Source of the DNA: an uncultured Limosilactobacillus sp.
Lineage (GTDB): Bacteria > Bacillota > Bacilli > Lactobacillales > Lactobacillaceae
Assembly: GCA_944327195.1 (NCBI GenBank)
Contig: CALVGV010000017.1
Coordinates: forward strand, 1 to 53,085
Direction: 5' to 3'
DNA length: 53,085 nt
The notes beneath the pieces were generated by a model. It made no database searches. It saw nothing but the letters and a program-made list of their open reading frames with translations, and was not told the origin of the DNA. Shown here piece after piece: positions 1 to 53,085 of this stretch. Within the stretch, counting starts at the first letter, position 1. Each line of letters opens with the position of its first letter. The position numbers and the translations under genes were made by a program.

Positions 1-1
1 C

Positions 2-817
2 GGGACCCTGGTTTCCTCGGCCAAGCTGGCCAGCTTCGCCGACGTCCGCGGCCTCTGGATGCTGATCCCGATCGCCGCCGTGGTGCTCACCTGCATCAAG
101 ACCCGCAACATCTTCACCTCGCTGACGGTCGCCATCCTAGTCGGCTTGGTAGTTGGCCTGAGCACCGGCCTCTTCAACTTCAGCGCCGTTTACAGCATTA
201 ACGTTTCGGCCGGCACCGTCTCCGGGATCTTCGCTGACGGGATCACCAGCCTGATTTCAATTTCAATTTCGATCATCTACCTGTCTGGGGCGATGGCCCT
301 GGTAAACGCCAGCGGGGTGCTCGACATCCTTTGCAACTGGGTGCTCAAGCACGACTTCGTCAAGACGCCGCGCGGGGCCGAAATCACCACCGCCCTGGGG
401 ATGGGCTTCGTGACCTTCCTGCAAAGCGGTTCGCTCTTGCCATCGATCTTCATGTACGGTGACTTCGCCGACAAGGTTGGCCACGGGGCACGGATCTCAC
501 CGGAACGGCGGGCCTACATGCTGGTCTGCATGACGATGTCGATCACCGGCCTGATTCCGGTCAACAGTACCTTCATCATGGGGCTGATCACCACCCTCCG
601 GACGCTCAAGAGTCAGTTCTCTTTCATCACCATTCCGGATGCCACCAGTATTTTCTTCACCGTCTTCTACAGTTGGGTAATGACCGCGGTCTGGCTCGGC
701 TGGGTCTTCCTCGGCTGGGGCCGGGAACTGGAACCCGAACCAACCGTTACCCAGGTTACCGCGGCCGACAAGGCCCAAGAAAATTCCGCACTCGCCACGG
801 CCAAGGAACAGGCCTAA
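2..817 (+). CDS. Na+/H+ antiporter, NhaC family (C-terminal part)
   Basis: The frame is open from base 2, so the gene starts upstream of the window; about 271 residues are visible. NhaC-type antiporters are polytopic membrane proteins exchanging protons for sodium or organic ions. Visible are hydrophobic spans near WMLIPIAAVVL, SLTVAILVGLVVGL, ISISIIYLSGAMALV, CMTMSITGLIPV and a last one at SWVMTAVWLGWVFLG, plus the polar intramembrane stretch FLQSGSLLPSIFMYGDFADK. The charged tail is cytoplasmic-looking. Only 24 bases separate it from the arylsulfotransferase-like gene, so the two are probably cotranscribed. The transported ion cannot be read from the sequence; family placement is fairly sure, substrate is not. 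Confidence 0.75.
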   Translation, partial: GTLVSSAKLASFADVRGLWMLIPIAAVVLTCIKTRNIFTSLTVAILVGLVVGLSTGLFNFSAVYSINVSAGTVSGIFADGITSLISISISIIYLSGAMALVNASGVLDILCNWVLKHDFVKTPRGAEITTALGMGFVTFLQSGSLLPSIFMYGDFADKVGHGARISPERRAYMLVCMTMSITGLIPVNSTFIMGLITTLRTLKSQFSFITIPDATSIFFTVFYSWVMTAVWLGWVFLGWGRELEPEPTVTQVTAADKAQENSALATAKEQA

Positions 818-841
818 CAGTCAATTAAAGGGGGACTCACC

Positions 842-2659
842 ATGGGACAATCATCAGTATTTCCAACCGGCACCATCAAGTACGATCCGCAAAAGGCCTA
901 CAACGGCTACACCCTGGTGCCGACGATCAACGACGGGATCTTGCTCTTTGACATGAACGGCAACGAGGTTCGCCGCTGGGACTTCCGCGGCTTCCCGCCG
1001 AAGATGCTGCCGGGTGGCCACATCATCGGCAACTCCGGCAACCGCCACCCGCGCTACGGGATGCAAGACGGGGTCAACCTGATGCAGATCAGCTACGATG
1101 GCGAAAAGGAGTGGGAATTCGACCACTTCGACAAGATTGCCGACCCCGGGGCCGACCACCACTGGATGTCGCGCCAGCACCACGACTTCCAGCGCGAGGG
1201 CCAGGCGGTCTACTACGTGCCGGGGGAAGAACCGAAGATCGACGGCGGCAAGACCCTGATCCTCGGCCACCGGACGATCCACAACCCGGCGATTTCCGAC
1301 AAGAAGCTGCTCGACGACGTGGTCTACGAGGTCGACTGGGAAGGCAACGTCCTCTGGGAATGGAGCGTGGCCGACCACTTCGCCGACTTCAACTTCGGCG
1401 AGGCGGCCAAGAACGTCCTCGCCCGCGACCCCAACCTCCGCCAGGCCGACGGCGGGATCGGCGACTTCATGCACACCAACTGTGCCTCCTACCTCGGCCC
1501 CAACCACTGGTACGACGAAGGGGATGAGCGCTTCAAGCCGAACAACATCATCATGGACGGCCGCGAGACCAACATCCTCTTCATCGTCGACCACGACACC
1601 GGCGAGATCGTCTGGCAGATCGGCCCCGACTACCAACACGACCCGCGGCTAAAAAAACTCGGCCAGGTGATCGGCCAGCACGCCCTCCACATGATCCCCC
1701 AGGGCCTGCCGGGGGCGGGGAACCTGCTCTTCTTTGACAACGGGGGCTGGGCCGGCTACGGCGACCCGAACCCGGGCAGCTTCACCGGGATCAAGAACGC
1801 CCGCCGCGACTACAGCCGGGTGGTCGAACTCAACCCGGTCACCCTCGAGGTGGTCTGGGAACTGACCCCGGAAAAGCTCGGCTACCAGATGCCGACCGAC
1901 GCCAGCAAGTTCTACAGCCCCTACGTCTCCAACGCCCAGCGGCTGCCAAACGGCAACACCCTGGTTGACGAGGGCTCCGACGGCCGCCTGATCGAGGTCA
2001 CCCCCGACTTCGAAATCGTCTGGGAATGGGTATCGCCATACTTCAACCACACTGACGACGGCGGCCAGGGGACGACCAACATGATCTACCGCGCCTACCG
2101 CTACCCCTACGACTACGTGCCGCAGGAACCACGGCCGACCGAGCTGCCGGTCGGCCCGGTCGACAACTCGACCTTCCGCCTGCCAAACGCCGGCAAGAAG
2201 GGGGCCAAGACGGTGGTCAAGGTGGCCGGCACCCTGCCGTACTACAAGGAAGTAGCCCTCTGCGTGGCCACCAAGGACGAGGAGGAGCAGCTGACTGCCA
2301 AGCCAAAGCTCTTCCACGTTGACCGGACGGCCCTGCCGGAACTGGACGCGGCTAGTTTCAAGCAGCAGGTCCTCGGCGGCGGGGCGGCCCCGCAGGTGGT
2401 CATGTTTGGGGCCGAACGCTGCCGCTACTGCAAGCAGGTCTACCCGGTCCTCAAGAACCTGTTGGAAGGGGAACTCAAGGGCAAGCTGACCGGCGCCTAC
2501 GTCGACGTCGACGCCCAGGGGGAACTGGTTGAAATGATGCAACTGCTCGGCCTGCCAGTCCTGGTCGTCTTCAAGAACGGCCAGGAGGTGGCCCGCCTCC
2601 GCGGGGCGGTGCCGGAGGGTGAGCTGAAGGCCTTCCTTCAACAGGCAATCGGGGCCTAG
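842..2659 (+). CDS. arylsulfotransferase-like protein fused to a thioredoxin domain
   Basis: 605 residues; ATG preceded by an AAAGGGGGA ribosome site. Residues 1 to about 480 look like the arylsulfotransferase (ASST) beta-propeller family: repeated strands such as GILLFDMNGNEVRRWDF, VVYEVDWEGNVLWEW and NILFIVDHDTGEIVWQIG, with conserved-looking histidines at HHWMSRQHHDF, FMHTNC and GQHALHM. Family members move sulfate between aryl esters and phenols. Residues about 500-605 are a thioredoxin fold with C527-R-Y-C530 in the active-site position and the cis-Pro loop GLPVLVVF. No signal peptide is seen, so the protein should be cytosolic. The fusion suggests redox coupling or redox control, which is inference. 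The enzyme activity itself is unproven; PQQ-like propeller proteins can resemble ASST. Confidence 0.75.
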   Translation: MGQSSVFPTGTIKYDPQKAYNGYTLVPTINDGILLFDMNGNEVRRWDFRGFPPKMLPGGHIIGNSGNRHPRYGMQDGVNLMQISYDGEKEWEFDHFDKIADPGADHHWMSRQHHDFQREGQAVYYVPGEEPKIDGGKTLILGHRTIHNPAISDKKLLDDVVYEVDWEGNVLWEWSVADHFADFNFGEAAKNVLARDPNLRQADGGIGDFMHTNCASYLGPNHWYDEGDERFKPNNIIMDGRETNILFIVDHDTGEIVWQIGPDYQHDPRLKKLGQVIGQHALHMIPQGLPGAGNLLFFDNGGWAGYGDPNPGSFTGIKNARRDYSRVVELNPVTLEVVWELTPEKLGYQMPTDASKFYSPYVSNAQRLPNGNTLVDEGSDGRLIEVTPDFEIVWEWVSPYFNHTDDGGQGTTNMIYRAYRYPYDYVPQEPRPTELPVGPVDNSTFRLPNAGKKGAKTVVKVAGTLPYYKEVALCVATKDEEEQLTAKPKLFHVDRTALPELDAASFKQQVLGGGAAPQVVMFGAERCRYCKQVYPVLKNLLEGELKGKLTGAYVDVDAQGELVEMMQLLGLPVLVVFKNGQEVARLRGAVPEGELKAFLQQAIGA

Positions 2660-2687
2660 GCCAGGACCCAAAAATTAAGACCACAAG

Positions 2688-2727
2688 AAAAGACCCGAAT
2701 CGCAAGGAATGCGGTTCGGGTCTTTTG
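2688..2727. terminator. bidirectional terminator between the ASST-Trx gene and scrB
   Basis: Inverted repeat AAAGACCCGAA / TTCGGGTCTTT with an inner CGC/GCG extension, A-rich on the left and T-rich on the right. It lies between two convergent genes and can end transcription from both sides. Confidence 0.85.
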
Positions 2728-2737
2728 CATGGCAGGA

Positions 2738-4210
2738 CTATTGGTTCTGGTCGGCCAGTTGCCACCAGCTACCGGAAGCCGTCGTTGGCCGGTCGAAGGC
2801 AAGGGCGGTGTTTTCCTGGCTGGTGAAGTAGCGGAAGGTGGCCACCTGGCGGCCGTCGTTGACGAAGACCTCCGCCAGCGAGTGGTCGAGGAAGAGCCGC
2901 AACTTCAGGTCGGCCTTGGCCGGCAATTTCAGGGTCCGGGTGGTGCCGTGATCGGGGGTCGGCTGCGGGCCGCTGGTGGCCCGGTCGATCACCAACTCCC
3001 CGGCGGCGGTGTCGAAGCGGAGCTGGACGCTTTGCTTCCGGTCGACACTAGCCGCCAGGTAGAGGGTCCCCTGCTGGTTGGCGGCGATCGTGACCGCCAG
3101 TTCCAGCTGCTGGCCACCGTCCGGGGTGATCGTTTCGACCTCGCCGGCGAAGCGGTGCTCTTCCTGGCGGAGGCTGGTCATCGCCGCCACCGGTTGCTGA
3201 ACCAGCTGGCCGTCAACTTGGTGGAGTTCCTTGACCTGGCTGAGGCAGTTGGCCCAGTTTTGCTCGTCGGTCGGGTAGGCCATGTCCGGCAGGCCGACCC
3301 AGCTGATCAGGTAGGCGGTGCCGTCCGGAGCGTTGAAGGTCTGGCTGGCGTAGACGTCGAAGCCCTCGTCGAGGTTGGTCAACTCCCCGGCACCTTCCAG
3401 GGTGGCCGCCTGGTAGTCAAAATCCTTTCCCTGCAGGTACATGTTCGGGTAGATGTTTTGGTAACTGGCCGCCGCCTGCGGCAGGCCCTGCGGGCAAAAG
3501 ACGAAGGTCGGCACGCCGTCGACACTGATCAGGTTCGGGCACTCCACCATGTAGCCGAGGTCGGCCAGCGGGAGCTTGATCGGGCCGACCGCCGTCCAGG
3601 GACCGGTGACCGCCGGGGCGGAGTAGAGGAGCATCTCCCCACGCTGGTCGGTCGCGCGCTGGGCGCCGAGGAGGGCGTACCAGCGATCGCCGTGGAAGAA
3701 GAGTTGCGGGTCGCGGAAGTGCTCGGTCACCGTCTCGGGTTGGTCGATCAGCGGCTGGGCCAGCTTGGTCACCCGGCCGTCCTGGTCGAGCCAGGCCCCC
3801 AGCTGGTAGGGGGTCCGCGTCCAGTCGGCGTCGCGGTGGTTGCCGGTATACATCAAGAAGAGCTTGCCGTCAACCTCGTGGGCCGAGCCGGAGTAGGCGC
3901 CGTGGCTGTCAAAGTCGCTGTCGGGCAGGACGGCCACCCCGTGGTTGGTCCAGTGAACCAGGTCCGGCGAGCTCAGCCGCACCCAGGACTTGAGGCCGTG
4001 GGCGGCCCCGAAGGGGAAGGATTGGTAGAAAACGGTCCACTCTCCATTAAAGTAGGAGAAACCGTTGGGGTCGTTCAAGAGGCCGGACTGGGGCCGGATG
4101 TGGTAGTGCAGTTGGGCCGGCGAGGCGGTTGCCTGGGCCTGGAGCTTCATTAGTTCAAGGGCGCTGTATTGGTCGTAGGCCCGGTAGCGGGCGGCGCGTG
4201 TCCATTCCAT
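2738..4210 (-). CDS. scrB: sucrose-6-phosphate hydrolase (GH32)
   Basis: 490 residues, a normal length for the family. The enzyme splits sucrose 6-phosphate, the product of the PTS, into glucose 6-phosphate and fructose in the cytosol. GH32 motifs are all present: LNDPNG near residue 45 with nucleophile D47, FRDP at 165-168, and VECPN with the acid/base Glu near 223, followed by the C-terminal beta-sandwich. The start is preceded by GAGGAGG on the minus strand. It is transcribed divergently from scrA with shared control sequences between them. Other GH32 enzymes (levanase, invertase) are possible in principle, but the pairing with a sucrose-type PTS favours ScrB. Confidence 0.92.
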   Translation of the reverse strand: MEWTRAARYRAYDQYSALELMKLQAQATASPAQLHYHIRPQSGLLNDPNGFSYFNGEWTVFYQSFPFGAAHGLKSWVRLSSPDLVHWTNHGVAVLPDSDFDSHGAYSGSAHEVDGKLFLMYTGNHRDADWTRTPYQLGAWLDQDGRVTKLAQPLIDQPETVTEHFRDPQLFFHGDRWYALLGAQRATDQRGEMLLYSAPAVTGPWTAVGPIKLPLADLGYMVECPNLISVDGVPTFVFCPQGLPQAAASYQNIYPNMYLQGKDFDYQAATLEGAGELTNLDEGFDVYASQTFNAPDGTAYLISWVGLPDMAYPTDEQNWANCLSQVKELHQVDGQLVQQPVAAMTSLRQEEHRFAGEVETITPDGGQQLELAVTIAANQQGTLYLAASVDRKQSVQLRFDTAAGELVIDRATSGPQPTPDHGTTRTLKLPAKADLKLRLFLDHSLAEVFVNDGRQVATFRYFTSQENTALAFDRPTTASGSWWQLADQNQ

Positions 4211-4238
4211 TCTTAATTACCTCCTCAAATTCAGCTAC

Positions 4239-4279
4239 ATTGTAGCCGGTTTCAGCCGTGATTGTCAATCGATTCCATC
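4239..4279 (-). promoter_or_regulatory. scrB promoter with overlapping operator-like site
   Basis: On the minus strand TTGACA (4268-4263) and TACAAT (4244-4239) are separated by 18 bases. The plus-strand sequence ATTGTCAATCGATT (from 4261) covers the -35 box and shares the pattern ATTGTCA-N-TCG-N-TT with a second site at 4336. A LacI-type repressor such as ScrR is the likely binder; no scrR gene is in the window. Confidence 0.65.
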
Positions 4280-4335
4280 GAGTGGCTTAATCATCCGCTT
4301 TCAAAACCCATTTTCACGTTTTTTCGTAAAGAATA

Positions 4336-4375
4336 ATTGTCACTCGGTTGACAAAGAGAAAAAGGGGAGTAAGAT
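4336..4375 (+). promoter_or_regulatory. scrA promoter with overlapping palindromic operator
   Basis: TTGACA (4348-4353) and TAAGAT (4370-4375) are separated by 16 bases. The -35 box is the right half of the palindrome TTGTCACTCGGTTGACAA (4337-4354), typical of a LacI/GalR-family operator. A repressor bound here would block RNA polymerase directly. Confidence 0.7.
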
Positions 4376-4383
4376 AGTAATCG

Positions 4384-4398
4384 AATAAAGCGTTTTCA
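4384..4398 (+). promoter_or_regulatory. cre-like site downstream of the scrA start point
   Basis: AATAAAGCGTTTTCA has a perfect right half of the catabolite-responsive element (CG-N-TTTCA) and an imperfect left half. Its place just after the -10 box fits CcpA-mediated glucose repression, as is usual for sucrose PTS genes. Inference from pattern only. Confidence 0.4.
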
Positions 4399-4419
4399 CT
4401 AACAAGGAGGTTCAAGTTC

Positions 4420-6345
4420 ATGGATCACAAGCAAGTGGCGACCGACGTCGTTAAAGCCGTCGGTAAAGAAAACATGGTGGCTGCCGCCCACTGTGCTACC
4501 CGGCTCCGCTTGGTACTCAAGGACGACAAGAAGGTTGATCAAGCGGCCCTCGACGCCAACGACGGCGTGAAGGGGACCTTCAAGACCAACGGCCAATTCC
4601 AAATCATCATCGGCCCGGGGGACGTCAACTACGTCTACGACGAGCTGATCAAGCAAACTGGTTTGCAGGAAGTCTCAACGGATGACCTGAAGCAAATCGC
4701 CGCCAAGAACGAAAAGTTCAACCCGGTGATGGCCTTCATTAAGCTATTATCCGATATTTTTGTTCCGTTGATTCCTGCCCTGGTTGCCGGTGGTCTTTTG
4801 ATGGCCTTAAACAACGTCTTGACCGCCACCGACCTCTTCGGGCCGAAGTCGGTCATCCAAATGTTCCCGCAAATGAAGGGGCTGGAGGAAATGGTTTCCG
4901 TCATGTCGGCGGCACCATACACTTTCCTGCCAATCCTGGTTGGGATCTCGGCGGCCAAGCGCTTCGGCGCCAACCGCTTCCTCGGGGCCTTCGTTGGGAT
5001 GATGATGACCGCCCCGTCCCTGGCTGACGGGGGGACCTGGAACGTCTTTGGCATTCACGTTGCCATCCAGTCCTACACCAGCCAAGTAATCCCGGCCCTG
5101 GCCGCCGTTTACATCCTCTCGATTTTCGAAAAGTGGTTCCACAAGAAGCTGCCGGCCGCGGTCGACTTCACCTTCACGCCGCTGCTGTCAATCCTGCTTA
5201 CCGGGATCCTGACCTTCATGGTCGTTGGTCCGGTAATGAAGGAACTGTCTGACCTGATTACCAACTGCATCGTTTGGATCTATGACACCCTCGGCTTCGT
5301 CGGGACCGGGATCTTCGGGGCGGTTTACTCGCCAATCGTTTTGACCGGGCTGCACCAAAGCTTCCCGGCGATCGAAACCCAACTGGTTGCCGCCTACAAG
5401 AACGGTCAGGGGGCCGGTGACTTCATCTTCATCGTTGCCTCGATGGCCAACGTTGCCCAAGGGGCTGCCACGACCGCCGTTTACTTCCTGACCAAGGACA
5501 AGAAGATGAAGGGCCTTTCCAGCTCGGCCGCCGTTTCCGCCCTGCTGGGGATCACCGAACCGGCCCTCTTCGGGGTTAACCTGAAGCTCAAGTTCCCGTT
5601 CTTCTGCGCGCTGATTGGTTCCTGCGTTGCTTCGACGCTGGCTGGCCTCTTCAAGGTCATCGCCGTTTCGATGGGGTCCGCCGGCTTCATCGGCTTCCTG
5701 TCGATCGACGCCCACTCGATCCCGCTCTACCTGGTCTGCGAACTGATTAGCTTTGCGATTGCCTTTGCCGTTACCTACTTCTACGGCAAGAGCCACAACC
5801 AACTGGTGAACCCGGAACCGGCCGTTGCCGGTGCCCCTGCTGGCGCAAGTGAAGCTGGCGCTGCCCCGGCCCAAGCTGAAGTGCCGGCCGAAGCAACCCC
5901 GGTCCTGAGCCCGGTTGCCGGTGAGGCCGAAGACCTGAGCAAGGTTAACGACGAAGTCTTCTCGCAAAAGATGATGGGGGACGGCGCGGCCGTCATCCCG
6001 AGCGACGGCACGATCTACGCCCCGGTTGACGGGAAGATCACCGTTGCCTACGAAACCAAGCACGCCTACGGGCTGACCGCCGACAACGGCGCCGAAGTGC
6101 TGATCCACATTGGGCTCGACACGGTCAACCTCAAGGGCGAACACTTCACCAGCGAAGTAAGCCAGGGGCAAACCGTTAAGGCCGGCGACAAGCTCGGCAC
6201 GGTTGACCTGGCTGCCATCAAGGCCGCCGGCTACGATCCGACCGTGATGGTTGTCATCACCAACACCAACGATTACCAAACCGTCGACCGGGTAGCCGAC
6301 GGGGCGGTGGATCACGGTGCCCAACTGCTTGCCCTGAGCAAGTAA
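4420..6345 (+). CDS. scrA: sucrose-type PTS permease EIIBCA
   Basis: 641 residues; ATG after AAGGAGG. The protein imports and phosphorylates a disaccharide, probably sucrose given adjacent scrB. Domains in order: EIIB (about 1-90) with phospho-Cys C25 in [12 protein letters not shown] membrane domain (about 105-460); an Ala/Pro/Glu-rich flexible linker (about 465-505); EIIA (about 510-641) with the phospho-His at H563 in [12 protein letters not shown]. The BCA order is that of the beta-glucoside/sucrose/trehalose family. Trehalose or beta-glucoside specificity cannot be excluded from the sequence alone, but the divergent GH32 gene makes sucrose the best call. Confidence 0.9.
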
Positions 6346-6361
6346 TCTCTTTCTTCCCTTC

Positions 6362-6402
6362 AACGCCCACCGCGGACTCCTACCTTCGCGGCGGGCGTTT
6401 TC
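6362..6402 (+). terminator. scrA terminator
   Basis: AACGCCC-N-CCGCG pairs with CGCGG-N-GGGCGTT across an 11-base loop, followed by TTTCT. It lies 16 bases after the scrA stop. Confidence 0.8.
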
Positions 6403-6645
6403 TGTTGGTACCAACAGGGCGAGGCTCGCCGCCGACCGGTAAGACCGGGGCGGACGCGCTTAATTGGAGGAACCGTTCATTTGCAACGATTGCCGGGAAA
6501 AATTTGGGGCAGGAAAGGAAATGGCTGGCAAGCCCCCGGCGGCCGCCCGTTCCCTGATCCGGCGAAATCCCTTTTTTCGCCCCGCTAAATCTGCTAAAAT
6601 GAAAAGTGTTGCAAATTTTTTGAATCGGGAAGGAATGAAGAAAGA
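6403..6645 (+). promoter_or_regulatory. scrA-uppS gap with probable uppS promoter
   Basis: About 240 bases with no convincing gene. An extended -10 TGCTAAAAT (6592-6600) lies 45 bases before the uppS ATG; no good -35 box is seen. The usual neighbour frr (with pyrH, tsf, rpsB) is absent here, so this gap marks a rearrangement boundary relative to the common firmicute order. Confidence 0.45.
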
Positions 6646-7416
6646 ATGGTGTTTTCCAAAGCAAAGACGCCGGCGCCGACGGCCAGTGAACTGGACATGA
6701 CGCGCATTCCCGCCCACGTGGCAATTATTATGGACGGCAACGGTCGCTGGGCTAAGGCCCGCCACCTCCCGCGGGTGGCCGGTCACCAGCAGGGGATGCA
6801 GACGGTCAAGAAGGTGACGATTGCCGCCAGCGACCTTGGGGTCAAGGTACTGACCCTCTACGCCTTTTCGACCGAGAACTGGAAGCGGCCCAGCACCGAG
6901 GTCAACTTCCTGATGCAGCTGCCGATCAAGTTCTTCGACACCTTCGTTCCGGACCTGGTGAAAAACAACGTTCGGGTGATGGTGATGGGCGACCAGGCGG
7001 CCCTACCGGCGGCCACCCAGGCGGTGGTGCAAAAGGCGATCGCCGACACGGCCCACTGCACCGGGATGGTGCTCAACTTCGCCTTGAACTACGGCAGCCG
7101 CGACGAACTGGTCCGCGCCAGCCAGCAGCTGGCCCGCCAGGTTAAGGCCGGCGACCTGCAGCCGGAAGAAATCACCGCCCAGACGATGGCGGCGGCCCTG
7201 ATGACTGCCCCGCTGGGTGACCTGGCCGACCCGGACCTGCTGATCCGCACCAGCGGGGAGGAGCGGCTGAGCAACTTCATGCTCTGGCAGCTGGCCTACA
7301 GCGAGTTCGTCTTCGTCGACCAGCACTGGCCGGACTTCGATGGCGAAAGCCTCAAGCAGGCGATTGCCACCTTCCAGGGGCGGCACCGCCGCTTCGGGGG
7401 CTTGAAAAACCAATAA
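6646..7416 (+). CDS. uppS: undecaprenyl diphosphate synthase (isoprenyl transferase)
   Basis: 256 residues. It extends farnesyl diphosphate with isopentenyl units to C55-PP, the carrier lipid for peptidoglycan and teichoic acid precursors. The hallmark IMDGNGRWAK carries the catalytic Asp30, followed by the conserved LPRVAGHQQG; LYAFSTENWKRP and the C-terminal LLIRTSGEERLSNFMLWQ motif are also intact. The ATG at 6646 has GGAAGGAATG upstream. The cdsA start follows 18 bases after the stop, with its own GAGGAG site, so they form one operon with rseP. Confidence 0.95.
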   Translation: MVFSKAKTPAPTASELDMTRIPAHVAIIMDGNGRWAKARHLPRVAGHQQGMQTVKKVTIAASDLGVKVLTLYAFSTENWKRPSTEVNFLMQLPIKFFDTFVPDLVKNNVRVMVMGDQAALPAATQAVVQKAIADTAHCTGMVLNFALNYGSRDELVRASQQLARQVKAGDLQPEEITAQTMAAALMTAPLGDLADPDLLIRTSGEERLSNFMLWQLAYSEFVFVDQHWPDFDGESLKQAIATFQGRHRRFGGLKNQ

Positions 7417-7434
7417 AATTGAGGAGTATTTGAA

Positions 7435-8223
7435 ATGAAAACACGTGTGATTACGGCCGTGGTGGCCCTGGCGATCTTCATCCCGCTGATCTTGATCGGC
7501 GGCCTGCCACTGACGATTGCGGCCCTGGCCCTGGGGGTCGTGGCGATTAGCGAGGTGCTGGTAATGAAGAAGATCTTCGTCACCTCCTTCCCGGCGATCG
7601 TCTCCTACCTAGCCGTTTTGGTGATGATCATGCCCAAGGCCTGGCTATCCTTTTTGCCGGCCCAGCTGAACCGGCTGACCACCACCTACATCTTGATTCT
7701 CCTGCTCTTGGCCCACACCGTCTTTCACAAGACCCGCTTCAACTTTGACGACGCCGGGGTGCTGACCCTGGCGATCCTCTACATCGGGATGGGCTTTAAC
7801 GCCTTCTTGACCGCCCGGGCCGACGGCTTCTTCACCCTCCTGTACGGGATGCTGATCGTCTGGCTGACCGACTCGGGGGCCTACATCTTTGGCCGCCAGT
7901 TCGGTAAGCACAAGTTGGCGCCGAAGGTGAGCCCGAACAAGACCTGGGAGGGGTCGGTGCTCGGCACGGTGGCGGCAACGGTGATCCTGGCGATCTACCT
8001 TCACTTCTTCCCGGTTGGTCACGTCAACCTGGGGTTGATGGTGGTGGTAACGATCGTCCTCTCGATCCTTGGCCAGATCGGTGACCTGATCGAATCGGCC
8101 CTCAAGCGTTCCTACGGGGTCAAGGACTCCGGGAAGATCCTGCCCGGGCACGGGGGGATCCTCGACCGCTTCGACAGTATGTTGCTCGTCATGCCAACCC
8201 TCTACCTCCTCGGCATCATCTAA
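7435..8223 (+). CDS. cdsA: phosphatidate cytidylyltransferase
   Basis: 262 residues with several hydrophobic spans. It makes CDP-diacylglycerol from phosphatidate and CTP at the membrane, the branch point for phosphatidylglycerol and cardiolipin. The C-terminal CdsA signature is clear: SPNKTWEGS, GDLIESALKR and KDSGKILPGHGGILDRFDS, which contains the metal-binding acidic residues. It lies in the conserved uppS-cdsA-rseP order with a 12-base gap to rseP. Confidence 0.95.
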   Translation: MKTRVITAVVALAIFIPLILIGGLPLTIAALALGVVAISEVLVMKKIFVTSFPAIVSYLAVLVMIMPKAWLSFLPAQLNRLTTTYILILLLLAHTVFHKTRFNFDDAGVLTLAILYIGMGFNAFLTARADGFFTLLYGMLIVWLTDSGAYIFGRQFGKHKLAPKVSPNKTWEGSVLGTVAATVILAIYLHFFPVGHVNLGLMVVVTIVLSILGQIGDLIESALKRSYGVKDSGKILPGHGGILDRFDSMLLVMPTLYLLGII

Positions 8224-8235
8224 AGGGGTGTTGAT

Positions 8236-9507
8236 TTGATTCTAACCATTATTGTCTTTATCATCGTCTTCGGGATCCTGGTCCTGGTTCACGAGTTTGG
8301 CCACTACTTCTTTGCCAAGCGGGCCGGGATCCTGGTTCGCGAATTCTCGATCGGGATGGGGCCCAAGCTCTGGTGGAAGCAGGCCAACGGCACCACCTAC
8401 ACCGTCCGTTGCCTGCCGTTGGGGGGCTACGTGCGCCTGGCCGGCAACGACGAGGACGAGGAGGAGCTACGCCCGGGGATGGCGGTGACGGTTGCCGTCA
8501 ACGACCAGGGGGTGGTCACCAAGATCAACGCCAGCCAGAAGGCGACCCTCTTTCAGGGGATCCCGCTGCGGGTGACCGACTTTGACCTGACCGACGAATT
8601 GACGATCAGCGGCTACCTCAACGGCGACGAGGATCAGGTCAAGACCTACCCGGTCGATCACGATGCCGAACTGGTCGAAAAGAGCGGGACGGTGGTCAAG
8701 ATTGCCCCGCGCGACACCTGGGTCAGTTCGGCCAGCCTCCCCAAGCGGATGCTGACCAACTTCGCCGGGCCGCTCAACAACTTCCTCCTCTCGCTGGTGG
8801 CCTTCATCATCCTCGGCTTCACCCTGAGCGGGATTCCGACCAACAGCAACCAGGTCGGCAGCGTCAAGGCCGGCTCGGTGGCCGCCCGGGCCGGCCTGGT
8901 TGCCGGCGACCAGATCACCAAGGTGGCCGACCACAAGACCAGCAACTGGACCCTTTTGGCCCAGGAGATTGCCGCCAACCCGAAGAAGAAGCTGACCCTG
9001 ACCTACGTTCACCGGGGGAAGACCAAGCAGACGACGGTCGTTCCCAAGGCGGTCAAGCAAGGCAAGGAGACGGTTGGCCAGATCGGGATTACCGAGCGGG
9101 TTGAAACCAGCCTGGCGGCCCGTCTCAAGTACGGCTGGCAGCAGTTCGTGGCCGCCGGCACCCTGATCTTCACTCTGCTGGGGCGGATGTTTACCGAGGG
9201 CTTCTCCCTAAACGACCTCGGCGGGCCGGTGGCGATCTACGCCGGCACCTCCCAGGCAACCGCCCTCGGCTTCAACGGGGTGCTCAACTTCCTCGCCCTC
9301 CTCTCGATTAACCTCGGGATCGTCAACCTCCTGCCGATCCCGGCTCTCGACGGGGGCAAGTTGCTCTTGAACATCATCGAGGCAATCATCCGCCGGCCGA
9401 TTCCCGAGAAGGCGGAGGCGGTCGTTTCCTTTGCCGGCTTCCTCTTCCTGTTCCTACTGATGATCCTGGTGACCTTCAACGATATCCACCGCTACTTTAT
9501 CCACTAA
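8236..9507 (+). CDS. rseP: site-2 (RIP) zinc metalloprotease RseP/RasP
   Basis: 423 residues. The start is TTG at 8236, after AAAGGGGTG; the first residues form the first membrane span. M50-family intramembrane proteases cut anti-sigma factors and remnant signal peptides within the membrane. The zinc motif H19-E-F-G-H23 lies in the first span, a PDZ domain covers about residues 195-280, and the third ligand motif NLLPIPALDGGKLL lies near 360-375. A central extension (about 75-160) precedes the PDZ domain. It shares an operon with uppS, cdsA and probably proS, whose start is 20 bases downstream. Confidence 0.93.
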   Translation: MILTIIVFIIVFGILVLVHEFGHYFFAKRAGILVREFSIGMGPKLWWKQANGTTYTVRCLPLGGYVRLAGNDEDEEELRPGMAVTVAVNDQGVVTKINASQKATLFQGIPLRVTDFDLTDELTISGYLNGDEDQVKTYPVDHDAELVEKSGTVVKIAPRDTWVSSASLPKRMLTNFAGPLNNFLLSLVAFIILGFTLSGIPTNSNQVGSVKAGSVAARAGLVAGDQITKVADHKTSNWTLLAQEIAANPKKKLTLTYVHRGKTKQTTVVPKAVKQGKETVGQIGITERVETSLAARLKYGWQQFVAAGTLIFTLLGRMFTEGFSLNDLGGPVAIYAGTSQATALGFNGVLNFLALLSINLGIVNLLPIPALDGGKLLLNIIEAIIRRPIPEKAEAVVSFAGFLFLFLLMILVTFNDIHRYFIH

Positions 9508-9527
9508 CCACGAAGGAGTAATTTGAA

Positions 9528-11267
9528 ATGAAACAATCACTGATCCTGATCCCGACCAAGAAGGAGGCGCCCAGTGACGCCGAGGTGCTCAGCCACCAGA
9601 TGATGGCCCGCGCCGGCTACATCTACCAGGTGGCCGCCGGGGTCTGGGCCTACCTGCCGCTGGCCTACCGGGTGATCCGCAAGATCGAAAATATCATCCG
9701 CGACGAGATGGACAAGGCCGGCGCCACCGAAATGATGATGCCGGGGATCCTCCCGGCCGACCTCTGGAAGGAATCCGGCCGCTACGAGAGCTACGGGGCC
9801 AACCTCTTCAAGCTCAAGGACCGCCGCGACCGCGACTTCATCCTCGGGCCCACCCACGAGGAAACCTTCACCGTCCTCCTGCGCGACTCGCTCAAGTCCT
9901 ACAAGAAGCTGCCGCTGGTGGTTTACCAACTCCAGGACAAGTACCGCGACGAGGACCGGCCGCGCTTCGGCGTCTTGCGGGGGAAGGAATTCGAAATGTT
10001 TGACGCCTACTCCTTCTCGGCCGACCAAGCCGGCCTCGACGCCGCCTACGACAAGCAGGCGGTTGCCTTCCGCAACATCTTCGACCGGATTGGCCTCGAC
10101 TACAAGGTAATCCTGGCCGACTCCGGCACGATGGGTGGCAAGAACTCGCAGGAATTCTCCGCCCCGGCCGCGATCGGGGAGGACACGATCGTCTACACCG
10201 ACGGCGACTACGCGGCCAACCTCGAAAAGGCCACCAGCAAGTTCACCGGCCAGCAGCAACACGCCGAACCGGCCGAGCTGAAGAAGGAGGCCACCCCGGG
10301 GGCCCACACGGTTGACGAGGCGGCCGAAAGCCTCGGTCTGCCGAGCGACCAGGTTCTAAAGGCGATGTTCTTCATGGCAGCGCCGAAGGACGAGGAGGCA
10401 CCAAAGCAACCGGTGATGGTGCTGATGCGCGGCAACGACGAGGTCAACGAAACCAAGGTCCAAAACTTCCTCGATTGCCAGGCCCTCGACCTAGCGACGG
10501 AAGAGGAGGCCGAACAGTACCTCGGCGCCCACCCGGGTTCGCTAGGGCCGGTCGGCGTCGGTGAAGAGGTCAAGATCCTGGCCGACGACTATGTTAAGGT
10601 GCTGGTCAACATGGCCTGCGGGGCCAACGACGACGGCCACCACTACGTCAACGCCAACTGCGACCGCGACTTCCGCGTTGATGCCTTCGGCGATTTCCGC
10701 CAGGTCAAGGAAGGGGAACTGGCCCCGGACGGCTTGCCGATCAAGTTCACCAAGGGGATCGAAATCGGCCACATCTTCAAGCTCGGCACCCACTACTCCA
10801 AGCAGCTCGGTGCCCAGGTGCTGGACGAAAACGGCCGCCTGGTCGACATGATCATGGGCTCCTACGGGATCGGGGTTACCCGCCTGCTGTCGGCGGTGGC
10901 CGAGCAACAGGCCGATGAAAACGGCCTGGTTTGGCCGGACAGCATCGCCCCGTTTGACGTCCACGTCATCCCGGTCAACGCCAAGAACGCTGACCAGATG
11001 AAGGTCGCCAGCGCGGTCACGACCGCCCTGGAAGAGGCCGGCCTGGAGGTCCTGCTCGACGACCGCAAGGAACGGGCCGGGGTCAAGTTTGCCGACTCCG
11101 ACCTGATCGGCCTGCCGCTGCGGGTGACCGTCGGCAAGAAGGCCAGCGAGGGGATCGTCGAGGTCAAGATCCGCAAGACCGGCGAAACGATCGAGGTCAA
11201 GGAAGCCGAACTGGTCAACACCGTCCAAATCCTGTTGAAGAACAACCTTCAACCGACGGCCGAATAG
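9528..11267 (+). CDS. proS: prolyl-tRNA synthetase (bacterial type)
   Basis: 579 residues; ATG after AAGGAGTAATTTGAA. It charges tRNA-Pro. Class II motifs are visible: motif 1 around EMDKAGATEMMMPGILPADLW, motif 2 with YRDEDRPRFGVLRGKEFEMFD, and motif 3 near GSYGIGVTRLL. Between motifs 2 and 3 lies the YbaK-type editing insertion (about residues 230-390) that hydrolyses Ala-tRNA-Pro, typical of the bacterial form. A His/Gly-rich anticodon-binding domain ends the protein. The gene continues the uppS-cdsA-rseP cluster and precedes polC. Confidence 0.96.
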   Translation: MKQSLILIPTKKEAPSDAEVLSHQMMARAGYIYQVAAGVWAYLPLAYRVIRKIENIIRDEMDKAGATEMMMPGILPADLWKESGRYESYGANLFKLKDRRDRDFILGPTHEETFTVLLRDSLKSYKKLPLVVYQLQDKYRDEDRPRFGVLRGKEFEMFDAYSFSADQAGLDAAYDKQAVAFRNIFDRIGLDYKVILADSGTMGGKNSQEFSAPAAIGEDTIVYTDGDYAANLEKATSKFTGQQQHAEPAELKKEATPGAHTVDEAAESLGLPSDQVLKAMFFMAAPKDEEAPKQPVMVLMRGNDEVNETKVQNFLDCQALDLATEEEAEQYLGAHPGSLGPVGVGEEVKILADDYVKVLVNMACGANDDGHHYVNANCDRDFRVDAFGDFRQVKEGELAPDGLPIKFTKGIEIGHIFKLGTHYSKQLGAQVLDENGRLVDMIMGSYGIGVTRLLSAVAEQQADENGLVWPDSIAPFDVHVIPVNAKNADQMKVASAVTTALEEAGLEVLLDDRKERAGVKFADSDLIGLPLRVTVGKKASEGIVEVKIRKTGETIEVKEAELVNTVQILLKNNLQPTAE

Positions 11268-11327
11268 GGCCCGAAAAAGTGGCATGTTCGCGCGCGGGCG
11301 CGGATCATGACAGAATAGACAGTGAAA

Positions 11328-11357
11328 AGAGGTTGTGGGAGCAGTCCCCAGCCTCTT
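11328..11357 (+). terminator. hairpin between proS and polC
   Basis: AGAGGTTGTGGGA pairs with TCCCCAGCCTCT over a GCAG loop, followed by TTTGTGCG, a weak U-tract. It may partly terminate or attenuate transcription from proS into polC. The 150-base gap (11268-11417) shows no other gene. Confidence 0.55.
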
Positions 11358-11417
11358 TGTGCGTTTGCGGTGGGGCCGGCCTTGGTCGCCCCCGCAAGAG
11401 ACGAAAGGGGAATTGGT

Positions 11418-14400
11418 GTGGTTTTAAGTCCAACCGAAAAATTCGCAAAGCTCCTCGAGCAGATTAATTATGCCGATCCGCACCTCAGCCAGGGGGAAGT
11501 GGGGCCGGTAATCGTTCACAAGCAGTCCCGGGTTTGGGAGCTGGCCCTCCACTTCCCGGCCCTCTTGCCGGCCGAGGTCTACCAAGGCTTTCGTCAGGCC
11601 TTGATGGTGTCCTTTCACCAGCTGGCCCAGGCCCAGGTGGCGCTGACGATCTCAACCGACCAGACCACCTTCGACCAGGCCCAGTTGGGCGAATACTGGC
11701 AGCCGTTGGTCCACCAGGCCCTCGGTCAGGACGGGATGGCGGTTGAGCTGGCCGAGCAGGTCCAGCCGCTGTTGGTTGACGACAAGGTGGAGGTCACGCT
11801 GGCCAACGAGCGGGCCCGCGACTTCATGACCAAGAAGTTCTTCCCCCGCCTGGCAAGAGCCTACCAGCAGGCCGGCTTCCCCGCCTTCACCATCCACGGG
11901 GTGGTCGACGCGGCGGCCTCCCAGGCCCAGCAGGAGGAAATCCGCCAAAAGCAGCAGGAGCAAGACGCCGCCCTGGTCAAGCGGGCGCTGACCCAGCTCA
12001 AGGCTAACCAGGAAAAGCAGGCCAAGGCCCCGGCCGCCGCGAGCGAGGGCCCGGTGGTGATCGGCAAGCAGATCGGCCTGCAGACGCCGACGGTGGCGAT
12101 GCAGGAGATCGTTGAGGAGGAGCGGAGCGTGGTCGTCGAGGGCTACGTCTTTTCCAAGAAAATCAAGGAACTGCGCTCCGGCCGCCAGCTGATGATCCTG
12201 GAGATCACCGACTACACCTCCTCGCTGACGGTCAAGAAGTTCTCCCGCAACCAGGAGGACGAGGCCCTCTTCGAGCAGGTCAACGAGGGCGACTGGCTCA
12301 AGGTTCGCGGGTCGGTTCAGGAAGACACCTTCATGAAGGACCTGACCTTAAACGCCTACGACATCAACCAGGTTTCCCACCCCAGCCGCAAGGACCAGGC
12401 GCCGGAGGGGGAGAAGCGGGTGGAGCTGCACCTCCACACCACGATGAGCCAGATGGACGCCACCAATTCGGTCTCGGACTACGTCAAGCAGGCACTCAAG
12501 TGGGGGATGCCAGCGATTGCCGTTACCGACCACGCCGACGTCCAGGCCTTCCCCGAGGCCTACAAGGCGGCCTTCGACGCCAAGAAGGGGGAGCCAAAGC
12601 TGAAGATGATCTACGGGGTCGAGGCCAACGTGGTCGACGACGGGGTGCCGCTGGTCTACCACGAAAACCACGCCCCGCTAAAGGACAACACCTACGTGAT
12701 CTTCGACGTTGAAACGACCGGGCTGTCGGCCGTCTACGACAAGGTGATCCAGCTGTCGGCGGTCAAGATGCAAAACGGCGAGGTCCTCGACCGCTTCAAC
12801 GAGTTCATCGACCCCGGCTTCCCGCTGTCGCAGCAGACGATCGACCTAACCGGGATCACCGACGACGACGTTCACGGTTCCGGCAGCGAGGAGGAGGTCT
12901 TCCAGCGCTTCCGCGACTTCTACGCCGACTGCATCATCGCCGGCCACAACGTCTCCTTCGACCTTGGCTTCATGGACGCTGGCTACCAGCGCCACGGCCA
13001 GGCCCCGATCGAAAACCCGGTCATCGACACCCTGCCGCTGGCCCGCTTCCTCTACCCGAACCTGCGCGGTTACCGGCTGAACACTCTCTCCAAGAAGTTC
13101 AAGATTCCGCTGGTTCACCACCACCAGGCCGACTACGACTCGGAGGCGACCGGCCACCTTCTGCACCTCTTCTTGAAGGATGCCGAGGAGCGTTACGAGA
13201 TCCGCTACGTTGACGACCTCAACAAGCACATGACCGATAACGGCGCCTACCGCCACGCCCGGCCCTTCCACGTCACTATCCTGGCCCAGACCCAGGCCGG
13301 TCTGAAGAACCTCTACAAGCTGGTCTCGCTCAGCAACGTCAAGTACTTCGCCCGCGTGCCGCGGATCCCGCGCAGCGTCCTCGCCCACTACCGCGAGGGG
13401 CTGCTCTTGGGGACGGCCTGCGCCAGCGGGGAGGTCTTCACCGCGATGATGCAAAAGGGCTTTGCCGCCGCCGAGCAGCTGGTTGACTTCTACGACTTCA
13501 TCGAGGTCCAGCCCAAGCCCAACTACGCCCCCCTGCTCGAGCAGGGGATGGTCCAGGACCAGGCCCAGCTGGAGTTGATCATCAAGAACCTGGTCAAGCT
13601 CGGCCAGCAGGTCAACAAGCCGGTGGTGGCCACCGGCGACGCCCACTACCTCAACCCGGAAGACAAGATCTACCGCAAGATCCTGATCAACTCCCAGGGG
13701 GGCGCCAACCCGCTCAACCGTACCCAGCGGCCGGACGTGCCCTTCCGCACCACCGACGAGATGCTGGCCGAGTTCGCCTTCCTGGGTGAAGAGGAGGCCA
13801 AGCGGGTGGTGGTCACCAACACCCAGGCGATTGCCGACCAGATTGAGCAGATTCACCCGGTTCAGGACCAACTCTACGCCCCCCACATGAAGGGGGCCGA
13901 CCAGGAAATCCAGGACCGGACCTGGTCGACGGCCAAGGCCTGGTACGGCGACCCGCTGCCGAAGCTGGTTCAGGACCGGGTCGAACTGGAGCTGAACAGT
14001 ATCGTCTCCAACGGCTTTGCCGTCCACTACCTGATCGCCCAGCGGCTGGTGGCCAAGTCCAACAAGGACGGCTACCTGGTTGGCTCGCGGGGGTCGGTCG
14101 GCTCCAGCGTGGTTGCCACCCTCTCCGGGATCACCGAGGTCAACCCGCTGCCGCCGCACTACCGCTGCCCAAACTGCCAGTACTCCCACTTCTACACCAA
14201 GGGGGAGTACAGCTCGGGCTTTGACCTGCCGGACAAGGACTGCCCGAAGTGCGGCACCCTGATGGTCAAGGACGGCCACGACATTCCCTTCCAGACCTTC
14301 CTCGGCTTCAAGGGAAACAAGGTTCCCGACATTGACCTCAACTTCTCCGGGGACTACCAGCCAATCGCCCACAACTACATGAAGGTCCTCTTCGGCGAGA

Positions 14401-15755
14401 AGAACGTCTTCCGCGCCGGCACGATCGGCACGGTTGCCGATAAGACCGCCTACGGCTACGTCAAGGCCTACGAACGCGACACCGAGCAGCAGTTCCGCGG
14501 CGCCGAGGAGGACCGGCTGGCCAAGGGGGCCACTGGGGTCAAGCGGACGACCGGCCAGCACCCGGCCGGGATCATCATCGTTCCCGACGACAAGGAGATC
14601 TACGACTTCACTCCGGTCCAGTACCCGGCCGACGACCAAACGGCGGCCTGGGAGACGACCCACTTCGACTTCCACTCGATCCACGACAACCTGCTCAAGA
14701 TGGACATCCTCGGCCACGATGACCCGACGATGATCCGCGCCCTCCAGGATCTTTCCGGGGTCGACCCGACGACGATCCCGATGGACGACGAAGGGGTGAT
14801 GTCGCTCTTCTCCAGCCCCGAGGCCCTCGGCGTGACCGAGGAGCAGATCGACTCCAAGACCGGGACCCTCGGCCTGCCGGAATTCGGGACCCGCTTCGTG
14901 CGCGGGATGCTGGAGGACACCCACCCGAAGAACTACTCACAGCTGCTGCAGATTTCCGGCCTCTCCCACGGGACCGGGGTGTGGCTGGACAACGCCCAGG
15001 AGCTGATCAAGCAGGGGACGGCGACGATCGCCAACGTGATTGGGTGCCGGGACAACATCATGACCGACCTGATCCACTACGGGCTCGATTCGGAAACCTC
15101 CTTCCAGGTGATGGAACACGTCCGCAAGGGGCGGGGGATCCCCGACGAGTGGCAGGCCAAGATGATCGAGGTCGGCGTGCCCCAGTGGTACCTCGATTCC
15201 TGCCTGAAGATCAAATACATGTTCCCGCGGGCCCACGCCGCCGCCTACGTGCTGATGGCCCTGCGGATCGCCTACTTCAAGGTCTACTTTCCGCTGGCCT
15301 ACTACTGCGCCTACTTCTCGGTCCGCGCCGACGACTTCGACGTGGTGGCGATGGCCCACGGCAAGAACGCGGTCAAGGCGGCGATGAAGGAGATCAACGA
15401 CAAGGGCAACGAGGCCTCGGCCAAGGAAAAGAGCCTACTGACGATCCTCGAGCTGGCCAACGAAATGCTGGAGCGGGGTTACGAGTTCAAGATGGTCGAC
15501 CTCGAGCGTTCCGACGCCAGCGACTGGCTGATCGACGGCAAGACCCTGATCGCACCGTTCCGGGCCATTCCAGGCCTCGGGTTGAGCGTGGCCAAGCAGA
15601 TCGTTGCCGCCCGCGAGGAAAAGCCCTTCCTCTCCAAGGAGGACCTGGCCGAGCGGGGGAAGGTCTCCAAGACCCTGATCGAGTTCATGACCGCCAACCA
15701 CGTCCTCGACGGCCTGCCGGACTCCAACCAGCTGGACCTGTTTGGCGACTTTTAG
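11418..15755 (+). CDS. polC: DNA polymerase III alpha subunit, PolC type
   Basis: The main replicative polymerase of low-GC Gram-positives. The GTG at 11418 is chosen because AAAGGGG lies 7 bases before it and gives 1445 residues, the usual PolC length; the frame stays open upstream to a GTG at 11322 that runs through a hairpin and has no ribosome site. Order: N-terminal domain, OB fold (about 210-320), PHP domain split by a DEDD proofreading exonuclease (DVETTGLSA near 430), polymerase core with [10 protein letters not shown] near 890, a zinc finger (CPNC near 916, CPKC near 944), [12 protein letters not shown] near 970, and a helix-hairpin-helix tail. Confidence 0.96.
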
Positions 15756-15780
15756 ACGACTTAATTGAAGAACCATGGGG

Positions 15781-15826
15781 AACCAGGGGATGGATCGAAC
15801 GGATCCATCCCCTGGTTTTCTTTTTC
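15781..15826 (+). terminator. polC terminator
   Basis: A 16-bp perfect stem AACCAGGGGATGGATC / GATCCATCCCCTGGTT with a 5-base loop, followed by a T-rich run. Confidence 0.93.
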
Positions 15827-15841
15827 TTGGTATTAAAAAAA

Positions 15842-15870
15842 TTATCAAAAGTGACTGATCGCCTTATAAT
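15842..15870 (+). promoter_or_regulatory. promoter of the ABC transporter operon
   Basis: TTATCA (15842-15847), 17-base spacer, perfect TATAAT (15865-15870), 40 bases before the ATG at 15911. Confidence 0.7.
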
Positions 15871-15910
15871 AAGAGGAGGGGTGAGGTGGCAAATAAAAGG
15901 AGAGAGGCCG

Positions 15911-16774
15911 ATGAAAAAACAGGAAACGCTTCTTGATGTGCAGGGACTCAGTAAGCAGTTTGGAAAGCGAGTGTTTTTTCGCGACGTATCTTTTAAAATC
16001 AGGCGCCAAAGCATTGTTGGCCTTCTGGGGCCGAACGGGGCGGGAAAGTCGACGGTGATGAAGTGCCTAATTGGGGTCTACCAGCCGACCGGGGGTCAGA
16101 TCAAGCTCACTCCGGGAAATGCAATCGGGGCGCTAATCGAGGAACCGGCGCTCTACCCGTTCTTGACGGGGAAGCAGCACCTTAAGCTTTTTTCACCACG
16201 GAATAACCGAAGCCTAGAGGTGGCCCGCTTTCTGGGGCTAACGGAGAGCGCGCTGGGAAAGCCGGTCAAGGATTACTCGCTTGGGATGAAGCAAAAACTG
16301 GGGATTTCCCTGGCCTTTGCCGGTGACCCCCAGTTGATCATTCTCGACGAACCGATGAACGGGTTAGACTTCCGGTCGACGGCGCGGTTGCGGGATCTGC
16401 TTTTGGCGGAGAAGCAAGCGGGGAAATCCTTCCTGATTTGTAGCCACGTTTTGAGCGAACTGCAAAAGATCATTGATGAAATCATCATTTTGAACGGGGG
16501 CCGGGTCACTTTCGAGAGCACAATTGCCGAAATTAAGCACCGCTTTCCGGTTAAGGTGCAAATCACGGTTGCCCCTTCTCCGTACCTGGCGGGGATGGAC
16601 CTAGGAGAAGCCGTGGTTCGGGGGAACCGGGTGCTCCTCCCCGATCAGCGGCAGTTAAATTCGGTCCTGGGACGGTTAATCAAGAACCGGGTCCGAATCA
16701 TTGCGATTGAAACGAGTCCCTTTGATCTCGAGCAAGCCCTACTCACCGAATTGGGGGTGACGAGTAATGAGTGA
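15911..16774 (+). CDS. ABC transporter ATP-binding protein (BcrA/LanF-like)
   Basis: 287 residues; ATG after AAGGAGAGAGG. The frame is open far upstream inside polC, but that part is a shadow of polC. Walker A is GPNGAGKST (residues 40-48), the signature region is YSLGMKQKLGI (about 118-128), and Walker B is LIILDEPMNGLD. The C-terminal 80 residues follow the pattern of bacitracin/lantibiotic immunity ATPases. It overlaps the permease gene by 8 bases. Base composition is less GC-rich than the neighbours, suggesting later arrival. Substrate unknown; a self-immunity, drug-efflux or housekeeping ABC-2 role are all possible. Confidence 0.88.
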   Translation: MKKQETLLDVQGLSKQFGKRVFFRDVSFKIRRQSIVGLLGPNGAGKSTVMKCLIGVYQPTGGQIKLTPGNAIGALIEEPALYPFLTGKQHLKLFSPRNNRSLEVARFLGLTESALGKPVKDYSLGMKQKLGISLAFAGDPQLIILDEPMNGLDFRSTARLRDLLLAEKQAGKSFLICSHVLSELQKIIDEIIILNGGRVTFESTIAEIKHRFPVKVQITVAPSPYLAGMDLGEAVVRGNRVLLPDQRQLNSVLGRLIKNRVRIIAIETSPFDLEQALLTELGVTSNE

Positions 16775-17531
16775 ATTACTGTGGCAGGAATTTTACAAGA
16801 CGCGGCACCAACGGAGCTTCTACCTCGCCCCGCTCTTGCTCTTTGTCCTAATGCTCTTGGTAGCAATAATTACCGTTCGCGATTCGGATCCCGCCTTTTA
16901 CATTGTTGCTGGCTTTGCCGGCTTTCAGTGGGCGACGATTTTTCTAATCGTGATTGTTGCAAACAGCTTCTCGATGGACTTTGAATACGGCACGATCAAG
17001 TACCAACTGGTGAAGTTTTCCCGCTGGAAGATCTTTTTTAGCAAGTTGCTTGTATGTACGGTTTATGATCTTTACCTTCACGGGTTGGTTTTCCTGTTTA
17101 CCGTCGGGATTAAGTGGGGGATTTATCAGGGAAAATATCCCTGGACGGCAAATTACTTGGGGCAACAATCGTTGTTCACCAACTTTGTGGCGGGTATCGG
17201 TCTCGACTCGGCGAGCTCCTTCATTTTCGTCGCGATTACAATCCTGCTGGCCTGCTGGGCAAAGACGAGTGCGGTGGCGATTTCAACCGGAATCGCGGAG
17301 TGCTTCGTCGGTGAGGGGATTTCCAACATGCTGATAAAGAACGGTGGCCATTTTTCCCTGATTACCCGCTGGAACCCCTTCAACATGCTAAACATCACCA
17401 ACCAGTGGGCCAACCCGGGATACGCCAAGGTTACCTTGTTATCGATTGGGCAACTTGCGGGAGGAACGGCCTGCTACATCGTTCTCTTCTTGCTTCTCGC
17501 CGCCATCCTTTTTGGTCGCAAGCGGGTCTAG
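16767..17531 (+). CDS. ABC-2 type permease (LanE/LanG-like)
   Basis: 254 residues with about six hydrophobic spans: one at residues 19-38, then around 50-70, 95-115, 145-170, 180-200 and the C-terminal 225-250. Such permeases pair with an ATPase like the upstream one and form half-size exporters. The start overlaps the ATPase end (ATGAGTGAATTACTG), so translation is coupled. Permeases of this group, about 250 residues with conserved YGTIKYQLVKFSRWKIFFSKLL-like coupling helices, are found with lantibiotic or bacitracin immunity, but no bacteriocin gene, kinase or regulator lies next to it. Confidence 0.82.
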   Translation: MSELLWQEFYKTRHQRSFYLAPLLLFVLMLLVAIITVRDSDPAFYIVAGFAGFQWATIFLIVIVANSFSMDFEYGTIKYQLVKFSRWKIFFSKLLVCTVYDLYLHGLVFLFTVGIKWGIYQGKYPWTANYLGQQSLFTNFVAGIGLDSASSFIFVAITILLACWAKTSAVAISTGIAECFVGEGISNMLIKNGGHFSLITRWNPFNMLNITNQWANPGYAKVTLLSIGQLAGGTACYIVLFLLLAAILFGRKRV

Positions 17532-17565
17532 TTGGAACTTGCAACAAAAAAAGTTACTTTTTCTC

Positions 17566-17594
17566 TTGCTTACTTTTAGTGAGTTGAGTATAAT
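17566..17594 (+). promoter_or_regulatory. nitroreductase promoter with CTTAC-N5-GTGAG operator
   Basis: TTGCTT (17566-17571), 17-base spacer, TATAAT (17589-17594). The 15-mer CTTACTTTTAGTGAG (17569-17583) overlaps the -35 box and spacer. It matches two sites in the other nitroreductase promoter at 33058 and resembles the consensus TACTWTTTGWAAGTA known for the Bacillus redox repressor YodB. A second, poorer TTACTTTTT occurs just upstream at 17554. Confidence 0.6.
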
Positions 17595-17639
17595 AAAACC
17601 ATCAAGCAAACAACTTACTAATTCAAAGGAGTAACCACC

Positions 17640-18242
17640 ATGAAAAACGAACTCTTAACCCTGATGAAGCAACGTCGTTCCATTTACGCCCTCGGCAAGA
17701 AGGTTGACCAAGACAACGCCGCCATCGCCGACTTGATCAAGCAAACGATCAAGGAAGCCCCGACCGCCTTCAACTCCCAATCCACCCGGGCCGTGATTGC
17801 CTTTGGCGACGCTCACGACAAGGTTTGGGAAATCGTGCGGGCAAGCCTGCGCAAGGTGGTTAAGGACGACGACGCCTTCGCCAAGACCTCGGCCAAGATC
17901 GACTCCTTCAAGGCCGCTTACGGGACGGTCCTCTTCTTCACCGACATGAACGTGGTTCACGGCCTCGAGGAACAATTCCCGGCCTACGCCGACAACTTCT
18001 ACGACTGGTCGGAACAGGCAATGGGGAACGCCAACTTCGCCGTTTGGACCGCCCTGGCCGAAAACGGGCTCGGTGCCAACATGCAACACTACAACCCGCT
18101 GATTGACGCTGACATCGCCAAGGAATTCGACCTGCCGGAAAACTGGAAGCTGCGCGCCGAAATGGCCTTCGGTTCGATTGAACAACCGGCCGGCGACAAG
18201 GAATACATGGCTGACGAAGACCGCTTCAAGGTGGTTGACTAA
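17640..18242 (+). CDS. nitroreductase family protein (FMN-dependent)
   Basis: 200 residues; ATG after AAAGGAG. Fold family: flavin-dependent NAD(P)H oxidoreductases acting on nitro compounds, quinones or enals. Seen are the N-terminal RRSIYALGK (FMN-phosphate binding) and APTAFNSQSTRAVI, the central stretch WSEQAMGNANFAVWTALAENGLGANMQHYNP, and a C-terminal AEMAFGSIEQPAGDKEY. This layout matches the fatty-acid-repression/NAD(P)H nitroreductase subgroup of lactobacilli (about 200 residues). It is monocistronic between its own promoter and a hairpin at 18265. The operator-like site suggests control by an electrophile- or oxidation-sensing repressor. Exact substrate unknown. Confidence 0.9.
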   Translation: MKNELLTLMKQRRSIYALGKKVDQDNAAIADLIKQTIKEAPTAFNSQSTRAVIAFGDAHDKVWEIVRASLRKVVKDDDAFAKTSAKIDSFKAAYGTVLFFTDMNVVHGLEEQFPAYADNFYDWSEQAMGNANFAVWTALAENGLGANMQHYNPLIDADIAKEFDLPENWKLRAEMAFGSIEQPAGDKEYMADEDRFKVVD

Positions 18243-18264
18243 TAAAATTATCACGAAAACAATC

Positions 18265-18296
18265 ACCGCGGCCGGCAGAAATCGCCGGTCGCGGTG
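18265..18296 (+). terminator. hairpin after the nitroreductase gene
   Basis: CACCGCG-N-CCGGC pairs with GCCGG-N-CGCGGTG. The stem is strong but the downstream U-tract is weak. The remainder up to 18390 holds no gene. Confidence 0.6.
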
Positions 18297-18390
18297 AACT
18301 TGGTTAATTCGAAACTTTGGTCGCTGGAAACTGTTTTTCCGGCGGCCTTTTTGGTATACTTTTGGTGGTTACAACTGCCGCAACCGGGAG

Positions 18391-18786
18391 TCACCCTTCG
18401 GCCTGCCGGAGGGCCTGGTTGGCCAGGTGGTGGGCCCCCTGGTTTTGCTTTTCCGGCACCCACTGGGTGATCACGGTGGCAAAGCCATCCATTTGCGCCA
18501 GCAGCAAATCGAGCTCGGCCTGGTAGTGCTTGGCGTAGCCCTTGCCAACCGCGTCGGCCAGCAGGCGGCTGTCGGTGTAGAAGTACACGATCCCCGCCTG
18601 CGGGAAGCGTTTTTGCAGGGTGGTAAAGCCAAAGCGGGCGGCGGCAAACTCGCCCTCGTGATTGGAGAGCGGGCGGGGAGCCGCCTGCTTAACCTGCACC
18701 TGCTCTTGGCCCGCCACCAAGAGGGCCCCCAGGCCAGTTGGTCCCGGGTTGCCCTTGGTGGCGGCATCGGTATAGAGTTTGATCAT
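18391..18786 (-). CDS. RNase HI-like protein
   Basis: 131 residues from the ATG at 18786, which has GCGAGG upstream; the frame continues upstream but reaches into the divergent gene. RNase H fold: LYTDAATKGNPG gives the first Asp, NHEGEFAA the Glu, and YTDSRLL the second Asp. At the place of the fourth acidic residue (N-x-x-A-D-x-L-A) this protein reads NQGAHHLANQ, with His instead of Asp. RNase HI removes RNA from RNA-DNA hybrids; with the altered fourth position activity may be low or metal use changed. Only 25 bases separate its start from that of the divergent ebsA-like gene. Confidence 0.82.
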   Translation of the reverse strand: MIKLYTDAATKGNPGPTGLGALLVAGQEQVQVKQAAPRPLSNHEGEFAAARFGFTTLQKRFPQAGIVYFYTDSRLLADAVGKGYAKHYQAELDLLLAQMDGFATVITQWVPEKQNQGAHHLANQALRQAEG

Positions 18787-18811
18787 AAGAAACCTCGCAT
18801 TGGAGAGAAAC

Positions 18812-19222
18812 ATGGAAGAACACAAGAAATACTTTTACCAACCGGACCTGACGACGGCGATCATCAACTGGTGCTGGGTCCTCTTGATCCTGGTAATCGG
18901 CATCATCATCGCTTTTGAGTACACCTACTTTCAGTGGGTGACCGGCGCCTTCATTGCCGTTTTCCTCATTATAGCAAGTTTGTCGATCTTTCGCCGGACG
19001 GTGACCGTTTCGCCCACCAAGCTGGTCTTCTCGCGCGTTTTGCAAAGCCAGTTCATGACGATCCCGGTCAAGGACATCCGCCAGCCGGTCTTCACCAAGT
19101 GCACGATGACGATCACCGTCCACGGCGAGGTGATGACCTTCACCTTCTCCAACCGCTCGATCAAGTCGCTGCGGGCCTTTTTGCAGGCCAGCGCCAAGGA
19201 GGAAGCCGCCGATGTGGCTTAA
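18812..19222 (+). CDS. EbsA-like small membrane protein
   Basis: 136 residues from ATG 18812 (TTGGAGAGAAAC upstream). Two adjacent hydrophobic spans at about residues 14-34 and 38-55, then a soluble C-terminal part rich in beta strands (TVTVSPTKLVFSRVL, MTITVHGEVMTFTFS) resembling a PH-like domain. The N-terminus KKYFYQPDLTTAIINWCW fits the EbsA family named in Enterococcus, found near lspA in lactobacilli. Its molecular function is not established. It overlaps lspA by 11 bases, so it heads the operon ebsA-lspA-rluD-carA-carB. Confidence 0.65.
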   Translation: MEEHKKYFYQPDLTTAIINWCWVLLILVIGIIIAFEYTYFQWVTGAFIAVFLIIASLSIFRRTVTVSPTKLVFSRVLQSQFMTIPVKDIRQPVFTKCTMTITVHGEVMTFTFSNRSIKSLRAFLQASAKEEAADVA

Positions 19223-19667
19223 CCTCTTATTAGTGGTGGCCCTGGTGGCCCTCGACCAGCTGGTGAAGGCGGCGATCGTTGCCCACTTCACCCTCGGGGC
19301 GGTCCAGGTGGTCATCCCCGGCGTCTTGGCCCTGACCAACCTCCACAATTCCGGAGCGGCCTGGTCGATCCTCAGTGGCCAGCAGGCCCTTTTTTTTGCC
19401 CTGACGATCGTGGCGGTGGCCGTCCTGGGCTACTTTTTGTGGCGCTACCGCCAGCAGCGCTGGTTGACCCTGGCCCTTTCCCTGATGTTGGCCGGGGCGC
19501 TCGGCAACTTCATCGACCGCCTCGCCCAGGGCTACGTGGTCGACATGTTCGAGCTCCTCTTCATCAACTTCCCGGTCTTCAACGTTGCCGATTCCTGCCT
19601 GACGATTGGGGTGGCGCTCTTGGCTTTGCAGATTCTTTTGGAAAAGGATGATCCAGATGACGATTAA
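19212..19667 (+). CDS. lspA: lipoprotein signal peptidase (signal peptidase II)
   Basis: 151 residues, four membrane spans. It removes signal peptides from prolipoproteins after lipid attachment. The family motifs are present: NLHNSGAAWS, GNFIDRL with catalytic D102, and FNVADS with catalytic D127. The start overlaps the previous gene by 11 bases and the end overlaps rluD by 11 bases. Length is typical. Confidence 0.95.
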   Translation: MWLNLLLVVALVALDQLVKAAIVAHFTLGAVQVVIPGVLALTNLHNSGAAWSILSGQQALFFALTIVAVAVLGYFLWRYRQQRWLTLALSLMLAGALGNFIDRLAQGYVVDMFELLFINFPVFNVADSCLTIGVALLALQILLEKDDPDDD

Positions 19668-20580
19668 GAAGCAATTGGTGGTGGACGAACACCTGGTGGG
19701 CCGCCTCGACAAACAGCTGGCCCTGGCCCTCCCGGAAGTTTCGCGGTCCCAGTTGCAAAAGTGGATTGAAGAGGGGCAGGTAACGGTCAACGGCCAGGCG
19801 GTTAAGCCCAAGCACAAGCTCAAGCTTGGCGACCAGGTGGCGGTGAGCGAGCCGGAAGCCAAGCCGGTCGACTTGGTACCGCAGGCCCTGCCGCTGGAGA
19901 TCGTCTACGAGGACCAGGACGTCCTGGTGGTCAACAAGCCCCAGGGGATGGTGGTCCACCCGGCTCCCGGCCACCCCGACCACACCCTAGTCAACGCTCT
20001 CCTCTATCACAGCCCGCTCTCGCAGATCAACGGCGAGCTGCGGCCGGGGATCGTCCACCGGATCGACAAGGACACCTCCGGACTGCTGATGGTGGCCAAA
20101 AACGATCAGGCCCACCGTTCCCTGACCGCCCAGCTGAAGGCCAAGACGACTGCCCGCGAGTACCTGGCCCTGGTTCACGGCGAGGTCAAGGAGGAGCGGG
20201 GCACGGTCAATGCCCCGCTGGGCCGCTCGCCCAAGGACCGCAAGAAGCAGGCGATCGTGGCCAACGGCCGGCCGGCGGTGACCCACTTCCGGGTCGTCGA
20301 GCGCTTTTTGGGCTACACCCTGTTGGTCTGCCGGCTGGAGACCGGGCGGACCCACCAGATCCGGGTTCACATGAAGGCCCTCGGCCACCCGCTGGTCGGC
20401 GACCCGCTGTACGGCCCGAAGAAGACCCTCCCGGGGGCGGGGCAGTACCTCCACGCCCGCTTGCTGGGCTTTACCCACCCGGTTAGCGGCCGGCGGATCA
20501 CGGTCACCGCGCCCCTGCCGGCGGCCTTTAGCGAGCTGATTTTGAAGTTACGGCGGCAGACGGCCGGCCGCCGCCATTAA
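19657..20580 (+). CDS. rluD: RluA/RluD-family 23S rRNA pseudouridine synthase
   Basis: 307 residues from ATG 19657; AAAAGG lies about ten bases before it. An alternative in-frame ATG at 19648 has poorer spacing. N-terminal S4 RNA-binding domain (about 12-70, with RSQLQKWIEEGQVTVNG), then the catalytic domain with HRIDKDTSGLLMVAK and catalytic D137, and ETGRTHQIRVHM near 230. The enzyme isomerises uridines in rRNA; the exact target of this paralogue is uncertain. In Bacillus subtilis the orthologue ylyB stands between lspA and the pyr operon, and here too a carA-derived gene follows after 14 bases. Confidence 0.92.
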   Translation: MTIKKQLVVDEHLVGRLDKQLALALPEVSRSQLQKWIEEGQVTVNGQAVKPKHKLKLGDQVAVSEPEAKPVDLVPQALPLEIVYEDQDVLVVNKPQGMVVHPAPGHPDHTLVNALLYHSPLSQINGELRPGIVHRIDKDTSGLLMVAKNDQAHRSLTAQLKAKTTAREYLALVHGEVKEERGTVNAPLGRSPKDRKKQAIVANGRPAVTHFRVVERFLGYTLLVCRLETGRTHQIRVHMKALGHPLVGDPLYGPKKTLPGAGQYLHARLLGFTHPVSGRRITVTAPLPAAFSELILKLRRQTAGRRH

Positions 20581-20594
20581 AAGGAGGGGTTTTC

Positions 20595-21677
20595 GTGGCA
20601 AATCGTTACCTAATCTTGGAAGACGGCACCGTCTTTGCCGGCACCGGCTTCGGGTCGCCGGCGGTCACCTTCGGCGAGGTGGTCTTCAACACCGCCCAGG
20701 CCGGCTTCCAGGAAATCATCACCAACCCGGTCTACTTCAACCAGATCGTGGTCTTTGCCCAGCCCAACATCGGCAACCTGCCGCTCTACCGTAACATTTA
20801 CGAGACGATCACCCCGCCAATCAAGGGGGTCGTGGCCCGCAACCTGGCCAGCTTTGAGCCGACCGGCCGCCGCCAGGTTGGCCTCAGCCAGTACCTGTAC
20901 CAGATGAACATCCCCGGGGTGGCCGGGATCGACACCCGGGCACTGATCCAACGGTTGAAGGCAGCCGGCAAACCCTTGCGCGGCAGCATCGTCCCGGTGG
21001 CCGACGACCACGCCTTCGACCAGCTCCACGCCACCGTCTTGACCAACCAGCAGGTCGCCCAGGTGGCCACCCCTAAGCCCTACCCGAACCCCGACGTCGG
21101 CCAAACGGTGGTGGTGGTCGACTTTGGCCTCAAGAACGGCATCCTGCGTGAACTCTCGCGCCGCAAGTGCAACGTCACCGTCCTGCCGTACTCGGCCAGC
21201 GCCCAGGAAATTCTGCGGCTCGACCCGGATGGGGTGGTCCTCTCCTCCGGCCCCGGCGCCCCGGCCAACGTCAAGGCCAGCGTGCTGGAAATGATCCGCA
21301 CCATCCAGACCAAGGTGCCGCTGTTGGGGATCGGCCTCGGCCACGAGCTCTTTGCCCTGGCCAACGGGGCCAAGGTGACCCGGTTGCCGATCGAGCACCA
21401 CGGCCTCAACCACCCGATCAAGGAGATCATCACCGACCAGATCGTCTACGCCAGCCAGGCGGCCGGCTACCTGGTTGACCGCGACAGCGTCGATCGCGAC
21501 CAGCTCTACGTCACCTACGTCGACTTGATCGATAACTCGGTGCAGGGTCTTCACCACCGGCGCTACCCGGCCTTTTCGGTTCAATTCTTCCCCGACGGGG
21601 CCCCGGGACCGGACGAGACCGATTCGCTGTTTGATGAGTTCATGGACATGATGAAGGAGGAGGGGAGTCGCGGATGA
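20595..21677 (+). CDS. CarA-like protein with lost glutaminase triad
   Basis: 360 residues from GTG 20595 (AAGGAGGGG upstream), full CarA length. CarA normally takes ammonia from glutamine for carbamoyl phosphate synthesis. The N-terminal CPSase domain (FGEVVFNTAQAGFQEIITNP, GIDTRALIQ) and the GATase fold (VVVVDFGLKNGILREL, VLSSGPGAP) are recognisable. The nucleophile motif G-I-C-L-G-H is here GIGLGH, so Cys is Gly247; the usual VQYHPEA reads VQFFPDG, so His is Phe332 and Glu is Asp334. All three catalytic residues are gone. The frame is intact and overlaps the next gene by 4 bases. A non-catalytic or ammonia-channel role is inference. Confidence 0.9.
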   Translation: MANRYLILEDGTVFAGTGFGSPAVTFGEVVFNTAQAGFQEIITNPVYFNQIVVFAQPNIGNLPLYRNIYETITPPIKGVVARNLASFEPTGRRQVGLSQYLYQMNIPGVAGIDTRALIQRLKAAGKPLRGSIVPVADDHAFDQLHATVLTNQQVAQVATPKPYPNPDVGQTVVVVDFGLKNGILRELSRRKCNVTVLPYSASAQEILRLDPDGVVLSSGPGAPANVKASVLEMIRTIQTKVPLLGIGLGHELFALANGAKVTRLPIEHHGLNHPIKEIITDQIVYASQAAGYLVDRDSVDRDQLYVTYVDLIDNSVQGLHHRRYPAFSVQFFPDGAPGPDETDSLFDEFMDMMKEEGSRG

Positions 21678-24130
21678 GCGATCCGAGTGAAGCAAGCAAG
21701 ACCGTTTTAATCATCGGGGCCGGCGCCGACAGCCTTCAGCACGAGGGGGAACTGGCCGCCAGCCTGATCAAGGTGGCCCGCGCCCTCCAGCGCTGCGGCT
21801 ACCGGACCCACCTGATCGATGACAACCCCTTCAACGTGGCCCCCGACCTGACCGCCGGGATCGACGACTTTACCCAGGCGCCGCCGACGGTCGAGCAGGT
21901 GACCGCGGTGATCGAGCGGGTGCGGCCGGTGGCCCTCTTGCCAACGGTTGGCGGCCGGCTAGCGATGCAGGTCACCGAGCGGCTGGCCACCAGCGGGATC
22001 TTAAACAAGTACCAGGTTCAGGTGCTGGGGATGCCGGTGACCACCGTTCGCCAAACCAACAACCCCTCGGTCCTTAACCAGACCCTCCGCCAGGTCGGCG
22101 CCAACACCAAGAAGATCGCCCCGGTGGCGACCCTGGCCGACGCCCAGGACCTGGCGGCCGAGATCGGCTTCCCGATTGTCGTTCGCGCCGTCGCCCCGGT
22201 GGCGGGGAGCTTTCGCCGGATCGTTCACGACCAGGCCGACCTCCAGCCGGCCGTCACCGCCGCCATCCAGCACTCCGGCATCCACCAGGCGATGATTCAG
22301 CAGAGCCTGGCCGGCCTCAAGGAAATCGAGGTCGTCGTCGCCCGCGACCAGTCGGGGACGATGATGCAGCTGGCGGTCGCCGAGGACCTCGACCCGATCG
22401 GCATTCACGCCGGCGACTCGGTGACCGTCCTGCCGGCCCAGACCCTGCTGGACCGCCAGATTCAGGACATGCGCGACGTTGCCTTCAAGATCACCCGCAA
22501 GCTGCGGGTGGTGGGCATCAACCACGTCCAGTTTGCCCTCGATCAGGCCAACGACCGCTTCTACGTGATCAAGAACAGCCCCTACCTCGACCGGCTGACG
22601 ACCTTCGTCGAGCAGGCCACCGGCTACCCCCTGGCCCGGGTTCATGGCAACCTGGTCGCCGGCCAGCTCCTTCGCGACCTGCGGCTCGACCACGGCCTGG
22701 TCAAGCACACGGCGGCGATGGAGCCGGTCCTCGACCGGACGGCGATCCGCCTGCCGGTCTTTGCCAACGAGCAGCTGGGGATTGGCGACCGCCCGCTGAC
22801 GACTGAGAAGCAGTCGGTTGGGGCGGTGATTGGCCTCGGTCGTAGCCTAGTTGAGGCCCTCTTAAAGGCGCTGAGCGAACTCCACCTCGACTTCTTCGCC
22901 CTCCGCGAGGTCGCCGACGAACAGCTCGACCAGCTGCTGATCCACCCGCGGGCCAACCGCTTGTTGGCGGTCCTCGAGGCCCTGCGCCGCGGTTACCTCT
23001 TGCCCGAACTGAGCGAGCTGACCCGGTTGGATCCCTTTTACCTGGCCCAGTTTAAGCGGCTGGTTGGCCTGGAGCGCGACCTGATGCAGCACCCCGGTGA
23101 CCTGACTTTCCTCCAGCAGGCCAAGTACTGGGGGATGTCGGATTTCTTGATCGGCCAAATCTGGCAGGAGTCGGCGGCCACGGTTCGTCAGTTGCGCCAG
23201 GACCACCAGCTCCACCGGACCTACAAGGAGCTCGACCCCTCGGCCGGCGAGCTCGACCAGCACCCGGCCAAGTTCTACTCGACCTTCGAACAGGTCAACG
23301 AAAGCCAGGTGGGCGACCGGCCGCGGGCGCTGGTGATCGGCGCCGGGCCGCGCCGGCTGGGCAACGGGGTGACCACCGACTACCTGCTGACCCGGGTCGC
23401 CGCCGAGCTGAAGCGCCAGGGCTACGACCTAGTGGTGATTGATAACAACCCCAACAGCGCCCTCTTGAACCGCGAGCTGGCCAGCAAGTGTTACCTGGAG
23501 CCGCGCGACTTCGAACGGGTGGCCGCGGTGGTTGCCCTCGAGCAGCCGGAGGTGATCGCCAGCGCCGACTGCAGCTTCGTGGCCGACTTCCCGCTCGTCC
23601 GCGCCGGGGCGGCCACCCTGATCAAGCTGCCGCCGCTGGCTCTGCCAACCCTGAAAGACGGGGTGACCTACCAGTACAACGCCTTCTTTGACGGCCGCTA
23701 CGCCTACCCGCTGGGGATCACCCGCCTGACCCAGGCCAGCGCCGGGGTGACGGTCGACTTTGCCCCCGACCTGCCGGCCGGACTGGGGGCGGCCCTGACC
23801 AAGCAGGGGGAGGAAGCCCTTACCAACGACCAGCCCGCCGGCCTCTACCAGCTGACCGCCCACCGTGCGGCCGGCCAGCTCGTCTTCGACCGGCTCGGTC
23901 AGCCGCCAATCTGGGCGCTGGCCTTCCTCAGCCGGGTGACCGGCCTCGACCTGGCGGCGGTGATCGTCCGGCTGGCCCTCGGCAAGTTCAACGGCCGCCT
24001 GCTGACGGCCGCCATGCAAGGGGAGAGTAAGGCCACCCGGCTGACCGCCGTCTTCCCGGGCCCGGCCCTGCGCCTGCAGCGGCCCGCCCAGCTGAGCGAG
24101 ATGATGGGGGCGGCTCTGTCCGAAGACTAA
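21674..24130 (+). CDS. CarB-derived protein, truncated and probably non-catalytic
   Basis: 818 residues versus about 1060 for CarB. The first half aligns by pattern with the pre-ATP-grasp domain (VLIIGAGADSLQHEGELAAS), ATP-grasp 1 and the oligomerisation region (LTRLDPFYLAQFKRLV near 455, as in CarB). The glycine-rich loop is replaced by VAPVAGSFRR and the metal-binding E-M-N-P-R reads K-N-S-P-Y at about residue 300. The second half starts near 550 (ALVIGAGPRRLGNGVTTDY, VVIDNNPNSALLN) but is only about 270 residues, lacking most of ATP-grasp 2 and the MGS regulatory domain. It starts at ATG 21674 inside the carA-like stop. Function unknown; a scaffold or ligand-sensing role is speculation. 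Confidence 0.88.
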   Translation: MSDPSEASKTVLIIGAGADSLQHEGELAASLIKVARALQRCGYRTHLIDDNPFNVAPDLTAGIDDFTQAPPTVEQVTAVIERVRPVALLPTVGGRLAMQVTERLATSGILNKYQVQVLGMPVTTVRQTNNPSVLNQTLRQVGANTKKIAPVATLADAQDLAAEIGFPIVVRAVAPVAGSFRRIVHDQADLQPAVTAAIQHSGIHQAMIQQSLAGLKEIEVVVARDQSGTMMQLAVAEDLDPIGIHAGDSVTVLPAQTLLDRQIQDMRDVAFKITRKLRVVGINHVQFALDQANDRFYVIKNSPYLDRLTTFVEQATGYPLARVHGNLVAGQLLRDLRLDHGLVKHTAAMEPVLDRTAIRLPVFANEQLGIGDRPLTTEKQSVGAVIGLGRSLVEALLKALSELHLDFFALREVADEQLDQLLIHPRANRLLAVLEALRRGYLLPELSELTRLDPFYLAQFKRLVGLERDLMQHPGDLTFLQQAKYWGMSDFLIGQIWQESAATVRQLRQDHQLHRTYKELDPSAGELDQHPAKFYSTFEQVNESQVGDRPRALVIGAGPRRLGNGVTTDYLLTRVAAELKRQGYDLVVIDNNPNSALLNRELASKCYLEPRDFERVAAVVALEQPEVIASADCSFVADFPLVRAGAATLIKLPPLALPTLKDGVTYQYNAFFDGRYAYPLGITRLTQASAGVTVDFAPDLPAGLGAALTKQGEEALTNDQPAGLYQLTAHRAAGQLVFDRLGQPPIWALAFLSRVTGLDLAAVIVRLALGKFNGRLLTAAMQGESKATRLTAVFPGPALRLQRPAQLSEMMGAALSED

Positions 24131-25918
24131 TCACAATTCAGGCAGCAAAAAGGGTGTCACTCCCAAGCGGGGGTGACACCCTTTTTGAATGGAAACTGGG
24201 ATTAGCCGACCCCCCCCGACCAGCAGGAGGTGGGTCATTGCGCGGGCCCGGGCCCACTGGTAACCGGCGCTGCCGATCAGGAGCAGCCAGCCGCTCAGGG
24301 CGCTGAAGATCAGGATGCTGGTCAGCGGGGCGGGGGTGAAGTGAAGGACCAGGACGTTGGTTCCGCGGTGCTGGTAGACGGTCGGGACGCCGATCCGGCT
24401 CCGCGGCCAGGAGGTCAGCCGCTGGCCGTTGACCCACAGCTGCGACTCGCGGTAGGTGACCACCGGCACTTGCCGCCAGCCGGCGTGCTTGGCCTGCCAG
24501 CGCAGGACCAGGCTGCCGTCGCGCAGGACCTGGTGGCTGAAGCCTTGACTGGCAAAGAGGACCTCGCCTTGGTAGGTCTTGGCCACCCCGCTGGTTTGCT
24601 TGCTGGTCAGCGGCAGGTAGTCTGGCGAGCGCTTGCCCACCTTGTCGAGCAGGCGGTTGAGCCGGGCGGAGGTGGTTGCCTCAACGATCTCGTGGTTGCT
24701 GTCCCACCAGGTCAGGCGGACGAAGTAGCTGGTCGTGATCTTGCGGGCGGCACTCTTGTTGAGGCGGGCCTGGCTGGTGGTCAGGCAGGTGGTTGCCAGC
24801 AGGGCCAGGGCGACCACCCCGGCACCCCGGGCCAGCCGCTTGCCCGCCAGGGCCTGGCTGGTCAGGGCCATCCCACCCAGGAGCAGGGGGTAGGCGACGA
24901 TCGTCAGCCGGGCCGGGAACTGGAAGGTGGTGCCGAGGGCCGGCAGGGCGGCCTGGACCGCCGCCCAGGGGAAGAGGCGGGAGGAAACGAAGAGGATCCC
25001 GCCCCCGATCAGGGTGATCGCCAGGTTGCCTCCCTTGCGCCACTTGAGGGCGCAGAGGAGCTGGACCAGCAGGAGGGCCAGGCAGAGGGGGGTGATGCTG
25101 TTGCGGCTGATTGCCAGTTGCGAGAGGTGGAGGGCGTTCTTGGCCAACGAGAAGTGGTTGGGGGTGGCCAGCTGGTTGTTAAGCATCAGTTCCAGTAGGG
25201 CGCCCCAGATGTTGGCGGTCAAGAGGGTGGTGGCCCCGACCGCCTTGAAGACCTCCTTGACCATTTCACCCCGTCCCTTGGTTGAAATTAGGCCGAGGAT
25301 AAAGAAGGGGACCAGGGTGAGAACGAAGATCAGGGTCGATAGCAGGTGGATCTGCAGGGTGATGCTGATGACCAGGGCCAGCGGCAGCCACTTGACCGGC
25401 TGCTCGTGGTCGCGGATCATCCGCACCGCCACCAGGCAGAGGTAGGGGGCCAGGGCGGCTCCCCAGGCCTCCATGTTTTCGGCCAGCGCCCAGCGGGGGA
25501 GCCAGCCGAGGCTGAGGTAGATCACCGCCAAAAGGAATTGAACCAGCGGGCGGGCGCCGAGCCGTTCGGCCAGCCGCCGCATCCCCCAGCCGCCGACCAG
25601 GGCGATCGCAAAGCTGGTCACCAGCTGGTAGCCTAACCAGGAGTGCAGGACCAGGAGCAGGAGGCCGTTGAGGAAGGCAAAGGCCGGCCCGTAGATGGCG
25701 TTAATCACCCGGCCGTTTTGCTGGAAGCCGAAGTTGGTTTGAAAGTAGCTGAAGTGACCGGTCCGCAGCTGCATGGCGGTGTCGTAGAAGCGGTTGAAGT
25801 GAAAGAGGGTGTCGGAGCCGATGATCACGCTCTGGTGAGCGATTTGGGGCCACAGGCTCAGCAAGGCAACCAGGGCGATTGCCCCGCGGGTGAGCCAGCG
25901 GCGGCGGGAGAGGTTCAT
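24131..25918 (-). CDS. polytopic membrane protein, PTPS-related/GT-C-like
   Basis: 595 residues; start overlaps the PAP2 gene by 4 bases. About ten to twelve hydrophobic spans fill residues 10-385, and an extracytoplasmic beta-rich part (about 390-545) precedes a last span. The first loop SVIIGSDTLFHFNRFYDTA resembles the acidic loop of membrane glycosyltransferase-like proteins and the 6-pyruvoyl-tetrahydropterin synthase-related membrane family. A role in glycosylating a cell-surface polymer is likely but unproven. A run of eight G (minus strand, 24217-24210) lies near the end: with eight G the frame reads through the terminator hairpin to 24131; with seven it would stop with TAA at 24202-24204. 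Confidence 0.8.
   Translation of the reverse strand: MNLSRRRWLTRGAIALVALLSLWPQIAHQSVIIGSDTLFHFNRFYDTAMQLRTGHFSYFQTNFGFQQNGRVINAIYGPAFAFLNGLLLLVLHSWLGYQLVTSFAIALVGGWGMRRLAERLGARPLVQFLLAVIYLSLGWLPRWALAENMEAWGAALAPYLCLVAVRMIRDHEQPVKWLPLALVISITLQIHLLSTLIFVLTLVPFFILGLISTKGRGEMVKEVFKAVGATTLLTANIWGALLELMLNNQLATPNHFSLAKNALHLSQLAISRNSITPLCLALLLVQLLCALKWRKGGNLAITLIGGGILFVSSRLFPWAAVQAALPALGTTFQFPARLTIVAYPLLLGGMALTSQALAGKRLARGAGVVALALLATTCLTTSQARLNKSAARKITTSYFVRLTWWDSNHEIVEATTSARLNRLLDKVGKRSPDYLPLTSKQTSGVAKTYQGEVLFASQGFSHQVLRDGSLVLRWQAKHAGWRQVPVVTYRESQLWVNGQRLTSWPRSRIGVPTVYQHRGTNVLVLHFTPAPLTSILIFSALSGWLLLIGSAGYQWARARAMTHLLLVGGGRLIPVSIQKGCHPRLGVTPFLLPEL
24147..24186. terminator. bidirectional terminator, carB-like / membrane protein
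   Basis: AAAAAGGGTGTCAC-N-CCC pairs with GGG-N-GTGACACCCTTTTT over a short AAGC loop, with A and T tracts on either side. It lies inside the reading frame of the minus-strand membrane protein as written, which is abnormal. Confidence 0.93.
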
Positions 25919-26559
25919 TTGATTACTTCCTTTCTAAAAAGGGGGCGGCCGGGATGTTCGGGCCAGAGCTGGGTGAGGGCGGCCAACCAGCTGCCGCCGA
26001 GGAGGACGGAAGCGAGGGTGTCAGTCAAATAGTGGTCGCGCAGGTAGACGCGGTCGCAAATGACCAGGATCACCCAGCCGCTTGCCGCCAGCACCAGGAG
26101 GAGGCGCTGTTCATTGTCTTCAAGCAGGTCCCAGGCCAAGCGGCAGACCAGCCCGCAAAACAGGAGCGCGCAGAGGACGTGGCCGCTGGGAAAGCTGGCT
26201 CCGGAATCGGCCAGTAGGGGATGGCTGGGGCGGGGCCGGTGGATGATCAGCTTGAAGAGGAGGCCGAGGGCGGCGCCGCCAAAGTAGAGGAGACCTGCCC
26301 AGGCGGCCCGCCAGCGGTCTTTGGTGGCGACGATCCCCACCAGACAAAGGGCGAGGAGGCTGGCGACTGCCGGCGAGGCCAGGCCGCTGAGGGCGGTGAA
26401 GAGCTGGGTGTTGGCCGCCGTTTGGAAGTGGTGACCAAGGGCAAAACCCACCCGGTCCAGGCTACCAACCAGGCCAACGTGGAGGCTGACCAAGAAGGCG
26501 AGGAGAACGAAGAGGATCGCCAAGGCGAGGGCGCTGACTTGACCTTTGATGGAGTGCAC
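25915..26559 (-). CDS. PAP2-family membrane phosphatase
   Basis: 214 residues from GTG 26559. About six membrane spans. The three phosphatase motifs are present: KLIIHRPRP, SFPSGHV and RVYLRDHYLTD, the usual K-x6-RP, PSGH and R-x5-H-x3-D. Enzymes of this family hydrolyse phosphatidate, phosphatidylglycerol phosphate or undecaprenyl diphosphate. Together with the DedA gene before it and the GT-C-like gene after it, recycling of the C55 carrier lipid is the most attractive role, as for BcrC; this is inferred from context. The stop codon of dedA (TAG) overlaps the GTG start by one base. Confidence 0.88.
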   Translation of the reverse strand: MHSIKGQVSALALAILFVLLAFLVSLHVGLVGSLDRVGFALGHHFQTAANTQLFTALSGLASPAVASLLALCLVGIVATKDRWRAAWAGLLYFGGAALGLLFKLIIHRPRPSHPLLADSGASFPSGHVLCALLFCGLVCRLAWDLLEDNEQRLLLVLAASGWVILVICDRVYLRDHYLTDTLASVLLGGSWLAALTQLWPEHPGRPLFRKEVIK

Positions 26560-27164
26560 TATGCCCGCCCCCGTTTCGTGAACTTGGCGATTGCCAGCGG
26601 CAGGACCGAGACCAAGACGATTGCCACCATCAGCAACTCAAAGTGGGCGCGGACGACCGGAACCTTGCCGAAGAAGTGGCCGGCCAAAATGCCAATCGTC
26701 ACCCAGCAGATGCCGCCGAGGACGTTGTAGCAAATGAAGTTGGCCCGGGCCATCTTGCCCATCCCGGCGGTGAAGGGGATCATCGTCCGCACGATCGGCA
26801 CGAAGCGGCCGAGCGAGATCGCCGAGTTGCCGTACTTGGCAAAGAAGGTCTCGGTGCGGGCGAGGGCGTTGGGCTTGACGAAGCGGCGGGCGAGTCGGGT
26901 CTTTAGCAGGCGGGCCCCGTAGCGGCGGCCGAGGCTGTAGTTAACGAAGTCGCCGACGATCGCGGCCAAGGAAAAGGCGCAGATCACCAGGCTGAGCGAC
27001 AGGTTGGCCTGGGCGAGGAGGGCGCCGCTCATGAAGAGGAGCGAGTCGCCGGGGAGAAAGGGCATGAAGACCAGGCCGGTTTCAATCAGGATCAGGAAGA
27101 AAAAGAGCAGGTAGGCGATCGCGCCGTACTGGCCAATCGCGGTCGAAATTAAGTCAGCGGTCAT
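26559..27164 (-). CDS. DedA family membrane protein
   Basis: 201 residues from ATG 27164, which has AAAGGATGG upstream; the frame is open further upstream but without a ribosome site. Conserved features: ETGLVFMPFLPGDSLLF, GDFVNYSLGRRYG, the Arg-rich FVPIVRTMIPFTAGMGKM and five or six hydrophobic spans. DedA proteins affect membrane polarity, and some move undecaprenyl phosphate back across the membrane. It is the first gene of a three-gene unit with PAP2 and the large membrane protein. A TATAAT box on the minus strand (27309-27304) with a weak -35 is the probable promoter. The gap 27165-27355 holds no other gene. Confidence 0.92.
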   Translation of the reverse strand: MTADLISTAIGQYGAIAYLLFFFLILIETGLVFMPFLPGDSLLFMSGALLAQANLSLSLVICAFSLAAIVGDFVNYSLGRRYGARLLKTRLARRFVKPNALARTETFFAKYGNSAISLGRFVPIVRTMIPFTAGMGKMARANFICYNVLGGICWVTIGILAGHFFGKVPVVRAHFELLMVAIVLVSVLPLAIAKFTKRGRA

Positions 27165-27357
27165 GGGAGAACCATCCTTTCCGGAGTTGATGCTTTCATG
27201 GTAGCCATTCCCCCGGGCGGTAAAAAGCGGCCTTTGCTGAAGGTAATCTGAAAATTCTTCAGAATTGGGATTCACGGTGATCTTTGGCTTGTCATCAATG
27301 ATGATTATACAAAAAAACAATATCTTCAAGTGGAACGGAAAAAAACAGGCAAAATAA

Positions 27358-27398
27358 AAAGGGGCGAGGAAGAAATCTGGTTCTTCCTCGCCCCTTTC
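27358..27398 (-). terminator. terminator of the histidine kinase gene
   Basis: GGGGCGAGGAAGAA pairs with TTCTTCCTCGCCCC, with a TTTTTATTTTG tail on the minus strand. It follows the kinase stop by about 115 bases; those bases hold nothing recognisable. Confidence 0.88.
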
Positions 27399-27512
27399 CG
27401 TTGGGCTTCAAATGTTCCCCGGTGATCGCGAAGGGGGCGCCTCGCAGCTGGCCAAGCAGGAACGACGTGGCCATCCGGAACGCTTCGAGCCTTTCCGCCA
27501 GTCCCGAGAAGC

Positions 27513-28859
27513 TCAGGCGGCCTGATCAAGCGTCCGCGGCAGGATCAGGGTGAAGCGGGCGCCGCCTTCCGGCCGGTTGGCCACGGTCAGCTTCCCCTGC
27601 AGGAGGCTGGCCAGGCGGCTGGCAATCGCCAGGCCGAGGCCGGTCCCGGCGATCGTTCCCCGGACCGCGGCGCCGCGGTAGAAGCGCTCGAAGAGGTGGG
27701 GGAGGTCGGCCGGGTCAATCCCCGGTCCCTGGTCGGCAACCGCGATCGCGACCGCTTTCTTCGTTGCGGTGACGGTCAGCGTGACCTGGCTGTTCGCCGG
27801 GGCGTACTTGCCGGCGTTGGCCAGCAGGACGGCAACGATCCGCTCCAGATAAGCCGGGTCGGTGGTCACCGCCAGTTGGGCGGGCCCGGTCATTTCAATC
27901 TGCTGGGAGAGGTGGGCCTGGTTGGTGGCCACCCAGTCGGTGAGCGCAGCCATTAAGTCAACTTCCTGGGGCTGGACGGCCATCGCCGCGTCCGAGCGGG
28001 CCAGCAGGAGGAGTTCGTCGACCAGGTGCTCCATCTTGGCGGTTTCCTGGTTGATGTAGGGCAGCGACTGGGACACCACCTCGGGGTGGGCCGCCTGGTG
28101 GCGCTCGATCAGGCGGACGTGGCTGTGGATGGTGGCGATCGGCGTCTTCAGCTCGTGGGCGGCGTTGGAAACGAAGCGCTGCTCGCGGTCGGCCTTCTCG
28201 TAGAGCTCGGCCAGGAGTTGGTTGAAGGATTCGGCCAGCTCGTGGACCTCGGTCGGCCGGGCCGGCACCGGTAGCTGCTTGGTCCGCTTTTCCTTGGCCG
28301 CCCGGTTGAGGGTTAAGAGCGGCTTGGTCAGGTAGTCGGCCAGCGGGGTGATGTAGAGCGGGGCCAGGCCGACTACCAAGAGCCAGCAGGCACCGATCGT
28401 GATCGCCACCGTCTTGAGGACGTCCTCGGGGGCCTTGAGGCTAACCCAGAGGACGTAGTGGATCCCGGCCGCCTTGCCGCTGGTGCGGTAGTAGAAGTCG
28501 TCACCACGGTGGTAGAGGTGCCTGGTCACCGCGGTCGCCCGCTTGGTCAGCCGGGCGGTGCCGGGCGAGTAGTAGTTTTTCACCTTGGCGTGGGCGCGGT
28601 TGTTGATGACGTGAACGAAGTTTTCCTTGGGGTTGAGCGAGTTGTTTTGCCCCCAGTTTTGCCAGTCACGGTCGCTGTCGATCACCGTTTCCTCCAGTTG
28701 CTTGACCACCTCCTCGGCGTTGCTAGCGACGTTGGAGTAGAGGCGGCTGCCGACCGCCAGCACGGTGGCCAGGCCGAAGAGGAAGGTGATCGCCGTCACC
28801 AGGGCCACCAGGTAGCGCAGCAGGATCGCCGAGTTGCTGTTGTAAAAGCGGTGGCTCAT
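27513..28859 (-). CDS. sensor histidine kinase (HisKA type)
   Basis: 448 residues. Two membrane spans (about 12-38 and 153-177) enclose an extracellular sensor domain of about 115 residues. A HAMP linker (about 180-225) follows, then the dimerisation box SNAAHELKTPIATI with phospho-acceptor H235. The ATPase has N-box LLANAGKYAP, G1 VADQGPGIDPADL, F-box HLFERFYRG and G2 GTGLGLAIA. It phosphorylates the response regulator encoded directly before it, one base apart. The signal is not known. The domain order resembles lactobacillar kinases of the EnvZ/ArlS kind, and envelope stress is one possible signal, but nothing in the sequence proves it. Confidence 0.93.
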   Translation of the reverse strand: MSHRFYNSNSAILLRYLVALVTAITFLFGLATVLAVGSRLYSNVASNAEEVVKQLEETVIDSDRDWQNWGQNNSLNPKENFVHVINNRAHAKVKNYYSPGTARLTKRATAVTRHLYHRGDDFYYRTSGKAAGIHYVLWVSLKAPEDVLKTVAITIGACWLLVVGLAPLYITPLADYLTKPLLTLNRAAKEKRTKQLPVPARPTEVHELAESFNQLLAELYEKADREQRFVSNAAHELKTPIATIHSHVRLIERHQAAHPEVVSQSLPYINQETAKMEHLVDELLLLARSDAAMAVQPQEVDLMAALTDWVATNQAHLSQQIEMTGPAQLAVTTDPAYLERIVAVLLANAGKYAPANSQVTLTVTATKKAVAIAVADQGPGIDPADLPHLFERFYRGAAVRGTIAGTGLGLAIASRLASLLQGKLTVANRPEGGARFTLILPRTLDQAA

Positions 28860-28860
28860 C

Positions 28861-29541
28861 TTACTCCCCCTTTAAGACGTAGCCGACCCCGCGAACGGTG
28901 TGGATGAACTGGTTGGGGTCGGTTGGGTTCAGCTTGTGGCGCAAGAGGCGGATGTAGACGTCGACCGTGTTCGGCTGGCCGGTGAAGTCGACCCCCCAGA
29001 CGGCGTCGAGCAGCTCGTCCCTGGTGCAGGGCTGACCGATGTGCTGGAAGAGCACCAAGAGGAGCTGAAACTCGCGTGGGGTCAGCTGGACGATCAGGTT
29101 GTTAACGATCACCTGGCGGCTCTTCTGGTCGAGGGTCAGGTTCTTGATGGCGTACTTCTGCGGGGTGGCCGGTTGCTGGCGGCGGGTGACGACCTCGATC
29201 CGGGCCAGCAGTTCCTCGATCTCAAAGGGCTTGGTGACGTAGTCGTCGGCCCCGCCGCGGAGGCCGGCCACCTTGTCGCCAACGAAGCTCTTGGCGGTCA
29301 GCATGATCACCGGGATGGTTGACTGGCGGCGGATCCGGCGCAGGACGCCGGGGCCGTCGAGCTTGGGCAGCATCCAGTCGAGGATCACCACCGACAGCTG
29401 GGATTGAAACTGGTTGAACAAGTCGACGGCCTGCTCGCCGTCGCTGGCGGTCAGCACCTGGTAGTCTTCAAACTGAAATTCCTGTTGCAGGGCGGCGGCG
29501 AGGGCGGTCTCGTCCTCAACCAATAGAATGGTCCCTTTCAC
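28861..29541 (-). CDS. OmpR/PhoB-family response regulator
   Basis: 226 residues. The start is taken as GTG 29541 (GAAAGGAAGGGATCAAC upstream), giving MKGTILLVEDET; a longer frame to 29619 has no ribosome site. The receiver domain has the acidic pair in LLVEDET, phospho-acceptor D55 in VVILDWMLP, Thr in VIMLTAKS and Lys in YVTKPFE. The winged-helix DNA-binding domain (about 130-225) includes LTPREFQLLLVLFQHIGQ and TVDVYIRLLRHKL. It is the first gene of a two-gene unit with the kinase. Targets are unknown. Confidence 0.94.
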   Translation of the reverse strand: MKGTILLVEDETALAAALQQEFQFEDYQVLTASDGEQAVDLFNQFQSQLSVVILDWMLPKLDGPGVLRRIRRQSTIPVIMLTAKSFVGDKVAGLRGGADDYVTKPFEIEELLARIEVVTRRQQPATPQKYAIKNLTLDQKSRQVIVNNLIVQLTPREFQLLLVLFQHIGQPCTRDELLDAVWGVDFTGQPNTVDVYIRLLRHKLNPTDPNQFIHTVRGVGYVLKGE

Positions 29542-29625
29542 GTTGATCCCTTCCTTTCGGTCCCCATTGTACGCACTTTTGCTTGCTGTGACCATCAATA
29601 ATTCACCCGCTGCGAGCAAAAAGCC

Positions 29626-29653
29626 TTGACATTTTCGCCGGGGCGGGTATCAT
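29626..29653 (+). promoter_or_regulatory. pyr operon promoter
   Basis: TTGACA (29626-29631), 16-base spacer, TATCAT (29648-29653). It lies just before the PyrR leader. Confidence 0.7.
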
Positions 29654-29676
29654 ATAAAACAATCAACGTCCTTTAA

Positions 29677-29765
29677 GTTAGTCCAGAGAGGCTAGTAAGG
29701 TTCCGTCAGAACGAAATAATAACTTCCGACGACCCCACTGCACCCTTTGGCAGTGGGGTTTTCTT
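29677..29765 (+). promoter_or_regulatory. PyrR-dependent attenuator of the pyr operon
   Basis: The leader contains AGTCCAGAGAGGCT (29680-29693), the classical PyrR anti-antiterminator loop, followed by an intrinsic terminator ACCCCACTGC / GCAGTGGGGT (29732-29759) with TTTTCTT. With UMP or UTP present PyrR binds the leader RNA and the terminator forms; without it the antiterminator allows pyrBCD transcription. pyrR itself is not in the window. Confidence 0.92.
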
Positions 29766-29835
29766 AATGGACTTGGTGGATTTCATTAACGTGCTCCGGT
29801 GAGGGCCCAATGAAAGGGCGCCCGCTGGGACTGGC

Positions 29836-29851
29836 CCCGGTGCAAACCGGG
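29836..29851 (+). promoter_or_regulatory. GNRA-tetraloop hairpin abutting the pyrB ribosome site
   Basis: CCCGGT-GCAA-ACCGGG forms a perfect 6-bp stem with a GCAA tetraloop, ending two bases before the GAGGAGG Shine-Dalgarno sequence of pyrB. The 100 bases between the attenuator and pyrB also hold an 11-codon ORF (29767-29802) without a ribosome site. A role in mRNA stability or translation is possible; unproven. Confidence 0.45.
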
Positions 29852-29865
29852 AGAGGAGGAAAATA

Positions 29866-30813
29866 ATGACGCTCGTACGCTTACCCCACTTTGTTTCCGT
29901 CGAAGACCTGACCGTTGACCAAACCCTGGCCCTGATCGAACGGGCCGAGGAATTCAAGGCCGGCACCCCGGCCCCGCAGCTTTCCGAACCGGTCTACGTC
30001 ACCAATATGTTCTTCGAAAACTCCACCCGGACCCACACCAGCTTCGCGATGGCCGAACGCAAGCTGGGCCTGGAAGAAATTCCCTTCGACGCCTCCCACT
30101 CCTCGATCAAGAAGGGGGAAACCCTCTACGATACCTGCCTGACGATGAACGCCCTCGGGGTTAACCTGACCGTCATCCGCGCCAGCGAAAACGAGTACTA
30201 CAAGGCCCTGATTGCCCCGAAGGAAGACGAACACCTGGAAATCGGCGTCGTCAACGGTGGCGACGGCAGCGGCCAGCACCCGTCGCAATGCATGCTCGAC
30301 ATCATGACGATCCACGAACACTTCGGCAGCTTCAAGGGGTTGAAGGTGGCGATCGTCGGTGACATCACCAACTCGCGGGTGGCCAAGTCGAACATGGAAA
30401 TCCTCAACAAGCTCGGTGCCGAGGTCTACTTCTCCGGCCCGGACTACTGGTACGATCACGCCTTCGACAAGTACGGCAAGTTCCTGCCGGTCGACGAACT
30501 GGTTGACCAGGTCGACGTGATGATGCTTTTGCGGGTCCAACACGAACGCCACGCCGGCGACGCCAACGAGGCCAGCTTCAACGCCGCCGACTACCACGCC
30601 AAGTACGGGATCAACCGCGCCCGCTACGAGGCAATGAAGGACGACGCGATCATCATGCACCCGGGCCCGATTAACCGCGGGGTTGAACTGGCCAGCGAAC
30701 TGGTTGAGGCCCCGAAGTCGGCCTTTGTGGAACAAATGACCAACGGAGTTTACATGCGGATGGCAATGCTCGAAGCCGTTCTCCGCGGCCGCAAGTTGGG
30801 GGGCCTGGAATAA
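29866..30813 (+). CDS. pyrB: aspartate carbamoyltransferase catalytic chain
   Basis: 315 residues; ATG after GAGGAGGAAAATA. It joins carbamoyl phosphate and aspartate, the second step of pyrimidine synthesis. The carbamoyl-phosphate loop [12 protein letters not shown] (S53-T-R-T56), DGSGQHPSQ near 146-154, LRVQHERH and HPGPINRG near 265-272 are intact. No regulatory pyrI is present, as usual in firmicutes. It overlaps pyrC by one base (TAATG). Its substrate carbamoyl phosphate cannot come from the altered car-like pair at 20595-24130, so arginine-pathway enzymes or another synthetase must supply it. Confidence 0.96.
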
Positions 30814-32087
30814 TGACCACCACCAAGATCACCAACGGGACCGTCTTCAACAACGGCCGCCTGCTTCAGGCCGACCTCCTGATCGAAGACGGCAAGGTTA
30901 CCGCCCTCGGTCACGACCTGCCGGCGGCTAGCGAGACGATCGACGCGGCTGGCAAGCTGGTTGCCCCGGGCCTGGTCGACGTCCACGTCCACTTCCGCGA
31001 CCCCGGCCAGACGCAAAAGGAAACCCTGGCCACCGGGGCGGCAGCGGCCGTCCACGGCGGCTACACCACCGTCGGCGCGATGCCAAACGTGATCCCGGCG
31101 CCGGACACCCCGGCCCGGGTGGCCACCCAGGTAGCCGAAAACAGGAAACAGTTGCTGAAGATCGCCCAGTACGCCACGATCACCACCGGCCGCAGCGGCG
31201 ACCAGCTGGTTGACTTCGCCGGCGTCAAGGCGGCCGGCGCCTTCGCCGTCTCCAACGACGGTTCCGGGGTTCAGACCGCCGGGACGATGTACTTGGCAAT
31301 GCAAGAAGCGGCCAAGCACGACCTGCCGCTGGCCGCCCACGTCGAGGACGATTCGCTCCTCTTCGGCGGCGCCCTCAACGCCGGCAAGCGGGCGGCCGAG
31401 CTCGGCGTTCCGGGGATTCCGGGAGTGGCCGAGTCGGCCCAGCTGGCCCGCGACCTGGTCCTGGCTCAGGCCACCGGCGTCCACTACCACGTCTGCCACG
31501 TCTCGACCAAGGAGAGCGTTGAGCTGATCCGCCAGGCCAAGGCCCACGGGATCAAGGTCACCGCCGAGGTCTCCCCCCACCACCTCCTCTTGTGTGACGA
31601 GGACATCGAGGCCGGCAACACCAACTACAAGATGAACCCGCCCCTGCGCGGCAAGGCCGATCAAGAAGCCCTCTTGGCCGGCCTCCTGGACGGGACGATC
31701 GACTTCATCGCCACCGATCACGCCCCGCACACCGCGGCCGACAAGGGCCACGACTTCGTCAAGGCGGCCAACGGGATCACCGGGCTGGAGACGGCCTTCC
31801 CGCTCCTCTACACCCACCTGGTGCTGACCGGCAAGGCGACCCTCAACCAGTTGCTCAACTGGATGAGCACCGCCCCGGCGGAAGCCTTCAAGCTGCCGGC
31901 CGGCCACCTCGAACCGGGCCAGGCGGCCGACCTGGCGATCTTCGACCTGGACCACAAGTGGCAATTCAAGAACGAAGACTACCGCTCCAAGGGCCACAAC
32001 ACTCCCTTCACCGGGTGGCAGGTTCAGGGCGCAACCGTCCTGACGATGGTCGACGGCAAGGTGGTTTACCGGGCAAAGGAGGATTAG
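30813..32087 (+). CDS. pyrC: dihydroorotase
   Basis: 424 residues, the class I (long) type of firmicutes. It closes carbamoyl aspartate to dihydroorotate. Zinc ligands are visible in [11 protein letters not shown] (H58, H60), [21 protein letters not shown] and the catalytic Asp in [12 protein letters not shown]. It stands between pyrB (TAATG overlap) and pyrD (one base gap), so all three are translated from one message under PyrR control. No sign of damage. Confidence 0.96.
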
Positions 32088-32088
32088 G

Positions 32089-33000
32089 ATGGAACGCTTA
32101 GCAGTCAACCTGCCAGGGCTGAAGATGCAAAACCCGCTGATGCCGGCCTCGGGGACCTTCGGCTTTGGCGACGCCTTCGGGGCCCAGCAGGTCAACTTCA
32201 ACCAGCTCGGCGCCTTTGTTTTGAAGACGACCACCCCGCAAGCAACCACCGGCAACCCGCAGCCGCAGGTGGCCAAGCTCTTCGACGGGGTGATGAACTC
32301 GGTCGGCTTGACCAACCCCGGCGTTGCGGTGGTGGCCCAGCAGAAGCTACCGGCCCTGCGCAAGGCCCACCCCTACCTACCGCTGATCGCCAGCGTTGGC
32401 GGGGCCAGCGTTAACCAGTACCAGCAGGTGGCCCGCACCCTGGCCGCCACCGGCCTAATCAACGCCCTGGAAATCAACGTTTCCTGCCCCAACGTTGCCC
32501 ACGGCGGGATGGCTTTTGGCACCGATCCCAAGGTGGTTGAGAAGGTGACCGCCGCCGTCAAGGAGGTCAGCGGGGAGGTGCCGGTCTACGTCAAGCTGAC
32601 GCCAAACGTGACCGACATCACCGAGATTGCCCGCGGGGCCGAGGCCGGTGGCGCCGACGGGGTCAGCCTGATCAACACCCTGCTCGGGCTCCACATCGAC
32701 ATCAAGACCCGTAAGCCGGTCCTCGGCAACGGGATGGGGGGCTACTCCGGCCCGGCAGTCAAGCCGCTGGCGGTGCGGATGGTCTACCAGGTAGCCCAGG
32801 CCACCCGCCTGCCGATCATCGGCATGGGCGGGATTCAGACCGCCGCCGACGTAATCGAATTCATGATGGCCGGGGCGAGCGCGGTCGCGGTTGGCGCCGC
32901 CCACTTCAGGGACGCCAACGTCTGCGCCCACATCGCCGTCGACCTGCCGCCGCTGATGGACCAGCTGGGAATCCGCGCCCTGAGCGATCTGCAGCGCTAG
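32089..33000 (+). CDS. pyrD: dihydroorotate dehydrogenase, class 1B-like catalytic subunit
   Basis: 303 residues; AAAGGAGGATT precedes the ATG. It oxidises dihydroorotate to orotate using FMN. Pattern matches the class 1B PyrD of Bacillus: [28 protein letters not shown] with catalytic Cys, [37 protein letters not shown]. Class 1B enzymes normally pair with the iron-sulfur/flavin subunit PyrK, which is not beside it here; many lactobacilli lack an adjacent pyrK, so the electron acceptor is uncertain. pyrF and pyrE, expected after pyrD, are also absent and a terminator follows at once. Confidence 0.94.
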
Positions 33001-33023
33001 GCTAATTTTAAGAAGAAATTGAA

Positions 33024-33064
33024 GAAACCCACCGGGAGAAAAATCTCCGGTGGGTTTCTTACTT
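33024..33064 (+). terminator. pyrBCD terminator
   Basis: GAAACCCACCGGGAGA pairs with TCTCCGGTGGGTTTC over a four-A loop, followed by TTACTTTTT. The 3' tail shares bases with the CTTAC operator at 33058. Confidence 0.92.
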
Positions 33065-33110
33065 TTTGTTAGCTTTCGGGGGTTGACACTGACAAAAAGT
33101 AAGCTATACT
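33058..33110 (+). promoter_or_regulatory. nitroreductase operon promoter with paired CTTAC-N5-GTNAG operators
   Basis: TTGACA (33083-33088), 16-base spacer, TATACT (33105-33110). Site A CTTACTTTTTGTTAG (33058-33072) lies upstream of the -35 box. Site B, the inverse complement CTGACAAAAAGTAAG (33089-33103), fills the spacer exactly. The centres are 31 bases apart, about three helix turns, allowing two dimers on one face. Both resemble the YodB-type consensus TACTWTTTGWAAGTA. Confidence 0.65.
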
Positions 33111-33163
33111 TAAAGCATCAACAAGTTGCATGAGCAAGCATGTATTTACCGAGGAGGGACAAA

Positions 33164-33802
33164 ATGGACTTTACTGAGCTGTTGAACCGGCGGCGGTCGA
33201 TTCGCGACTTCACCGCCCAGCCGGTTGAGAAGGCAACCATTGAGAAAATCGTCACCCAGGCCGCCCAAAGCGCTTCCTGGGCCAATTCCCAGCCCTGGAA
33301 GGCCTACGTGGCTACCGGGGAGACCCTGAACCGGGTCAAGGCCGACCACCTGGCGCGGACCGCGCGCGGTGAACGGGGCCAAACCGACCTGGCCATCAGC
33401 CACCGGACCAGCTGGCGCCCGGCCGCCCAGGCCAACATGGCCGAGTGGGGGCAGGGGATCCAAGCGCTGGCTGGGATGGAATACCTCGAATCCCAGGGCA
33501 AGCTCTTCAACGCCGCCGCACTGGTCTACCTGACCCTGCCGAAGAACTTCTCCGACTGGTCGCTCTACGATCTTGGTGCCTTCGGCCAGACCTTGATGCT
33601 GGCGGCGGCCAACGCCGGGGTCGACTCGATGCCGGCTTACGAGATTGTCAAGTACCCGGCGGCGGTACGCCAACTGGTGGGGATCCCGGAAGACGAGGCG
33701 GTGGTGATGGGGATCGCCCTCGGTTACCGGTCGGCGGCCCGGGTCAACGACTTTCAGTCGACCCGCCAGCCGCTGGATGCCGTCCTGACGGTGCGCGACT
33801 GA
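33164..33802 (+). CDS. nitroreductase family protein
   Basis: 212 residues from ATG 33164, with GAGGAGGG upstream; an upstream in-frame ATG at 33140 lacks one. FMN-binding LLNRRRSIRDFTAQPV at the N-terminus, AAQSASWANSQPWKAYVATG, and the C-terminal VDSMPAYEIVKYPAAVRQLVGIPEDEAVVMGIALGY-type region define the nitroreductase fold, NfsA/NfnB-like. It is the first gene of an operon with a MarR regulator (ATGA overlap) and an NAD(P)-binding protein, a combination usual for electrophile or quinone detoxification. The promoter carries two operator-like sites. Confidence 0.92.
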   Translation: MDFTELLNRRRSIRDFTAQPVEKATIEKIVTQAAQSASWANSQPWKAYVATGETLNRVKADHLARTARGERGQTDLAISHRTSWRPAAQANMAEWGQGIQALAGMEYLESQGKLFNAAALVYLTLPKNFSDWSLYDLGAFGQTLMLAAANAGVDSMPAYEIVKYPAAVRQLVGIPEDEAVVMGIALGYRSAARVNDFQSTRQPLDAVLTVRD

Positions 33803-34182
33803 TGACCGCCCTGATTCCCCGCTGGTTGGGCCAGTGCCGCTTCGTGACCGCCACCCAGGCGGCCCTCGCGGCGGTCCTGGTCAAGTACCAACTTGACCTA
33901 AACGAATTTTATCTCTTGTACTTTCTTGCCCAGGCGCCCGGCCAGCAGGAGGCGATCACTGCCTTTGAGGACCGGTTACCGTTGAGCCAGAGCGGCCTTT
34001 CGCGGATGGTTCGCCACATGGAGGACAAGCGCTGCGGAACGATCGAGCGGGTGGCCAACCCAACCGACAAGCGCAGCACCCTCCTCCACCTGACGGCCCA
34101 CGGCCAGGAGGTGCTGGCCGCCGCCCAAGCGGAGGTCGAGGGATGCTTGCAAGCACAGTTTGAAAAGGAGGAAGGATGTTGA
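33802..34182 (+). CDS. MarR-family transcriptional regulator
   Basis: 126 residues from ATG 33802, which overlaps the nitroreductase stop (ATGA). The winged helix-turn-helix shows LPLSQSGLSRMVRHMEDK as recognition region and RVANPTDKRSTLLHLTAHGQEVL as the wing, the typical MarR D-x-R pattern being DKRS. MarR proteins often repress their own operon and respond to phenolic or oxidising ligands. It may bind the CTTAC sites upstream of its operon, but those sites resemble HxlR-family (YodB) operators, so another regulator is equally possible. One Cys lies in DKRCGTIERV near the DNA-binding helix. Confidence 0.85.
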   Translation: MTALIPRWLGQCRFVTATQAALAAVLVKYQLDLNEFYLLYFLAQAPGQQEAITAFEDRLPLSQSGLSRMVRHMEDKRCGTIERVANPTDKRSTLLHLTAHGQEVLAAAQAEVEGCLQAQFEKEEGC

Positions 34183-34184
34183 TC

Positions 34185-34826
34185 ATGAGTAAGGTATTTG
34201 TATTTGGTGGTTCCGGCCGGGTGGCGACCGAACTGATTAAGGACCTTGTTGATGCCGGCCACACCGTCACTGCGGCCGCCCGTCACCCGGAAAAGATCAT
34301 CGCCCTGGCCGGGGTCACCCCGGTCAAGATGGACCTGACCCAGCCGCTGGCCGACCTGACCGCGGCGGTCAAGGGCCACGACGCCGTTTACTTCGTGGCC
34401 GGGTCGCGGGGCAAGGACCTCTTGCAGACCGACGCGATGGGGGCGGTCAAGACGATGCAGGCGGCCGAGCAGGCGGGCATCAAGCGCTACCTGATGCTGA
34501 GCTCGATGTACGCCCTCCAGCCGGAGGAGTGGCCAAAGTACGAGGTTCTCTCCCAGATCACCGACTACAACATCGCCAAGTTCTTCGCCGATAACTACCT
34601 GATTTCCAACACCAAGCTGGCTTACACGATCCTCCAGCCGGCCACCTTGACCGAGGAGGCCGCCACCGGCAAGGTGACCTTCGGGGTCGGCGACGACACC
34701 ACCAACCCAATCGCCGACGTGGCCGCCGTCCTGGCTGGCCTCCTGGAAGCCGACAACACGATCGGCAAGGTGATCATGATGCGGGCGGGGGAGACCCCGA
34801 TTCAAGCGGCAATCGCCGCCGTTTAG
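34185..34826 (+). CDS. NAD(P)-binding SDR/NmrA-like oxidoreductase
   Basis: 213 residues from ATG 34185; GAAGG nine bases upstream (ATG 34176 is in frame but too near the main ribosome site). Rossmann motif VFVFGGSGRVATELIKDL at the N-terminus, LMLSSMYALQP as the catalytic-like segment, and YTILQPATLTEEAATGKV fit the atypical SDR family (YhfK/YwnB type). Such proteins reduce quinones or other carbonyls or only sense NADPH. It closes the nitroreductase-marR operon, ending before a shared terminator. Confidence 0.86.
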   Translation: MSKVFVFGGSGRVATELIKDLVDAGHTVTAAARHPEKIIALAGVTPVKMDLTQPLADLTAAVKGHDAVYFVAGSRGKDLLQTDAMGAVKTMQAAEQAGIKRYLMLSSMYALQPEEWPKYEVLSQITDYNIAKFFADNYLISNTKLAYTILQPATLTEEAATGKVTFGVGDDTTNPIADVAAVLAGLLEADNTIGKVIMMRAGETPIQAAIAAV

Positions 34827-34851
34827 GCCTCGCTGCTTAATTTGACCCCAT

Positions 34852-34888
34852 AAAAAAACTAGCCCCGCTTTGCGGAGCTAGTTTTTTT
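34852..34888. terminator. bidirectional terminator
   Basis: AAAAAAACTAGC-CCCGC / GCGG-N-GCTAGTTTTTTT. Ends both the plus-strand SDR gene and the minus-strand hydroxyacid dehydrogenase gene. Confidence 0.93.
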
Positions 34889-34901
34889 ACTTCCCAGTGA
34901 A

Positions 34902-35825
34902 TTAGTCCTTGCTTTCGGCGTACTTGGTCTTGATGTAGTTGGCCGAGATGCGGAGCTTTTCCTTTTCCGAGGCGGTCAGGCTGAGTGGCACCCGGGCGAG
35001 AACCCCCTTGGCGCCGATCACCGCCGGCATTGACATGTAGAGGCCAAATTCGGTCAGGTAGTTGGAAACCGGTAGGACCGTCTTGGCGTCGGCGAAGATC
35101 GTTTCCACCAGGCGGACGGCGGCGGTGGCGATCCCGTAGCTGGTGTACTTCTTGCCGTGGAAGACGGCAAAGCCGCCTTCGCGGGCCTGCTTGTCGAGCT
35201 CGGCCAGGTAGAGGCCCTTTTCGGCCGCCAGCTTGTCAATCGGCTTGTCGAGCACGCGGACGGTGGACCAAGCGGTGAACTGGGAGTTGCCGTGCTCGCC
35301 GAGGTTGTAGCCGGAGACCGACCGCGGGTCGAGGTTGAGCGATTCGGCCACGGCGTGCTTCATCCGCGCCGAGTCGAGCAGGGTCCCGGTCCCGATCACC
35401 CGCTCCTTGGGCAGGCCGGTTTCGGCCTGGTAGATCATTGTGATCACGTCGACCGGGTTGGTGACGACCACCAGGATCCCCTTGAAGCCGCTGGCCTTGA
35501 TCCGTGAGGCAACCACCTTCACCTGGGCGGAGGTGTAGGGGAGTTCGGCGAAGCGGTCGTTGTCGGGGTTATCCTGGAGCTTGATGTTGCCGAGGGTCGA
35601 CACGATGACGTCGGCGTCGGCCAGTTCGGAGTAGTCGTTGTAGGTAATTTCAACGTGGTGGCCGAGGTTCGGCAGGGCGTCCTTCAGGTCGATCACGTCG
35701 GCCTTTACCTTGTCCTCGTTGAGGTCGAACAGGGCCAGGTGGTCAACCAGGCCGGTAATCACCAGGTGGTGGGCAACGGTTTGGCCAACGTGGCCGTCCC
35801 CAATCACTGCAACTTTGCGTGCCAT
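34902..35825 (-). CDS. L-2-hydroxyisocaproate dehydrogenase
   Basis: 307 residues. An NAD-dependent enzyme of the lactate/malate dehydrogenase family that reduces branched 2-oxo acids from leucine and other amino acids to L-2-hydroxy acids. The Rossmann motif VAVIGDGHVGQTVAHHL starts the protein. ISTLGNIKLQ-like VSTLGNIKLQDNP, IGTGTLLDSARM and SGYNLGEHGNSQF with catalytic H178 follow the pattern of the L-HicDH of Weissella (Lactobacillus) confusa rather than classical LDH (which has SGT-x-LD-x-ARF). The gene is alone between terminators. A plain L-lactate dehydrogenase is the alternative but fits less well. Confidence 0.85.
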   Translation of the reverse strand: MARKVAVIGDGHVGQTVAHHLVITGLVDHLALFDLNEDKVKADVIDLKDALPNLGHHVEITYNDYSELADADVIVSTLGNIKLQDNPDNDRFAELPYTSAQVKVVASRIKASGFKGILVVVTNPVDVITMIYQAETGLPKERVIGTGTLLDSARMKHAVAESLNLDPRSVSGYNLGEHGNSQFTAWSTVRVLDKPIDKLAAEKGLYLAELDKQAREGGFAVFHGKKYTSYGIATAAVRLVETIFADAKTVLPVSNYLTEFGLYMSMPAVIGAKGVLARVPLSLTASEKEKLRISANYIKTKYAESKD

Positions 35826-35947
35826 GCAATCAGCTCCTTTGTTTTAATCTGTTTCTAATTTTAATTTAATTTATCATTTCCCTGGGAAAATTGCAAGCAA
35901 AAGGATCAATCCGCGGTAGAATGGGGATAGAAACGGAGGTTGATTTT

Positions 35948-36463
35948 ATGGAACTGGAAACGGCAATTAATTTACGGCAGGCGGTGCGCGAGTTCAAGAA
36001 GGAACCGGTCGAGGAGGACCAACTGGCGGCCCTGGTCGCGGCGGGGAGCGCGGCCCCGGTTTCGCGCGGCCACTTCGGCGACTTTTTGTTGACGGTGATC
36101 ACCGACCGGACGGTGATCGACGCCCTCGAGGAAAGCGACACCGGTCACCCCTTCTACGGGGCGCCGGCGGTGATCATGATCTCCTCAACTCGCCAGGACC
36201 AGAGTGGTTGCCTGAGCGCGGGAATGATCGCCGAAAACATCGAACTCAAGGCGGTTGAGCTGGGCCTGGCCACCTGCTCGATTCTTGGCATCGTCAAGAC
36301 CGGGATTGAGGGTTCCGCCAAGGCCCGGGACCTCCTTGGTCTGCCGGCGGAATTCACCCCGCTCTTTGCGGTGGCGGTCGGCAAGCCGGCCCACCAGCAG
36401 GCGCCACGCCACTTCGTCACCAACCGCCTGCGGAGCGTGACGATCGCCCCGCAAACGGACTAG
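35948..36463 (+). CDS. nitroreductase family protein (short)
   Basis: 171 residues from ATG 35948 with ACGGAGG upstream. N-terminal LRQAVREFKKEPVEE binds FMN phosphate in this family; GSAAPVSRGHFGDFLLTVITD, YGAPAVIMISS, AGMIAENIELKAVELGLATC and LPAEFTPLFAVAVGKPAHQ complete a compact nitroreductase fold. It is the third nitroreductase-type gene in 20 kb. No CTTAC operator is seen upstream. The LysR gene on the other strand ends 13 bases after it. Substrate unknown. Confidence 0.87.
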   Translation: MELETAINLRQAVREFKKEPVEEDQLAALVAAGSAAPVSRGHFGDFLLTVITDRTVIDALEESDTGHPFYGAPAVIMISSTRQDQSGCLSAGMIAENIELKAVELGLATCSILGIVKTGIEGSAKARDLLGLPAEFTPLFAVAVGKPAHQQAPRHFVTNRLRSVTIAPQTD

Positions 36464-36476
36464 TAAGCACCCACCA

Positions 36477-37391
36477 TTACCGGTTATCAGCTTCGGGCTG
36501 GTGACCGGTTTTTTCGTGGGCGATTTGTTGGCGGAGGCGGCGCAAGAAGAGGCGGGCAACTGGTGACAAGACGGTATTCTTCTTCCAAATGAGGGTGATC
36601 GGCTCGGACAGAGTGGGAGTTAGCGGCCGGAAGGTCAGGGCGGCTTGGTTGGCGTTGTTGAGCAAGCCAGCGTAGGTGATCAGGTAGCCGGCCCCCTGGG
36701 AAACCAGCAGCTGGGCGTTGAAGACCAGCGAGTAGGTGCCGATCACCTTCAGCCGCTCCCGGTCGCTCCCCCACCAGGTGAGGAAGTGGTCGCTACTCAT
36801 TCCCTGGCGGGACATGATCAGCGGCCGGTCGACCAGGGCGGAAGCGGGGATGGCGGCTTGGCGGGTCAGCGGATCGTCTTTTTTCATCACTACCCCCCAG
36901 CGGTCGCGATCGGGCAACTGGAGGGTGTGGTATTGCTGGAGGGGGCGTTCGCCCATGATGACGGCAAAGTCGATCGTGCCGTGCAGGAGGGCGGCCTCGG
37001 TCTCGCTGGCGTTGCCGCTGATCAGGTTGAAGCGGACGTCGGGATGATCGGCCTGCAGTTCGCCGATGACCCTGGTAATCCTGGCCATGCCGCTGCTTTC
37101 ACCGGCCCCAATGCTCAGCGTCCCCGAGATCGCCCTTCCTGCCTGGAGGTTGGCGGTGGTTTGCTCGGCCAAGTCAACCAGTTCGCTTGCCCGGGCGCGG
37201 AGGTATTCGCCTTCGCTGGTGAGGGTGATTTGCTGGTGGCCGCGCACGAAGAGCTGGACCCCCAGCTCGGCCTCGAGGTCGGCCAACTGGCGGGAGAGGG
37301 TTGGTTGGGTAAGGTGGAGCTGGCGGGCCGCCTTGGTGATGTTGCCGGCGGTGACGACCGCCAAAAAGTAGCGCAGGACGCGAATTTCCAT
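36477..37391 (-). CDS. LysR-family transcriptional regulator
   Basis: 304 residues. N-terminal winged HTH: FLAVVTAGNITKAARQLHLTQPTLSRQLADLEAELGVQLF-type pattern (residues 9-48), then a linker helix and the periplasmic-binding-like effector domain (about 90-290). It is divergent from the alpha/beta hydrolase pseudogene; LysR regulators usually control the divergent neighbour, here a gene that is now broken. The effector is unknown. The last codons run through a terminator-like hairpin at 36479. Confidence 0.93.
   Translation of the reverse strand: MEIRVLRYFLAVVTAGNITKAARQLHLTQPTLSRQLADLEAELGVQLFVRGHQQITLTSEGEYLRARASELVDLAEQTTANLQAGRAISGTLSIGAGESSGMARITRVIGELQADHPDVRFNLISGNASETEAALLHGTIDFAVIMGERPLQQYHTLQLPDRDRWGVVMKKDDPLTRQAAIPASALVDRPLIMSRQGMSSDHFLTWWGSDRERLKVIGTYSLVFNAQLLVSQGAGYLITYAGLLNNANQAALTFRPLTPTLSEPITLIWKKNTVLSPVARLFLRRLRQQIAHEKTGHQPEADNR
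36479..36511 (+). terminator. terminator of the short nitroreductase gene
   Basis: ACCGGT-N-ATCAGC pairs with GCTGGTGACCGGT, followed by TTTTTT on the plus strand. It overlaps the 3' end of the LysR coding region. Confidence 0.75.
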
Positions 37392-37452
37392 TGTAATTTT
37401 CCCCCTTTTCAGTCAATACTTTAAAGGCATTCTTATGGATAGTCAATTGGTA

Positions 37453-37482
37453 TTGGTAATTGTTTCCCGTCGCCGGTACAAT
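37453..37482 (+). promoter_or_regulatory. promoter of the alpha/beta hydrolase pseudogene
   Basis: TTGGTA (37453-37458), 18-base spacer, TACAAT (37477-37482). A T-N11-A LysR-type box is plausible in the AT-rich 37425-37455 stretch but cannot be fixed. Confidence 0.5.
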
Positions 37483-37511
37483 GAGGGAAAACAAGCGAAG
37501 GGATGATCAAC

Positions 37512-38501
37512 ATGACGCAACTGCAACTGACTTCCACTTGGGACAAGACCTTTCCCCAGGACGACCGAGTTGCCCACCAGAAGGTGACCTTCACCAACCG
37601 CTACGGAATTGAACTGGCGGCGGACCTGTACCGGCCAAAGAATACTACCGACAAGTTGCCGAGCCTAGCGGTGGCCGGGCCCTTCGGTGCCGTCAAGGAA
37701 CAGGCCAGCGGCCTCTACGCCCAGACACTGGCGGCCCGCGGCTTCTTGACGATCGCCTTTGACCCATCGTTTACCGGCGAGAGCGGCGGGGCGGTCCGCA
37801 ACGTTGCCTCCCCGGACATCAACACCGAGGACTTTCAGGCGGCGGTTGACTTCTTGAGCACTAACGACCAGGTGGATCCGGCACGAATCGGCCTGATCGG
37901 AATCTGCGGCTTCGGTGGCCTGGCCCTCAACACTGCCGCCCTCGACACCCGGGTCAAGGCGACGGTGGTTTCAACGATGTACGACATGAGCCGGATCGCC
38001 GCCAAGGGCTACTTTGATAAGCAGGACTCGGAGGAAGACCGTCACAAGCAGCGGGAAGCGCTCAACGCCTAACGGACCAGCGACTACCGCAGCGGTAGCC
38101 CCAAGCGGGCTGGTGGGGTGGTCGACCCCCTGCCGGCCGACGCCCCCTTCTTCGTCAAGGACTACTACGATTACTACAAGACCAAGCGGGGCTATCACCC
38201 GCGCTCGGTCAATTCCAACGCCGGTTGGAACGTTACCGGCACGATGTCCTTTCTCAACCAGCCCCTGCTGTGCTACAGCCAAGAAATCCGCTCGGCCGTC
38301 TTGATGATCCACGGCGACAAGGCCCGCTCCTTCTATTTTGGTAGGGACGCCTTTAACGCGATGGTGACCGGCAGCAAGTACGCGGCCAACAAGGAATTTC
38401 TGCCGATCCCGGGGGCGGTTCACACCGACCTCTACGATGGCGGCAGCAAGGGCCTGATTCCCTTCGACCGGCTGGTGGCCTTCTTCAACCAGGCCTGGTA
38501 G
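37512..38501 (+). pseudogene. alpha/beta hydrolase interrupted by an in-frame stop
   Basis: Read through, this is a 329-codon alpha/beta hydrolase of the YcjY/dienelactone-like group. The start at 37512 follows AAGGGATG. Part 1 holds the oxyanion stretch VAGPFGAVKEQASG and the nucleophile elbow GLIGICGFGG; part 2 continues in the same frame with FVKDYYDYYKTKRG, VLMIHGDKARSF and GAVHTDLYD with the catalytic His. A single TAA at 38070-38072, in ALNA-stop-RTSDYRSG, separates them. A one-base change from CAA (Gln) would explain it. Part 1 alone lacks the Asp and His of the triad, so the product should be inactive unless the stop is read through or is a sequencing error. Confidence 0.85.
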
Positions 38502-38507
38502 CAAAAA

Positions 38508-38546
38508 GGCGCCGGCCCCCCAAGCTAGGGGGACCAGCGCCTTTCG
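38508..38546. terminator. bidirectional terminator
   Basis: AAGGCGC-N-GG-N-CCCC pairs with GGGG-N-CC-N-GCGCCTT between the hydrolase pseudogene and the HAD gene, which are convergent. Confidence 0.85.
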
Positions 38547-38555
38547 TGGTCTAAG

Positions 38556-39380
38556 CTAGGCCAGGGCCGCCAGGTCGTTGGCGAAGAACTTCTTCAGGTA
38601 GCGGGCGACGCCGGCGTGGTCGTTGTCGAATTCGGTCTCGTCGTCGGCCAATTCCTTGATCAGCGGGATGGCGTTCTTCATTGCCACCCCGCGGCCGGCG
38701 TAGGTGATCATCTCGGCGTCGTTGTGCTCGTCGCCAAAGGCAATGATGTGTTGGCGGTCGATCTGGTAGTACTTGGCCACGTGGGCCAGGCCGTCCTCCT
38801 TGTGGACCCCGCGGTGGATCAGCTCCATGATGTCGTAGGGGCCACCCCAGATCCGCGGCTCGACCAGGTCGCCGTACCGGTGGTCAATCTGGGAGAGGAC
38901 CTGTTTCTTTTGCGCCGGCGAGAATTCGATCGTCAAGGCGATCGGGTCGGCCAGCAGGTTGGCCGCGTTCAGGTACTGGTCGGGTCGCAGCTGGGCCGGC
39001 AGGAATTCCGGCAGGAGGCTGGTCGGGTGGTCGGCCCAGACGTGGAGCTTGTCTTCGGCCACCAGGGTCTTGAGGCCGAGCTGGTCCTTGGCCTCAAGCA
39101 GGTCGAGGCTGAGCTTGCGCGAGACCAGGTGAACCCGCTCGCCGCCCCAGTGGCGGTGGGGAAGGTGGGTCAGGGCGCCGTTGAAGTTGACCATCGGCGA
39201 GGTCAACTGGAGGGCGTCGTAGATGTGCTTGGAAATCAGGTAGGGCCGCCCGGTGACGATCACGACGATGTGGCCGGCCTTCTCCAGGCGGTGGAGGGTG
39301 GCGATCGTTTCGGGATCGAGCTGGGACTTGGCGTTGAGGGTGGTGCCATCGAGGTCGAGGGCGATCAGGTAGCGGGCCAT
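38556..39380 (-). CDS. Cof-type HAD-superfamily phosphatase
   Basis: 274 residues from ATG 39380, with GAAAGGAAG upstream. HAD motif I is LIALDLDGTTLN (D9, D11), motif II VIVTGRP, a C2-type cap domain of about 115 residues follows, and motifs III/IV are KEDGLAHV and IAFGDEHNDAEMI. Cof-type enzymes dephosphorylate sugar phosphates, FMN or similar small molecules. An extended -10 TGCTATAAT lies upstream on the minus strand (39421-39413). Specific substrate unknown. Confidence 0.92.
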   Translation of the reverse strand: MARYLIALDLDGTTLNAKSQLDPETIATLHRLEKAGHIVVIVTGRPYLISKHIYDALQLTSPMVNFNGALTHLPHRHWGGERVHLVSRKLSLDLLEAKDQLGLKTLVAEDKLHVWADHPTSLLPEFLPAQLRPDQYLNAANLLADPIALTIEFSPAQKKQVLSQIDHRYGDLVEPRIWGGPYDIMELIHRGVHKEDGLAHVAKYYQIDRQHIIAFGDEHNDAEMITYAGRGVAMKNAIPLIKELADDETEFDNDHAGVARYLKKFFANDLAALA

Positions 39381-39427
39381 GAAAAACTTCCTTTCGTTCG
39401 TCAATTCTTACTATTATAGCACGGGGA

Positions 39428-39456
39428 TTGCCTTGGCCGGGCGGCGGCGGTAGAAT
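39428..39456 (+). promoter_or_regulatory. promoter of the rRNA methyltransferase gene
   Basis: TTGCCT (39428-39433), exactly 17 bases, TAGAAT (39451-39456). Confidence 0.65.
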
Positions 39457-39488
39457 CAAGGAAGATTGTTTTGGAAAGGAAGAGAACT

Positions 39489-40847
39489 GTGCAACTACCT
39501 GCTGCCTTCATTGAGAAATACCACCGCCTCCTCGGGGACGAGGCCGAAGCCTTCTTGGCGAGTTTTGACCAGGAGAGCCAGAGCGGCTTTCGGACCAACC
39601 CGCTCAAGCCGGGCGAACCAAGCGCCAGCCTGGCAACGGCCAGCGGCAAGACCCAGGTGACCAACGGCTACTTCGGTAAGGTCGCCGGCAAGAGCCTCGA
39701 CCACGTCACCGGATGGGTCTACAGCCAGGAGCCCTCGGCGATGACCGTCGGCGAGCTGGCCGACCCCCAGCCCGGTGAGCGGGTGCTTGACCTCTGTGCC
39801 GCCCCGGGGGGCAAGTCAACCCAGTTGATTGCCAAGATGGGCGACCAGGGCCTGCTGGTGGCCAACGAAATCTTCAAGAAGCGGGCGGCGGTCCTGGCCG
39901 AAAACCTCGAGCGCTGGGGCGGCAAGAACGTGGTCGTGACCAACGAGGACCCGGCCCACCTGGCGGAGCACTTCCCGGCCTTCTTCGACCGGATCCTGGT
40001 TGACGCCCCCTGCTCGGGGGAGGGGATGTTTCGCAAGGAGCCGGCCGGGATCGACTACTGGACGCCGGACTACCCGGCCGAGTGCGCCAACCGGCAAAAA
40101 AAGATCCTCGAATCGGCAATGGGGATGCTGCGGCCCGGCGGAACCCTGGTTTACTCGACCTGCACCTTCGCGCCCGAGGAGGACGAGCAGGTAATCTCCT
40201 GGCTGCTGGACAAGTACCCGCTGGAACTGGTCGAGCTGCCAAAGCTGGCGGGGATGGACGATGGCCGGCCGGACTGGGGCGACGGCAAGCCGGAACTGAC
40301 CCGGGCCGCCCGCCTCTTTCCCCACCACTTTCAGGGGGAGGGCCACTTCCTGGCCAAGCTGGTTGACCAGCGCCCGGTTGCCCCGGCCAAGGCCAAGAAG
40401 AAGCGCAGGGGCAAGCGCCCATTGGACGACGACCTGGCGCTGACCAAGGCCGAGCAGGCACTGGTTGGCGACTGGCTGGCCGCGATGGGGCCGGACCTGC
40501 ACCCGGCGCGGCTGGTCAAGTTTGGCGCCCAGGTCTACGCCGTTCCGGCGGCGATGCCGGCCCTGACCGGCCTCGACCTGATGCGGCCGGGCCTCCACCT
40601 GGGGACGCTGAAGAAGAACCGCTTCGAGCCGGCCCACGCCCTGGCGCTGGCGCTCGCCCCGGCGGCGGTTAGCCACACGGTGACGATCGACCCGGCCGAC
40701 TGGCAGCGCTACGTCCACGGCGACACCCTGGCGGTGACGGTGCCAAAGGGCTGGGCGCTGGTGGTCTGTCAGGGGCACTCCTGTGGCTGGGGAAAGGTCG
40801 TCAACGGCACCCTGAAGAACTTCTACCCCAAGGGGTTACGCTTCTAA
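39489..40847 (+). CDS. RsmF/RsmB-type rRNA (cytosine-C5) methyltransferase
   Basis: 452 residues from GTG 39489, which has GGAAGAG seven bases upstream; an in-frame TTG at 39471 has none. SAM-binding motif I is VLDLCAAPGGKSTQL; the two catalytic cysteines are C175 in DAPCSGEGMF and C225 in YSTCTFAPEE. A C-terminal RNA-binding part (about 300-452), with the GHSCGWGKVVNGTLKNFYP tail typical of firmicute RsmF-like enzymes, follows a basic linker KAKKKRRGKR. It methylates cytosines in 16S rRNA. The last A of its stop codon is the first base of an 18-bp terminator stem. Confidence 0.93.
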   Translation: MQLPAAFIEKYHRLLGDEAEAFLASFDQESQSGFRTNPLKPGEPSASLATASGKTQVTNGYFGKVAGKSLDHVTGWVYSQEPSAMTVGELADPQPGERVLDLCAAPGGKSTQLIAKMGDQGLLVANEIFKKRAAVLAENLERWGGKNVVVTNEDPAHLAEHFPAFFDRILVDAPCSGEGMFRKEPAGIDYWTPDYPAECANRQKKILESAMGMLRPGGTLVYSTCTFAPEEDEQVISWLLDKYPLELVELPKLAGMDDGRPDWGDGKPELTRAARLFPHHFQGEGHFLAKLVDQRPVAPAKAKKKRRGKRPLDDDLALTKAEQALVGDWLAAMGPDLHPARLVKFGAQVYAVPAAMPALTGLDLMRPGLHLGTLKKNRFEPAHALALALAPAAVSHTVTIDPADWQRYVHGDTLAVTVPKGWALVVCQGHSCGWGKVVNGTLKNFYPKGLRF

Positions 40848-40891
40848 ATCAAAATGGCTCCGGCGCGTTGGCAGCCGGAGCCATTTTGATT
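40847..40891. terminator. bidirectional terminator, 18-bp perfect stem
   Basis: AATCAAAATGGCTCCGGC (40847-40864) pairs with GCCGGAGCCATTTTGATT (40874-40891). It ends both convergent genes, and parts of both stop codons lie in the stem. Confidence 0.95.
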
Positions 40892-42526
40892 AATCTGCGA
40901 CTTCTAGCGGTACGAACTCCATCTTGGCGACGTCGAAGAGGCCGCGGTCGGTCAGCTTGAGCTTCGGGATCACCGCCAGCGACATGAAGGAGAGGGTCAT
41001 CACCGGGTCAACCGGTTCCGGGATTCCCAGTTCCTCGTGGGCGGCGCGGTCGAGGCGGGCCTGGAGCTTGACCACTTCCTCGCCCGGCCGGTCGCTCATC
41101 AGGCCGCCAATCGGCAGCGGCAGGCGGGCGAGCACCTGGCCCTCCTTGACCAGGACCACGCCGCCGCCCTGCTTGATCAACGCCTGGGTGGCGGCGGCCA
41201 TCTCGGCGTCGCTGACCCCGGCAACGATCAGGTTGTGCGAGTCGTGGGCGATCGAGGAGGCGATTGCTCCGGCCTTGATCCCGTAGTCGCTGAGCAGGCC
41301 AACCGCCACCCGGCCGGTTTGGTGGTGGCGTTCCACCACCGCCACCTTGACCACGTCCTGGCTCGGATCGTAGACGAAGTTGCCGCTGGCGTCGTGCTTG
41401 ACGGTGACCACCTCTTCCTCGGCCGCCACCTGACCGGGAAGGACCTTGATCGTCCGCACTGGCTTGCCGGTCAGCTTGAGGGCCAACTTGGCGGCCGAGA
41501 AGTCCTTGACGAACATCGAGCTGGTGACCTGGTCGGTGGCGGCCCGGGTAACCGGGAAGCGGGCAACGCCGTCGCTGGCAACCAGCCGGCCCTGGATGAA
41601 GGTCTGCTCGACGGTGAACTTGCGCAGGTCGTCGACCACCACCAGGTCGGCCCGCCGCCCCGGGGCGATTGCACCGCGGTCGGGCAGCTGGCAGTACTCG
41701 GCGGCGTTGAGGGTCGCCATCTGGATTGCCAGCAGGGGGTCGCACCCGCTGGCAACCGCCAGGCGCAGGGAGTGGTCGAGGTGGCCCTGCTTGAGGACGG
41801 TCTTGGCCTGGATATCGTCGCCGACCAGCAGGCAGCGGCGGGCGTTGGCTTCGGTGACGGCACCGAGGAGGTCAACCAGGTTGTGCTCGGTTGTCCCCTC
41901 GCGCAGCATCAAATACATCCCGCAGGCCAGCCGTGCCTTGGCCTCGGCCACCGTCAGGCACTCGTGGTCGCTCTGGGCGCCGGCGGCCGCGTAGGCGTTG
42001 AGCAGCTTGCCCATCAGTTGGGGAGCGTGACCGTCGATCCGCTTGCCGGCGGCCTTGGCGGCCAGCACCTCGTCGAGCATCTGGTCGTCATTGTTAACGA
42101 CGCCGACGTAGTTCATCAGCTCGGCCAGCCCGTCGACGCTGCCGGCGGTCAGGGCCGGAGCCATATCGGCGGCGGTCAGCTTGGCCCCGGCCGTTTCAAA
42201 GGGGGTCGATGGCACGCAGGGGGGCATCATGAAGTGAACGTCAAGCGGGGTCTTGGCGGCCGCTTTTTGCATGTAGCCAAGTCCGGCCAAGCCGTGCACG
42301 TTGACGATTTCGTGGGGGTCGGTGGCGATCGTGGTTGTGCCGTGGGGAACGAAGAGGCGGCCGAACTCCTCGGGGGTGACGTAGGCCGATTCGATGTGGA
42401 TGTGGCTGTCGATCAGGCCGGGGAGGAGGTAGTGGCCGTGGAGGTCGCGTTCCTGCTTGCCGGCGTAGTGGCCGGCTGGCGACCGGCGGCGACGTCGATT
42501 AGTTGCTTGAGGGCGGCTTTTTCCAT
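40890..42526 (-). pseudogene. ade: adenine deaminase, N-terminal deletion and frameshift
   Basis: Adenine deaminase turns adenine into hypoxanthine. From ATG 42526, with AAGGAGCCC upstream, the frame gives MEKAALKQLIDVAAGRQPA, a good start of the family, then leaves frame. The body continues in another frame from about 42470: GHYAGKQERDLHGHYLLPG, DSHIHIESAYVTP with zinc ligands, and DPHEIVNVHG. About 36 residues that normally join these parts (the strand pattern A-D-x-V-I-K-N-G onward) are missing, and the frame requires a loss of 3n+1 bases. The frame is open upstream to 42578 but there lacks a ribosome site and family likeness. All metal-binding motifs downstream are intact, so the damage looks recent. 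Confidence 0.82.
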
Positions 42527-42663
42527 CAAAGAGGGCTCCTTTTTGGTTAAATTGTTGAACATTATACTGATTAAGCAAGCAACAATCAAGGCAAAGCCGA
42601 ACAAAAAGTCACTCCTTGCCCTAGCGCCGGGTGGGGTAAAATGAAGGAAAGGGGGAAGAAAAA

Positions 42664-42969
42664 ATGACGGAAGAACAAGCAGCCTTTGCCGCCCGGGTCC
42701 TCCACTTGGTGGACCTGATTCCGCCGGGGAAGGTGGCCTCCTACGGTCAAATTGCGCGCCTGGCCGGGCGGCCGCGCAACGCCCGCTTGGTAGGGCGGAT
42801 TCTCGGGTCGGCCCCGGAGGCGGTCCACTACCCCTGCCACCGGGTGGTCACGGCAACCGGGCGGCTGGTTCCGGGCTGGGGCAAGCAGGCGGACTTGCTG
42901 AAGGCCGAGGGGGTGGCCTTTCGCGACGAGTGCCACGTGGCGATGAAGCGCAGCCAGTGGCAAGCGTAA
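42664..42969 (+). CDS. short MGMT-type DNA alkyl-cysteine protein
   Basis: 101 residues; ATG after AAAGGGGGAAG. It corresponds to the C-terminal DNA-binding/active-site domain of O6-methylguanine-DNA methyltransferase. The helix-turn-helix region VASYGQIARLAGRPRNARLVGRIL and the active-site YPCHRVV with acceptor C58 are visible. Proteins of this length are often alkyltransferase-like (ATL), where Trp or Ala replaces Cys; here Cys is retained, so methyl transfer is possible. The N-terminal MGMT domain is absent by nature, not by truncation. It is divergent from the damaged ade gene. Confidence 0.87.
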   Translation: MTEEQAAFAARVLHLVDLIPPGKVASYGQIARLAGRPRNARLVGRILGSAPEAVHYPCHRVVTATGRLVPGWGKQADLLKAEGVAFRDECHVAMKRSQWQA

Positions 42970-43023
42970 TCGTCGCCGGCGGGGCGAAAAAATGGTATAG
43001 TAAGGAAAAAGGAGATGATGACG

Positions 43024-43260
43024 ATGGCAGAAAAGACCTTTACCACGACCGAATTGAAGCAGTTTGACGGCCAAAATGGCCAACCGGCCTACGTGGCGGT
43101 GGCCGGGGTGGTCTACGACGTCACGGCCAAAGGCGGTTGGCGCGGCGGCCAGCACCACGGTGTTCACGCCGGCACCGACGCCACGGCGGCAATCGAACAC
43201 TCACCGCACGGGGCGGCCAAACTCAAGGACCTGCCGGTGGTCGGTAAGTTGGTTGACTAA
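43024..43260 (+). CDS. cytochrome b5-like heme/steroid-binding domain protein
   Basis: 78 residues from ATG 43024, nine bases after GGAG. Family pattern: FTTTELKQFDGQNGQPAYVA, GVVYDVTAKGGWRGGQHHG and HAGTDATAAIEHSPHG, as in small bacterial cytochrome b5-like proteins. Histidines in HHGVHAGTD and EHSPHG could hold heme. No membrane anchor or signal peptide. Its partner is unknown; a flavin-linked reductase is usual for such domains. An extended -10 TGGTATAGT lies at 42993-43001. Confidence 0.85.
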   Translation: MAEKTFTTTELKQFDGQNGQPAYVAVAGVVYDVTAKGGWRGGQHHGVHAGTDATAAIEHSPHGAAKLKDLPVVGKLVD

Positions 43261-43279
43261 GCATAAACTTAAGAACGTA

Positions 43280-43315
43280 ATGAGGGTGGGAAGGAACGCA
43301 TTTTTTCCACCCTCA
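43280..43315 (+). terminator. terminator of the cytochrome b5-like gene
   Basis: ATGAGGGTGG pairs with CCACCCTCAT across a loop of about 16 bases. The U-tract is weak (TCATTTTCC). The following stretch to 43435 holds only a small inverted repeat TTAGTT/AACTAA near 43367 that could end the minus-strand DUF1828 gene. Confidence 0.6.
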
Positions 43316-43435
43316 TTCATTTTCCTCGAATATTGTGCTGCGATTGTAGGGAAGCAAAAAGGCACCATTAGTTGAATAACTAACGATGCTGATTAATACA
43401 TAAAATAGTTTTGATGTTGCTTTTAGGATTAAAAA

Positions 43436-44239
43436 TTATCCGGCTAATGGAAGGTTGGACAAAAGGTCATTTTCTCTTTGTAGGTCTGAGAAACCAGCGG
43501 CAACGGCAGTCTTGTCGTCTAGATCTTTTAGCGCAGTTCCAAAGGTTTCACTAGTAATTCCCTTTTTATGGCTAAGGTCGTCAGCGAGGTAAATGAATAA
43601 CGCGTCCTTTCTCAATTCTGCGGTTGCCTTTACATCGTAGTTAAAAATTTTAGCGGCATTAATATCATTCGGCCGGGAAACCGTCTTGACTAATTTTTCG
43701 CCATTAGCAGTTGGAATGGCAAAGTCAAAGTGGGAATTGGACCCGGCGAGGTTTGTAATCTCAACTGAGCGATTAAAGAGGACTTTTTGGGTGTGCATAA
43801 AATTGGAGACGACTTCATTGAACGACGCCGTGACTGTCTCCTTGTTCAAATAGACAAGGTCATTAACCCGCATAATGGCTTGGAGTAGGCGGGTTTTAGC
43901 TATCGGAAAGCGGCTTACGGGTGCGGTAATGGTCAGCGCCTCATCGACCTTAGTGACTCCAAAATCATTGAGGATCTGATTGAAAATTCGCCAAATTGTC
44001 TTTGAGCGCTTGTCAATTGTGATGCCTGTTTCTGATAGGTCAAAGATGGTATTCCCAAAGTCCGAAAGCTCGATTTCTCCTTGATTAACAAAGCGGGCGT
44101 AGAGGTTGATATTATCGTAATTAGTATCGACAAACGGGGTGCTGATGGAAACGTATTGGTTGCCCACCTCCGAAAAGACTAATTCTTTTTTTAGCCACGT
44201 ATAGTAACTATTCTCGAGGAGTTGTTTTAATTCGGTCAT
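43436..44239 (-). CDS. DUF1828/DUF1829 domain protein
   Basis: 267 residues from ATG 44239 (AAGGGGGC upstream, which overlaps the stop of the gene before). N-terminal part (about 1-120) matches the DUF1828 pattern: a helix LLENSYYTWLKKELVFSEVG, then VSISTPFVDTNYDNINLYA and IELSDFGNTIFDLSETGI. The second half (about 150-245) fits DUF1829. Such proteins are often in prophages or accessory islands; their function is not known. It forms a two-gene unit with the next gene on the minus strand (13-base gap). Base composition is clearly less GC-rich than the flanking chromosome, pointing to transfer. Confidence 0.78.
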   Translation of the reverse strand: MTELKQLLENSYYTWLKKELVFSEVGNQYVSISTPFVDTNYDNINLYARFVNQGEIELSDFGNTIFDLSETGITIDKRSKTIWRIFNQILNDFGVTKVDEALTITAPVSRFPIAKTRLLQAIMRVNDLVYLNKETVTASFNEVVSNFMHTQKVLFNRSVEITNLAGSNSHFDFAIPTANGEKLVKTVSRPNDINAAKIFNYDVKATAELRKDALFIYLADDLSHKKGITSETFGTALKDLDDKTAVAAGFSDLQRENDLLSNLPLAG

Positions 44240-44252
44240 CACTTTAGCCCCC

Positions 44253-44726
44253 TTAGGATGTTTTGATATGAGTATAGTCAATATATTTAGTAACCACATC
44301 GCTAATTCTTTTAAGCGTCGCAAATTCTTTGAAGTCACTAATGGGGATGACGTTCTTATGAATGTATTTCCCGGCGGGGGAATTAACGTGGGCGTGAGAG
44401 CCAAGCACAGTATATTCATGATCAGTCCCGCGGTCGTTTACATGACGAAGGTCGCTACCAAAGTCTAACCGAAGAAGGTGATAGCCATTGTCGATGAACA
44501 TCAAGCCAACCGAAAAATGGCTTTCAGTTGGTGTTGTATGGATACGAAAATCATAGTTAATTTTGCGCCGATAATCGATAACGGTGCACCGGAAGGTTTC
44601 ACTTGAATGAATTAGCTGTTGGGTAACCTGATTAACAATGTCCTGGTATTCCATTACATTCTTGGGGTTCTTTTCTGCCTGAATTAGTTCGTTAATGTCT
44701 GTTTGGGAGAGATTGTTAATGTCCAT
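44253..44726 (-). CDS. hypothetical protein, DUF6978-like partner of the DUF1828 protein
   Basis: 157 residues from ATG 44726 after GAGGAGG. Visible: an N-terminal helical part rich in Gln, Asn and Glu, a beta segment FRCTVIDYRRKINYDFRIHTT, then HLLRLDFGSDLRHVNDRGTDH and LGSHAHVNSPAGKYIHK, with a conserved-looking series of His and Asp as in a metal or phosphate site. The pattern R-L-D ... H-x-N ... H-x-H recalls DUF6978, a family seen beside DUF1828 genes; this is from memory and unverified. No membrane span. It is transcribed ahead of the DUF1828 gene. A nuclease or toxin-like role is only a guess. Confidence 0.6.
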   Translation of the reverse strand: MDINNLSQTDINELIQAEKNPKNVMEYQDIVNQVTQQLIHSSETFRCTVIDYRRKINYDFRIHTTPTESHFSVGLMFIDNGYHLLRLDFGSDLRHVNDRGTDHEYTVLGSHAHVNSPAGKYIHKNVIPISDFKEFATLKRISDVVTKYIDYTHIKTS

Positions 44727-44775
44727 GTGATCCTCCTCTTCAATATGACGTTTCCGGACTCAGATGATGTCGATG

Positions 44776-44931
44776 CTATTGTTTTTTTATATCTAGCGGT
44801 TCATACATTCCTAACGAGATCGTAGACGCTCTGATTACCTTCACTAATTGAGATCGGGACACCTTGGCAGCTTTTCATAAGTCAGAGTCTTGAGAACCCA
44901 ATGACATAATTAAGTCCTTCAACTCTTTGAA
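44776..44931 (-). pseudogene. gene remnant upstream of the DUF pair, one in-frame stop
   Basis: On the minus strand 51 codons read FKELKDLIMSLGSQDSDL, then TGA (44877-44875), then KAAKVSRSQLVKVIRAST and SLGMYEPLDIKKQ before TAG. The pattern of the second part resembles a helix-turn-helix or small regulator end. There is no start codon in the preceding frame, so it looks like a decayed remnant. Identity unknown. Confidence 0.3.
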
Positions 44932-45212
44932 CGACTAATTACTGGTTGTAATCATCGTATCATAATTAGTGATGTATTATATAGTCAGGGGTTACGAAAG
45001 ATCCGGGTAATTAGAAAAGTGACGCTGATGAAGAATCAAAAGGGCTCCGAAACGCCACCGGTACTTTGGGGTCGAACTGGAACTCGGACTTCCGTTCTTG
45101 ATAAAGCTCCGGTTCAAGATTAACTTTGAAAGCTAATCAATAAACCCAAAGAGTGAGACCGCTCCTTCACTTTTTTGGGTGTGCATTCCACCATAAGTAA
45201 GAGGTTAAAACG
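44932..45212. other. AT-rich non-coding stretch in the accessory island
   Basis: No gene of normal size. It contains the probable promoter region of the minus-strand DUF pair and a hairpin ACCCAAA-N-AGTGA / TCACT-N2-TTTGGGT (45144-45180). Read on the minus strand the hairpin is followed by TTTATT and could terminate an antisense RNA coming from the micro-ORF region; on the plus strand it has no U-tract. Confidence 0.35.
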
Positions 45213-45278
45213 ATGGATTGGGAAAAGATGCTGCTCGGCAAACACTCATATAAAAAGTGTCGAAGGATGGCTAGGTAA
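45213..45278 (+). CDS. 21-codon leader ORF, overlaps the next micro-ORF
   Basis: ATG 45213 after AAGAGG; a basic peptide beginning MDWEKMLLGKHSYKK. Its TAA overlaps the next ATG (TAATG at 45276-45280), so the downstream peptide could be translated by coupling. Function unknown; a regulatory leader is one idea. Confidence 0.35.
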   Translation: MDWEKMLLGKHSYKKCRRMAR

Positions 45279-45370
45279 TGGTATCCTTTAGCTATCAAGC
45301 AGAAGCGGTTCTGATGATTGCAATCATTGACTTGGTCCTCTACCTGTGGCTTCGAGAGGGAAACAAATAA
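45278..45370 (+). CDS. 30-residue single-span membrane peptide, toxin-like
   Basis: ATG 45278; AAGGATGG lies about ten bases before it within the leader ORF. The peptide has a short polar start (MVSFSYQAEAV), a hydrophobic core LMIAIIDLVLYLWL and a charged end REGNK. This layout is that of type I toxins and holin-like toxin peptides (TxpA/Fst kinds). No exact family match can be claimed. Coupling to the leader ORF and the nearby antisense-type hairpin support the toxin idea without proving it. Confidence 0.4.
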   Translation: MVSFSYQAEAVLMIAIIDLVLYLWLREGNK

Positions 45371-45393
45371 CTTATTAACAAAGAGTGGTTTCC

Positions 45394-45477
45394 GTGTGCT
45401 ACGAAACTAATCGGGTGGCAGGATATATTAGTGCCCTTGAGTACAATAATGTCTTTGCTTCGTTAAAGAGGATGTAG
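45394..45477 (+). CDS. possible 27-residue ORF
   Basis: GTG 45394 to TAG 45477, ending three bases before the next gene. The peptide contains NRVAGYISALEYNNVFASLK and has no hydrophobic segment. The ribosome site is poor (AAAGAGTGG). It may only be leader sequence for the 83-residue gene. Confidence 0.2.
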   Translation: MCYETNRVAGYISALEYNNVFASLKRM

Positions 45478-45480
45478 AAA

Positions 45481-45732
45481 ATGGACGTTAGAAATTTAAG
45501 TATATTTCAAGTACGTGGTCGTTTAGCTGGCCAGTGGGTTGATATCGTCTTTAAAAATGGGAAAACAGACCATTGCTTCTTTTTTGATATTGATACTCCT
45601 GACGAGTCTCCATACGAGAAGGACGATTTGATTTACAATCACTCGGGGAGTTTTGATTATGGTGACGTTTATCTTTTAGAGGACATAAAGTCAATCACAC
45701 CAAGCAAGATTCAAGGGAGAATTGCTAATTGA
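45481..45732 (+). CDS. hypothetical protein, 83 residues
   Basis: ATG 45481 with AAAGAGGATG upstream. Acidic, soluble, with beta-strand character: IFQVRGRLAGQWVDIVFKNG, FFFDIDTPDES, SFDYGDVYLLEDIKSITPS. The pattern suggests a small SH3- or Lsm-like barrel. I do not recognise a family. It lies in the string of small ORFs on the plus strand and shares the island's lower GC. Confidence 0.55.
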   Translation: MDVRNLSIFQVRGRLAGQWVDIVFKNGKTDHCFFFDIDTPDESPYEKDDLIYNHSGSFDYGDVYLLEDIKSITPSKIQGRIAN

Positions 45733-45812
45733 AACCCGGCCCATGGGACTGGCTCGAACTAGTGGTAATGCTAGTGGGGCTGGTTCTTTTTATTGAAGAA
45801 TCTAGGATTTAA
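45729..45812 (+). CDS. 27-residue single-span peptide, coupled to the 83-aa gene
   Basis: TTG 45729 overlaps the previous TGA (TTGA); AAGGGAG lies nine bases upstream. After KPGPWDWLE comes a hydrophobic core LVVMLVGLVLFI and a charged end EESR. It is the second membrane micro-peptide in 550 bases. Low confidence, because the ORF is very short and begins with TTG. Confidence 0.3.
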   Translation: MKPGPWDWLELVVMLVGLVLFIEESRI

Positions 45813-46006
45813 CCTGAGTATGTCATTGAACCGCTCTTTTTCTATGATTGAGTTCCTTTAGTTCGCAACCACGAATCAAACAACAAGGGTGAGAAAAGCA
45901 ATAACCGCATTGACGAGGGCGGGTTGTTGTATAATTGAAAGCTGAAACGGAAAAGAAACTACTCCATTGATAGGAGCAACTTAGAAACGGGAAAGGAAGC
46001 GGGGAA

Positions 46007-46933
46007 ATGACGGCACGACGCCAGGTCCACCTGATGGGAACGATCATCGAGGTGCAGATTAACCACGAACGAGAGGAGCAACTGGCCACGGCGGTGGTCG
46101 AAAAGCTAAAACTCTACGAGCACCGCTTTAGCGCCAACGACGACTCGGCCGAGCTGATGCAGGTCAATCTGCAGGCCGGCAAGGCACCGGTCAAGGTCGC
46201 TCCCGAGCTCTTCGACCTGATCCGCCTCGGCAAGGAGTACAGCCTCCTGCCACTGGGCAACCTCAACATTGCCATTGGTCCACTGGTTAAGCTGTGGAAG
46301 ATCGGCTTTGCCGGGGCCCAGCGGCCGACCGACGCCCAGATCAAGGAGCGCCTGGCCCTGACCGACCCCCACCAGATTGTCCTCGACGCCGCCAGCCAAA
46401 CCGTCTACCTGACCAAACCGGGGATGGAGATCGACCTCGGTGCCCTGGCCAAGGGCTACATCGCCGACTTGCTGGTGACCTTCCTGCGGCGCCAGGGGGT
46501 CACCTCGGCCCTCTTGAACCTCGGTGGCAACGTGGTCGTGATCGGCGGCAAGCCGACCAATGCCGACGGCAACTGGCACGTCGGCCTCCAGGACCCGGCC
46601 CAGCCGCTGGGCAACTATCTGCGGGTGCTCAACGTCCGCGACGGCTCGGTGGTCACCTCGGGGATCTACCAGCGCAACCTCAAGGTCGAGGGCCACTTCT
46701 ACCACCACATCTTCGACAAGCACACCGGCTACCCGACCCCGGCGAAAATCACCAGCCTGACGATTCGCTCGACGCGGTCGGTCGCCGGCGAAATTTGGAC
46801 GACGATGCTCTTCGGCCAACCCCTGGAGGAAATTCAGCGGGTGGTGGCCAAGCTTCCCGGCGTGGCGGCGATCGTGATCGACCAAGAGGATCATTTGACC
46901 GAGATTAGCGGGCCCGGCTGGCAAGAAATTTAA
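46007..46933 (+). CDS. apbE: FAD:protein FMN transferase
   Basis: 308 residues; ATG after GGAAAGGAAGCGGGGAA. ApbE attaches FMN covalently to Thr in target flavoproteins. Motifs: HLMGTIIEVQI at the N-terminus, GMEIDLGALAKGYIAD, LLNLGGNVVVIGG, VVTSGIYQR, HHIFDKHTGYP, and near 265 SVAGEIWTTMLFG in place of the usual A-D-x-W-x-T, where the metal-binding Asp reads Gly-Glu; the neighbouring Glu may substitute. No lipoprotein signal is present, so it should act in the cytosol. Codon use returns to the GC-rich style. A TATAAT box at 45930-45935 is its likely -10. Confidence 0.9.
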   Translation: MTARRQVHLMGTIIEVQINHEREEQLATAVVEKLKLYEHRFSANDDSAELMQVNLQAGKAPVKVAPELFDLIRLGKEYSLLPLGNLNIAIGPLVKLWKIGFAGAQRPTDAQIKERLALTDPHQIVLDAASQTVYLTKPGMEIDLGALAKGYIADLLVTFLRRQGVTSALLNLGGNVVVIGGKPTNADGNWHVGLQDPAQPLGNYLRVLNVRDGSVVTSGIYQRNLKVEGHFYHHIFDKHTGYPTPAKITSLTIRSTRSVAGEIWTTMLFGQPLEEIQRVVAKLPGVAAIVIDQEDHLTEISGPGWQEI

Positions 46934-46994
46934 TTTCGAGCGAGTATTTTTCGGCAAATCCGCGTATATATTATTAAGTAGGGGGGATTTACCG

Positions 46995-47144
46995 ATGAAA
47001 GAAATTGAACAAGAACTGTTACACCCGACCGGCAAGCTGGCCCCGCTAATGCGGGCCCGCGGCTTTGACGAGGCCGACGTGGCCGAACTGGCCGCCCTGG
47101 TTGCCGACTTGGCGGCGGAAACGGAGGAACACCATGCGAATTAA
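46995..47144 (+). CDS. hypothetical protein, 49 residues
   Basis: ATG 46995 with AGGGGGG nine bases upstream. Acidic and helical, with MKEIEQELLHPTGKLAP at the start and FDEADVAELAALVADLAAE, an amphipathic Ala/Leu/Asp helix, after it. GC-rich codon use and the 11-base overlap with the amidotransferase gene support it as real. No function can be named; a small partner of the next gene is possible. Confidence 0.55.
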   Translation: MKEIEQELLHPTGKLAPLMRARGFDEADVAELAALVADLAAETEEHHAN

Positions 47145-47811
47145 CATCTTGCAACACACACCCAACGAGGGGCCGGGGACGATCCTCGATTGGGCCAATC
47201 AGCGGGGCCACGCGGCCTACATCTACCACCCGGCCCAGTTTAACAAGCTGCCAACCGCGGCCGAGACCGACTTCTTGGTGATCTTGGGCGGGCCAATGAG
47301 TCCCAACGACGACCTGCCTTGGCTGGCGGCCGAGCGCCAATTGATCCGCCAGCTCCTCGACCAGGGGAAGCCAATCTTCGGCGCCTGCCTGGGGGCCCAG
47401 CAGATCGCCCTGACCCTCGGGGCGGCAATCCACCCGGCGGGACACAAGGAGGTTGGCTGGGCGCCGGTAACCAAGCAGGGGACGGCCCTGCCAAACTTCC
47501 CGGCCCAGGCGACCGCCCTTCACTGGCACCAGGACGCCTTTGACCTGCCGGCCGGCAGCCAGCTGGTCTTTTCCAGCGCCCTTAACCCCAACCAGGGCTT
47601 TTTGTACCGCCAAAACGTCTTGGGCCTGCAGTTTCACTTTGAACCGGCGCTGGTCAACCTCCGTGAGATGGTGGTCAACGATGGCGACTACGCCACAAGC
47701 GGCAACGACCTGCACCAGTCGGTCGGCGAAATTTTGGCCCACGGGATCCCGGCCGAAAACGCCGCCCTGCTGGGGCAATTACTGGATTCCTTGGTCGCCG
47801 GGACCGATTGA
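47134..47811 (+). CDS. class I glutamine amidotransferase domain protein
   Basis: 225 residues from ATG 47134 after GGAGG. Stand-alone GMP-synthase-like glutamine amidotransferase fold. The nucleophile elbow FGACLGAQ has C85, and LQFHFEP holds H168 and E170, a full triad. It could release ammonia from glutamine or hydrolyse gamma-glutamyl compounds, like gamma-glutamyl-peptide hydrolases. It is not a partner of the car-like genes by position. Substrate unknown. Confidence 0.88.
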   Translation: MRINILQHTPNEGPGTILDWANQRGHAAYIYHPAQFNKLPTAAETDFLVILGGPMSPNDDLPWLAAERQLIRQLLDQGKPIFGACLGAQQIALTLGAAIHPAGHKEVGWAPVTKQGTALPNFPAQATALHWHQDAFDLPAGSQLVFSSALNPNQGFLYRQNVLGLQFHFEPALVNLREMVVNDGDYATSGNDLHQSVGEILAHGIPAENAALLGQLLDSLVAGTD

Positions 47812-47852
47812 CAAGCGGCCGGGGATCGCTTACGATAAAAGAGTTCTAATGA

Positions 47853-47890
47853 GCAGAGGCGGGGAATTTTCCCGCCTCTGCTTGCGTTTT
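47853..47890 (+). terminator. terminator of the amidotransferase gene
   Basis: GCAGAGGCGGG pairs with CCCGCCTCTGC over a loop of seven bases, followed by TTGCGTTTT. Confidence 0.82.
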
Positions 47891-47976
47891 GGGCCCGCCC
47901 GCCGGTTAACGGGGTGGGCCACCTGCTGGTTAGCCAGCGTAATTTTGCCCTGTCCGGGCACTAACCGAGGAAAATC

Positions 47977-50865
47977 ATGGACTTTTCATTTACCCGCCGG
48001 CCAAACCGCCGGACCTACCTGGAATACAGCCTGGTCTTCTTGCTGATCGCGGCCTGCATGTACGGGACCTACCTGGTCACCGGCAGCAGCCTGATCTGGA
48101 ATAAGGACCCGCTCAACCAGCACCTGCCGCTTCTGATCGAGTACCGCAAGCTGGTGCTGAAGTTTTTGGCCCACCCCTTTGCCACCCACCAACTCTGGTC
48201 CTGGAAGTTTGGCCTCGGCGGCGACACCTTTTCGGTCTTTTCCTACTACACGATCGGCGACGTCTTCGTCTACCTGGCCCTCCTCTTCCCGGCCAGCAAG
48301 CTGGTGTTTGCCTACCAGTTGATGATCGTCCTGCGGCTCTACTGCGCCGGCCTGGCCTTCGTCTGGTTTGGCCGCCACTTTGCCCTTTCGGACTGGGTGA
48401 TCGTGGCCGGTTCGGTCGTCTACCTGGTCAATTCCTACCTGATCTATGCCAGCATTGCCCAGCCCTTCTTCACCACCACCTTCATCCTCTTCCCGCTCCT
48501 GGTGACCAACGTGGAGCGGGTGCTTGCCGGTCGCTCCTGGTGGCCGCTGGCGGGGACCTTCTTTTGGATGTTGGTAAACAACTACTACCTGGCCTACGTG
48601 CTGGGCATCGGCACCTTCATTTACCTGGTGCTCCGGGTGGCCACCCACTACTGGGGCAAGCTGGCCTGGGGGGTGACAATCCTCAAGCTGGGGCTGGCAA
48701 CGATCACTAGCCTCCTGTTGGCGGCCGGCCTGCTGATCCCGGAGGTGCTCGCGGTCACCAATTCGACCCGGGCAGGTTCGGTCTTTGCCAACGGCCTGAC
48801 CACCTACCCGGCCTACTACTACCTCTTCTTGGCCAAGTCGCTGATCAACGGCGGCCAGTGGGCCTTCATGTTCTGGGCGGCCCTCGGGATCGTTTCGATC
48901 GGCTTCTTGGCCCTGGTCTATATCTACATGCAGCCGCGCCGCTACCCCCTGCTGACGATCAGCCTGGCCCTAGCGCTGGTGATGCTCCTGATCCCGGCGG
49001 TCGGCGCCTTCTTTAACGGGATGATGGCCGCCTCCAACCGCTGGACCCTCCTGGTTTACCTGCCGCTGGCAATGGCCACCTGCTTCCTCTTGGAGGGGGC
49101 AACGCAATTGACCCACCGCCAGTTGGTAATCATGACCTGGGCCAGCGGGGTCTACCTGCTGGTGTTGGTGGCCTCCTACTTCCTGAAAAACGACCCGGCC
49201 CTCTTTGTGCCGACGATCTGCCTCCTGTTGAGCCTGCTGGCCCTCTGGCTGGTGGCGACCGGGGTCCTCAAGCACCCGGCCCCCTGGTTACTGGGGCTGA
49301 TCCTGGCCAACGCCGGCTTCAACGCCATTTACGCCGCTGTGCCCTACAACGGCAACTTTGCCCAGGCGATGCTGACCCGCGGTTCCTACAAGACGATTAC
49401 CAGTCAGCGCTACGGCGGCCTGGAGAAGGGGCTGTCGACCTTGGCCGCCAGCCGGGTGTCGACGATCAGCCAGAACCAGATCGTCAGTGGCCTGCTGATC
49501 GACAACGACCTGACGACCGGGATGCACAACATCGATTCCTACTATTCCCTGCAAAACAAGTACCTCGGCAACTTTAGCCGCGCCCTGCAGAACACCCAGT
49601 ACCAGGCCAACGTTCCCCTGCGCCAGGTGGATGACCGCAGCGTCTGGCTGAACTTCTTGGGGGTCAAGTACCTCTTCGTCCAATCGAACGGCACCAACGC
49701 CACCAAGTGGCCCCAGGGCTACTTCCTCGACAAGGCGACGACCCCGCAGTACAACTACGATTCCTCAACGAGTGCCGAGAGCGAGGATGACCTGACCCCG
49801 GTGCAGACCGAGCGGCTCAAGACCAAGCAGAATTTTCCGCTGATCTATTGGCAGTCGACCGTGATCACGCCGGCCCGCTACCGCAAGCTGTCGCCGACCG
49901 CCAAGGAACGGGCCCTGGCCAGCGGAGTGGTGGTTAGCAGCAAGCTGGCCAAGGGGCTGGCGGCGGCCAACCTGAAGGGCAATGTGGTCAAGCTCAAGAG
50001 CCAGCTGATTTCCAACCGCTTCAACCTCGTCAATCCCAAGCACCTGGTCTACAAGGACAGCGAGGAAACTTACAAGCTGGTCCTGCCCCAGCTGGCCAAG
50101 AAGAGCTTCCGCAAGCAGTTGCGGGGCAGCGAGCTGCACGTTGAGTTCTCCAAGATCTCCTACCAGCCCTTCAGCCTCAAACAGCAGATCAAGCTCGAGC
50201 TGAAGAAGGCCCGCCAGACCGCCGGCTATAACCCGGGGGAGACGACCAACTGGAAGGCCACCTGGTACAAGTACTGGCGCTACCACCTCTTGGCTGGTTC
50301 GCCGGATAAGAGTTACACCCTCAAGATTTCGAGCAGCAAGGGGACCGAGGAGATTAGCCAGCCCAAGCAGAGCGTCCTCTCCTTCTTCAAGCTGGTTAAG
50401 AACGGGACGATGAATATCGGCTACTTCAGCGGCAACCTGCCGCAAAAGCTGACCTTCCAACCAAGCAAGCTCGGCACCTACCGTCTCCACTACCAGGTGG
50501 TGGCCGAGAAGCTGGGCAGCAAGTACCAGCGGGAGGTCAAGCAGATCCAGGCCCACGGCTTGAAGCACCTCCGCTTTACGACTAACCGGGTCAGCGGAAC
50601 GATTACCACTAACAAGACCGGGATCCTGACCTCCTCGATCCCGTACTCCAGCGGCTGGACGGCAACCGTTGACGGCAAGCGGGCGCAGGTGGTCCGGACC
50701 AACACCTCCTTTGTCGGCCTGAAGCTCGCGGCCGGCCACCACCGGGTGGTCTTCACCTACCACGTGCCGGGGCTGAAGGCGGGGATGATCGTCTCACTAA
50801 TTGGCCTCGTTTGGACGGCGCTCATGGCCGGGATTACGGTGCTGATTCGTCGGCGGTCGCGCTAA
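47977..50865 (+). CDS. YfhO-family large membrane protein
   Basis: 962 residues; ATG 47977 after GAGG. Twelve or more hydrophobic spans over residues 15-460, then a large extracytoplasmic region (about 470-935) and a last span near the C-terminus (MIVSLIGLVWTALMAGITVL) before RRRSR. The first loop NKDPLNQHLPLLIEYRKLV is typical of YfhO proteins, which have a GT-C-like fold and glycosylate lipoteichoic or wall polymers from C55-P-sugars in several firmicutes. The C-terminal IPYSSGWTATVDGKRAQVVR is the usual YfhO end. Polymer and sugar are unknown here. Confidence 0.9.
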   Translation: MDFSFTRRPNRRTYLEYSLVFLLIAACMYGTYLVTGSSLIWNKDPLNQHLPLLIEYRKLVLKFLAHPFATHQLWSWKFGLGGDTFSVFSYYTIGDVFVYLALLFPASKLVFAYQLMIVLRLYCAGLAFVWFGRHFALSDWVIVAGSVVYLVNSYLIYASIAQPFFTTTFILFPLLVTNVERVLAGRSWWPLAGTFFWMLVNNYYLAYVLGIGTFIYLVLRVATHYWGKLAWGVTILKLGLATITSLLLAAGLLIPEVLAVTNSTRAGSVFANGLTTYPAYYYLFLAKSLINGGQWAFMFWAALGIVSIGFLALVYIYMQPRRYPLLTISLALALVMLLIPAVGAFFNGMMAASNRWTLLVYLPLAMATCFLLEGATQLTHRQLVIMTWASGVYLLVLVASYFLKNDPALFVPTICLLLSLLALWLVATGVLKHPAPWLLGLILANAGFNAIYAAVPYNGNFAQAMLTRGSYKTITSQRYGGLEKGLSTLAASRVSTISQNQIVSGLLIDNDLTTGMHNIDSYYSLQNKYLGNFSRALQNTQYQANVPLRQVDDRSVWLNFLGVKYLFVQSNGTNATKWPQGYFLDKATTPQYNYDSSTSAESEDDLTPVQTERLKTKQNFPLIYWQSTVITPARYRKLSPTAKERALASGVVVSSKLAKGLAAANLKGNVVKLKSQLISNRFNLVNPKHLVYKDSEETYKLVLPQLAKKSFRKQLRGSELHVEFSKISYQPFSLKQQIKLELKKARQTAGYNPGETTNWKATWYKYWRYHLLAGSPDKSYTLKISSSKGTEEISQPKQSVLSFFKLVKNGTMNIGYFSGNLPQKLTFQPSKLGTYRLHYQVVAEKLGSKYQREVKQIQAHGLKHLRFTTNRVSGTITTNKTGILTSSIPYSSGWTATVDGKRAQVVRTNTSFVGLKLAAGHHRVVFTYHVPGLKAGMIVSLIGLVWTALMAGITVLIRRRSR

Positions 50866-50885
50866 TCGGCAGCCTGATTTATCTT

Positions 50886-50936
50886 AAAAGCAGTCGCACC
50901 TTCCGCTCGCTAAGCGGGATGGGCGGCTGCTTTTTT
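50886..50936 (+). terminator. yfhO terminator
   Basis: AAAAGCAG-N-CGC pairs with GCGG-CTGCTTTT with an inner CGCTCG/AAGCGGG fold, then TTTTTT. Confidence 0.82.
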
Positions 50937-51068
50937 GCGGTAGCGACGTTGGTTCTTGATTGTTCTTTGGCTAAGGACACTATCGGTTTAGTTGGAACGT
51001 GGCGGGGGTATACTATATTAAGAAAAAACTGCACAGCTCTTTGGTAATTTTTGGGAGGAGGACAACAA

Positions 51069-51311
51069 ATGGGAAGGCAAGCAATGCGTTACACACGTTT
51101 GGCAAAGGGACCTGATTTCATCATCTATAAGGTTACGTACAACGAGGGAACGATGGAAGTAAGAATGGACCTGAAAGCAAGGCAATTTGAGGTCACTAGG
51201 GTCATTGGCGAGCGTCCCGGGCTTAGGAGAGACGAACTCCGCATTCTTGATCCATTCCAAAAATCTTTGGACCGGAACATTGAACTGCCGGAAGAGTTTA
51301 TAAGAAATTGA
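51069..51311 (+). CDS. hypothetical protein, 80 residues
   Basis: ATG 51069, eight bases after GGGAGGAG; a TATATT box at 51014 serves as -10. Sequence features: YTRLAKGPDFIIYKVTYNEG, TMEVRMDLKARQFEVTR, then a proline-glycine turn and LDPFQKSLDRNIELPEEF. Soluble, with alternating charges. No family recognised. Base composition is less GC-rich than the core genes. Confidence 0.55.
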   Translation: MGRQAMRYTRLAKGPDFIIYKVTYNEGTMEVRMDLKARQFEVTRVIGERPGLRRDELRILDPFQKSLDRNIELPEEFIRN

Positions 51312-51588
51312 ACGTGCTCTTCCTTACCTTCCTCGGCTTCGCTGTAGTAGCTAAGCCGGAACTGCCGCTATTACCGCTAGTGATTGACTTAACGTGGGGA
51401 TGTTGTGCTTGTAATCTTAGTTGGTGCTAGCCTGACCACGGCCGGGTAATTTCCTGGGAAATAACTACCCACTAGTTTGCTGGCGGGTTACTGTCAGGTA
51501 GGTGACGGGTAACTGGCGGCTAGTTGACGTGGCCGCTCTTAGCGAAAGAGGGTATGATAGGACCATCAAGAGAGAGGAGTAACCAGAA
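51312..51588. other. intergenic stretch with short repeats
   Basis: No gene found. Three similar strings, CGGGTAATT (51443), CGGGTTACT (51484) and CGGGTAACT (51506), lie before the HTH gene, and TATGAT at 51553 can be its -10 box; CTCTT/AAAGAG forms a small hairpin. The repeats might be operator half-sites of the HTH protein; inference only. Confidence 0.3.
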
Positions 51589-52098
51589 ATGGAAACCCAA
51601 ATTAAACAATTACGGTTGGCCCGGCAGCTTTCCCAGGAGGAACTGGCCGAGCGGGCCCAGGTCTCGGTTCGAACGATTCAGCGGTTGGAAACCGGTGAGG
51701 ATGTTAGCATTTCGACCTTAAATCTTGTTGCCGGTGCGTTGGGCGTCGAAGTAGCGGACCTTTTTCAAAAACAAAGGCAGAGCGATTCTCCCCAAGCAGA
51801 GAAAGTCCAAGCCGCTAGCGACCAGTCAGAATACCAACTACACGAACGGCAGACGGAACTGAAGACAGCCAACGGGATCTATAACTCGGTGTACGTCGTG
51901 GCAATGCTGGGCCTTTGCTTCTTTGGGGATGCCTGGAACGATCAGTTTTGGGACAGTGCCTGGGTCTTGACCTGGATCGCCGGCTGGATGTTGATGGGAC
52001 CCATCAAGCGCCTTTTGGTCCAAAAACTCTGGGGACCCAAACTGGACACTAAGTATCCCCTGACCCAGAACCGGGTGGATAAGAATTATTTTCATTAG
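51589..52098 (+). CDS. XRE-family HTH protein with membrane segments
   Basis: 169 residues; ATG after AGAGAGGAG. Residues 3-58 are a Cro/CI-type HTH: IKQLRLARQLSQEELAERAQ, SVRTIQRLETGEDVSISTL. A polar linker (60-100) follows, then two hydrophobic segments (about 105-120 and 125-142) with SVYVVAMLGLCFFGDAW and WVLTWIAGWMLMG. This makes a membrane-tethered DNA-binding protein, an arrangement found in various firmicutes. The signal and targets are unknown; self-regulation through upstream repeats is a guess. Confidence 0.85.
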   Translation: METQIKQLRLARQLSQEELAERAQVSVRTIQRLETGEDVSISTLNLVAGALGVEVADLFQKQRQSDSPQAEKVQAASDQSEYQLHERQTELKTANGIYNSVYVVAMLGLCFFGDAWNDQFWDSAWVLTWIAGWMLMGPIKRLLVQKLWGPKLDTKYPLTQNRVDKNYFH

Positions 52099-52158
52099 CC
52101 GTTAAAGTGAAGTGAGGAAGATGCGGATAAGATAAACCTTCCTCAATTTGTAATATGG

Positions 52159-52221
52159 ATCCCTCGATAGCGAACATAAGAATGGAGGACTATTCTTCGT
52201 TCGCTACCGGGGGATTTTTTT
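52159..52221 (+). terminator. strong terminator after the HTH gene
   Basis: ATCCC-TCG-N-TAGCGAAC pairs with GTTCGCTA-CCG-GGGGAT, with an inner AGAAT/ATTCT stem and a run of seven T. The rest of 52222-52448 shows no gene. Confidence 0.88.
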
Positions 52222-52448
52222 GTCTTCAATGAGTTATTAAGTGCATCTTTGAAATGTTTTCTGGCATGAAAAATAGGCAAGCTTTTTAGTAGCTTACGTC
52301 GCGCTTCGGTCGTAATAAGGGGGAGTTAAATTTAGATTACTCATCGAACAAAATGAATATAATCATGGTATTTAAATTCTTATGATCCTTATTCCCCGGC
52401 AGTGAGCCGTATTTCAACAACATCTGTTTCTTTCATAAAAACACATGG

Positions 52449-52477
52449 TTGCGTTTTAGCGGTGCGTTCGATATAAT
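52449..52477 (+). promoter_or_regulatory. promoter of the 156-residue gene
   Basis: TTGCGT (52449-52454), 17 bases, perfect TATAAT (52472-52477), 43 bases before the ATG. Confidence 0.72.
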
Positions 52478-52520
52478 GAGAACAACAAATTGAAAGCGCG
52501 ACCATAAGGAGGATGATGTT

Positions 52521-52991
52521 ATGGCAATTCACGCAAGCATTGTAAAGGTAACCCCCGATGGCAAGTCAGCGGACATGATCCAGTGCCTATTGAGTGGCGG
52601 GCTAGATTATACGGGGCAGATGCTGTATTCGTACTATCAGGACCCAGAGAAGGTGGACCAACTGATTCGGATGGGGATGGTCGAAAACCTTGGAACCCAT
52701 CTCGAAATAGTTCCCGGCCCGTTCTGGAAATCAACGTACATTCACCGTCCCCGCTATTCGGTTCACTTTGCCGACTACGAAGAGCTCCATCAGCTGATCA
52801 AGAATGGCACCGGGGTTCTTGCGTTGGCAGAGGTCGATCCGGAAGCGATTGACGTTAGCTTTTGCTACGTAATGCTTCCGGATGAGGAAGGGAACTACTC
52901 TTGGTACGTTAAAACTTGGGAAGATGAGGGTGACTACTATCCGTTAGCCACGGCATTGGAAAAGTACGAGGCGGAGCACCCGGATAATTAA
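52521..52991 (+). CDS. hypothetical protein, 156 residues
   Basis: ATG 52521 with AAGGAGG eight bases upstream and a good promoter, so expression is likely. The protein is acidic and soluble. Seen: DMIQCLLSGGLDYTGQMLYS, MVENLGTHLEIVPG, RPRYSVHFADYEELHQLI and a Tyr/Trp/Asp-rich end (GNYSWYVKTWEDEGDYY). No signal peptide or membrane span. I recognise no family. It is single between two terminators. Confidence 0.6.
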   Translation: MAIHASIVKVTPDGKSADMIQCLLSGGLDYTGQMLYSYYQDPEKVDQLIRMGMVENLGTHLEIVPGPFWKSTYIHRPRYSVHFADYEELHQLIKNGTGVLALAEVDPEAIDVSFCYVMLPDEEGNYSWYVKTWEDEGDYYPLATALEKYEAEHPDN

Positions 52992-53025
52992 GAAGCTAGG
53001 GTATATTTAAAGGCTCTACACTATT

Positions 53026-53065
53026 CAGTACTGATGGAGATTTTCCACCAGTGCTGTTTTTGTTT
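53026..53065 (+). terminator. terminator of the 156-residue gene
   Basis: CAGTACTG-N-TGGA pairs with TCCA-CCAGTGCTG, followed by TTTTTGTTT. Confidence 0.82.
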
Positions 53066-53085
53066 ATGATGAAAAGAAAAAAGAC

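Follow-up and report, generated by a model that had tools for sequence, protein, structure and literature searches.

The window, i.e. the whole analysed stretch of 53,085 nucleotides from an uncultured Limosilactobacillus sp., contains two overlapping genes for relatives of the small and large subunits of carbamoyl phosphate synthetase (CPSase), here termed carA' and carB'. The two genes upstream of the pair are ones that we take to be rluD and lspA. The features at the locus, and those of the pyrimidine genes farther downstream, are the following:

19212..19667, + strand: lspA-like gene, first of the conserved block
19606..20580, + strand: rluD-like gene (longest frame, true start possibly further in), ending 14 bases before carA'
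20580..20589, + strand: likely ribosome-binding site of carA', purine-rich AAAGGAGGGG, recognised from the sequence
20595..21677, + strand: carA', pseudo-CPSase small subunit (ORF with GTG start, 360 aa; Pfam, E. coli CarA alignment, homologues)
21333-21335, + strand: Gly247 codon of carA'
21588-21590, + strand: Phe332 codon of carA'
21654..21665, + strand: likely ribosome-binding site of carB', purine-rich AAGGAGGAGGGG, inside carA', recognised from the sequence
21674..24130, + strand: carB', pseudo-CPSase large subunit (ORF with ATG start, 818 aa; Pfam, residue table, deletion map, AlphaFold, Foldseek)
22214-22216, + strand: Arg181 codon of carB', at a position of the former ATP site
22571-22573, + strand: Lys300 codon of carB', at a position of the former ATP site
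29666..29768, + strand: PyrR binding site ahead of pyrB (Rfam RF00515), outside the pair and given as context
29866..30813, + strand: pyrB (TIGR00670 match over cut-off), given as context
30813-32087, + strand: pyrC (Pfam)
32089-33000, + strand: pyrD (Pfam); no carAB is found among these pyrimidine genes

Two open frames with ribosome sites and an ATGA overlap had been described in a sequence-only reading of this DNA, and all are borne out: the ORFs overlap by ATGA at 21674-21677 and a purine-rich stretch precedes each. Scans of the region 18200-24400 return one promoter-like site (0.5 expected) and eight terminator-like sites (5.2 expected).

CarA' belongs to the CPSase small-subunit family, with 342.6 bits against TIGR01368 (cut-off 307.35), a score of 403.6 against NF009475 (cut-off 221) and the Pfam domains CPSase_sm_chain and GATase. 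In the alignment to E. coli CarA, Gly247 falls on Cys269, Phe332 on the His and Asp334 on the Glu of a triad that we take to be catalytic, with Cys269 as its nucleophile. The Cys-His-Glu glutaminase triad is absent, Cys being replaced by Gly and His by Phe. The sequence-only reading had counted all three residues as lost; this holds for Cys and His, but Asp334 was dropped as a sign of a dead triad, because this genome's true CarA likewise reads HPD, i.e. possesses Asp at the Glu position. The predicted structure of CarA' is poor (pLDDT 75, pTM 0.54), so the packing of its domains finds no support in the model.

CarB' possesses the Pfam domains CPSase_L_D1, CPSase_L_D2 and CPSase_L_D3, the last being the oligomerisation domain, which is also kept in the model, and stays below the full-length equivalog cut-offs (454.9 versus 1027 bits for TIGR01369, 448.9 versus 599 for NF003671). 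Loss of the ATP-grasp ligands and of the glycine-rich loop, as claimed earlier, is confirmed by the alignment to E. coli CarB: Glu299 is replaced by Lys300, Asn301 by Ser302 and Arg303 by Tyr304, R129 is replaced by Pro and the Gly-rich loop is gone. R169, E215, H243 and Q285 of the carboxyphosphate site are kept in the CarB' of the window, and the ATP-grasp ligands of this site are missing as a set. Compared with the true CarB of the same genome, CarB' lacks residues 656-678, 686-742, 899-904 and 919-1059; the second ATP-grasp domain is short by about 80 residues, and neither a complete second (carbamoyl-phosphate) ATP-grasp site nor a regulatory domain is present. The earlier claim that nearly all of the second synthetase is missing is too strong, since the alignment retains the second pre-ATP-grasp domain and a remnant of the C-terminal ATP-grasp, but its statement on the regulatory domain is correct.

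Sequence similarity of CarB' is weak beyond residue ~650, and the overall CarB fold is present in its AlphaFold model (pLDDT 90.7, pTM 0.91), which Foldseek aligns to E. coli CarB (1c30_A) over 909 columns with a TM-score of 0.88 by query length and 0.69 by target length. The former carboxyphosphate pocket contains the new conserved residues Arg181, His284, Lys300 and Tyr304 besides the retained Arg/Lys171, Glu217, His245, Asp248, Ser249 and Arg307. Positions 181, 284, 287 and 300 are among 15 that are newly fixed in CarB' (38 pseudo versus 10 true CarB rows).

A search with CarB' found 30 loci in the genus, that of the window among them, and Gly247 and Phe332 recur together in all 30; intact residues in relatives, the pattern expected of errors in this sequence, were looked for in these loci and did not occur. 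A plain protein search added 40 further loci, 31 of them with Gly at the Cys position; the His position is variable in this set (Phe, Ser, Asp, Glu and others). These 40 loci and the 30 of the genus are free of any choice by the Phe332 pattern. A Cys-to-Gly copy is found in 30 of the 38 Lactobacillaceae genus codes read. Loci L033-L059 were chosen by a DNA pattern encoding VQFFPDG (L060, which lacks it, was added), and in another search one of the two patterns was the peptide AFSVQFFP. In an audit of 96 CarA' and 95 CarB' rows, some species being present twice, Gly247 occurs in 96/96 and Phe332 likewise in 96/96, the latter partly by construction through the pattern-picked loci. The Glu299 position is changed in all 95 CarB' rows (Lys in 87, Arg in 8), Arg181, His284 and Tyr304 are found in 93/95 rows each, and the Asn301 position is mostly Ser or Thr, with Asn still in 10/95. 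Among the best 80 of 153 related loci, the genes are adjacent or overlapping and co-conserved, and 76 whole copies of CarB' measure 815-855 aa, so that the recurring length proposed as a check is found together with the substitutions. The 39 rows of the short form group in a single clade with support 100/100.

Median dN/dS is 0.013 for CarA' and 0.036 for CarB', far from the values near 1 that the sequence-only reading had named as contrary evidence, and 0.045 for RluD, 0.055 for LspA and 0.024 for PyrR; the RluD and LspA values are possibly raised by the use of longest frames, and choosing pairs by CarA' identity may bias the CarA' value downward. These values were obtained with our own Nei-Gojobori script from pairs of equal length and 80-98.5% CarA' identity, saturated pairs being removed per gene, which left 22 (CarA'), 15 (CarB'), 14 (RluD), 18 (LspA) and 10 (PyrR) of 23; pairs for PyrR are few because it is absent from many loci. 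When the window is compared with the three relatives closest to it, the dS of the pair is saturated. Recurrence and dN/dS together exceed what chance would produce. Repurposing of the pair rather than decay, as first proposed from the open frames, is strongly supported by the same CarA' substitutions in 30/30 genus loci, the steady length and the low dN/dS. Sequencing error or a fresh pseudogene was rejected, the same residues and open frames being found across the genus.

The order rluD-(pyrR)-carA'-carB' characterises the best 80 of the 153 related loci: an RluD-like frame lies upstream of carA' in 80/80, an lspA-like gene is present in 79/80, and pyrR is inserted between rluD and carA' in 35/80 (L114-L148; Secundilactobacillus, Lactiplantibacillus, Pediococcus, Furfurilactobacillus and MAGs). 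All seven carA'-adjacent pyrR genes tested are PyrR according to NCBIfam. The locus lacks pyrR in the window and in 45/80; Limosilactobacillus, the window included, and Paucilactobacillus have no pyrR there. PyrR is nevertheless present in 41/41 good genomes of the genus, and the genome of the window carries it away from the pair. In a tree without the PyrR of the window, the carA'-adjacent PyrR sequences do not form one clade, and seven Limosilactobacillus rows cluster with pyr-operon PyrR apart from the carA'-adjacent ones, so the pair need not have a dedicated PyrR partner in this genus. L. plantarum (L126) possesses pyrR-carA'-carB' and two pyrR genes, the other one beside pyrB; by elimination, the carA'-adjacent copy is pyrR2 (lp_1782). 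PyrR2 of L. plantarum was reportedly, in 2006, found responsive to inorganic carbon. A PyrR-controlled leader at the locus of the pair was considered: none of the 10 loci scanned has a PyrR site above the Rfam threshold there, nor does the pair's locus in the window, whose only match precedes pyrB. In non-carriers such as G059, G060, G073 and G078, rluD-pyrR leads into ordinary pyr operons with intact CarA, so the neighbourhood looks like an ancestral pyr locus and not a new association. The pyrR neighbourhood in other genera supports a link between the pair and pyrimidine control; nothing points to arginine, the other pathway named in the sequence-only reading.

The destroyed sites, together with the tight preservation of the pair in many lactobacilli, suggest a sensor or regulator role. 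A non-catalytic, ligand-binding complex acting in PyrR-linked pyrimidine control is plausible, although we put it forward tentatively. CarA'-CarB' would be a pseudo-CPSase that descended from an active CPSase and has acquired a fixed place in Lactobacillaceae, at the lspA-rluD-pyrR locus. The pair is not expected to produce carbamoyl phosphate, because CarA' has lost the glutaminase nucleophile and His, and CarB' the glycine-rich phosphate loop, the Glu that binds metal and the nearby Arg303. Without metal, the CarB' pocket may bind a small anion or a nucleotide, the candidates being bicarbonate, carbamoyl phosphate, ATP and UTP; the loss of Arg303 disfavours bicarbonate held in the old way. 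Occupancy of the pocket would be relayed by the complex to pyrimidine control, most simply via PyrR, the presumed target being the product of the gene directly upstream in many genera and of one elsewhere in the genome in the genus of the window. Two points count against this reading: the reported carbon effect in L. plantarum was assigned to PyrR2, and the pair is kept in some genomes without a pyrF match (see below). A more specific version is doubtful: the dead CPSase might be an inorganic-carbon (or carbamoyl-phosphate) sensor that detects a substrate or product of its own former reaction and tunes PyrR-dependent pyrimidine supply, the carbon regulation of L. plantarum credited to PyrR2 would run via pyrR2-carA'-carB', and another family of Lactobacillales would have undergone a similar, independent conversion with a full-length dead pair in an otherwise ordinary pyr operon.

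Alternatively, CarA'CarB' might join true CPSase (via the oligomerisation domain) or aspartate transcarbamylase (ATCase) as a prozyme or scaffold that activates, assembles or channels. This is compatible with the kept CPSase_L_D3 domain and has a precedent in the ATCase complexes with inactive dihydroorotase described in PMC6022934, which cites the Pseudomonas putida work. However, true CarB has no match in 19 of the 50 genus genomes (13 of the 41 good ones), all of which keep a CarB'-type match; it is long in 18 and confined in G015 to a C-terminal piece where the contig ends. According to our table, 19 of 55 carriers across genera likewise lack true CarB, one of them (G330) with a CarB fragment, and G002 and G025 keep the pair with neither a CarB nor a PyrB match. 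A role as scaffold for true CPSase is weakened by these genomes, and we regard the prozyme reading as unlikely. It is also improbable that the pair is a retooled enzyme, whose rebuilt pocket (Lys300, Arg181, Tyr304) catalyses a different reaction or provides a new route to carbamoyl phosphate where true CPSase is missing. The near-invariance of the new pocket residues agrees with such an enzyme, as do 11 good genus genomes with PyrB and no true CarB match, which need another source of carbamoyl phosphate. Catabolic transcarbamylases are, however, an ordinary source of it in lactobacilli according to PMC6022934, true CarB lies alongside the pair in 31/50 genus genomes, and the phosphate loop, Glu299, Asn301 and Arg303 are changed in a protein whose second ATP-grasp is shortened.

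A role outside pyrimidine metabolism, linked to ribosome modification or lipoprotein processing through the other constant neighbours, rluD and lspA, is given little credence. RluD is more constant at the best 80 of the 153 loci than pyrR, and the pair outlasts pyrF, being kept in four good genomes without a pyrF match, so that its role must extend beyond controlling de novo synthesis; the rluD-pyrR order before the pyr operons of such non-carriers as G059 speaks against the idea. Slow decay of a functionless remnant is most improbable: carB' is broken into three frames each in L113 (L. equigenerosi) and L127 (S. similis), lies in pieces in G009 and has a stop within the matched stretch of G035, but 76 of the best 80 of 153 loci have an open, unbroken copy, a contig edge cuts off two of the remaining four, and the median dN/dS of both genes contradicts it.

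Compared with glutamine-dependent CPSase (CarA/CarB, PyrAA/PyrAB), the pair is homologous, keeps the same two-gene order, an arrangement of domains that matches into the second half of the synthetase and, in CarB', the fold, but both active sites are destroyed, the second ATP-grasp is shortened and the regulatory domain is lacking. Human CPS1 (ammonia type) resembles CarA' in retaining a glutaminase-like domain with the catalytic Cys replaced, by Ser294 according to PMC4655335. The synthetase domains of CPS1 are active, whereas the pair lacks intact synthetase domains, their ligands being changed. The inactive dihydroorotase of Pseudomonas ATCase (PMC6022934) is likewise a dead pyrimidine-pathway enzyme kept non-catalytically, but it is an unrelated protein that assembles an enzyme partner, whereas the pair is kept even in genomes with no match to true CarB. 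PyrR (PyrR1/PyrR2 in L. plantarum), though encoded directly upstream of the pair in the 35 loci mentioned, is an unrelated RNA-binding protein of phosphoribosyltransferase type.

Open literature, covered by titles, the beginnings of abstracts and selected passages, yielded no description of the pair or of a link between PyrR and the pair; prior mention in subscription papers, or in that of 2006 on PyrR2, is quite possible. If strong purifying selection maintains a whole dead CPSase, this would to our knowledge be a regulatory pseudoenzyme of a new kind. CarA' exceeds the NCBI cut-offs for the CPSase small subunit, hence such pairs are likely labelled carbamoyl-phosphate synthase and counted in metabolic models; in the 19/50 genus genomes where no other CPSase large subunit was found, predictions based on the label would be wrong. 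The pair also offers a concrete gene-level handle on the old question of how pyrimidine synthesis in L. plantarum is adjusted to inorganic carbon.

Divergent and full-length dead copies of the family are scattered in the free tree, and a single clade for all its dead copies is not rejected (AU p 0.112; 50 rows, L216 and L224 left out). L216 keeps the Cys and groups beside the true L217 (support 83/54); it and the dead pair of another family look separate, the latter being apparently independent. Genome G058, of the full-length dead type, possesses a PyrR site before pyrR at the locus itself.

The conserved pseudo-CPSase pair of the window, encoded by carA' and carB', is real, and its function is what we infer below. 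The relevant features of the window are:

20595-24130, + strand: carA' and carB', two overlapping open frames
29666-33000: PyrR binding site, then pyrB (from 29866), pyrC and pyrD, carAB not among them

CarA' (360 aa) matches the Pfam families CPSase_sm_chain and GATase and passes the NCBIfam cut-offs for the CPSase small subunit. CarB' (818 aa) matches CPSase_L_D1, D2 and D3, and stays below the NCBIfam large-subunit cut-offs. Aligned to the E. coli structures, CarA' carries Gly at the Cys position and Phe at the His position, and CarB' has lost the Gly-rich loop, Glu299, Asn301 and Arg303. The same genome (1.79 Mb, 94.5% complete) possesses a second, separate CPSase pair of normal appearance: its carA (locus L001) retains GICMGHH and HPD, its carB (1059 aa counted from the first Met) lies above the TIGR01369 cut-off, and the adjoining frame is one we take to be argH-like. 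In the numbering of this true CarB, CarB' lacks residues 656-678, 686-742, 899-904 and 919-1059. The pyr genes of the genome are split, because its PyrR and PyrF matches lie together (C5:61201 and 61854) on a contig other than that of the window's pyrB-pyrC-pyrD.

Some match to CarB' is found in all 50 Limosilactobacillus genomes, and a long, short-type match in 48 (E 6e-183 or better), one of which (G035) has a TAA within the match. Of the remaining two, G009 has its match in pieces, one of them with a TAG, and G015 has a piece from the C-terminus, located at the end of a contig. The sequence-only reading proposed to check whether homologues share the substitutions and the length, and they do: the Gly and Phe replacements (of Cys and His) occur in 30/30 CarA' loci of the genus obtained from the CarB' search (window's locus counted), and whole CarB' copies measure 815-855 aa. 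The pattern VQFFPDG is present in 84/397 family genomes and 9/40 genus codes (reversed control pattern: 2 genomes). A profile search of species genomes gave 153 relatives, the best 80 of which comprise Limosilactobacillus, Paucilactobacillus, Secundilactobacillus, Lactiplantibacillus, Pediococcus, Furfurilactobacillus and further MAGs or isolates. All 80 share the order RluD-CarA'-CarB' (79 with LspA), and CarB' is whole in 76, broken in 2 and at contig ends in 2. pyrR is located between rluD and carA' in 35/80, and is not there in the 45 from Limosilactobacillus, Paucilactobacillus and relatives. In L. equigenerosi (L113) and S. similis (L127) carB' falls into three frames, through recent loss or assembly errors. 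The record of locus L068 (G035, contig 1), with the picked frames on one strand, abutting exactly or nearly, and in reversed gene order, appears to be a database artefact made of concatenated coding sequences.

Of the ordinary explanations for carA'carB', error and decay, both fail. Decay, already doubted in the sequence-only reading, is not borne out by dN/dS over 23 species pairs: medians are 0.013 for CarA' (22 usable pairs) and 0.036 for CarB' (15), far from 1, and 0.045 for RluD (14), 0.055 for LspA (18) and 0.024 for PyrR (10). The AlphaFold model of CarB' (77 sequences; pLDDT 90.7, pTM 0.91) retrieves E. coli CarB first in Foldseek (TM 0.88 by query length). For CarA' the model is weak, with pLDDT 75 and pTM 0.54; its first match is E. 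coli CarA, at rmsd 13.5. Residues 137-167 of CarA' (window 21003-21095), between its two domains, are largely invariant in 46 rows, are modelled at pLDDT <50, and possibly form a contact surface.

In the former carboxyphosphate pocket, residues are replaced as follows among 95 CarB' rows (E. coli CarB numbering): E299 by Lys (87) or Arg (8), R303 by Tyr (93) or Phe (2), N283 by His (93), G179 by Arg (93), R129 by Pro (78) and N301 by Ser (51) or Thr (30), with Asn retained in 10. H243, D246 and S247 are retained in all 95, E215 in 94, R306 in 89 and Q285 in 80. In the E. coli enzyme these positions belong to the site for ATP, metal and bicarbonate. Set against 10 true CarB rows, 38 pseudo rows show 15 newly fixed positions, including 181, 284, 287 and 300 (CarB' numbering). 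CarA' in turn has fixed new residues of its own, among them Gly182, Glu251, Asp310 and Gln317. Several of the new residues in CarB' are basic as well as conserved, and its pocket may therefore bind an anion without a metal.

In the wider Lactobacillaceae, 40 further CarA loci (40 genomes, 30 genus codes), picked from plain protein search hits in 70 genomes, have Gly for Cys in 31 cases and are intact in 8, located after pyrC. Most of the 31 Gly-type loci have pyrR directly upstream; a pyrP-like gene intervenes in L190, L196, L204 and L205, and L200 possesses rluD and lacks pyrR. Counting eight codes seen earlier and omitting g27 and g40, the Cys-to-Gly copy occurs in 30/38 genus codes, most represented by one to three genomes; only intact CarA was read in 7, and g33 has a different lesion together with an intact relative. 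In L190, L196, L200 and L204 the Gly-type CarA goes with a CarB that is full length (1054-1067 aa) and has damaged sites, although L204 still has the first Gly loop and EVNPR; these four could be intermediates. The 39 short-type rows of the CarA tree form one clade (support 100/100) apart from true CarA; the dead copies of the family as a whole may have one origin or several (AU test of a single origin, p 0.112). The remaining locus of the 40, L216 (G081), has a full-length CPSase after a pyrP-like gene, with Cys kept and the glutaminase His and synthetase Glu lost; its counterpart in a second genome of that genus code is intact, and the inactivation is perhaps recent. The very divergent, shortened locus L224 (G057) encodes a PyrR-like protein of 158 aa, CarA of 347 aa and CarB of 659 aa, and no PyrR family match was found in this genome, as if pyrR and the pair were decaying together.

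In an 80-genome sample of the order, matches occur in 54 genomes from other families. CarA is intact in 22 of the 24 loci read; the two others, L269 and L280, belong to one genus code of family f2, a third genome of which (G446) gave no match. Read over their full extent (as L285 and L286), these two f2 loci show a dead pair within an otherwise ordinary pyr operon:

L285, 3835-8096: dead carA-carB
L286, 3680-7932: dead carA-carB

The order is lspA-rluD-pyrR-pyrC-carA-carB, and L285 alone has pyrB inserted after pyrR. Judging by their order and length, the three frames that come next would be pyrD, pyrF and pyrE. Glutaminase and synthetase sites are destroyed, yet the pair is full length and retains the regulatory domain. 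Between the two loci, dN/dS is 0.057 (CarA) and 0.084 (CarB); the adjoining genes span 0.027-0.113. The f2 pair looks like an independent case outside Lactobacillaceae, because the tree places its CarA among intact CarA of its own family.

True CarB is found in 31/50 Limosilactobacillus genomes (28/41 good ones), PyrB in 46/50 at E 1e-50 (39/41 good ones; 45/50 above cut-off) and PyrR in 48/50 (41/41); 11 good genomes have PyrB and no true CarB match. CarB, PyrB and PyrF all go unmatched in G002 and G025, which still give a match for CarB' and carry PyrR; in G380 and G352 neither CarB nor PyrF is matched, and pyrR-carA'-carB' is present. pyrF was not matched in 4/10 good genomes (12 tried) and the incomplete G020, absence here meaning no match by a model that misses 2/14 controls. 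By our reading of the table, 19/55 pair-bearing genomes (54 read, G118 by identity alone) have no over-cut-off CarB besides the pair itself, G330 among them with a CarB fragment. PyrR binding sites occur in 19/21 genomes scanned, adjoining a pyrB, pyrR or pyrP-like gene in 24/30 loci read.

CarA' and CarB' most likely constitute a complex that binds a ligand without catalysis and takes part in pyrimidine control, and we rate the pair among pseudoenzymes derived from a metabolic enzyme. As bicarbonate is a CPSase substrate, a role of the dead CPSase as carbon sensor would be attractive; the loss of Arg303 and the retention of the pair in genomes without a pyrF match call for caution. L. plantarum is the best external pointer to the role of the pair: its locus L126 has the order pyrR-carA'-carB', and the second pyrR adjoins pyrB. 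A pyrR2 mutant of this species reportedly needs high CO2, or arginine plus pyrimidine. Passages of one source name pyrR1 and pyrR2, with lp_1782 given for pyrR2 (PMC7911632), and according to the introduction of another, it is PyrR2 that makes the pyr operon respond to inorganic carbon (PMC3582564). In the PyrR tree, seven Limosilactobacillus rows cluster with pyr-operon PyrR, and the carA'-adjacent rows are spread over several groups.
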